Shown here in pieces: positions 1-33,738 of a stretch of DNA of 33,738 nucleotides (position 1 is its first letter; the number at the start of each line of letters is the position of its first letter). Under the pieces are notes generated by a model. That model was not told the DNA's origin. It searched no databases and saw only the letters and a list, made by a program, of their open reading frames with translations. This DNA is from Chloroflexota bacterium (GTDB taxonomy: Bacteria > Chloroflexota > Anaerolineae > J102), in the NCBI GenBank assembly GCA_013151415.1, contig JAADII010000050.1:1-33738 (forward strand), written 5' to 3'. The position numbers and the translations under genes are program-made.

Positions 1-272
1 TGCGCTGTGCGCTTTACGCGAATGCCTTGAAGTCCAATCGGAGTGAGTATATCCACTTTCCGTCCCAGGAGCTGTTCGAGGTATTCGGCAAACTCGACAA
101 ACTCAAACCCGATGGGCCGCTCGAATTCCACCATGATGTCGACATCGCTCGACTCTCTAGGGCGGCCTTTGGCATACGAGCCGAATATTCCCAGTCTCTT
201 AACGCCGTACCTTGACGAGAGATAAGGATATTGCTCTCGAAGCAATGCCAGGATTTGTTCTTTCGTCAACAT
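1..272 (-). CDS. MNT-type nucleotidyltransferase domain protein, 3' end cut by window edge
   Basis: Ninety codons are visible from an ATG at 272 and the frame is still open at base 1, so the C-terminus lies outside the window. Residues about 30-50 carry the small nucleotidyltransferase fold signature: GIFGSYAKG followed by SSDVDIMVEF, with the two metal-binding aspartates of the DxD motif (DVD). The C-terminal part visible (FAEYLEQLLGRKVDILTP) is the usual end of MntA-like proteins of roughly 100 residues, so little is missing. In this family such proteins are often the antitoxin or modifier partner of a HEPN protein; no HEPN gene lies upstream, so any partner would be to the left of the window. 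It could equally be a solitary nucleotidyltransferase. Family assignment is firm, function is not known. Confidence 0.85.
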   Translation of the reverse strand, partial: MLTKEQILALLREQYPYLSSRYGVKRLGIFGSYAKGRPRESSDVDIMVEFERPIGFEFVEFAEYLEQLLGRKVDILTPIGLQGIRVKRTA

Positions 273-402
273 CGCTAAACTAAAGTCAGGTCGAGGTCCG
301 CCGTTCTTGTTATGAAAGCAGAGCTATGAACCGAAAAAACGATAAGGGAACTATTAAATTTTACCACGCCCCCAGGCGCGGGACAAAGGAAGTGCGCGCA
401 AA

Positions 403-473
403 CAGAAAAGGCTCGGATGGGAGAACGCGGGTGGGAATGCAATGGCAAACCGCGTTGCCTCTATCCGAGCCTT
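403..473 (-). terminator. Rho-independent terminator of the acyl-CoA dehydrogenase-etf cluster
   Basis: Reading the minus strand, 33 nt after the etfA stop there is a long hairpin. The outer stem is AAGGCTCGGAT (408-418) pairing perfectly with ATCCGAGCCTT (463-473), and an inner stem AACGCGG (424-430) pairs with CCGCGTT (450-456). The descending arm runs straight into the T-rich tract CCTTTTCTGTTT. It lies between etfA and the nucleotidyltransferase gene on the same strand and should separate their transcripts. Confidence 0.85.
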
Positions 474-505
474 GATGACAAAGCCTCTGGTCGCCAAGCC
501 AGCCC

Positions 506-1471
506 TTACTTGCTCAGCTTCGCTTCGGCGGCTTTTTTCAGCGCGGGCACGATCTCGAACAGATCGCCCACAATGCCGTAGTTGGCCACGCTGAAGATGG
601 GCGCTTCTGGGTCTTTGTTGATGGCCACGATGACCTTACTGGAACCCATGCCGGCCAGGTGCTGCACCGCGCCGCTGATGCCGCAGGCGATATACAGGTC
701 GGGCCGCACGACCTTGCCGGTTTGGCCCACCTGATGCTTGTATTCGATGAAGCCCGCGTCCACGGCCGCGCGCGACGCGCCCACGGCCGCGCCCAGCACA
801 TCGGCCAGCTCGCGGATCAGCTTGAAGCCCAGCTCGGGGTCCTTGGCCACCCCGCGACCGCCCGAAACAATGATGCTGGCGTCGGTCAGGCTGACTTCGC
901 CCGTTTCCGCGCGCTCCACCTTCTCCACCACGACGCGGCTTTCCGCGGCCGCAGGCGAAAGCGTGACCACATTGGCGTTCGCTCCGGTGGCCTCGGCCGG
1001 CGAAGCCGCGCGCGGGCGCAGGGTTGCGATCTGCGGCGAGCCGTCCACCGTCACATCCACCAGGATGTTGCCCGAATAGACCGGCCGCGTGCCCGCCAGC
1101 CTGTCGCCGTCCACCCAAAGTTCCAGCGCGTCCGCAATGACGCCCGCGCCCAGGTCCACACCGATGGCCGCGGCCAGATCGCGGCCGTTGCCCGTATGCG
1201 AGGCCAGAAACGCGTCCGCGGCGCTGGTTTCCAACGCGGCTTTCACATCCGCAACATAAAGATCGAGGTCGAACAGGCTGCGACTGGCATCTTCCACAAG
1301 ATAGACGGTCTTGGCCCCGCGCGAACCGGCCTCTTCGGCCACCGCGCCCACATTCTCGCCAATGACCACGGCTTCCACATCGTCGCTCAGGCTCAGGGCC
1401 TTGCCCAGGGCCTCCCAACTGCTGGGAACCACGGCCCCACTGTCGGTTTCGATGAAAACAAGGAACTTCAT
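506..1471 (-). CDS. etfA: Electron transfer flavoprotein, alpha subunit
   Basis: This 321-residue protein is the FAD-binding subunit of electron transfer flavoprotein, which accepts electrons from acyl-CoA dehydrogenases and passes them to ETF:quinone oxidoreductase. The C-terminal domain is well preserved: IVSGGRGV (about 201-208), then [10 protein letters not shown] and [17 protein letters not shown] (about 248-275) and [10 protein letters not shown] (about 284-293), the signature that cradles FAD. Length is normal for the family. The ATG at 1471 follows an AAGGAGG ribosome-binding site and lies 14 nt after the etfB stop, so the two subunits are made from one message. A strong terminator follows the gene. 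No anomaly was seen. Confidence 0.97.
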
Positions 1472-1485
1472 GGTCGTCTTCCTCC

Positions 1486-2253
1486 TTATAGCACTTTTTC
1501 GGCGAGTAGGGCGTCGATCAACGCGCCTGCGGCTTCATCGGCCGGACCGTCGAACAATTGCACATGCGCGTCGCGGGCCGGCGGCTTGCGGAAGTTGCTG
1601 AGATGCACCACAGGCGGGGGGACCGTCACGCCCAGGTCGTCGGCGCTCAGCACGGGGATCTTCACGCGCGCGGCCTTGCGGATGTTGATAAAGGTGGGAT
1701 AGCGCGGCTCGCCGATCTCCTTGATGACCGAGAGCACCACGGGCGGCTTCACTTTCACCGTGTGCCGCGCCTGGCCGACCACGCGTTCCACCTCGACCGC
1801 GTCTTCCGAGACATTCAGCACTTTGGCCACGCCGGTGAGCACAGGCCAATCGAGCTTGCGGGCCACGGCCACGGGAACCATGCCGCTATTGCCGTCTACG
1901 GTCATCTGCCCGGTGACGACCACATTCACGTCACCCATGTGATTGACCGCTCCGGCCAGCAAGGCGGCCACGCCCCAGGCGTCCGCGTCCGCGTTTTCCA
2001 CCAAAGTGGCGTCCTTGCAGCCCATGGCCAGCGCCGAGCGCAGGGCCTCGATGGCCTTTTCGCCGCCCACGCTGATCACGCTGGCCAGGCCGCCGAAGTT
2101 CTCCGCCATTTGCAACGCGGCTTCGATGGCGTGTTCATCCCAGGGATTGACCACCTGCTGGATGCTGAGTTCGCCGCTGGCCGCCTCCTCGGGCTTCACT
2201 TTAGGAAGCTCGGCCGTATCCGGCGTTTGTTTGATGCAAACCAGGTATCTCAT
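1486..2253 (-). CDS. etfB: Electron transfer flavoprotein, beta subunit
   Basis: A 255-residue ETF beta subunit, the AMP-binding partner of EtfA. It starts MRYLVCIKQTPDTAE, typical of the family, and contains NPWDEHAIEAALQ (about 37-49) and the ETF-beta signature around VKPPVVLSVIKEIGEPRYP with FINIRKAARVKIP (about 170-200). The start ATG at 2253 has an AAGGAG ribosome-binding site. Together with EtfA and the acyl-CoA dehydrogenase encoded just upstream on the same strand it forms a complete electron route from acyl-CoA oxidation. The 243-bp gap to the dehydrogenase gene is filled with repeats, so co-transcription is likely but not certain. Confidence 0.97.
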   Translation of the reverse strand: MRYLVCIKQTPDTAELPKVKPEEAASGELSIQQVVNPWDEHAIEAALQMAENFGGLASVISVGGEKAIEALRSALAMGCKDATLVENADADAWGVAALLAGAVNHMGDVNVVVTGQMTVDGNSGMVPVAVARKLDWPVLTGVAKVLNVSEDAVEVERVVGQARHTVKVKPPVVLSVIKEIGEPRYPTFINIRKAARVKIPVLSADDLGVTVPPPVVHLSNFRKPPARDAHVQLFDGPADEAAGALIDALLAEKVL

Positions 2254-2287
2254 AGAAGGTCTCCTTGTCGTGGAAAGAACAATCGAT

Positions 2288-2492
2288 TATCAACAGTCAA
2301 CAGTCAACGGCCAATTGTGGCTCTCCTGAAAAAAGCGATTTCACCGCCGAGTGAGCGGAGGGCGCAGAGAAATTTTGGAGTTTCGCAGAGGAAAAGAGCT
2401 CAAAACTTCCTCTTTTTCCTTCTGCACTCTCCGCGTTCTCAGCGGTAAACCTTTTTTCGATAAAGCCAACCGTGAACCGTGAACTGTGAACC
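2288..2492. repeat. Composite intergenic palindrome between acyl-CoA dehydrogenase and etfB
   Basis: The outer parts are heptamer-type repeats: TCAACAGTCAACAGTCAACGG from about 2290 and, in opposite orientation, CCGTGAACCGTGAACTGTGA near 2469-2490. Between them (about 2330-2458) lies a second, larger imperfect palindrome with arms rich in CGCAGAG/CTCTGCG and ending in poly-A on one side and poly-T on the other. This inner sequence yields a TAENAESAE-like reading frame that recurs as a spurious protein in many bacterial genomes. The outer family also occurs intact between tdh and kbl at 31019-31076. Confidence 0.75.
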
Positions 2493-2496
2493 AAAC

Positions 2497-3699
2497 TCAT
2501 TCCTGCCAAAAATCGGGATCATAGGCCGGGAGCTCGCAGCGGATGGGTTTGTCCTGTCGCCAACCCAGAGCATAGCGAGCCTGCATCAGTTCATGGATTT
2601 GGGTCGTGCCCTCGTAGATGACCGCGCCTTTGGCGTTGCGCAGGTAGCGCTCCACCTCGTATTCCGAAGAAAAGCCATACGCGCCATGAATCTGCACCGC
2701 GTCGGACGCGGCTTGCCAGGCGGCCTCGGTCGCGAACCATTTCGCCTGCGAGGTCTCGCGCGTGTTGCGCACGCCCTGGTTTTTGAGCCAGGCCGAGCGC
2801 TGCCAGAGCATGGTGGCGATGTCGTAATTCAGGGCCATCTTGGCGATCATCTGCTGCACGAGCTGGTAGTTGGCGATGGGTTGGCCAAAGGTCTGGCGTT
2901 CATGCGCGTATTTGATGGACAGTTCCATGACCGCGCGAATGGTTCCGGCCGCGCCGGCCGCCACGGTCATGCGCGCGTTGTCCAATGCGCTCATGGCCAC
3001 TTTGAAGCCCTCGCCCTCTTCTCCGATGCGATTTTCTTTGGGAACCCGCACATCGTCCATGTTGATCCAACCCGTGTTGCTGGCCCAAACGCCCATTTTC
3101 TTCTCGATGGTTCCCGTGGTCAACCCCTTCATGCCCCGTTCGAGCATGAACGCGGTGATGCCGCGATGTTTCTTCTCGGGGTCGGTTTTGGCGAAGACCA
3201 ACATGTAGTCGGCCACATCGGCCAGGGTGATCCACATCTTCTCGCCGTTGAGAATGTAGTCATCGCCGTCGCGGCGGGCCGTGGACTTCAGCCCCGCGAC
3301 ATCCGATCCGGCCGCGGGCTCGGTGAGGCCATAACATCCCACCTTTTCGCCCGTGGCCAGGGGAACGAGGAAACGTTGCTTTTGCTCCTCGGTTCCCCAC
3401 TGAAAGACCGCCAAGGCATTCAGGGCCAGATGCACGGCAATGGTCTCGCGCACCGACGCGTCGGCCCATTCCAACGCCTCGGACACAATGCCCAGCGAGA
3501 TGTAGTCCATCCCGGCCCCGCCATATCGCACCGGAATGCAGATGCCCATGATGCCCAACTCGGCCATGCGCGGGAGCAATTCACGGGGATACTCATGTCG
3601 TTCATCATACTCCGGGATGATGGGGCGGACTTCCTTTTCCGCGAAGCTCCGCACCATATCCTGCACCATCTTGTGTTCGGTCGTCAGAGCAAAGTCCAT
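2497..3699 (-). CDS. Acyl-CoA dehydrogenase
   Basis: A 400-residue flavoprotein of the acyl-CoA dehydrogenase family, which introduces the alpha-beta double bond into an acyl-CoA and hands the electrons to ETF. The FAD/substrate signature [16 protein letters not shown] is at about 121-136, the second family signature [15 protein letters not shown] at about 333-347, and the catalytic base position is E363 in YEGTTQIHE, the place used by short-chain and branched-chain enzymes. Substrate chain length cannot be decided from this. A glutaryl-CoA dehydrogenase is less likely because the family-specific context is not obvious. The ATG at 3699 has an AAGGAAG ribosome-binding site. It is the first gene of the cluster ending with etfB and etfA, its electron acceptor. 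Confidence 0.95.
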
Positions 3700-3717
3700 G
3701 GAAACGCTTCCTTATAT

Positions 3718-3801
3718 CGTATTTCGTGGTGCGTATTGCGCGTGTCGCGGGGAGAAACCCGGTTTTAGATGAAAAGCGCGCAATACGCAACACGCAGTGC
3801 G
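3718..3801. repeat. Imperfect palindrome upstream of the acyl-CoA dehydrogenase gene
   Basis: Two 25-nt arms (3718-3742 and 3777-3801) are inverted copies with 21 of 25 matching positions; the innermost 13 nt, TGCGTATTGCGCG and CGCGCAATACGCA, match perfectly. The 34-nt spacer contains an AAACCCGGTTTT palindrome. Arms are built from GCGTATT-like units. One arm ends 19 nt before the dehydrogenase start codon, so it would fold in the mRNA leader if transcription starts upstream of it. Confidence 0.75.
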
Positions 3802-3913
3802 TGAATGTGTGCTTCATTGCACATTTATGACGCGCTGCATTATAACAGGCGCGCGAGCGCTCGTGCAAAACAAAACCATCTGTAAATGCGCCGCGATGAA
3901 CCGGCGGCGACGC

Positions 3914-4315
3914 CTATTCTTGCAGTGTGATGGTTTGCCCCGGCCCGTCCATGTCAAACCGAAGCTTGTTCAGTACATTCCGCCCTAATATGATATGTGT
4001 CCCCCAATCATCACCGACGATATCGATGTTTGGCAACCGAATTTCACCAAAAAGAATAAGATCGACTTTATAAACTCCGACTCGATGTAAATGTTCTCCC
4101 AGATGAGAACGGACATTTGTCATATAGAGAATCGGTATGTCCAATCTCTCGATTAATGAGGTTGGCGCAAAGGTCCCGTCCGCCCCAGTATCCACTAGCG
4201 CGAGCATAACAGCTGTTGTTCTAACAGCGCCCGGTCGCGCGATTTGGACAGGCAACACCGGGGCTGGCGGGTGATATTCATGGCTAAATGTCGTTGAATA
4301 ATTCTCGTCGTTCAT
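3914..4315 (-). CDS. Retropepsin-like aspartic protease (clan AA)
   Basis: A 133-residue protein with the single-lobe aspartic protease layout. ALVDTGADGTF at about 39-49 supplies the catalytic D42-T43-G44 triad, and THIILGRNVLNKLRF near 106-120 is the matching hydrophobic-hydrophobic-Gly motif of retropepsins (usually ILGRD; here Asn replaces Asp). Such proteins act as homodimers, one Asp from each chain. There is no signal peptide or membrane segment, so it should be cytoplasmic. The ATG at 4315 overlaps the stop of the upstream DUF5678-like gene by 4 nt, which implies translational coupling and a joint job. The substrate is unknown; the partner protein is the obvious candidate, but that is inference. 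Confidence 0.85.
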   Translation of the reverse strand: MNDENYSTTFSHEYHPPAPVLPVQIARPGAVRTTAVMLALVDTGADGTFAPTSLIERLDIPILYMTNVRSHLGEHLHRVGVYKVDLILFGEIRLPNIDIVGDDWGTHIILGRNVLNKLRFDMDGPGQTITLQE

Positions 4316-4677
4316 GAACTTTGCAGACGCGGACTAAAGATATGCAATTCTCGAGGCCCTTCAGCCGGTATGATCAAAACGGGACTGTCGCCATATTTTT
4401 TTCGTATACGCTCGAATAAAGCTATTTCGTTGCTATCATGATCAACAATGCGTTGATTATGCACAGCCACAAACTCGCCTTCGTATTTCGCTCGTTCACT
4501 CAGCGGTAAGGCAAGCCACCAGGCCTGTTCCCGTTCGATTTTCCGCCGCGCGGCCAGTGTTCGTTCGCGGCGGAGGGCCGCTTCCAAAAAGCTCTCGATA
4601 GAAACACCGCGATTTTGCGCCTCTTCTTCGATCACTCGCGCCAGTTCGTCTGATATTTTAAGCGCCGTTGTATTCAT
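4312..4677 (-). CDS. Ribbon-helix-helix-like/DUF5678-like protein, partner of the aspartic protease
   Basis: This 121-residue protein has two parts. Residues 1-38 (TTALKISDELARVIEEEAQ, then a helix ending in ALRRE) look like a ribbon-helix-helix DNA-binding segment, with a short strand and two helices. Residues about 54-116 (EFVAVHNQRIVDHDSN, then ALFERIRKKYGDSPVLIIPA) match what I remember of the DUF5678 family, small proteins often encoded beside retropepsin-like proteases. A basic linker (about 37-50) joins them. The start ATG at 4677 lies 26 nt downstream of a palindrome that overlaps a promoter, which fits self-repression by the N-terminal part. It resembles an antitoxin in organisation, but no toxin fold is recognised. 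Confidence 0.7.
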   Translation of the reverse strand: MNTTALKISDELARVIEEEAQNRGVSIESFLEAALRRERTLAARRKIEREQAWWLALPLSERAKYEGEFVAVHNQRIVDHDSNEIALFERIRKKYGDSPVLIIPAEGPRELHIFSPRLQSS

Positions 4678-4702
4678 TAACCAATACCTTTGTGCGAAGT
4701 TG

Positions 4703-4745
4703 GACTACACAATTTTATTGTAGTCGGTTCATCCCGATCGTGCAA
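4703..4745 (-). promoter_or_regulatory. Promoter with overlapping palindrome for the DUF5678-like/protease operon
   Basis: On the minus strand TTGCAC (4740-4745) and TACAAT (4717-4722) are separated by 17 nt, a good sigma-70 layout. The -10 box lies inside the perfect inverted repeat GACTACA (4703-4709) / TGTAGTC (4719-4725) with a 9-nt spacer. A protein bound to this palindrome would block the promoter. The first start codon downstream is 4677. Confidence 0.6.
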
Positions 4746-4838
4746 ACAGCATGCAGCAATGGGTGCGTTTCAACTAGGGAGAACGGTTGTGATCCGACAA
4801 TCCACCCGATTTCGGCGAGATGTGAAAGGATTGAAGCA

Positions 4839-6182
4839 TCAGTGAAAGGAATCGTCGGCGCCTTCAACGTGGACGGTGAATTCGGTTGGGGAGGTCGGGG
4901 GTGGAGCTTGAAGATCGGGCGACTGACGTTGTCGTCGTCGGCGAAGCTCGCGCAGATGGATCTCCACGCTGCGACCGTTATCGGGAAGTGAAAAACGCAT
5001 GGCATAGGCCCTGGTGAGCATCTCTTCGGCTTCGTCCAGAGCCTGCTCTTGCAGCAGCAAAGCGCCCAAATTGGCCAGGGCCAGCGCGTCATTGGGGTTC
5101 TCTTGCAAGCGTTTGCGCAGCTTTTTCTCCTGCCGCTGCTGGTGCTTGCTCCGCACCAAACGCACACCCATGTCGAAGACGATCTCGGTGATTGCGTTTT
5201 CCTCCCTCACCTCCGCGCGGTGACGGATCACCGCGCGCGTGCGAGGGACGATCATGTCCAGCGCCCGGATGACGCGGGCGTGGAGCGTGGCCTCGGTGAA
5301 TTCGAATTCGACGTGGATGGTGAGTTCGCCGCCGGGGTCCACAAGCACATCCAGATATTGTTCATCTTTGTCACTGCTTAGCGATTGCAAAAGCACCGGC
5401 GAGTGTCCGCCATTCTTAATGGAAATGGCATGCTCTTTGGCCGACACCTCCAACCCGGCCAGAGATTGGGTTTCCTGTTGAATGACCGGAATCGTCTCAG
5501 GTTGTGGGAATTGCACATCGAGTATCTCGTAAAAATTGCTCGTATACTCCTTGAGAATCCCCACATGCTCATGGATCACGCCATCTTCAACGGTTTCGAA
5601 CACGATCTTCACGCCGATGAGACGCTCCAGCAGCGGGTCTGTCTGCAATCCCGCCTGCCCGATCACCTCTTGCCCCAGTTTTTTGAGGTGCGTTTCTCCG
5701 CTGGCGTCGATGAGTTGTCCGGCCGGTTTGCGGGCGCGGCTAAGCGTCATGCCGAAAATTTCGTTCAGAGAGGCCGAGGCCGCGCTGATGAAATTGCGCG
5801 TTTTGCGCTTCAGTTTTTGGGTGGGGTTGGGGTGAAAGGCTTGCTGGATGGCCTTTTCCCGCTCTCGCTGTTTTTCGGGCAATAGGTCGTCGGCATAGCG
5901 AAAAATGGCCTCAATTTGCTCGAATTCGTTGCTATATAACAGGTAGCTGCTTTCCAGGTGATGGTCATCCTGCACAGCATTGCGATAGTGCAGCTCCAAC
6001 CCTGTGGGCAGCACGTCCATGACGCCCCAAATGCGGCGGCCATCCACCAGCGCCAGGGTCACATGGAAACCCTCGAACGAGACCAGACAGTCATCTCGAC
6101 GCCGCGCGCGCAGCCACGCGCCGAGCAAGGACGCGAGCAAGATGACTGCAATGGTGATGATAAAGGACCAATCAATGATCAT
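4839..6182 (-). CDS. Membrane-anchored TPR-containing protein of unknown function
   Basis: I do not recognise this 447-residue protein beyond its layout. Residues 5-23 (a run of Ile, Ala, Leu and Val) form one membrane segment, followed by the positive cluster RARRR, so the rest should be cytoplasmic. Residues 30-230 are a mixed globular region with a charged stretch (about 100-130). A second beta-rich region covers about 240-345. Residues about 363-395 (NPNDALALANLGALLLQEQ, then LDEAEEMLTRAYA) form one clear TPR unit, preceded by a basic Gln/Lys/Arg helix. The C-terminus is Pro-rich. The start ATG at 6182 has only a weak GGAT ribosome-binding site and lies 14 nt after the T-run of the bacterioferritin terminator. 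Confidence 0.75.
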   Translation of the reverse strand: MIIDWSFIITIAVILLASLLGAWLRARRRDDCLVSFEGFHVTLALVDGRRIWGVMDVLPTGLELHYRNAVQDDHHLESSYLLYSNEFEQIEAIFRYADDLLPEKQREREKAIQQAFHPNPTQKLKRKTRNFISAASASLNEIFGMTLSRARKPAGQLIDASGETHLKKLGQEVIGQAGLQTDPLLERLIGVKIVFETVEDGVIHEHVGILKEYTSNFYEILDVQFPQPETIPVIQQETQSLAGLEVSAKEHAISIKNGGHSPVLLQSLSSDKDEQYLDVLVDPGGELTIHVEFEFTEATLHARVIRALDMIVPRTRAVIRHRAEVREENAITEIVFDMGVRLVRSKHQQRQEKKLRKRLQENPNDALALANLGALLLQEQALDEAEEMLTRAYAMRFSLPDNGRSVEIHLRELRRRRQRQSPDLQAPPPTSPTEFTVHVEGADDSFH

Positions 6183-6195
6183 TGTTCAAAATCCA

Positions 6196-6262
6196 AAGAA
6201 AAACCATGTCGGCAACCGGCAAAAACCCCGTATAAACAGGGACGAAGCCGGAGCCGACATGG
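6196..6262 (-). terminator. Rho-independent terminator after the bacterioferritin gene
   Basis: On the minus strand, CCATGTCGGC (6253-6262 read in reverse) pairs perfectly with GCCGACATGG (6204-6213), and CCGGC/GCCGG extend the stem inward (6247-6251 with 6216-6220). The stem is followed by TTTTTCTTT. The T-run ends only about 14 nt before the start codon of the next gene on the same strand, leaving no room for a promoter after it. Confidence 0.9.
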
Positions 6263-6303
6263 CAAAACGCGGTTTGAGGACGAATGAGCGTTGACCTTAT
6301 TCC

Positions 6304-6801
6304 TTATTCGGCGACGCCTCCGCCAGCGACGTTCTTGCTGCGTTCAATAGATTGCAGGGCCAGGTAACGGTCGCCGAATTTTTCGATGTTTTCCAACTCG
6401 ATGTCGTATTGATCGAAATGGCGCTCTTCGTCCGCGACCAGGTCCTCGAATATCTTCTTCGAGGCCGAGTCTGCGTTAGCCGCGCATTCATTGGCCCATA
6501 GATTGTAATCGCGCGCGCTTTCTTCTTCCATCTGGCGGGCCAGGGCCAGCATCTCGGCCACATCGTGTATCTTTTTTACGTCGAACGCGGGCTTCATCTC
6601 CACATCACCCTTCAGAAAGAGGATGCGCTCGGCCAACACTTCGACATGGCCCATTTCCTCGATGGCCGTGCGCCTGAACAGGCCAGCGAGCAAATCGTAG
6701 CCGCGGTCATCGCAATGGAAATGGAAGTACATGTATTGATGGACGGCGGCCAACTCGTCCGCGACCGCTTTATTGAGCAACTCGATGCTTTTTTCGTGCA
6801 T
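6304..6801 (-). CDS. bfr: Bacterioferritin (ferritin-like iron-storage protein)
   Basis: A 165-residue four-helix ferritin-like protein. The diiron ligands are all present: E18 region (VADELAAVHQYMYFH), the first ExxH in IEEMGHVEVLAERILFLKG (about 46-64), a Glu in MEEESARDYN and the second ExxH in ADEERHFDQYDIELENI. The Met in EEMGH occupies the place of the haem-ligating Met52 of Escherichia coli bacterioferritin, so haem binding between subunits is plausible. Length matches the family. I chose the ATG at 6801 because GGAGG lies 8 nt upstream; an in-frame start further up would add 22 unlikely residues. It should store iron as a 24-mer in the cytoplasm. It has its own promoter and terminator and is divergent from the ROK regulator. 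Confidence 0.93.
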   Translation of the reverse strand: MHEKSIELLNKAVADELAAVHQYMYFHFHCDDRGYDLLAGLFRRTAIEEMGHVEVLAERILFLKGDVEMKPAFDVKKIHDVAEMLALARQMEEESARDYNLWANECAANADSASKKIFEDLVADEERHFDQYDIELENIEKFGDRYLALQSIERSKNVAGGGVAE

Positions 6802-6945
6802 GATGGAACCTCCAGTTGGTGAAGAATGGCAACGCATTGACAGATCGCGATGGAGTCGAAAACGCATCGAAGCCGAACCGAAAGCGCTTCAGTGCATTTT
6901 GCTCGCGATCAATGCGTGGCGAAAACAAAAGGAAAAGGGGATAAT

Positions 6946-6974
6946 ATTTTACAATCGAAATGCTTGAATGTAAA
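6946..6974 (-). promoter_or_regulatory. Sigma-70-type promoter for bfr
   Basis: On the minus strand TTTACA (6969-6974) and TAAAAT (6946-6951) are 17 nt apart. Predicted transcription starts near 6939, giving a leader of about 138 nt before the bfr ATG at 6801. No iron box was recognised in this leader. Confidence 0.6.
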
Positions 6975-7003
6975 GGCAACGCGGCGCTCAAGCATCAAGA
7001 GGC

Positions 7004-7032
7004 TTGACAGCAATGTGAGAATGGGCTAGAAT
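7004..7032 (+). promoter_or_regulatory. Near-consensus sigma-70-type promoter for the ROK regulator
   Basis: TTGACA (7004-7009) and TAGAAT (7027-7032) are separated by exactly 17 nt. Transcription would start around 7039, about 28 nt before the ATG at 7067. The promoter is back to back with the bfr promoter. Confidence 0.8.
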
Positions 7033-7035
7033 AAG

Positions 7036-7062
7036 GTTACTTTTTTTGTTGAATGAAGTAAC
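7036..7062 (+). promoter_or_regulatory. Candidate operator overlapping the ROK transcription start
   Basis: GTTACTT (7036-7042) and AAGTAAC (7056-7062) form a perfect 7-bp inverted repeat with a 13-nt spacer, centred just after the predicted transcription start. ROK repressors bind palindromes of this size, so autoregulation is a reasonable inference. I did not find a second clear copy in front of the sugar-binding protein gene. Confidence 0.5.
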
Positions 7063-7066
7063 TGCG

Positions 7067-8278
7067 ATGAAACTTCCCACTCGCGGCAATCGCGAACTTA
7101 TGCGCGCCATCAATCGCGCCGCAGTTCTCAACACCATCCGAGAACGCGGCGATATCTCGCGCACCGAGGTGGCCGCCCTGACCGGCCTCAGCCCGGCCAC
7201 CATCACCACCATCACCGCCGAACTCATCGAGGAAGGGTTGGTCTTCGAGAAAACATCGGGGGATTCCCGCGGAGGACGCCGCCCTATCCTGTTGGCGCTC
7301 AATCCTCACGGGGGGTATGTGGTCGGCATCAAGTTGACCGAAGAGCATGTTTTTGGCGCTCTGACCGACCTCGAGGCCACGGTGTTGGCCAAGATGACCG
7401 GCGAAATGGAGAATCCACGGCTCGATACCGCGGTCAATGCGGTCGTGCGCGTGGTGAACGCTTTGGTGGAGCGAGCCGCGATCTCGCGCGAGAAGCTCCT
7501 GGGCGTGGGTGTGGGTCTGGCCGGGATTGTGGACGCAGGCGAGGGGGTTTTGCGCCATTCGCCGATTTTCGGTTGGCAAAATGTGCCTTTGGCCGGGTTG
7601 CTGCGTTCGCACCTTCACGTCCCGGTTTACATCGACAATGATGTGAACACGCTCACCCTGACCGAGCAACTGTTCGGAGCAGGCCGAGGCATCGAGAATT
7701 TTCTCACCATGACCATTGGTCGCGGGGTGGGCATGGGCGTTGTGCTGAACGGCCAGCTTTATCGCGGTCGGCATGGCGGCGCAGGCGAAATAGGCCATAC
7801 GGTGCTCGACCCCGAGGGGCCGAGGTGCGCGTGTGGCAATCGCGGGTGTCTCGAGACCTATGTCAGCGATCCGCATCTGTTGCGCATGGCCGGCGAGGCT
7901 TTTGCTCGCGGCGAGCTTCAAACCGAGATATCCACCGTCGAAGAGTTGCTCCAATTGGCCCGCGGTGGGAATCCGGTTGCGCGGGCCATCTATGCTCAGG
8001 CCGGTGAAAAGCTGGGCCGCACCATCGCCAATTTGATCAACGCCTTGAATCCGAGCCTTATCATCATCAGTGGCGAAGGCATGCGCGCGGCCGATTTCAT
8101 CGTTGATTCCCTGCACGCGGCCATTGAGCGGCATGTCATGCCGGGGTTGGCCGGGGACGCGGAGGTTCGCATTGATTTGATGAGTGATGACGCCTGGGCG
8201 CGTGGCGCGGCCAGCCTGGTTTTGCAAGAACTCTTCAAGACGCCCTTTTTCAGAACCGCGTCAGCCTCCTCTCGCTGA
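7067..8278 (+). CDS. ROK-family transcriptional regulator
   Basis: A 403-residue protein of the NagC/XylR type. Residues about 8-65 are a winged helix-turn-helix (NRAAVLNTIRERGDISRTE, then ALTGLSPATITTITAELIE). The sugar kinase-like domain follows, with YIDNDVN (188-194), the EIGH motif (241-244) and the ROK zinc site CACGNRGC with C254, C256 and C261. The sugar-binding Glu of GCLETY is present. D192 is retained, so residual kinase activity is not excluded. The ATG at 7067 is preferred over two TTG codons just upstream (7046, 7049) because the predicted transcript starts near 7039. It precedes, in the same direction, a sugar ABC transporter and two glycosidase genes, and is their likely ligand-responsive repressor. 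Confidence 0.93.
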   Translation: MKLPTRGNRELMRAINRAAVLNTIRERGDISRTEVAALTGLSPATITTITAELIEEGLVFEKTSGDSRGGRRPILLALNPHGGYVVGIKLTEEHVFGALTDLEATVLAKMTGEMENPRLDTAVNAVVRVVNALVERAAISREKLLGVGVGLAGIVDAGEGVLRHSPIFGWQNVPLAGLLRSHLHVPVYIDNDVNTLTLTEQLFGAGRGIENFLTMTIGRGVGMGVVLNGQLYRGRHGGAGEIGHTVLDPEGPRCACGNRGCLETYVSDPHLLRMAGEAFARGELQTEISTVEELLQLARGGNPVARAIYAQAGEKLGRTIANLINALNPSLIIISGEGMRAADFIVDSLHAAIERHVMPGLAGDAEVRIDLMSDDAWARGAASLVLQELFKTPFFRTASASSR

Positions 8279-8595
8279 AGTTCATTTTCGTTCCGCCCGC
8301 ACCCCTCATTTCCGCCTCTTTTTTTGCCCAAAACATTATTTAATCACCAAAAAAAGTCTGTTCAGGAGGTGATTCTGCCGATACAGCACACGCAATTCCG
8401 AATGATTTCACGCTGTTCTTCCTTTCGTTCGCTGCATCCACTCATCCCGCGCGTTCCGAGTCTCGGCCAAACGACGAATGCAAGCTCGGCTCCCGCGGCA
8501 ACGCTTTGATCACATGAGCAAAAAAGCGTCGCGCCTGGCCTTGCTCACGACGCCGGGTGAAGTCGTGCAATCACAAATCACAGGAGGATTTTCTA
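8279..8595 (+). other. Intergenic leader region before the sugar-binding protein gene
   Basis: No gene is convincing in these 317 bases. AATCACC (8342-8348) pairs perfectly with GGTGATT (8368-8374), which lies inside the strong Shine-Dalgarno-like AGGAGGTGATT; no ATG follows that sequence at a usable distance. The true ribosome-binding site of the next gene, AGGAGG, is at 8582-8587. No convincing promoter was identified, although one is expected here. Confidence 0.5.
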
Positions 8596-9915
8596 ATGAA
8601 GGCGTTCAACAAATGGATTGTCATCGCACTGGTGGTGGCGTTGGCCCTGTTGCTTGGCGCATGCCGCCAGGCCGCCACGCCCGAACCAACAAGCCCACCC
8701 ACAGCTCCCCCTCCCACCAAAGCTCCGGAACCCACCAAAGCCGTCGAACCACCTGCGGAGCCGGTGACCATCACCTATTGGCACACGATGAGCGACCCGG
8801 AAACCGCGCAATTGGAGAAGGTGGTGGCTGCGTTCGAGGCTGCGAATCCGGGCATCAAAGTGGAGACCACGCGTTTCGCCTATGACGACTTTAAGTCGGC
8901 CTTGCTGACGGGGCTGGCGGGCGGCGAAGCGCCAGATACGGCCCGCATGGACATCGTGTGGGCGCCTGAATTCGCCGAGCAGGAGGCGCTGTTGCAACTG
9001 GATGGCGTGATGCCCGAGTTCGAGACATTGGCGGAGAAAGTGTTCCCCGGTCCGCTGGCCACGAACTATTGGAAAGGGCATTACTACGGCTTGCCGCAGA
9101 ACACGAACACGCAGGTGTTGCTGTGGAACAAGAGCAACTTCGAGGCTGCGGGGCTGGCGGGGCCGCCCGAGACCATGGAGGAGTTCGCTCAGGTGGCCTG
9201 CGAGCTCTCGGACCCGGCCAATGAGCAATACGGCTATGCCCTGGGCGGCACCTACTTCTGGGCGCCAGCGCCGGTGTTCTACGCCATGGGCGGCCGCATT
9301 GTGGACGAAGCCATCACGACGGCGGACGGGTACATCAATGGGCCGGAGAGCGTGGCGGCATTCTCGTTGCTGAAAGACCTCTACGACAAGGGGTGTCTGT
9401 CGCCCAACCTGCTGGGCGGCGGCATCGGCACGGCCGACGGGCATGCGACGGGCAAGTACGCCATGATCACGGATGGCCCGTGGATGGTGGACATCTACAA
9501 GGGCGCGTATCCGGACTTCGAGGTGAACTTCGCCCTGGTGCCCAAAGGGCCGGACGGGACCACTAGCTCGGTGGTGGGCGGCGAGGATGTGGTCATTTTC
9601 GCAACCAGCGAGCAGCAAGAGGCGGCCATGAAGTGGGCGTCGTATTTGCTGAGCGAGGAGGCGCAGAAGATGATGGCCGAAGTGGGCGTGATTCCGACGC
9701 GTGCGGATTTGATCGGCGACCCGTCGTTGCCCGAGTACTTCGACATCTTCCTGCAACAATTGCAGACGGCGCAGGCTCGCGTGCCGCATCCGCGCTGGTC
9801 GGACATGGACGGGGCCATCAACAACGCCTTCCAGCGCATGTTGCGCGGGGATCAGACTGTGCAAGAGGCTCTCGACCAGGCCGCCAGCGAGATCAACCAG
9901 ATGCTGGCGCAGTAG
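8596..9915 (+). CDS. ABC transporter sugar-binding lipoprotein
   Basis: A 439-residue extracytoplasmic solute-binding protein of the maltose-binding (family 1) type. The N-terminus is a lipoprotein signal: MKAFNK, a hydrophobic run, then the lipobox LLGAC with C23 as the lipidated residue, followed by a Pro/Thr/Lys-rich tether (to about residue 55). The mature protein begins VTITYWHTMSDPETAQLEKV, a standard family start, and later has GKYAMITDGPWMVDIYKG and the C-terminal hinge region typical of these proteins. The ATG at 8596 has AGGAGG 8 nt upstream. Its sugar is not readable from sequence; the downstream GH66 and GH15-like enzymes point to alpha-1,6-linked glucose oligosaccharides. Confidence 0.94.
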   Translation: MKAFNKWIVIALVVALALLLGACRQAATPEPTSPPTAPPPTKAPEPTKAVEPPAEPVTITYWHTMSDPETAQLEKVVAAFEAANPGIKVETTRFAYDDFKSALLTGLAGGEAPDTARMDIVWAPEFAEQEALLQLDGVMPEFETLAEKVFPGPLATNYWKGHYYGLPQNTNTQVLLWNKSNFEAAGLAGPPETMEEFAQVACELSDPANEQYGYALGGTYFWAPAPVFYAMGGRIVDEAITTADGYINGPESVAAFSLLKDLYDKGCLSPNLLGGGIGTADGHATGKYAMITDGPWMVDIYKGAYPDFEVNFALVPKGPDGTTSSVVGGEDVVIFATSEQQEAAMKWASYLLSEEAQKMMAEVGVIPTRADLIGDPSLPEYFDIFLQQLQTAQARVPHPRWSDMDGAINNAFQRMLRGDQTVQEALDQAASEINQMLAQ

Positions 9916-9944
9916 TCGGGCCAGCATTCCATCGCAACTTGGTT

Positions 9945-9985
9945 GCGGGTTCTGTCTCGTTCTACAATGGCGAGACAGAACCCGC
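9945..9985 (+). promoter_or_regulatory. Perfect 15-bp stem-loop between binding-protein and permease genes
   Basis: GCGGGTTCTGTCTCG (9945-9959) and CGAGACAGAACCCGC (9971-9985) are exact inverted copies with an 11-nt loop. No T-run follows, so it is not a standard intrinsic terminator. In binding-protein operons such structures can protect the 3' end of the upstream message and reduce permease expression; that role is inferred here. Confidence 0.8.
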
Positions 9986-10022
9986 CTTCTGGCCGCCGCA
10001 TCCCCTCATCTTCTTGTCACCC

Positions 10023-10925
10023 ATGCGCATTTCCCCCAAACGCGATCGGAAAGAGACGCTTACGGCCTTTCTCTTTTTGGCGCCCGGTTTTGCACTGTTC
10101 CTGCTCTTTCTGCTGGGGCCGATGGCGTATTCTTTCCGCATCAGCTTTTACGATTGGAAGATCGTCAATCCGGCCAAATCGCAATGGGTTGGCCTGGCGA
10201 ATTACGCCGAAACTCTGGCCAACCCCATCTTTCGCCGCGCGGTGATCAACACCCTGGCCTATGCTGTGGTCACGGTTCCGGCTCAGATCGCGCTCGGCCT
10301 GGCAGTGGCCATTCTGCTCAATCAGCGCATTCGCGGGCGCGCCGCGTTTCGCGTAATCTATTATTTGCCCGTGATCACCTCCTGGGTCATTGTCAGCTTG
10401 CTGTTCGAGTACATGTTCATTGGCCAGGCCGGGCTGGTGAATTATGTCTTGCGGGATGTTCTCGGCCTCATTTCGGAAAATATCTTCTGGCTCGCCGACC
10501 CGATCCTGACTTTTGTGCCCATTCATCTTTTGGGCATATGGAAGGGCGTGGGCTGGACGGCCATCATCTGTTTGGCGGGTTTGCAGGCCATTCCCGAGCA
10601 TTTGCAAGAGGCCGCGGAGGTGGATGGCGCGGGGGTCGCGGCGCGATTTTTCTACATTACATTGCCGCTCTTACGCCCCACGCTGGTGTTCCTGGTGGTG
10701 GTGCTCACCATTGGCGCACTCAACGCCTACATTTCCAACCTGCTCATCACCAACGGCGGCGACCCGCTCGACCTCACGCATTTTGTGCTTACGCTCATGT
10801 ATGAAGCCACCTTCGGCCGGCTGGATTTCGGCGCGGGAGCGGCCATTAGTTACATGCTGACGCTATTCGTTTTCATCATCAGCGTGGTGCAAATCCGTCT
10901 GTTGCGTCGTGAAATGGATATTTGA
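10023..10925 (+). CDS. Sugar ABC transporter permease (MalF-type)
   Basis: A 300-residue inner-membrane permease with six predicted membrane segments, beginning with TAFLFLAPGFALFLLFLL (about 10-27). The cytoplasmic EAA loop that docks the ATPase is clear at about 195-222: LQEAAEVDGAGVAARFFYIT followed by LPLLRP. The start is the ATG at 10023; no good ribosome-binding site is visible and no better start exists in frame near it. It lies 107 nt after the binding-protein gene and 1 nt before the second permease. It forms the channel with the next protein. Sequence at its end (LLRREMDI) is typical for the family. Confidence 0.94.
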   Translation: MRISPKRDRKETLTAFLFLAPGFALFLLFLLGPMAYSFRISFYDWKIVNPAKSQWVGLANYAETLANPIFRRAVINTLAYAVVTVPAQIALGLAVAILLNQRIRGRAAFRVIYYLPVITSWVIVSLLFEYMFIGQAGLVNYVLRDVLGLISENIFWLADPILTFVPIHLLGIWKGVGWTAIICLAGLQAIPEHLQEAAEVDGAGVAARFFYITLPLLRPTLVFLVVVLTIGALNAYISNLLITNGGDPLDLTHFVLTLMYEATFGRLDFGAGAAISYMLTLFVFIISVVQIRLLRREMDI

Positions 10926-10926
10926 C

Positions 10927-11766
10927 ATGGGCATGAAGCGCAGTCGATTTTTGAGCAAGACCATCACCTACATTCTGCTCCTGGCGGGCGCGATCATTGT
11001 GTTCATTCCCTTCTGGTACATGATCGTCACTTCGCTCAAGCCCCAATCCTATATTTTCGAGATTCCGCCGCGTTTGTGGCCGCGCGAGGTCACGTTGCAA
11101 AACTACGTGGTGGCTCTGAGCAAGGACCGATTCGGGCTTTATTTTCTCAATAGTCTGGTCGTGGCCATAACCACCACCGCCGTGACCGTGTTCATCTCCT
11201 CGTTGCTCGCCTACGCCTTCGCTCGGCTCCGCTTTCCATTCAAAGAGGCGCTGTTTTATTTGCTTTTGCTGGGCATGATGATTCCGCCGGTCATGCTGAT
11301 CATTCCTCAATTCATCGTCGCCAAGCAGTTGGGATTGCTGGATTCGCTGCAAGGTTTGGTGTTGGTCTACATCACCATGAATCTCGCCATGCAGACCTTC
11401 TTGCTGCGCGGGTTTTTCGAAGACATTCCGCAAGAGTTGGAGGATGCGGCCTTGATCGACGGGGCCGGACGCTGGACGATTTTCTGGCGGGTGATCATCC
11501 CCCTTTCGCGACCCGGTCTGGCCGTGGTGACCATTTTCACCTTTCTCTATAGCTGGGATGAATTTCCCTGGGCGCATGTGGCCATCAAAGAGACCACGCG
11601 GCGCACGCTTCCCATCGCCATCGCGCTTTTCCAGTCGCAACATCTCACCGAGTGGGGTCAGGTTTTTGCGGCCTCCATCGTCGCCCTGATTCCGGTGGTG
11701 TTGGTGTTCGTCATCTTCCAGCGCTATTTCATCCAGGGCATTTCCACTTCGGGGCTGAAAGGCTGA
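10927..11766 (+). CDS. Sugar ABC transporter permease (MalG-type)
   Basis: A 279-residue inner-membrane permease, second half of the heterodimeric channel. It has about six membrane segments; the first is YILLLAGAIIVFIPFWYMI and is followed by TSLKP, a hallmark of MalG-like proteins. The EAA loop is at about 170-197 (ELEDAALIDGAGRWTIFWRV, then IIPLSRPG). The start is ATG 10927, one base after the stop of the first permease gene, with a second ATG at 10933 as an alternative; coupling to upstream translation is likely. No ATPase gene follows: the next gene is a glycosidase, so a shared MsmK/UgpC-like ATPase encoded elsewhere must power the transporter. Confidence 0.94.
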   Translation: MGMKRSRFLSKTITYILLLAGAIIVFIPFWYMIVTSLKPQSYIFEIPPRLWPREVTLQNYVVALSKDRFGLYFLNSLVVAITTTAVTVFISSLLAYAFARLRFPFKEALFYLLLLGMMIPPVMLIIPQFIVAKQLGLLDSLQGLVLVYITMNLAMQTFLLRGFFEDIPQELEDAALIDGAGRWTIFWRVIIPLSRPGLAVVTIFTFLYSWDEFPWAHVAIKETTRRTLPIAIALFQSQHLTEWGQVFAASIVALIPVVLVFVIFQRYFIQGISTSGLKG

Positions 11767-11769
11767 AAC

Positions 11770-13350
11770 ATGAAGCTGCTTCACGCCTATCCGCTCAAAG
11801 GCATGTTCCAACCGGGTGAGCGCGTCCGATTCCGGTTGGCGCTCGAGGCGAAAACCGCGACCCGCGCGCGTGTGCAGGCGCTCATCACCCACCTCGATAG
11901 GCCGGTTGGACGAGTGAGTCGGTCCGTCGATCTGCAACCCGGCCATCAGAACATCGACCTCACCTGGCGCTCACCGGCCGCCGCGCCGCGCGGATATGGC
12001 GTGGCCTTTTCTCTATGGAAAGAGGAGCAGAGGCTGGGGCGGCCTCTCTTCACGGCCTTCGATGTCTTGCCCGCTTGGACGACCTTCCCACGCTATGGCT
12101 TTCTCACCGATTTCGCGCCCGGTCGCACCGATATGGCCGCCACCTGCGAGCGTCTCTCGCGTTTTCACATCAACGGTCTTCAATTCTATGACTGGCAATT
12201 TCGCCACGACGCGCTGCTTCCGCCTGATGAAGAATATGTCGATCCCTTGGGGCGAACGCTTTCCTTGCGCACGGTGCGCGAGTTCATCACCGCGGCCCAT
12301 GAGCATGGCATGGCGGCAATGCCCTATCTGGCCATCTACGCCGCGTCTTTGGAATTCTGGCGCGACCACCCTCAATGGCGATTGGTGGATGAACGCGGCG
12401 AGGCGTTGACCTTCATGGATTTTCTGGGCCTGATGGACCCAACCGCCGGCCGCGGGTGGAGTGAGCATTTGTTGAATGAATGCACGCGCGCGCTCGCGGC
12501 CTTGCCCTTCGACGGACTGCACGTGGACCAATACGGCGAGCCCCGAAAGGCGTTTGACGTGCAAGGCGATGCGGTGAACTTGCCCCAGGCGTTTGTGGAT
12601 TTCATCGGCTCGCTCAAGAAGCGGCATCCTACGAAAACCGTGGTTTTCAACGCGGTGAGCGCCTGGCCCATCGAGGCGTTGGCGAATTCGCGTCAGGATT
12701 TCGAGTACATCGAGATCTGGCCGCCGGACGCGGACTACGCGGATGTGCTTCGCATCGTTCAGGATGCGCGGCGCTTATCAGGAGGACGTCCTGTGGTCAT
12801 CGCGCTCTACCTTCCCGCGACCCGCCCGGCGCATGTTCGTTTGGCCGACGCCCTGATTTTCTCGGCCGGCGGGAGCCGCATCGAGCTGGGCGAGCAGGCG
12901 CGCCTGCTCGCCGATCCCTATTTCCCCAAGCATCAAGCCCTCTCTTCCGAGCTGGAATCCATATTGCGCCGATACTACGACTTCGCGGTGCGCTACGGCG
13001 AACTTCTCGGCCCTTATGTCCACGACCGGCCCACTTTACGGGTCAAGGCCCCTCCCGGCGTGTGTAGCATTGCCCGGCGTTCGGGACGCTATCTCACCGT
13101 GGCGTTGATCAACTTCACCGGCGTCGAGCCTCGACGATGGGATGAAGCGCATCCAGAGCCGGTTTCACACGAAAACCCCGCCGTGTTCATCGAGATCGAG
13201 GCCCCGGTTGTGCGAGCCTGGTGGGCCAGTCCCGACCGTCATGATCCGGCCATGCATTCCATTCCCCATCACCGCCAGGGCGAATGGCTGCGCGTCGCGC
13301 CGCCCCACCTGGATTATTGGACCATCCTGGTGATCGAACTCGGAGCATGA
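11770..13350 (+). CDS. Glycoside hydrolase family 66 enzyme (dextranase/cycloisomaltooligosaccharide synthase type)
   Basis: A 526-residue protein matching GH66, whose members cut alpha-1,6-glucan internally or cyclise it. An N-terminal immunoglobulin-like domain (1-100) precedes the catalytic barrel starting at FPRYGFLTDF. The likely nucleophile is D253 in FDGLHVDQYG, and the likely acid/base is E315 in FEYIEIWPPD. A beta domain closes the protein (about 425-526). There is no signal peptide, whereas characterised dextranases are mostly secreted, so this one should act in the cytoplasm on imported oligosaccharides. The start ATG is 3 nt after the permease stop, and its end overlaps the GH15-like start. 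Whether it hydrolyses or cyclises cannot be told. Confidence 0.85.
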   Translation: MKLLHAYPLKGMFQPGERVRFRLALEAKTATRARVQALITHLDRPVGRVSRSVDLQPGHQNIDLTWRSPAAAPRGYGVAFSLWKEEQRLGRPLFTAFDVLPAWTTFPRYGFLTDFAPGRTDMAATCERLSRFHINGLQFYDWQFRHDALLPPDEEYVDPLGRTLSLRTVREFITAAHEHGMAAMPYLAIYAASLEFWRDHPQWRLVDERGEALTFMDFLGLMDPTAGRGWSEHLLNECTRALAALPFDGLHVDQYGEPRKAFDVQGDAVNLPQAFVDFIGSLKKRHPTKTVVFNAVSAWPIEALANSRQDFEYIEIWPPDADYADVLRIVQDARRLSGGRPVVIALYLPATRPAHVRLADALIFSAGGSRIELGEQARLLADPYFPKHQALSSELESILRRYYDFAVRYGELLGPYVHDRPTLRVKAPPGVCSIARRSGRYLTVALINFTGVEPRRWDEAHPEPVSHENPAVFIEIEAPVVRAWWASPDRHDPAMHSIPHHRQGEWLRVAPPHLDYWTILVIELGA

Positions 13351-14411
13351 ACATGACCGATTTGCACCAACGCAGCATTGAGATCATCTTGCAAAACCAA
13401 AGCCCCACCGGCGCGTATCCGGCTTGTCCAAATTTTCCCACGTATCAATATTCCTGGTTCCGTGATGGCGCGTTCATCGCCTACGCCATGGACCTCAGCG
13501 GCCACTACGAGAGCGCCGGCCGTTTCCACGATTGGGCCGCTCGCAATATTCTAAAGCGCGGCGATGTCGTTGCTCGCGCCTTGCTCAAAGCGCGCGCCAA
13601 CGAACCCCTGGGCGCGGAAGACATCCTGCACACGCGCTATTTGCTATCGGGAGAAGAGGCCGACGAGCCGTGGCCCAACTTTCAACTGGATGGCTTCGGC
13701 GTCTGGTTATGGGCGCTCCGACAACATCAGCTTTTGAGCCGACGCGACCTTCCGCTGATCCATGTGCAGGCGGCTCGGTTGGCGGCCGATTACATCGCCG
13801 CGCTCTGGCGTCGGCCCTGCTATGATTGCTGGGAGGAGTTTCCCGAACACATTCATGCTTACACCCTGGCCTCGATCTACGGCGGGCTTCAGGCTCACGC
13901 CGAGCTTTCGGGCCATGACCATTCGGCCGCGCTCGCCGAAATCCGGGCATTCCTCCTCGCCAACGCCGTGCATCGCGGACATTTTGTCAAATTCATCGGC
14001 TCGACCGAGGTGGACGCCAGCCTTTTGGGGTTGGCCACGCCATTTGAAGTGTTCCCGCCCGATCATCCTCTGGTGGCGGCCACGGTGCAGGAGATCGAGG
14101 CGCATCTCTTGCGAGATGGCGGGGTGCATCGCTATGCCTGGGACACCTATTACGGTGGGGGCGCGTGGGTGTTGCTCACAGCCTGGCTGGGGTGGCATTA
14201 CGCCCGGGTGGGTGAACGCGAAAAAGCCTGGGAAGCCTTGAGGTGGGTGGAGACTCAGGCCGATGAGGCTGGTGAATTACCGGAGCAGACGCCCGTCAAT
14301 CTCAACGACGCCAGCTACTACGAACCCTGGCGACAACGGTGGGGCGAGATCGCCAAGCCTTTGCTCTGGTCTCATGCCATGTACATTGTGCTTCATTCGG
14401 AGTTGCTTTGA
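13347..14411 (+). CDS. GH15-like alpha-glucosidase/glucoamylase family protein
   Basis: A 354-residue (alpha/alpha)6-barrel protein. The N-terminal YQYSWFRDGAFIAYAMD (about 34-49) matches the substrate-binding start of GH15 enzymes. DCWEEFPEHIHAYTLASIY (160-178) carries the likely catalytic acid E163 or E164, and GELPEQTP (309-316) the likely base E313, followed by PLLWSHAMYI as in the family. It is shorter than fungal glucoamylases and lacks a signal peptide, so it is probably a cytoplasmic exo-acting alpha-glucosidase, releasing glucose from oligosaccharides. Start ATG 13347 overlaps the GH66 stop (ATGA); ATG 13353 has better spacing to GGAG. Last gene of the sugar operon; the dispersed repeat follows. 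Confidence 0.85.
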   Translation: MNMTDLHQRSIEIILQNQSPTGAYPACPNFPTYQYSWFRDGAFIAYAMDLSGHYESAGRFHDWAARNILKRGDVVARALLKARANEPLGAEDILHTRYLLSGEEADEPWPNFQLDGFGVWLWALRQHQLLSRRDLPLIHVQAARLAADYIAALWRRPCYDCWEEFPEHIHAYTLASIYGGLQAHAELSGHDHSAALAEIRAFLLANAVHRGHFVKFIGSTEVDASLLGLATPFEVFPPDHPLVAATVQEIEAHLLRDGGVHRYAWDTYYGGGAWVLLTAWLGWHYARVGEREKAWEALRWVETQADEAGELPEQTPVNLNDASYYEPWRQRWGEIAKPLLWSHAMYIVLHSELL

Positions 14412-14415
14412 AAAT

Positions 14416-14595
14416 AGTCCAAAGTCCGAGGTCGGTCGGACAGGTCATGTCGTGATGAGCGGCCAGACCAACATAGACCACAGGACCAACATAGACCAAA
14501 AGGCCCATCGTCTATCTTGGTCTACTTTGGTCTACGTTGGTCGGCCCAAGCGATTTTCATCCCTATCGGAGCGGGCTGGCCCGCCGTCAGCCTGC
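14416..14595 (+). repeat. Dispersed palindromic repeat, copy A
   Basis: About 180 bp directly after the GH15-like stop. The left section (CCGAGGTCGGTCGGACAG, then TCATGTCGTGATGA) and right section (AAGCGATTTTCAT) match copy B at 25512-25653. The centre holds two GACCAACATAGACCA units and, inverted, TGGTCTAC units ending in TGGTCTACGTTGGTC, so it can fold into a long hairpin. It ends in GCGGGC-TG-GCCCGC (14571-14584), a perfect 6-bp stem. It separates two convergent genes. Confidence 0.85.
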
Positions 14596-14602
14596 TTTCA
14601 GT

Positions 14603-15049
14603 TCAGGCCACTGGTGTTTGACGCCATGATGCCGGCGCGGCCCAACTATGCTTGTTTCGTTTCAAGCCCTGACGTTTCCAGTTTTCGAATTGCGCTTTCC
14701 ATGTTGCAAAAAGAGGCTCCCCATACAACGGAACACCCCACTCCAGCGCCTCTAGAACGGTAAGGTGTAAGTTTTTCATCATCTGTTCCCATTCGGCCAT
14801 TGAATATGCTACGGCCTCGATAGGAGCATCACCGGTTCTTAGTCGGTTGAGCAAGTAAAGACGTTGGAAGAAATTTTTGGGGAATTCTCCACCTATAACC
14901 AAAATGTCTATATCGCTATGTTGATGCATTTCTCCGCGCGCCACTGAACCATGAAGAATAATGCAATCTGGCTTAAATGATTCGACGACGCGCTGGCAAT
15001 AGGCTTTGATGTCGGTTTGATAAGGAATATCCTGGGGAAAATCGTTCAT
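14603..15049 (-). CDS. Orphan MNT-type nucleotidyltransferase domain protein
   Basis: A 148-residue protein with the minimal nucleotidyltransferase motif IILHGSVARGEMHQHSDID (about 30-48), including the DxD metal site (DID). After it come ILVIGGEFPKNFFQRLYLLN and a helical C-terminus (MKNLHLTVLEALEWGVPLYG). The ATG at 15049 is chosen; a TTG at 15121 would add 24 poor residues and overlap the response regulator stop. No HEPN-type partner lies beside it: downstream is the dispersed repeat, upstream the response regulator. It may modify a protein or nucleic acid with a nucleotide, but the substrate is unknown. Base composition is lower in GC than neighbouring genes, which hints at transfer. Confidence 0.85.
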   Translation of the reverse strand: MNDFPQDIPYQTDIKAYCQRVVESFKPDCIILHGSVARGEMHQHSDIDILVIGGEFPKNFFQRLYLLNRLRTGDAPIEAVAYSMAEWEQMMKNLHLTVLEALEWGVPLYGEPLFATWKAQFENWKRQGLKRNKHSWAAPASWRQTPVA

Positions 15050-15117
15050 TGAGATTCTATCCAATGAAATAAATTGTACAGCATCATTCAAATGGTTGCA
15101 AGCAATGTTGAAAGCAA

Positions 15118-15777
15118 TCAAAACAGTGCCCCGCCCGGCAACTCCTCCAGCTCAATCAGCCCATAGCGCACGGCCAAGAGCGCGGCCTGGGTGCGATCAT
15201 CCACATGCAGTTTGCCCAGAATGGCGCTGACATATCCTTTGATGGTCGCTTCGGTGAGATGGAGCGCGTTCGCGATCTCTTTGTTGCTCATGCCGCGCCC
15301 GATCAGGGTGAGCACCTCGCGTTCTCGCTCGCTCAGTTCATCCAAAGGGGTTTTGGGTCGGGGCATTTGCGTCATCAAACGACGGGCGATCTGGGGGTGC
15401 AACTGCGGCTTGCCCTGAGCCGCGCCGCGTATCGCGTCCACCAATTCATCTCCGGTCGCGTCTTTGAGCAGATAGCCCGTCACCCCGGCCTGCAATGCCG
15501 CGTAGAGATGCGCGTCGTTGCCAAAACCGGTGACGATGAGCACCTGCACCGAGGGAAAACGCTCGCGGATCATCCGGGCCGCGTCGATCCCGCTCATCTC
15601 CGGCATGTGGATATCGAGCAGGGCCACGTCGGGCTGCGTTCGGGCCACGAGGTCCACGGCTTCGCGGCCGTTGCTCGCTTCGCCCAACAAAACCATATCC
15701 TCTTCGCCGGCGATGGTCATGCGCAGCCCGCGGCGCACGATTTCGTGATCGTCGGCAATGACAACGCTTATGCTCAT
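15118..15777 (-). CDS. NarL/LuxR-family response regulator
   Basis: A 219-residue two-component regulator. The receiver domain starts SISVVIADDHEIVRRGLRM, with the acidic pocket at D9-D10, the phospho-acceptor D55 in LLDIHMPEMSG and the conserved Lys in GYLLKDATGDEL. A LuxR-type helix-turn-helix fills the C-terminus (LSEREREVLTLIGRGMSNKE followed by IANALHLTEATIKGYVSAIL). The ATG at 15777 overlaps the stop of the histidine kinase gene by 4 nt, so the two are a cognate pair and translationally coupled. Upstream in-frame codons would add about 74 low-complexity residues and are rejected. Target genes are unknown. Confidence 0.96.
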   Translation of the reverse strand: MSISVVIADDHEIVRRGLRMTIAGEEDMVLLGEASNGREAVDLVARTQPDVALLDIHMPEMSGIDAARMIRERFPSVQVLIVTGFGNDAHLYAALQAGVTGYLLKDATGDELVDAIRGAAQGKPQLHPQIARRLMTQMPRPKTPLDELSEREREVLTLIGRGMSNKEIANALHLTEATIKGYVSAILGKLHVDDRTQAALLAVRYGLIELEELPGGALF

Positions 15778-17840
15778 GCTTCTTCTCCTTGCTTCGCGGG
15801 CGTCGGAACCCAAACATGAATGGCCACGCCCCATCCCGGCTCCGACTCGATGTGGATTTCCCCGCCCAATGCGGCCACCCGTTCTCTCATGCTTTCCAGG
15901 CCCATGCCCCGTCCCGGCCCCAGCGCCTCCCACTCGAACCCGCGACCTCGATCTTGCACCGTCAGACGCACCCCCTCCTTGTCGCGAACCACTCGACACT
16001 CGGCTTCATCCGCGCCGCTGTGTTTCAGCACGTTGTGCATGGCCTCTCGAGCGACGTGAAGCAATTCATTGGCCAGATGAGAGGGCAAGAGCAACGATTC
16101 AGGCGCGTCCAAATGCACGCGCAATCCGGTCCGTTGCGTTATGCTCAGGCAATGTTGGCGCAGAGCCTGAGCCAGATCGCCATCGGCCAGAAGCGGGCTG
16201 CGCAATTGTGCGAGCAGCGCCCGCATTTCGGCCAACGCGGCCTGAGCGGCCTGCTCTTGCTCCTGAAGTCCCGCGGCCGCGGCTTCGGGGTCCTTCAGGG
16301 CCAGCTTGCGTAGCGCTCGCGCGCCCAGGCTAATGCTGAACAGGGTTTGGGTCACCGAATCGTGAAGATCGCGGGCGATGCGCTGACGCTCCTCGGTGGC
16401 AACCAGCGCGCGTTGTTGAGCCAGCGCGTTCGCGGTTTGCAGCGCGACCTCCCGTTCGAGATCGCGATTCAACGCTTCCAACTCGGCCAGAGTCTCGGCA
16501 TAGGCCAGGGCCAGACCGGCCTGCTCGGCCAGCGCTTGCAACTGAGCGCGTTCGGACGCATCGTAAGGCAAGCCGCTGTGTCGAGGCCCAAGCCAATATC
16601 GTCCCAAAACCGCGTCACCCACCACAATGCGAGCGTTCCAGGCCGGCGCAGGCGCATCGGCCGCGGGAATATCCTGGTTGGGGGCTAAAATCAAACGCGC
16701 CCAGGTCGCGTTCAGTCGCCGGGGAAGCTCCTTCTCCAATAACGTCATCACCCGCTCTCGGTTTACAACCTGGCTCAATTCGCGGCGGGCGGCCGCGATG
16801 GCCTCCTGGAAATGAAGCCGTTCAGGATAAAACCAACCGTCCACCCGGCGCTGAAGCCCCCGGTAAAGAGGGCGAAACGCGACCGCGGCCGTCATCAGGC
16901 CCGTCAGCAAGGCCGCGCCCCGAAACTTGGGCGCGGTTTGAGCCGCGACCAGCGAGATGAGCATGGTGAGGCCAAAGTAGACGGCCAAAAGCAGGGAGAA
17001 GACCACGGTGTAGGCCAGCGCGCGGCGCACGGTCGCGTCGATCTCGAACAGATCATGCCGCAAGATGGCATAGGCCACAGTGAGCGGCGCGGCCAATTGC
17101 ATGATCAAGACCGCATTATATGGGATGATGTTGGGCAAACCCAGAAAGTAGAAAAACACCCGCAAGAAAAGCGGCGATTCAGCCGCCAGGAACCCCAACA
17201 GAAGCAGGCGCGCTTGTTGGGCGGAGCGCCGGTAGGCCGGGTCGGGATTGCGACTTACACGCAACAACGCTCGATGAGCGGCCAGGAGCAGCCCGGCAAA
17301 CCACGCGGCCGCCAGCAATGAGACCAATGCTCGAGAGGGTCCGGCCGGACTGACAAACATTAGGGTGACTACGAACAGAGAAAGGGGATAGACCAACGCA
17401 ACGCGTCGGGGCGAAAAGGCGCGATCCGGCCGCGGGGGAAAGCGCGACGTAAGATGATAGGCGGCTGACGCGGCCAGTGCGCCGTTGTAAGTGCGTAGCA
17501 CGATGTGCATGGGCATGGTCTGATACCAAACGCCCTCCACGGGAGGTCTGATAGCGGCCAGATCAAAGGGCAAGGCCACCAGGGCGGCCATGAAGAGGGC
17601 CAGCCAGGCTGCCAGTCGCGAATCAGGCCCGGGTCGAAGCAGCGCAGGGATCAGCCCGGTGAGAAGCAGCGCCGTGGCCGCGACGACCGATAAACGGGTG
17701 ATGGTCAAATTGGCCGAGACCGCGGATGCATAGAGCGCGATGCTTTCGCCGGCAAGCGCCAATCCGAACAACGCCCACGCGGCCCACGAGCGCCAGCGGA
17801 GAGAGGCCGGGGTTTTCGATTCGATGATCTTTCCCAACAT
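15774..17840 (-). CDS. Membrane sensor histidine kinase (HisKA_3/NarX-like)
   Basis: A 688-residue sensor. Residues about 15-325 contain roughly eight to nine hydrophobic segments, a multi-span sensor region. A GAF-like segment follows (about 355-450), then a coiled coil. The dimerisation domain has the phospho-acceptor H493 in RIARDLHDSVTQTLFSISLG. The ATPase domain shows the N box around N603 (REAMHNVLKHSGA), D630 in QDRGRGF and the GMGLESMRERV segment. Autophosphorylation should be passed to the response regulator encoded next. The signal cannot be named; the membrane region rather than a periplasmic domain probably senses it. The start ATG has a weak AGGGCGA site. The kinase gene stands 140 nt after the MocR-type gene. 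Confidence 0.95.
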   Translation of the reverse strand: MLGKIIESKTPASLRWRSWAAWALFGLALAGESIALYASAVSANLTITRLSVVAATALLLTGLIPALLRPGPDSRLAAWLALFMAALVALPFDLAAIRPPVEGVWYQTMPMHIVLRTYNGALAASAAYHLTSRFPPRPDRAFSPRRVALVYPLSLFVVTLMFVSPAGPSRALVSLLAAAWFAGLLLAAHRALLRVSRNPDPAYRRSAQQARLLLLGFLAAESPLFLRVFFYFLGLPNIIPYNAVLIMQLAAPLTVAYAILRHDLFEIDATVRRALAYTVVFSLLLAVYFGLTMLISLVAAQTAPKFRGAALLTGLMTAAVAFRPLYRGLQRRVDGWFYPERLHFQEAIAAARRELSQVVNRERVMTLLEKELPRRLNATWARLILAPNQDIPAADAPAPAWNARIVVGDAVLGRYWLGPRHSGLPYDASERAQLQALAEQAGLALAYAETLAELEALNRDLEREVALQTANALAQQRALVATEERQRIARDLHDSVTQTLFSISLGARALRKLALKDPEAAAAGLQEQEQAAQAALAEMRALLAQLRSPLLADGDLAQALRQHCLSITQRTGLRVHLDAPESLLLPSHLANELLHVAREAMHNVLKHSGADEAECRVVRDKEGVRLTVQDRGRGFEWEALGPGRGMGLESMRERVAALGGEIHIESEPGWGVAIHVWVPTPAKQGEEA

Positions 17841-17980
17841 GATGTCGCCCTGATGATTGCTATCGCCGCGTGATGGCGGCGTCCGGAATGGCGTTGCGTT
17901 TGCTCAGTGCATTTGCCATGCAATATCGCTTTTGCGAGCCGTCGGGGCGGCTTGCATCGCTCTAAAGATGATGCCGCGAG

Positions 17981-19483
17981 TCATGATGACGGCAATTCCC
18001 CTCCCGCCCGCTCCCAGGCGCGGGCGAGCCGGCGGATGCCATCGCGAATGATCGGTGGTGGGTAAAGGGTGAAGTTCAGACGCAGGCTGTGCGCGGCGTC
18101 GTCGGCTTTCACGCGTTCAGGCAAATAAAAGAGATGACCCGGAGCGAACGCGACGCCCAGGTCCAGCGCATGCACATAGAGTGTGGTTGCGCTGGGGCCT
18201 CCTGGGGGAAGGCGCAGCCAGAGGAAAAGGCCGCCCGCGGGCCGGGTCCAGGAGGCGCCGGGAGGCATGTAGTCGGTTAGAGCCTCGAGCATGGCCCGAC
18301 GACGCTCGCGATAGGCCGCGCGCACGCGCTCCAGATGCTGGCGGAAGCGGCTTTGCTCGAACAGCAGAGCCAAAGCGCGTTGGCTGAGTTCGGTGGCCGT
18401 GAGATCGAGCGTTTGGTGCGCGGCTTCGAGTTCCGCATGCAGGCGTTGGGGCGCGAGCAGATAGCCAATGCGCGCGCCGGGCAAAAGGCATTTGGAATAG
18501 CCGTTAACATAGATGACGTTGTCGGCGGGGTCCAGGGCGCGCAAAGGTGGCGGCGGAGGCGCATCCAGCCACAAATGGCGATAAACGTCGTCTTCCAGAA
18601 TGAGCAAATGATGAGCCGCGGCCAGTTGGAGTATTTCGCGGCGCCGGGCCAGAGGCATGCAGACGCCGGTCGGATTTTGATAGGTGGGGGTGAGGTAGAG
18701 CAGGCGGGGGCGGTGACGTTCGATAAGCTCGGGCAATGCGTCCGCGCGAGCGCCTTGTTCATCGCAGGGCGCGGGATGGGCTTCGATGCCTGAGCCGGCC
18801 AACAGGTCGAGCACGTGCAAATAGGTGGGTTGCTCCACCAACACCGCGTCGCCGGTGCGCAACACCGTGCGCATGGCCAGACTCAGGGCCTGCTCCGCAC
18901 CGCTGGTGATGAGCGCCTGTTCGGGCCGAATATGCACGCCGAATCCGGCCAGTTCCTCGGCAATGGCGGCCTGCAAAGGCGGGTGGCCCTCGATAGGGCC
19001 GTATTGCAGCACCTCCGGCCCGTCGCGTCGCAACACCGCGTTGAGGGCGAAGCGATAATCGTCGGCGGGGAGCAGATCGGTGGCGGGCATGCCCGGCCCA
19101 AAGGTGATGATATCGGGCCGTCGCGCCAGCCGCATCATCTCGCGATTGAAGTTGTGCGCGGTCCATTCATCGGGCGCTCGCAGGCTGGGCGGCGCGGGGG
19201 GCGTCTCGTGGCGGCCCGTCAGGCTGGCCGGGTCCAACACAAAACTTCCGCGCCCCACATGAGATTGAATCAGCCCCTCGGCCGCGAGCTCGTTGTAGGC
19301 CGTGACCACGGTGACGCGGTCCACGCCCAGTTTTTGGGCCAGGGCGCGCGTCGCGGGCAATCGCGTCGATGGGGGCAGCTCGCCGCTTTCGATGGCCGCG
19401 GCCAGCGCGTCCTTGATCTGTCGATACAGAGGCCTGGGGTCGTTGCGATCCAGGCGGATCTCGAAGGGATTGGAGGGCAACAT
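17981..19483 (-). CDS. MocR/PdxR-type regulator (GntR DNA-binding domain fused to aminotransferase fold)
   Basis: A 500-residue fusion protein. Residues 10-85 are a GntR-type winged helix (LYRQIKDALAAAIESGELPP, then ATRALAQKLGVDRVTVVTAY). Residues about 115-495 are a class I/II aminotransferase fold, with YGPIEGHPPLQAAIAEEL, TPTYQNPTG (N270), EDDVYRHLW and the PLP lysine K331 in YSKCLLPGARIGYL. Members either regulate vitamin B6 or amine metabolism or, as in some 2-aminoadipate aminotransferase-like proteins, mainly act as enzymes. The ATG at 19483 follows AAGAAAGAG. It lies 24 nt after the inositol monophosphatase-family gene, probably in one transcript. Effector and targets are not evident. 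Confidence 0.93.
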   Translation of the reverse strand: MLPSNPFEIRLDRNDPRPLYRQIKDALAAAIESGELPPSTRLPATRALAQKLGVDRVTVVTAYNELAAEGLIQSHVGRGSFVLDPASLTGRHETPPAPPSLRAPDEWTAHNFNREMMRLARRPDIITFGPGMPATDLLPADDYRFALNAVLRRDGPEVLQYGPIEGHPPLQAAIAEELAGFGVHIRPEQALITSGAEQALSLAMRTVLRTGDAVLVEQPTYLHVLDLLAGSGIEAHPAPCDEQGARADALPELIERHRPRLLYLTPTYQNPTGVCMPLARRREILQLAAAHHLLILEDDVYRHLWLDAPPPPPLRALDPADNVIYVNGYSKCLLPGARIGYLLAPQRLHAELEAAHQTLDLTATELSQRALALLFEQSRFRQHLERVRAAYRERRRAMLEALTDYMPPGASWTRPAGGLFLWLRLPPGGPSATTLYVHALDLGVAFAPGHLFYLPERVKADDAAHSLRLNFTLYPPPIIRDGIRRLARAWERAGGELPSS

Positions 19484-19507
19484 GGCTCTTTCTTGACGGC
19501 CTGAACA

Positions 19508-20314
19508 TCACTTCTGCGCGTCGAGCTCTTTTTTCATCTCTCCAAAATATGTTAGTCGGCTGCGAATGTCGGGCAAAAAATGGGTGGGAGCAAAAACGAC
19601 AGGCTGGGGAATTTTGACGCCGTCGATGATTTGGTGGAACGGGATGGGTGAACCGTCGAGCAATGAGCAAGCGCCGCCTGCTCGTTCGAGAATGGGTAAG
19701 GCCGCGGCGATGTCCCAAAGCGCGGTGTGCGTGTTTAGTCCGCCTACGCCAAAACCCGCGGCCACATAGCAAAAGTGAGCTGCGCACGCGCCAAACGCCC
19801 GCATTTTGCCCGGGAAATCAATACGCCACAGGCGGTGCGCATCGGCCACGCCGAACAGGATGGTTTCGTCGTGATAGGGTTCGTTGGGCGCCACCTGGAT
19901 GGGTTCGCCGTTGAGCAAAGGAGGGCCTTCCAGGTCTACAGCGAAGACATCGCGCGTGACCGGCAGGTGAACTACGCCCGCGGCGGGTCGCCCTTTCACC
20001 AACAAGCCGATGCTGATGCACCAAATGGGAAGCCCGGCCGCAAACACAGCCGTGCCGTCAATGGGGTCGAGCACCCAGGCGTAAGCCGCGTGGCGATGGT
20101 GAGCAATCTCTTCTTCTCCCAGAATCCCATGATCGGGGAAGCGACGGCGGAGCTGTTGGGTGAGGAAGCTTTCCACCGCGAGATCCGCTTCGGTCACAAT
20201 GGTGTGGTCGGCTTTGCGCCGCGAGGCTGTGCGTCGGAAATAGCCCAACGCGATTTCACCCGCCTCGCGCGCGAGCGTAATGAGCCAGTCGAGATCGAAA
20301 ATAGATTTGGTCAT
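19508..20314 (-). CDS. Inositol monophosphatase-family phosphatase
   Basis: A 268-residue member of the lithium-sensitive, magnesium-dependent phosphatase family. All metal motifs are there: TEADLAVE (41-48), GEEE (66-69), WVLDPIDGT (80-88; D83, D86) and ALWDIAAALPILERAGG (198-214; D201). Family members remove phosphate from inositol-1-phosphate, histidinol phosphate, fructose bisphosphate or 3'-phosphoadenosine compounds, and these cannot be told apart here. It lacks a signal peptide and should be cytoplasmic. It is encoded upstream of and 24 nt away from the MocR-type gene; no histidine or inositol genes are nearby to fix the substrate. The ribosome-binding site is weak. Confidence 0.92.
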   Translation of the reverse strand: MTKSIFDLDWLITLAREAGEIALGYFRRTASRRKADHTIVTEADLAVESFLTQQLRRRFPDHGILGEEEIAHHRHAAYAWVLDPIDGTAVFAAGLPIWCISIGLLVKGRPAAGVVHLPVTRDVFAVDLEGPPLLNGEPIQVAPNEPYHDETILFGVADAHRLWRIDFPGKMRAFGACAAHFCYVAAGFGVGGLNTHTALWDIAAALPILERAGGACSLLDGSPIPFHQIIDGVKIPQPVVFAPTHFLPDIRSRLTYFGEMKKELDAQK

Positions 20315-20405
20315 AAGTGGTTTTTGTCGCCAGAGATGGGGTGGACGTGGGGCTGCGCGTCGCGAAAAACGCTATCTGAATTCTACAGCAAACAGAGTGA
20401 ATGCA

Positions 20406-20440
20406 TAAAAAGAGGGCCGACCCGAAGGCCGACCCCTCTT
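20406..20440 (-). terminator. Rho-independent terminator of the ba3-type oxidase operon
   Basis: On the minus strand, 19 nt after the subunit I stop, the arm AGAGGGGTCGGCC pairs with GGTCGGCCCTCT around a C(UUCG)G tetraloop, with one bulged G and two G-U pairs, and runs into TTTTT. It is a textbook intrinsic terminator. Confidence 0.92.
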
Positions 20441-20458
20441 GAAAGCATGACGCTTGCT

Positions 20459-22102
20459 TCACCAAATGCCCGAAAAGCCGGGCGAAATGAAATTGTAGGT
20501 GTAGGTGAGCAGATAAGGGCCGTAGGCGAAGAGGATGAGCACCACGGCCGCGCCCACCCACACGCTCCAGCGCTCGAAGAGGGCCGGCGCTCGATCCGCC
20601 TGTGAAAGCGCTTCGGCGAATGCATATTCCTCTTCATCCACCGTGACGCGCTTGGTGAAGAACGAAGCGACCACGATGAAGAAAAAGAGCAATGCGCCAA
20701 TATACATTATGGAGCCGCCTACAGCCGTCATCATGGCGGGAGCGTTCCATTCCTCCAACCAGTAGTTGGCCGCGCTCATGGACACGCGACGGGGAAAACC
20801 CATCAACCCGGCCCAGTGCATGCCGCGAGCGAAGATCATCACGCCGACGAACCACACCCACGCCTGGATAACCGCCAGCTTATCTGAGATGATCCGTCGC
20901 CCTGTCAGTTGAGGCCAGAGCCAGTAGGTGAGGCCCATGAAAGTGAGCGTCACGGCCGTGCCTACGGTGAGATGGAAGTGGCCCGGAATAAAGGAGGTGT
21001 TGTGCACGACCAGGTTGATATTGTAAGAGGCGTTGACCAGACCGCCGATGCCGCCAAACATGAAGCCGATGCCGGCCAACATCATGGTTACGGCCACGGG
21101 ATCATTCCAGGGCAGTGTGCGCAACCAGCCGAATGTTCCTTTGCCTCCGCGTTTTCGTCCCCCATGCTCAATAGAGGCGATAACGGTGAAAGCCGTGAGC
21201 ATGGAAGGGATGAAGAGCAGGAAGGTGAACACCGCATGCACGGCCTTCCAGCCGGCCGGCACGCCCGGATCAGTGTATTGATGGTGAAAACCCACCGGCG
21301 TGGACATGAGCACGAAGAGCAAAAACACCAGTCGGGCCAACGGGTCTGAAAAGAGTTTGCCGCCCACCCGCTTGGGCAAAATGACATACCAGGCCACGTA
21401 AGCGGGTAAGAGCCAGAAATAGACCAGGGGGTGTCCGGTGTACCAGAAAAGCGTGCGGGCCAATTGCGGATCGGTGTATTGCACCCAGCCCAACGACCAG
21501 GGCAAAATGAGGACGAGCACTTCGGCCGCCACGCCCAGAGAAGCGATGAACCACATGACATAGGTGGCCAACGACATGAACGCAGGCAAGGGCGTGCGTT
21601 CGCCTGGATGCTCCTTGCGCCAGGCCCGATAGATGCTGATCAAGGACAGCGCCACAACCCAAGTGCTCACCACCACTAACACAAGGCCGAAATAGAAGAT
21701 GGGCGGGCCTTGCAATGGCGGATAGAAAGTGTAAAGAACCGACGCTTGATTGGTCAGCAACGCGTAGGCTGTGCACAGCAGCCCCACCACCATAAGCGCA
21801 AAACTAAGCCAGGGCATCCACATTCGAGGATACTCGCGTTTCAGCGCTTTGGCTGTGACGAAAAGAAGAAAGCCCGCGGTGAAGGAAAATGTCCAGATAA
21901 GTGCGTTCAAGATGCCGTGCAAGCTCAGCCCCATGTAATAGCTCTTTACAAAGGGCAAAAGCATCCTGAGATAGGGGTAAGTGTCGATGCGGGCGTGATC
22001 GAGCGCTTGCAATGGCCCAAAGAGCGCGCCCACAAACAGCGCGGCTATGCCCAGCAACGCATATGCAAGCGTAAGCGCTTTCAAATTTCGTGATATGGCC
22101 AT
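20459..22102 (-). CDS. cbaA: Cytochrome c oxidase subunit I, ba3 type (B family)
   Basis: A 547-residue, roughly 13-span protein that reduces oxygen and pumps protons. It closely follows the Thermus ba3 pattern: H62 in LSLHGILNALIW and H377 as low-spin haem ligands, H224 and Y228 in TGHPLVYFWLLPAY (CuB ligand with the cross-linked Tyr), H273-H274 in GFHHQYTDPG (CuB), and H375 in IPGHFHL (active-site haem). The K-channel-type B-family context (ILPKRVGGKLFSDPLARL) argues against A-family and cbb3 enzymes. The ATG at 22102 has AGGAGG. It is the last gene of the three-gene oxidase operon and is followed by a terminator. Haem type (a, as or o) cannot be read from this. Confidence 0.95.
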   Translation of the reverse strand: MAISRNLKALTLAYALLGIAALFVGALFGPLQALDHARIDTYPYLRMLLPFVKSYYMGLSLHGILNALIWTFSFTAGFLLFVTAKALKREYPRMWMPWLSFALMVVGLLCTAYALLTNQASVLYTFYPPLQGPPIFYFGLVLVVVSTWVVALSLISIYRAWRKEHPGERTPLPAFMSLATYVMWFIASLGVAAEVLVLILPWSLGWVQYTDPQLARTLFWYTGHPLVYFWLLPAYVAWYVILPKRVGGKLFSDPLARLVFLLFVLMSTPVGFHHQYTDPGVPAGWKAVHAVFTFLLFIPSMLTAFTVIASIEHGGRKRGGKGTFGWLRTLPWNDPVAVTMMLAGIGFMFGGIGGLVNASYNINLVVHNTSFIPGHFHLTVGTAVTLTFMGLTYWLWPQLTGRRIISDKLAVIQAWVWFVGVMIFARGMHWAGLMGFPRRVSMSAANYWLEEWNAPAMMTAVGGSIMYIGALLFFFIVVASFFTKRVTVDEEEYAFAEALSQADRAPALFERWSVWVGAAVVLILFAYGPYLLTYTYNFISPGFSGIW

Positions 22103-22120
22103 GATATCCTCCTGTGCCCG

Positions 22121-22600
22121 TTAAGGCTCCTGAACAGGTTCGACAATGATTTTGGCGGACATTTGTGGATGCCCGATGCCGCAATACTCATGACAAATGA
22201 CCAGATACTCGCCCGGTTCATCGAAGGTGTGGGTGGCCAGCGAAACCTGGCCCGGCACCACCATAATGTTCAAGCTGGTTCCCATGACTTTGAAACCGTG
22301 CTGAACGTCGCTGCTGGTGATGTAAAGTTTCAGATGGGCGCCCGCCGGGATCCGGATCTCGGCCGGGTCCCATTGCCACATGCGACCAACGACGTACGCT
22401 TCGTACACCGTGTCGCTCAATTGACGCACGCCCGGTTCGGCGAAATCGGTCGTCGAAAGGTCATTGGGATTGACCACCCCCTGGGGCGAGGGCACATTGA
22501 CGCCAAAAGCGAGGGCCGCGGTCATGACCGCGCTGAAAAAGACGATGAGCAAACCCAAAGTAAAGTAGAACCAGGCTTGTTCATAACGATGGACATGCAT
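22121..22600 (-). CDS. cbaB: Cytochrome c oxidase subunit II with CuA site, ba3 type
   Basis: A 159-residue subunit with one N-terminal membrane anchor (about 10-32) and an external cupredoxin domain. The CuA ligands are complete: H101 in SSDVQHGFKV, then C136, E138, C140, H144 and M147 in CHEYCGIGHPQM. One anchor instead of two is characteristic of ba3-type enzymes, where subunit IIa supplies the missing helix. It accepts electrons from a cytochrome c or copper protein outside the membrane. The ATG at 22600 has a GGAGG site; the gene stands 22 nt after the subunit IIa stop and 18 nt before subunit I. Confidence 0.95.
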   Translation of the reverse strand: MHVHRYEQAWFYFTLGLLIVFFSAVMTAALAFGVNVPSPQGVVNPNDLSTTDFAEPGVRQLSDTVYEAYVVGRMWQWDPAEIRIPAGAHLKLYITSSDVQHGFKVMGTSLNIMVVPGQVSLATHTFDEPGEYLVICHEYCGIGHPQMSAKIIVEPVQEP

Positions 22601-22622
22601 GGCGTTTCCTCCTTGAACGCGA

Positions 22623-22751
22623 TCAAGCGCCGAGTAACATCTCCAGATATGCCAAACCCCAGAAGGCGATTATCAGGAGAAAATAAATGGCCAGTATCCA
22701 AGCGGTTCCAACAGGCGTGAACTTCTCGTCAAGATTGCGTTCTTCGTCCAT
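22623..22751 (-). CDS. cbaD: Cytochrome c oxidase subunit IIa, ba3 type (42 residues)
   Basis: This tiny gene encodes 42 residues: a charged N-terminus (MDEERNLDEKFTPVG) and one membrane helix (about 16-40: TAWILAIYFLLIIAFWGLAY and a few more). It has a GGAG site 8 nt before the ATG at 22751 and sits immediately before the subunit II gene. Position, size and single helix match subunit IIa of Thermus ba3 oxidase, which fills the place of the lost first helix of subunit II. The gene order IIa-II-I is the same as in Thermus. The sequence of such subunits is poorly conserved, so context carries most of the assignment. Confidence 0.85.
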   Translation of the reverse strand: MDEERNLDEKFTPVGTAWILAIYFLLIIAFWGLAYLEMLLGA

Positions 22752-22801
22752 AACGACAACTCCGAAATGATGAGTGAAAATATGGATGACAGACTTGGGG
22801 G

Positions 22802-22841
22802 CTCGACGTTGTTCTGCGTCGAGAATGGATGAGGTATTATA
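22802..22841 (-). promoter_or_regulatory. Candidate promoter and leader hairpin of the oxidase operon
   Basis: TATAAT on the minus strand (22836-22841) gives a perfect -10 box about 85 nt before the subunit IIa start; the -35 region is weak. Just downstream in the leader, CTCGACG (22802-22808) and CGTCGAG (22817-22823) form a perfect 7-bp stem with an 8-nt loop. The hairpin could be an operator or RNA structure. Confidence 0.45.
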
Positions 22842-23169
22842 TGCAAGGGTTGGTGATTTCGCCCAATCAAGATAAAAGGTGAAATGTGTTCTAGCTTCCT
22901 TAATTGGTCGTTTATTTGCGCGCCTCGGTGGTTGGGCGCAATTGGCTATAGGGCCCGAGATGCGGGCTCAAGGGCGTGCGAGCCGAGATGCATCAGGCAT
23001 TCGCGGCGGGTTGACCGCGTCATGCTCTCGGAAATGCAAGACATTGGCCCAAGCGCCTTCTTTGTGATTCGCGGGTGTTGCCAGTTTGCAGCATTTTGTG
23101 GATAATGCGGAAGTCTTCCCTGCTTTTCGACTTTTTCTCTCAACCTCTCACTCACTGGTAAACGGTTCT
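22842..23169. other. Intergenic region between the oxidase operon and the transporter gene
   Basis: No gene is supported. Small stems are visible, such as GGCTC/GAGCC (about 22965-22985) and CGCGG/CCGCG (about 23004-23021), and CCGAGATGC occurs twice (near 22957 and 22983). I looked for a known riboswitch in front of the transporter and could not recognise one. It must hold the promoters of both divergent units. Confidence 0.4.
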
Positions 23170-25506
23170 GTGGCACTCAACAACGTTCCTTCTCCTCATC
23201 ATCATGCGGCCGAACATGTCAGTCTGAGCCGCACATTGACCTTGTTCACCATCACCATGATCGGCGTCGGCGCGATGATTGGCGCGGGCATTTTTGTGCT
23301 GACGGGCATTGCCGCGGGCGTTGCCGGCCCGGCGTTGGTGTTGGCGTTTTTCCTCAATGGCGTCGTGGCCATGCTCACGGCCGCCTCGTATGCTGAGTTG
23401 GGCTCCGCTTTTCCAGAGGCGGGCGGTGGTTATTTGTGGGTGAAAATCGGTTTGGGCGGAGCCAACGGCTTTCTGGCCGGATGGATGAGCTGGTTCGCCC
23501 ATGCCGTGGCGGGCAGTCTTTACGGTTTGGCGTTTGGCCGCTTCGCCGCGGAGCTGGTTCACATGGCCGGCATCGATCTGTTTGGACTAACTGTTCACCA
23601 ACAAACGTTGCTTTTCATGACGTTGGTCATCGTCGCTTTTACGGCGATCAATTATCGCGGCGCGTCTGAAACCGGGGCGGTGGGCAATGTGATCACGATT
23701 TTGAAGATTGTCATCTTGGGTTTGTTCGTTATTTTTGGGGTGCTGGCCATGTTGCGCACCGACGCCTGGCACACCCGTTTCACCACCGAGTTCTTGCCCA
23801 ATGGCATTGTTGGGGTGTTCATCGCCATGGGCCTCACTTTCATCGCCTTCGAGGGTTATGAAATTATTGCCCAGTCGGGCGAGGAGGTAATCCAGCCAGA
23901 GCGCAATGTGCCGCGTGCGATTTTTCTTTCCATTCTTATCAGCGTCACCATTTATGTGTTGGTGAGCATCACGGCTTTGGGCGCGACCACGCCCCCGGCG
24001 GGCATGAATGTGTGGGATTATTTGGGCCAACAAAAGGAAGTGGCTGTTGTGGAAGTGGCTCAACAAACGTTTCCGCTGGGCATTGGCGCTGTGGTTTTGT
24101 TGCTTAGCGGCCTCATTTCCACCATGTCGGCTTTGAACGCGACCACGTATTCCTCTTCACGCGTCTCTTTCGCCATGGGCCGCGATCATAATCTGCCTGA
24201 GATTTTCTCGCGTATTCATCCGCGTCGGCACACCCCTTATTTGGCGGTCATTATCTCGGGCGGCCTTATGTTGCTTATGGCCTGGTCACTTCCCATCGAA
24301 GAGGTTGCGGCCGCGGCCGATATTATGTTTTTGCTATTGTTTTTGCAGGTGAATGTGGCCGTGATGACCTTGCGACACAAAATGCCTGATCTGCCTCGTA
24401 GTTTTCGGGTGCCCTGGTTCCCCATTGTCCCCTTGTTGGCTATTCTGGCCAATGCTTTTTTGGCGTTGGTGCTTTTTAGCTTTGCTCCTCGCGCCTGGGT
24501 GACCGCTGCAATCTGGCTTGTGGTGGGCTTGCTTGCCTATTATACGTATTTCAGGGCTGTGGAGATCAAGGAAAAGCCGAAGGAAATTTTGCTCGAAGAG
24601 GTGTTGGTCAGCCGCGATTACTCGGTGTTGGTGCCGGTCGCCACCGAAGAGCAAGCCCATGAGCTGGGCGCGATCGGCACAGTGGTGGCGCGTGCAAATC
24701 AGGGTGAGGTCCTGGCTTTGCATGTAGTCGCGGTGCCGCAGCAGTTAACTTTGGGCGAAGGGCGCGAACTCCTGCGCGAAGGGCGAAAATATCTGGAAGT
24801 CGTCATCGAGAAAGCCAAGCAGTACGATGTGCCGGTTCACACGCTCATTCGGCTTGGTCGTAAGGTCGATCAAGCCATTCGTCAGACCGCGGTGGATAAC
24901 GCCTCGGACCTCATTGTGTTGGGTTGGCCCGGGTATACCAACACCGCGGGCAAGCTTTTTGGCTCGGTCATTGATCCTTTGGTGGACAACCCACCCACTG
25001 ATGTGGCTGTGGTGCGCTACATTCGCGATGGCGGGGCTATCGAGAACTTGAAGGCCGTGTTGGTTCCGGTGGCGGGCGGCCCTAACAGTCGGCGCGCGGT
25101 GCGTTTGGCTGTGCAGTTGGCCCAAACTGTGCAGTCTGGTCCGGCCAAAGTGACGTTGATGCATGTGGCGCCCCCGGGAGCGGATGAAGCCATGCACATT
25201 CGCGCCCAAAAGGTGTTCGATTACACCCTGGAGGGGATCGAATACGATCGGATCGAGCGGCGCATTGTCGAGGCCGAACAGGTTGTGGAGGGCATTCTCT
25301 CGCAGGTGGAAGGCCATAATATGATTGTGATTGGCGCGACCGAAGAGCCGCTTTTCAAGAACTTGCTCATGGGCAACATCACTGAGCAGATTGCCAAGCG
25401 CTCTCAGGTGACCACCATCATGGTGAAGCGTCGCAGCAGCCGGTTGCATTCCATTGTGCGTCAGACCGTGCTTATGCCCACCACGCCCGAAACGCAAAGC
25501 CAGTGA
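23170..25506 (+). CDS. APC-family amino acid/cation transporter fused to two UspA domains
   Basis: A protein of about 778 residues. Residues about 20-465 are an APC transporter with around 12 membrane segments; GVGAMIGAGIFV (32-43) is the glycine-rich broken helix of this superfamily, and YAELGSAFPEAGGGY follows. Residues about 480-617 form a first UspA domain with the ATP-binding pattern G-x2-G-x9-G-S in GWPGYTNTAGKLFGS. Residues about 627-753 form a second UspA domain where that pattern is degraded (GATEEPLFKNLLMGN). The cytoplasmic UspA part probably gates transport in response to a nucleotide. No ATG fits; GTG 23170 is taken, with TTG 23086 as an alternative. Substrate is not known. Confidence 0.9.
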   Translation: MALNNVPSPHHHAAEHVSLSRTLTLFTITMIGVGAMIGAGIFVLTGIAAGVAGPALVLAFFLNGVVAMLTAASYAELGSAFPEAGGGYLWVKIGLGGANGFLAGWMSWFAHAVAGSLYGLAFGRFAAELVHMAGIDLFGLTVHQQTLLFMTLVIVAFTAINYRGASETGAVGNVITILKIVILGLFVIFGVLAMLRTDAWHTRFTTEFLPNGIVGVFIAMGLTFIAFEGYEIIAQSGEEVIQPERNVPRAIFLSILISVTIYVLVSITALGATTPPAGMNVWDYLGQQKEVAVVEVAQQTFPLGIGAVVLLLSGLISTMSALNATTYSSSRVSFAMGRDHNLPEIFSRIHPRRHTPYLAVIISGGLMLLMAWSLPIEEVAAAADIMFLLLFLQVNVAVMTLRHKMPDLPRSFRVPWFPIVPLLAILANAFLALVLFSFAPRAWVTAAIWLVVGLLAYYTYFRAVEIKEKPKEILLEEVLVSRDYSVLVPVATEEQAHELGAIGTVVARANQGEVLALHVVAVPQQLTLGEGRELLREGRKYLEVVIEKAKQYDVPVHTLIRLGRKVDQAIRQTAVDNASDLIVLGWPGYTNTAGKLFGSVIDPLVDNPPTDVAVVRYIRDGGAIENLKAVLVPVAGGPNSRRAVRLAVQLAQTVQSGPAKVTLMHVAPPGADEAMHIRAQKVFDYTLEGIEYDRIERRIVEAEQVVEGILSQVEGHNMIVIGATEEPLFKNLLMGNITEQIAKRSQVTTIMVKRRSSRLHSIVRQTVLMPTTPETQSQ

Positions 25507-25511
25507 ACCGC

Positions 25512-25653
25512 AGTCGACAACCCGAGGTTGGTCGGACAGCTCATGTCGTGATGAACGGCCAGACCCACATCGACCAAAAGGTGCATCGTCTACGTTGGTC
25601 GGCGCAAGCGATTTTCATCTGTATTGGCGCGGGCAAGCCCGCCGTCGGACCGC
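25512..25653 (+). repeat. Dispersed palindromic repeat, copy B
   Basis: About 142 bp after the transporter stop, matching copy A at 14416-14595 in both flanks: CCGAGGTTGGTCGGACAG, TCATGTCGTGATGA and AAGCGATTTTCAT. Here each arm of the central palindrome has a single unit (GACCCACATCGACC and CTACGTTGGTC) where copy A has two or more. The closing hairpin is GCGGGC-AA-GCCCGC (25629-25642), with the same stem and a different loop. Confidence 0.85.
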
Positions 25654-25656
25654 TGT

Positions 25657-25697
25657 GAAAAAGGGTGAGATGATTTGTCTCCAGGCCCTTGTTTTTA
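25657..25697. terminator. Candidate bidirectional terminator
   Basis: AAGGG with nearby GAGA pairs with TCTC and CCCTT (25660-25690), an interrupted stem of about nine pairs. It is flanked by A-run on the left and T-run on the right, so each strand has a stem followed by T residues. It lies between the convergent transporter and BNR protein genes and slightly overlaps the latter's stop codon. Confidence 0.5.
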
Positions 25698-28600
25698 TGG
25701 TAGATGAAGCTGGACCCAGGTTTGGCCACCGTCGTCGCTACGGAGGAATGCCGCGCCGGGCGAACCGAGCCGGTAGAGCGTGATGTAGATGCTCGGCCCG
25801 GCCCCCCAGGCGAGGGGCTGTGCATAATAACCCGGCCCGAACTGGTGTGCGATTTTCCAAAGCACCTGATCGGGGGCGAGCTCTAAAGGATTGGGGCTGT
25901 AGAGCAATGCGCCATTTTCGCCGCCCGCCCACAGCGAGCCCACATCCGCCCGCAGGGCCAGACCCAACAATGGCGGCGCATCGAGCGAGGGGGCCTGAAC
26001 CGGATCGGTGATCGCGGTCCACAGGCCAGGAGATTGGCCGCGCCAGAGATTGGGCTTGCTGGCGGGTCCCCATGTGTATGCATAAAGCGTGCTGTGAGCC
26101 GAGGGGTGTATCAAAATGTTTGCGGCAAGAGTGTCATCGTCTATGCCCAAGCCGGCCGCGCTCCAGTTTGCGCCGCCATCGGTGCTGCGTAATACGCCTC
26201 GATAACCTGCGCGCTGGCCCGCGGTCCAAAGGATTGATGGGTTGCTGAAGTCCACCGTTACGCCGATTTCGGGTTGGAATGAGGAGACATGGCTCCAATT
26301 CGCCCCGCCATCGACGCTCTTATACAAGCCTCCAATCGCACCAACCCAAAGCTCGAAGGGTGGAGCATAGCCGCCGCCCAACGAACGACCGGGATGGCCG
26401 ATTTTGGAGCTGAGGTCGAGATTCAGCCATGTCGCGCCGCGATCATGCGAGAGGAGCAGCCGACCCTGGTTGTCCAGCGCATAGAGCGATTCGGGCGTAG
26501 TGGCCTGCGCAATGACATAGAGCGGGTAAATGGCGTCCAATGGAAAGAGCGGCGTGGCCGTAGGCGTGGGCGTGAATGTAGGGGTGCGCGTGGGGGTGAA
26601 TGTGGACGTGGGCGTGTTGGTGGGAGTCGGCGTGGCCGTGGGGGTCTCGGTGCGCGTGGGCGTGATGGTCGATGTGGGGGTGACGGTTGGCGTTGGCGTG
26701 ATGGTGGGTGTGGGCGTGATGGTGGGGGTTTCGGTTGGAGTTGGTGTGATGGTTGGCGTAGGTGTGACGGTTGGCGTGGGTGTGGGGCGCTCGTAATCCA
26801 ACCACATCAGCGGGAGATAGAGCAGTTCGGGCAAAGGCGTGGGTGTGGGGGTGGGTTGGCAGGCCGAGAGCCAGAAGTCGTCGAAGTATTGGGCCGTGAA
26901 AGAGCCAGAGCCGTTGTTGAATGTGCCGAATTGGAGTCGGACTTGTTTGCCGCCAAAGGCGGTCAAGTCGAACTGCTCGTTGACCCAGGCTTGATCGTTG
27001 TCGAGACGAGCGTAAAGAAAGGTGATCTCGCCACCTGGCAGCTCGATGACCATGCCGTATTGCAAATCACCCTTGAGCGCGCTGAGGGCGTCGCGAAATT
27101 CGCTGTAGGTGCGGGAGCGCAATACGCGCGCCAGGGCCGGATCGGGGAGGGTTTGGGTTTGAGCCGAAAGGGAGGCGCTGCCTGGGGCCAGGGGCCATCG
27201 CCAGATGTCTAGCGTGATACTGGCGGCCAGGGGAAGCGTCACATCTTGATAAAAGTCGCTGTAGCTGTAACGATCCTCGGCCGCATCGGTCACGCCTGTG
27301 AGCATAGACCATGACCCCTGGCGTTTTTTGTCGGTGGTGCGCCGCGCGGAGTAGGCCGTCACCGGAATGGTCCACTCGCCCTCGTATTCAAAACTGCGAT
27401 TGAGCAGTAATTGGCTACAGGGATCGGGCGTGGCCGTAGGAGCTGTGGCGGGAGCCAGCTCCCACACGCCGTCTGCGCCCACCAGCAGCGAATCGGGCTT
27501 GTCTTGTGGAACAAGCAGGCTGCGAATGGCGGCGTGGTCGGGCGTGGACCCCAGGTTTTCCCAGGTCAGACCGCCATCAACGCTGCGAAGGATGTCGGAA
27601 GGCAAAGGGGTCTCATCGTCGGGATCGTCGTCATAGGTCGCCAGATAGAGTGTGTGGTCGGTCGCGTAGTTTGGACTGGCGGCCAACGCGGCGATGGGCG
27701 CCTGAGGCCCGCCGACCTGCGTCCAGGTGTGGCCTGCGTCGTCGCTACGCCAGAGTTGGTCGCTCCGGGCGTAAGGCGGATTTGCGTCGTAGCGGACAAT
27801 GGCCAGGAAGTAGGTGGTGGGTGAGGCGGCGATAAGCTTGTTGGGCGCCCAGGAGGGATTGGCCGCGGGAGTGATGGGAGGCGGAGAGCTGGCCGCCTTC
27901 CAGACGGCCCCGCCGTCGTGACTGTAATAAACGTTGTTCCCGGCAGCGACCAGGGTTTGATCAGTGTCGAACGCGGGAGAAAGCGCCAGCAAGATGGCTT
28001 TATGGTTTGCATCCCAGAAGGGTTGAGCGGTCCAGCTTACCCCGCGATCGTTGGTTTCCAGAACTTTTGATTCGGTGACGGCGAAGGCCGTGTTGTCGGT
28101 GGCGAAAGCGGGCGAGACTTCCACCTGGCCCAAATACGCGGCGTTGGCTTGCGGCGTCCAGGCGTCGCCGCGATCGTCCGAATGGTAAAGCGTGGCGCCA
28201 ATGCTTACGCCCAGCAGTTTGGTGGTGTAGAGCGCGCCATCGACGGGATAATCGGGGCTGAGCGCGACATCGGTGTGTGAAGATGCAAGAACGCCCACCA
28301 ATCCAGCGCTGGCTGGTCGCCATTGGCCGGCGTTGCGACGCCACACGCCCAGATTCGTGGCCGCGAAAAGATCACCGCCTGCGCCATAGTCCACTGTGTC
28401 GAGCGCGAACACGGGTAATCGGGTGAATCCGTCGGACAAATCAAACGTATTGCCACCATCCACGCTTATCCATACGCCATCGATGGTCCCCGCTAGCACC
28501 GTGCGGTCCAGTTCGAAATTGGGCGAGACGGCAATGCGTCGGATGCTCTTGCCGTTGAAATCCGCAGGCAAATGGATGAATTCGTCTATATCGAAGTCGT

Positions 28601-29522
28601 AACGATAGAGTGTGGGGCCGACTGCGGTGAATATCCCTTTGCCATCGGCCGAGACGGCCAGGGGATCGTAGTTGGCGTTGGCCTGACCGCCAAAGATGGC
28701 CCAACTGACGCCAGCGTCGGCGCTGCGCCATATCTGATTATCAAAGGTGGCATAGACCGCATCGTAACCGGGACGGAACGCGATATCGAAGACCTGGGTG
28801 TTGGTGATGGTTTGCGTAAAGGTGACGCCGCCATCCGTGCTGCGCCAAAGACCATCACTGGCCGCGAGCAGCACAATATGACCCTGAGTGGGATGAAAAC
28901 GCACGCGACGAGGCATGCCAGGGCCAGGAATAGTCGCCCAACTCGCTCCGGCGTCCGCGGTGCGCCACAGCGCGCCGTATACGCCGCCGGCCAGTATGGT
29001 CTGGTCGGCCGCGAATTCAGGGCTGATATCGACGGTGGCGACCATATTGGGAGCGCCGGCGGCAAAGCCGGATATCTGTGTCCAGCTGGCGCCGCCGTCT
29101 TGAGTCAGCCAGACCCCCGACCAAAGGGCCGCGACGGCTGTTTTATCAACGGCCCAATGGGTTGAAAAAGCCATATCCAACACTGCGCCATCCTGCTCTC
29201 CGCCCACCCAAGACCAGGTTTGACCACCGTTGTTCGAGCGTTGGATGCCATGCCCCGCCCAGCTGCCATGCCCATAATTTCGTCCCCCACCCGCGAAAAC
29301 CACATGATCGCCAGGATAAATTGGGCTCAGCGCCAAAGCCAGGGCCGGTCCTCCACGCGGGCCTCCCAGATCGAGCCAGGAAAGGGGCGCGGCGCGAACG
29401 GTTGTCGTGGGTTTGCGTCCAAAACTCACAAACGCGGCCGCGGCGATCAGCAACAAGACCAAAAAAGTGGCGAGAAAACGGCGACCGCGCGCAAAAAGCG
29501 CGGGCCAGGGTGTAGCTCGCAT
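25695..29522 (-). CDS. Secreted or membrane-anchored BNR/Asp-box beta-propeller protein with Thr-Pro linker
   Basis: A 1275-residue surface protein. Residues about 13-33 ([19 protein letters not shown]) are a signal or anchor helix. About 40-690 contain around eleven Asp-box motifs of the form S/T-x-D-x-G-x-x-W (for example [29 protein letters not shown]), as in sortilin/YCF48-like propellers. About 700-887 is a jelly-roll-like domain starting [24 protein letters not shown] (about 895) and a Thr-Pro-rich linker (about 905-990) follow, then four more Asp-boxes to the end. The ATG at 29522 has GGAGGTG; an upstream start would add 69 unlikely residues. Ligand unknown; sialidase activity is not implied, since the catalytic residues of sialidases were not seen. 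Confidence 0.88.
26554..26794 (-). repeat. Low-complexity coding repeat for the Thr-Pro linker
   Basis: About 240 bp of degenerate 6- and 12-nt units encode alternating Thr-Pro with every few residues replaced ([18 protein letters not shown] and similar). Such tracts vary in length by slippage and serve as stiff extracellular spacers. The other strand reads as a Val-Gly run, which is only a shadow. Confidence 0.85.
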
Positions 29523-29961
29523 TTCAGCACCTCCACGAGATGATCGTATTGCGTTTGCGTAACCCTTCGCCGAGACTAAGGCTATTTTGCCGGGCGGTGG
29601 TTTCGATTTGGAGGCGCGTCTACGTTCGCCGAGATACGCAGGACGCAACACGAGATACGTTCTGACCATGCACTCGATGGCATAGTGCATCATAGAGGAT
29701 GACGCAGAAAAGCCTTGAAAGTCGCGCAAGACGAGTTGGGGGTGCGTTCTTTAGCGTGCTATACTATGGGTGAGCGTTCACCGTTCTATGTTTTACGGCT
29801 TTAAGTTCATGGTTTTTGGTTCGCGATTGGCTTGCTTGTTGTTGCCGGTTTAGCGTCTTGGCCTTTGACTTTTGCTCCCAAAGGTCCGTCCTCTTGATTT
29901 CTGGAGTTTCGACCTCTTTTCATCGTTATAATCTTCTCTATCTCACCCAACGGAGTGTGTG
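29523..29961. other. Intergenic region between the BNR protein gene and tdh
   Basis: No gene is supported in these 439 bases. They contain degenerate GAGATACG/ACGCAACACG repeats (about 29628-29660), a perfect inverted repeat ATGCACT/AGTGCAT (29668-29674 and 29684-29690) with a 9-nt spacer, a possible plus-strand promoter TTGGGG-18-TATACT (29736-29765), and the tdh -10 box. The last 200 bases are T-rich. Confidence 0.45.
29927..29932 (+). promoter_or_regulatory. -10 element of the tdh-kbl promoter
   Basis: A perfect TATAAT, 30 nt before the tdh ATG, would start transcription near 29939. No good -35 hexamer is seen at 16-18 nt (GAGTTT is the best), so an activator or extended contacts may be needed. 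Confidence 0.5.
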
Positions 29962-31014
29962 ATGAGCGAACACAATGGCGCCATGCGCGCCATCGTCAAG
30001 CCCGACCGTTCGCCGGGGCTGAAGATGGTGGAGGCGCCCATCCCCCAGCCGGGGCCGCGCGATGCGCTGATCCGGGTGACGGCCACTTCGATTTGCGGCA
30101 CGGACATGCATATTTTTCGCTGGGACCCGTGGGCGCAGAGCCGCATCAACCCGCCTGTGATCGTGGGTCATGAGTTCTGCGGGCATGTGGTGGAGGTGGG
30201 GGAAAAAGTGACCGAGGTGAAGGTGGGCGATTTCGTCTCCGCGGAAAGCCACATCGTGTGTCATGCCTGTCGCATGTGTCGCACGGGTCGGGGGCATCTG
30301 TGCCAGAATACGCAGATCATCGGCGTGGACCGGGACGGCTGCTGGGCCGACTACATCGTCATGCCGGCCGAAAATCTGTGGCCCAATCCGCCTGATATGT
30401 CGCCGGAAGTGGCCAGCTTGCAGGAGAATTTCGGCAACGCGGTGCACACGGCCTTCGCGACCGACCTCACCGCGCGCAAGGTGCTGGTGACGGGTTGCGG
30501 GCCGGTGGGCCTGATGACGATTATGGTGGCCAAGGCGGCCGGCGCGCGCACCATCTACGCCACCGACATCTCGAATTATCGTTTGCGCATGGCGCGCGAT
30601 ATGGGCGCGGATGTGGCCATCAATGTTTCGGAGCAAGACGCGTTCAGCATCATTTGGGAGGACACGGGCGGTGATGGCGTGGATGTGTTGTTGGAGATGT
30701 CGGGCGCGCCGCAGGCCATTGATCTGGGTTTTCGCGTGTTGCGGCCCGGCGGCGAGGCCGCGTTGCTGGGCTTGGCGCCCTCGGCCATCCCCTTTGATGT
30801 CAACAATCATGTGGTGTTCAAGGGCGCGACCGTGTACGGCATTGTGGGTCGCGAGCTTTGGGGCACCTGGTATCGGATGCGCGGCCTGCTGAGCAGCGGC
30901 CTGGTGGATCTCACCAAGGTGGTCACCCATCGCTTCAGCCTGGATGAATACGAAAAAGCGCTGCGCGTGATGCACAGCGGCCAGAGCGGAAAGGTGGTGA
31001 TGTTTACGGAATAA
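29962..31014 (+). CDS. tdh: L-threonine 3-dehydrogenase (zinc-dependent)
   Basis: A 350-residue medium-chain dehydrogenase that oxidises L-threonine to 2-amino-3-ketobutyrate with NAD. Catalytic zinc ligands are C45 (SICGTDMHIF), H70 and E71 (GHEFCGHV); the structural zinc has C100, C103, C106 and C114. The Rossmann motif is VTGCGPVG (176-183), and LQENFGNAVHTAF is characteristic of threonine dehydrogenases. The next gene encodes the enzyme that uses its unstable product, which makes the substrate assignment strong. ATG 29962 has GGAG six nt upstream; a GTG one codon earlier is less likely. A 76-bp palindromic spacer separates it from kbl. Confidence 0.95.
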   Translation: MSEHNGAMRAIVKPDRSPGLKMVEAPIPQPGPRDALIRVTATSICGTDMHIFRWDPWAQSRINPPVIVGHEFCGHVVEVGEKVTEVKVGDFVSAESHIVCHACRMCRTGRGHLCQNTQIIGVDRDGCWADYIVMPAENLWPNPPDMSPEVASLQENFGNAVHTAFATDLTARKVLVTGCGPVGLMTIMVAKAAGARTIYATDISNYRLRMARDMGADVAINVSEQDAFSIIWEDTGGDGVDVLLEMSGAPQAIDLGFRVLRPGGEAALLGLAPSAIPFDVNNHVVFKGATVYGIVGRELWGTWYRMRGLLSSGLVDLTKVVTHRFSLDEYEKALRVMHSGQSGKVVMFTE

Positions 31015-31018
31015 AAAC

Positions 31019-31076
31019 GATCAACAGTCGACGGTCAACGGTCAACTGTGAACCGTGAACTGTGAACTGTAAACTC
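31019..31076. repeat. GTGAAC-type palindrome between tdh and kbl
   Basis: Units of seven bases run in one sense (CAACAGTCGACGGTCAACGG) and then in the opposite sense (ACTGTGAACCGTGAACTGTG), giving an imperfect hairpin within the operon. The same family flanks the composite element at 2288-2492. The kbl ribosome-binding site CGGAGG follows right after it. Confidence 0.75.
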
Positions 31077-31090
31077 CCGGAGGTTCAAAC

Positions 31091-32281
31091 ATGACGGAAG
31101 CAAAGTTGCAATTCATTGTGGATGAAATCGAGCGTTTGCAACAGGAGAATCTGTTCATCAACATTCGCACCATCGAGTCGCCCGCGGATGGTTGGATGGT
31201 GGTGGACGGCAAGCGTGTGCTCAATTTCTGCACGAACAATTATCTGGGCCTGGCCAATCATCCCCGGCTGCGCGAGGCCGCGAAGAAGGCCATCGACCGT
31301 TGGGGCGTGGGCCCGGCCGCGGTGCGCACCATCGCCGGAACGACCAGCCTGCATGTGGAGCTGGAGCGACGGCTGGCCGCGTTCAAGGGCGTGGAGGACG
31401 CGCTTTATGTGCAGAGCGGGTTCAACGCCAATCAGGCCGCAATCCCGCCGTTGGTGGGCAAGGGCGATGTGATCTTTTCCGACCGACTGAATCACGCCTC
31501 CATCATTGATGGGTGCCGTCTTTCGGGCGCGAAGATCGTGGTCTATGAGCATTGCGACGCGGAGGACGCGGAGGCCAAGATTCGCGAGCATCTGCCCAAT
31601 TATCGTCGCGGGCTGCTGGTGACGGACGGCGTGTTCAGCATGGATGGCGACATCGCGCCCCTGGACCGGCTGTATGAGGTGGCCGAGAAGTACGGCGTGC
31701 TGACCATGGTGGACGACGCGCACGGTGAGGGCGTGCTGGGCCGCGGGGGCCGCGGCATCGTGGATCATTTCGATCTGCACGGCAAGTTCGATGTGGAGAT
31801 CGGCACGCTCTCGAAAGCGTTCGGCGTGGTGGGCGGCGTGATCGCCGGCAAGAAGCTCATCGTCGATTACATCCGCCAGAAGGCCCGACCCTTCCTCTTT
31901 TCCAGCGCGACCACCCCGGCCGACACCGCGGCCTGTCTCGCGGCCGTGGATTTGCTGGAGGAAAGCGAGGATCGGGTGAATCGGCTGTGGGAGAACGCGC
32001 GTTATCTGCGCCAGGGCATGCAAGAGCTGGGCTTCGACACCGGCCACAGCCAGACGCCCATTTTGCCCATCATGCTGGGCGACGCGGGATTGGCCAAGCG
32101 CTTCAGCCGGTTGCTGTTCGAGAACGGTGTGTTCGCCATGAGCATCGGCTTCCCGACCGTGCCGCGCGGTCAGGCCCGCATTCGGGTGATGAACACGGCC
32201 GCGCACAGCAAGGAAGACCTGGACTTCGGCCTGGAGGTCTTCGCCAAGGTCGGTCGGGAGTTGGGAGTGATTGGGAAGTAG
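31091..32281 (+). CDS. kbl: Glycine C-acetyltransferase (2-amino-3-ketobutyrate CoA ligase)
   Basis: A 396-residue PLP enzyme of the alpha-oxoamine synthase family. It splits 2-amino-3-ketobutyrate with CoA to glycine and acetyl-CoA, completing threonine breakdown begun by Tdh. [13 protein letters not shown] (46-58) is the usual start of the core, [11 protein letters not shown] (207-217) binds PLP with H211 and the aspartates, and the Schiff-base lysine is K242 in [12 protein letters not shown]. The C-terminal [17 protein letters not shown] fits the family. ATG 31091 has GGAGG. Related enzymes (8-amino-7-oxononanoate or 5-aminolevulinate synthase) are excluded mainly by the tdh neighbour. Confidence 0.96.
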
Positions 32282-32376
32282 GTATTGGGTATTAGGTATT
32301 GGATACTGGGTATTCAGGTTTTCCTCCAAGCGCCAATACCCAGTATCCAGTACCCAATATCCCAATACCCAGTATC
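32281..32376. repeat. GGTATTGG-type long hairpin between kbl and the deazaflavin protein gene
   Basis: The arm from 32281 (GGTATTGGGTATTAGGTATT, continuing GGATACTGGGTATT) is inverted at about 32335-32375 with roughly nine of ten bases pairing and one bulge; the loop is about 20 nt. The element starts at the last base of the kbl stop codon and fills the intergenic space almost to the next start. Confidence 0.85.
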
Positions 32377-32395
32377 CATGATGGAGACAAGCCCC

Positions 32396-32881
32396 ATGAG
32401 CAGAAACCAACCCCGCAAACCCCCACGCGGATTTCAGCGTCTGTTGTGGCGCGCGCCCATCTGGCTTTATCGGTTGCATCTGGGATGGCTGCTGGGAAGC
32501 CATTTCCTTTTGCTCACGCACACGGGCCGCAAGAGCGGTTTGCCGCGACAGGCCGTGGTCGAGATCGCGGATTATGATCCCGAAACCAACACCTATTTCG
32601 TGGCCTCGGGCTTCGGACGCAAGTCGGATTGGTATCGTAATATCCTCAAGACGCCGCAGGTCACGATTCAGGTGGGCAACAAGAAGATGGCCGCGGTGGC
32701 CGAGCCGCTCTCGCCAGAGGAATCGGGCGAGATGATGGCGCGCTATGCGCGCAAGCACCCCAAAGCCGCGCGCAATCTCAGCAAGGTGCTGGGCCTGGAA
32801 GTGGACGGCACGGAGGAGGGCTATCGCCAGATCGCGCGCGAGCATATTCCCTTTGTGGCGTTTCATGTTACGCAGGAGTGA
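32396..32881 (+). CDS. Deazaflavin (F420)-dependent nitroreductase-family protein
   Basis: A 161-residue protein of the split beta-barrel family that includes Ddn and other F420-dependent reductases. Diagnostic segments are LLTHTGRKSGLPRQAVV (about 39-55) and YFVASGFGRKSDWYRNIL (about 67-84), which bind the phosphate and deazaflavin part of F420; PFVAFHVT closes the fold. An arginine-rich N-terminus with LYRLHLGWLLG is usual. The substrate is not readable. The ATG at 32396 has GGAGA nine nt upstream; ATG 32381 is an alternative adding five residues. It follows kbl after a hairpin-forming spacer and may be co-transcribed, without an obvious metabolic link. Confidence 0.85.
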   Translation: MSRNQPRKPPRGFQRLLWRAPIWLYRLHLGWLLGSHFLLLTHTGRKSGLPRQAVVEIADYDPETNTYFVASGFGRKSDWYRNILKTPQVTIQVGNKKMAAVAEPLSPEESGEMMARYARKHPKAARNLSKVLGLEVDGTEEGYRQIAREHIPFVAFHVTQE

Positions 32882-33327
32882 AGCGGATGAGGGGACGATG
32901 GACGATAAGACGATGAGACGATAGGCGTTGAGCGGCAAGAAAAACCGTCATTAATGCATTTTTGTTCATAAATAGCCATTTATATCGCTTTTACACGATT
33001 TTCACACGATAAGTAATCAATTTATCGTGTGAAATGCCGTAAAACATCGATAATCCGCTTTGCGTCGATAATTGTGTATTTTTACCGTGAAACACAGCGT
33101 TATTAGCGTGAAGCATTTATAAATGCGCAGACAGGGGTTATTGGCGTTTATGGTGATGGCGATGGTCGATAGGGCGATTTTCCGGCCCAGATGGGGTTTC
33201 GGACGTAAGCAAGTCATAGTCGCTGGGGGTGCGGAAGGGGAGGTTGTGTGGGGAAGACGATGGGACGATGGGACGATGGACGATTTCTCTGCTCGGCCAG
33301 TTTCTGGTTTTCGGGCGGGTTCTTGTT
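32882..33327. other. Gene-free region with GACGATGG-type repeats and an AT-rich block
   Basis: No coding sequence is supported. Two clusters of GACGATGG-like octamers occur at about 32892-32927 and 33254-33284. Between them, about 32940-33140 is distinctly AT-rich compared with the rest of the window and contains the palindrome described separately. The part near 33200-33327 resembles a decayed copy of the tandem repeat that follows. Confidence 0.6.
33000..33034. repeat. Perfect 13-bp inverted repeat in the AT-rich block
   Basis: TTTCACACGATAA (33000-33012) and TTATCGTGTGAAA (33022-33034) are exact inverted copies with a 9-nt spacer. A related TTTTACACGAT precedes it (about 32989-32999) and CGATAA recurs twice within the next 45 bp. 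It could be a protein-binding site; no flanking gene explains it. Confidence 0.8.
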
Positions 33328-33738
33328 CCGACCGTCGTCCAGGTCTGGAAGGCGCTGGGCTAATGGAAATGACAACGAATCAGGGGATGAAGCGAATTGT
33401 TGTCACCAAGGTGGGAAGGGGCGGTGAGGATGGAGTTTTGGGTGGGGAGGGGATGGGGAAATGGGAAGGTGTGGAGGATGGCGCGAATCTTGCTCGGTCC
33501 GAATCCTGGTTCCCAATCTGTGTTAATCTGTGTTCTCGGCCCGACCACCGCCCAGGCCTGGAAGGCGCTGGGCTAATGGAAATGACAACGAATCAGAGGA
33601 TGAAACGAATTGTTGTCACCAAGGTGGGAGGGGGCGGTAAGGATGGAAGTTTTGGGTGGGGAGGGGATGGGGAAATGGGAAGGTGTGGAGGATGGCGCGA
33701 ATCTTGCTCGGTCCGAATCCTGGTTCCCAATCTGTGTT
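33328..33738. repeat. Tandem direct repeat, unit about 213 bp, cut by the window edge
   Basis: The first unit runs from 33328 to 33540 and the second from 33541 to the last base (198 bp seen). Matching landmarks (CTGGAAGGCGCTGGGC at 33345 and 33558; the unit-end sequence CCCAATCTGTGTT at 33512 and 33726) lie 213-214 bp apart. About 95 percent of aligned bases agree by eye. No open frame is shared with a known protein. More units may follow beyond the edge. Confidence 0.9.

Follow-up and report, generated by a model that had tools for sequence, protein, structure and literature searches.

Two overlapping genes of an Anaerolineae bacterium (Chloroflexota) are best read as a module of toxin-antitoxin-like or repressor-protease type whose enzyme, a retropepsin-fold aspartic protease, is of a new class. 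The genes lie in the window, the whole stretch of 33,738 nucleotides analysed here (contig JAADII010000050.1), and the host is a draft genome of 4.5 Mb that is 97.7% complete. The first gene encodes P1, a ribbon-helix-helix (RHH) protein with a DUF5678 domain, and the second encodes P2, the protease (Table 1). Judging from the sequence data, we put the chance at about one in two that the pair works like a type II toxin-antitoxin module in which a retropepsin stands in for the toxin, the toxicity itself being presumed. More tentatively, the pair may belong to a class of type II toxin-antitoxin (or abortive-infection) systems that has not been described before, in which the putative toxin is a retrovirus-type protease and DUF5678 serves as a retropepsin-binding neutraliser carried on interchangeable antitoxin DNA-binding domains.

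Table 1. Features of the P1-P2 locus and its flanks, in positions of the window
Feature	Position	Strand	Basis or remark
Acyl-CoA dehydrogenase gene, flanking	2497-3699	minus	Pfam/ORF
P2 gene, retropepsin-fold aspartic protease	3914-4315 (3917-4315 without stop)	minus	ORF, 133 aa including stop; Pfam; AlphaFold2
P2 second signature ILGRNVLN (hydrophobic-hydrophobic-Gly, residues 109-116)	3968-3991	minus	69 relatives
P2 catalytic motif DTGAD (residues 42-46)	4178-4192	minus	D42, G44, and D46 invariant in 69 relatives
ATGA overlap, P1 stop / P2 start	4312-4315	minus	Sequence
P1 gene, RHH-DUF5678 protein	4312-4677 (4315-4677 without stop)	minus	ORF, 121 aa including stop; Pfam; AlphaFold2
P1 C-terminal tail (residues 105-121), candidate protease-binding segment	4315-4365 (FSPRL at 4324-4338)	minus	pLDDT 57-62 in last blocks
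DUF5678 domain of P1, modelled strand-strand-helix-strand	4372-4488	minus	Pfam; AlphaFold2 secondary structure
RHH domain of P1, putatively DNA-binding (about residues 1-45)	4543-4677	minus	PDB profile matches; Foldseek; VIA-align
Inverted repeat GACTACA-9-TGTAGTC, proposed operator	4703-4725 (arms 4703-4709/4719-4725)	minus	Chance-level, not conserved
Sigma-70-like promoter match	4717-4746	minus	Best 9/12, TTTGCA-18-TACAAT
TPR-like protein gene, flanking	4839-6182	minus	Weak TPR match

An earlier, sequence-only reading of the window had taken the second protein for a soluble aspartic protease whose DTGAD motif is intact, and the searches bore out the protease and its motif. P2 matched the Pfam families gag-asp_proteas (E 4e-7) and Asp_protease_2, both above the cut-off, and a profile search with P2 matched the HIV-1, HTLV-1, and Ddi1 proteases. 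The AlphaFold2 model of P2 (pLDDT 94.6) had its best Foldseek match in the Rickettsia protease APRc (5c9b/5c9f, TM about 0.65-0.69), and the structural matches to the APRc, HTLV-1, and HIV-1 proteases had E values of 1e-3 or lower. Both the D-[TS]-G and the hydrophobic-hydrophobic-Gly motifs of retropepsins were present together with the fold, and D42-T-G-A-D46 was intact. In the second signature, R112, L115, and N116 were invariant and G111 was nearly invariant among the 69 relatives, and the catalytic D[TS]G[AS] was retained in nearly all P2 copies spanning that site. The matches and the model together indicate that P2 is an intact retropepsin-fold aspartic protease of clan AA, with catalysis predicted. 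Matches to NCBIfam TIGR03698 (clan_AA_DTGF) were weak and below the cut-off, and PADLOC assigned no defence family to the pair, its sole weak match being to P2 (E 0.04). P2 shares the fold and the DTG/DSG and ILG signatures with the prokaryotic clan AA retropepsins (APRc; COG5550/COG3577; TIGR03698), but differs from them in being tied to a DUF5678 partner with a putative DNA-binding domain and in having no transmembrane or signal segment, as judged by eye.

The first protein had been credited with an N-terminus resembling a DNA-binding domain, and the PDB profile search and the AlphaFold2 model confirmed an RHH domain there. The match of P1 to Pfam RHH_1 was weak (E 0.0025, below the cut-off), and the RHH call was backed by matches to the CopG family, EndoAI, MazE6, and VapB26 in the profile search. 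The model of P1 (mean pLDDT 92) superposed on CopG, Arc, MazE-mt9, AtaR, and KacA, with a TM(target) of 0.87 and an rmsd of 1.0 over 39 columns for DNA-bound CopG (Foldseek) and an rmsd of 1.1 over 54 residues for MazE-mt9 (VIA-align, Z 5.6). The Z scores for MazE-mt9, AtaR, and KacA were about 5 for this small domain, and the fold search with the whole model tested chiefly the RHH part. The C-terminal half of P1 belongs to Pfam PF18929 (DUF5678), a family without assigned function, which it matched above the cut-off (E 8e-8, 32.4 bits against a gathering score of 23.2). Behind this domain lies a tail with low model confidence, which is likened to the C-terminal tails of antitoxins that fold on binding. 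The motif [ST]P[RKHSQ] was present in 56 of 100 tails of P1 paired with P2, SPR occurred within the last 24 residues in 40 of 100 P1 proteins, and RSPRL-like ends were frequent. A depletion of the SPR tail in P1 without P2 (17 of 40, against the 56 of 100 in paired P1) was considered and set aside as too weak to use.

The two genes had been reported to overlap by 4 nt, as the two minus-strand reading frames indeed do. A survey of other genomes for the pair, which the sequence-only reading had suggested as a check, showed that the pair is strongly conserved. When the P1 and P2 profiles were run against 249 genomes of the class, each matched about 30% (31%) of them, and among the best 150 matches listed for each profile there were 102 P1-P2 pairs in 51 genomes. 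As in type II toxin-antitoxin operons, which consist of small, co-directional, usually overlapping genes, the antitoxin commonly leading, all 102 pairs had P1 first and P2 second on the same strand, and the overlap was exactly 4 nt in 50 of the 74 scorable relatives. A second scan, anchored only on P2 on named genome contigs, gave 80 loci with P1 directly upstream in 77; in the remaining three, P2 started within 45 nt of the contig end. The relatives recovered in this way carry Anaerolineae/Chloroflexota labels. In close pairs, dN/dS was about 0.05-0.2 for both P1 and P2, which points to purifying selection. An ordinary operon of two small genes that stand together without functional interaction is a very improbable explanation: 4-nt overlaps are frequent among bacterial genes, as it would have it, but the pairing is retained at 20-60% protein identity and across orders, survives the exchange of N-terminal domains, and is accompanied by fusions. 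The distribution of the pair was patchy and fast-diverging, with up to several copies per genome. Collections of plasmids, phages, and viral contigs, in which Chloroflexota may be poorly represented, yielded no match. In two draft genomes (L260 and L268), N runs were seen inside the P2 gene or immediately after it, and these assembly gaps may mark strain variation.

In close relatives, the acyl-CoA dehydrogenase gene that flanks the pair was present without the pair next to it, and the TPR gene was on separate contigs, so that a comparison of empty sites gave no clean point of insertion. The TPR-like protein itself, of 447 residues with a hydrophobic N-terminal stretch, has counterparts of 46-58% identity in many of the family's genomes, but it was not beside P1-P2 in the loci examined.

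The two genes were not lost alike. Among 120 intact P2 genes with enough upstream sequence, 110 had a DUF5678 partner, nine had a short partner of antitoxin type, one was fused to DUF5678, and none stood alone; the enzyme gene was thus always with a partner (120 of 120 including the fusion), as in type II toxin-antitoxin systems. In the other direction, at least 13 of 40 P1 genes without a full P2 (taken from 48 listed) were followed by remnants of P2 exactly where P2 would be expected; often these comprised the first 15-40 codons, and at times the two ends were left and the middle was gone. A harmful enzyme would produce this pattern, in which the enzyme is lost and its partner retained, with the caveat that a deletion of P1 would take the promoter with it and so silence P2. 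In three loci (L261, L273, and L293), P2 was cut down to both ends, its middle missing, beside an intact P1. The orphan P1 genes were still under purifying selection, so that P1 may do more than neutralise P2. One orphan P1 (L292) was followed by a small protein resembling DUF4160 by eye, possibly a switch of partner.

The partner of P2 varied in its DNA-binding half. When the P2 genes without an RHH-type P1 were inspected one by one, a small upstream protein or a fusion was found in all of them, contig ends aside. Most partners were RHH-DUF5678 proteins, and many of the others joined a Phd/YefM-like N-terminus to DUF5678 (in one case with a Pfam E of 2e-8, in another with a weaker match). In one partner, RelB took the place of RHH in front of DUF5678 (Pfam E 3e-11, NCBIfam E 7e-15). 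A few DUF5678 partners had other N-termini, one weakly DUF2281-like. The nine short partners were without DUF5678; one was Phd-like, and the other eight formed a single family whose AF2212-like match was weak (E 0.019), a class that rests on this Pfam match since a profile search with the short proteins found no antitoxin structure. The tail SPRLAxPxQAxDF was common to the Phd-like and the AF2212-like short partners, so the tail has moved from one DNA-binding fold to another. The DNA-binding domains predicted here, RHH in the window and Phd/YefM and RelB in homologous loci, belong to antitoxin classes, one enzyme family is combined with several antitoxin folds as in type II systems, and antitoxins typically swap their DNA-binding halves in this way.

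DUF5678 was also found with retropepsins in the absence of a DNA-binding domain. One locus (L256:1031-1672) held a natural DUF5678-retropepsin fusion, a frame of 214 residues without a DNA-binding domain, and in other Chloroflexota classes, DUF5678-only short proteins were found directly upstream of divergent retropepsins (L002, L009, L011, L016, L022, and L026). These pairs and the fusion suggest that DUF5678 and the retropepsin form the core pair. DUF5678, rather than RHH, is probably the domain that partners the protease, by predicted binding, and the DNA-binding domains are probably added regulators, which moves the weight that the sequence-only reading had placed on a repressor over to DUF5678. 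A coupling test of P2 against the RHH half and against the DUF5678 half gave a difference that includes zero, and the halves were not distinguishable by it. In a family of the same class (f2), frames of about 550-590 residues had a DUF5678-like match above the cut-off (L006, L007, L008, L012, L014, L015, and L018), and no retropepsin was found beside them.

The same DUF5678-only pairs and the natural fusion would also be expected if DUF5678 acted on retropepsins in ordinary proteolysis rather than in addiction, whether as a chaperone, as an inhibitor, or as an adaptor for substrates, with a housekeeping substrate for P2 and a DNA-binding domain that only sets expression. Physiological roles are known for some bacterial retropepsins, namely the Pseudomonas Rlo proteases (PMC12239564) and Rickettsia APRc (PMC4140852). 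This explanation is nevertheless improbable, since the patchy, multi-copy, fast-diverging distribution fits a toxin-antitoxin-like module better than housekeeping, as do the loss of P2 with P1 kept and the use of antitoxin-type domains.

The regulation of the pair was less clear than its composition. The sequence-only reading had proposed a perfect palindrome as the operator; the repeat was present at the proposed place, but it was at chance level and was not conserved in homologous operons. An inverted repeat of equal strength occurred in about 7.1% of dinucleotide-shuffled 100-nt upstream regions and in 14.5% of 83 homologous operons. No repeat recurred in these 83 regions, and a search for recurrent inverted 5-mers over 144 upstream regions found nothing conserved, so the expectation of shared palindromes upstream of homologous operons failed. 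The three strongest inverted repeats lay 77-100 nt upstream and, by position only, may terminate the preceding genes. An RHH operator can also consist of short direct repeats, and the inverted-repeat test would miss such sites. The promoter proposed earlier, TTGCAC-17-TACAAT, did not hold up either; the best match in its place was within the shuffle expectation (0.8 ± 0.8) and therefore no better than chance. From an impression of the upstream sequences, several homologous P1 genes closely follow another gene, with no obvious promoter.

These results bear on a switch like ImmR/ImmA or DdrO/IrrE, in which P2, activated by a signal, would cleave the autorepressor P1 and derepress the operon, making P2 an antirepressor rather than a toxin; P1 would perhaps repress other operons besides its own. 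Such a switch shares with P1-P2 a DNA-binding protein, a site-specific protease, and the gene order, and the purifying selection on orphan P1 genes is what would be expected of an independent regulator. Exchange among RHH, Phd, and RelB types, however, would wreck any regulon beyond the operon's own operator. Since a regulon would not survive such an exchange, the regulated site is likely to be local. The DUF5678-retropepsin pairs and the fusion without a DNA-binding domain, together with the failure to find a conserved operator in homologous upstream regions, also speak against the switch, which we regard as unlikely, if the least so among the alternatives. It is compatible with the toxin-antitoxin reading, as P2 could cut P1 plus other proteins. 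A described precedent is the pair of a COG2856 (ImmA/IrrE) Zn-protease with an Xre protein, a candidate toxin-antitoxin system (PMC2701414, Makarova 2009). ImmA is required for the proteolytic inactivation of ImmR. There, too, a protease is paired or fused with a DNA-binding protein and a toxin-antitoxin or repressor-protease switch was proposed (PMC2701414; PMC10538038), but the protease is a Zn-protease with HEXXH and the partner an Xre HTH protein. P2, a clan AA protease of unrelated fold, has an aspartic active site in place of HEXXH, and its partners are of RHH, Phd, or RelB type. The text of PMC2701414 contains no mention of aspartic or aspartyl proteases.

The toxin-antitoxin-like or regulated-proteolysis arrangement suggested by the sequence-only reading is supported by the conservation of the pair, the fixed gene order, the common 4-nt overlap, the exchange of N-termini, the lack of any lone intact P2, and the conserved active site. 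In the toxin-antitoxin reading, P1 would bind P2 through DUF5678 and the C-terminal tail and keep the dimeric protease inactive, and the RHH domain of P1 would repress the operon from a nearby operator. Autorepression appears not to be essential, because DUF5678/retropepsin pairs exist without a DNA-binding domain. A fall in the level of P1, by degradation or by cleavage of the tail by P2, would release the protease, which may then cut cellular proteins and bring about growth arrest or a response to stress or phage. The accessory distribution of the pair, the purifying selection on both genes, and the low model confidence of the P1 tail also fit the toxin-antitoxin reading. The points against it are the palindrome that is not conserved, the lack of plasmid, phage, or viral copies, and the selection that persists on orphan P1. 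Type II systems with RHH antitoxins (MazEF, ParDE, AtaRT, KacAT, and VapBC26) share with P1-P2 a small operon of two overlapping genes that opens with the DNA-binding partner, an RHH domain like those of MazE-mt9, AtaR, and KacA, the exchange of antitoxin folds, and an enzyme always found with its partner. P1-P2 differs from them in that the enzyme, a putative toxin, is a retropepsin and that DUF5678 stands between the DNA-binding domain and the tail.

A retropepsin-fold aspartic protease was found in no described toxin-antitoxin family, and no paper joining retropepsins with toxin-antitoxin systems was found in the open-access literature, outside of which a description is possible. By its title or abstract, the only open-access paper found to name DUF5678 is not about this domain. 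The earlier statement that the function of the pairing had not been established agrees with the finding of no open-access paper or database entry that describes it. To our knowledge, prokaryotic retropepsins are numerous and few have a known role. A conserved DUF5678 partner in a toxin-antitoxin-like layout would give a retropepsin a testable function and DUF5678 a role. That DUF5678 stays with the protease while the DNA-binding half is swapped gives a simple prediction of which part binds the enzyme. If the toxin-antitoxin reading is true, P2 would be the first of the retropepsins to be assigned to an addiction or stress module, and this class of enzymes would have a new job.
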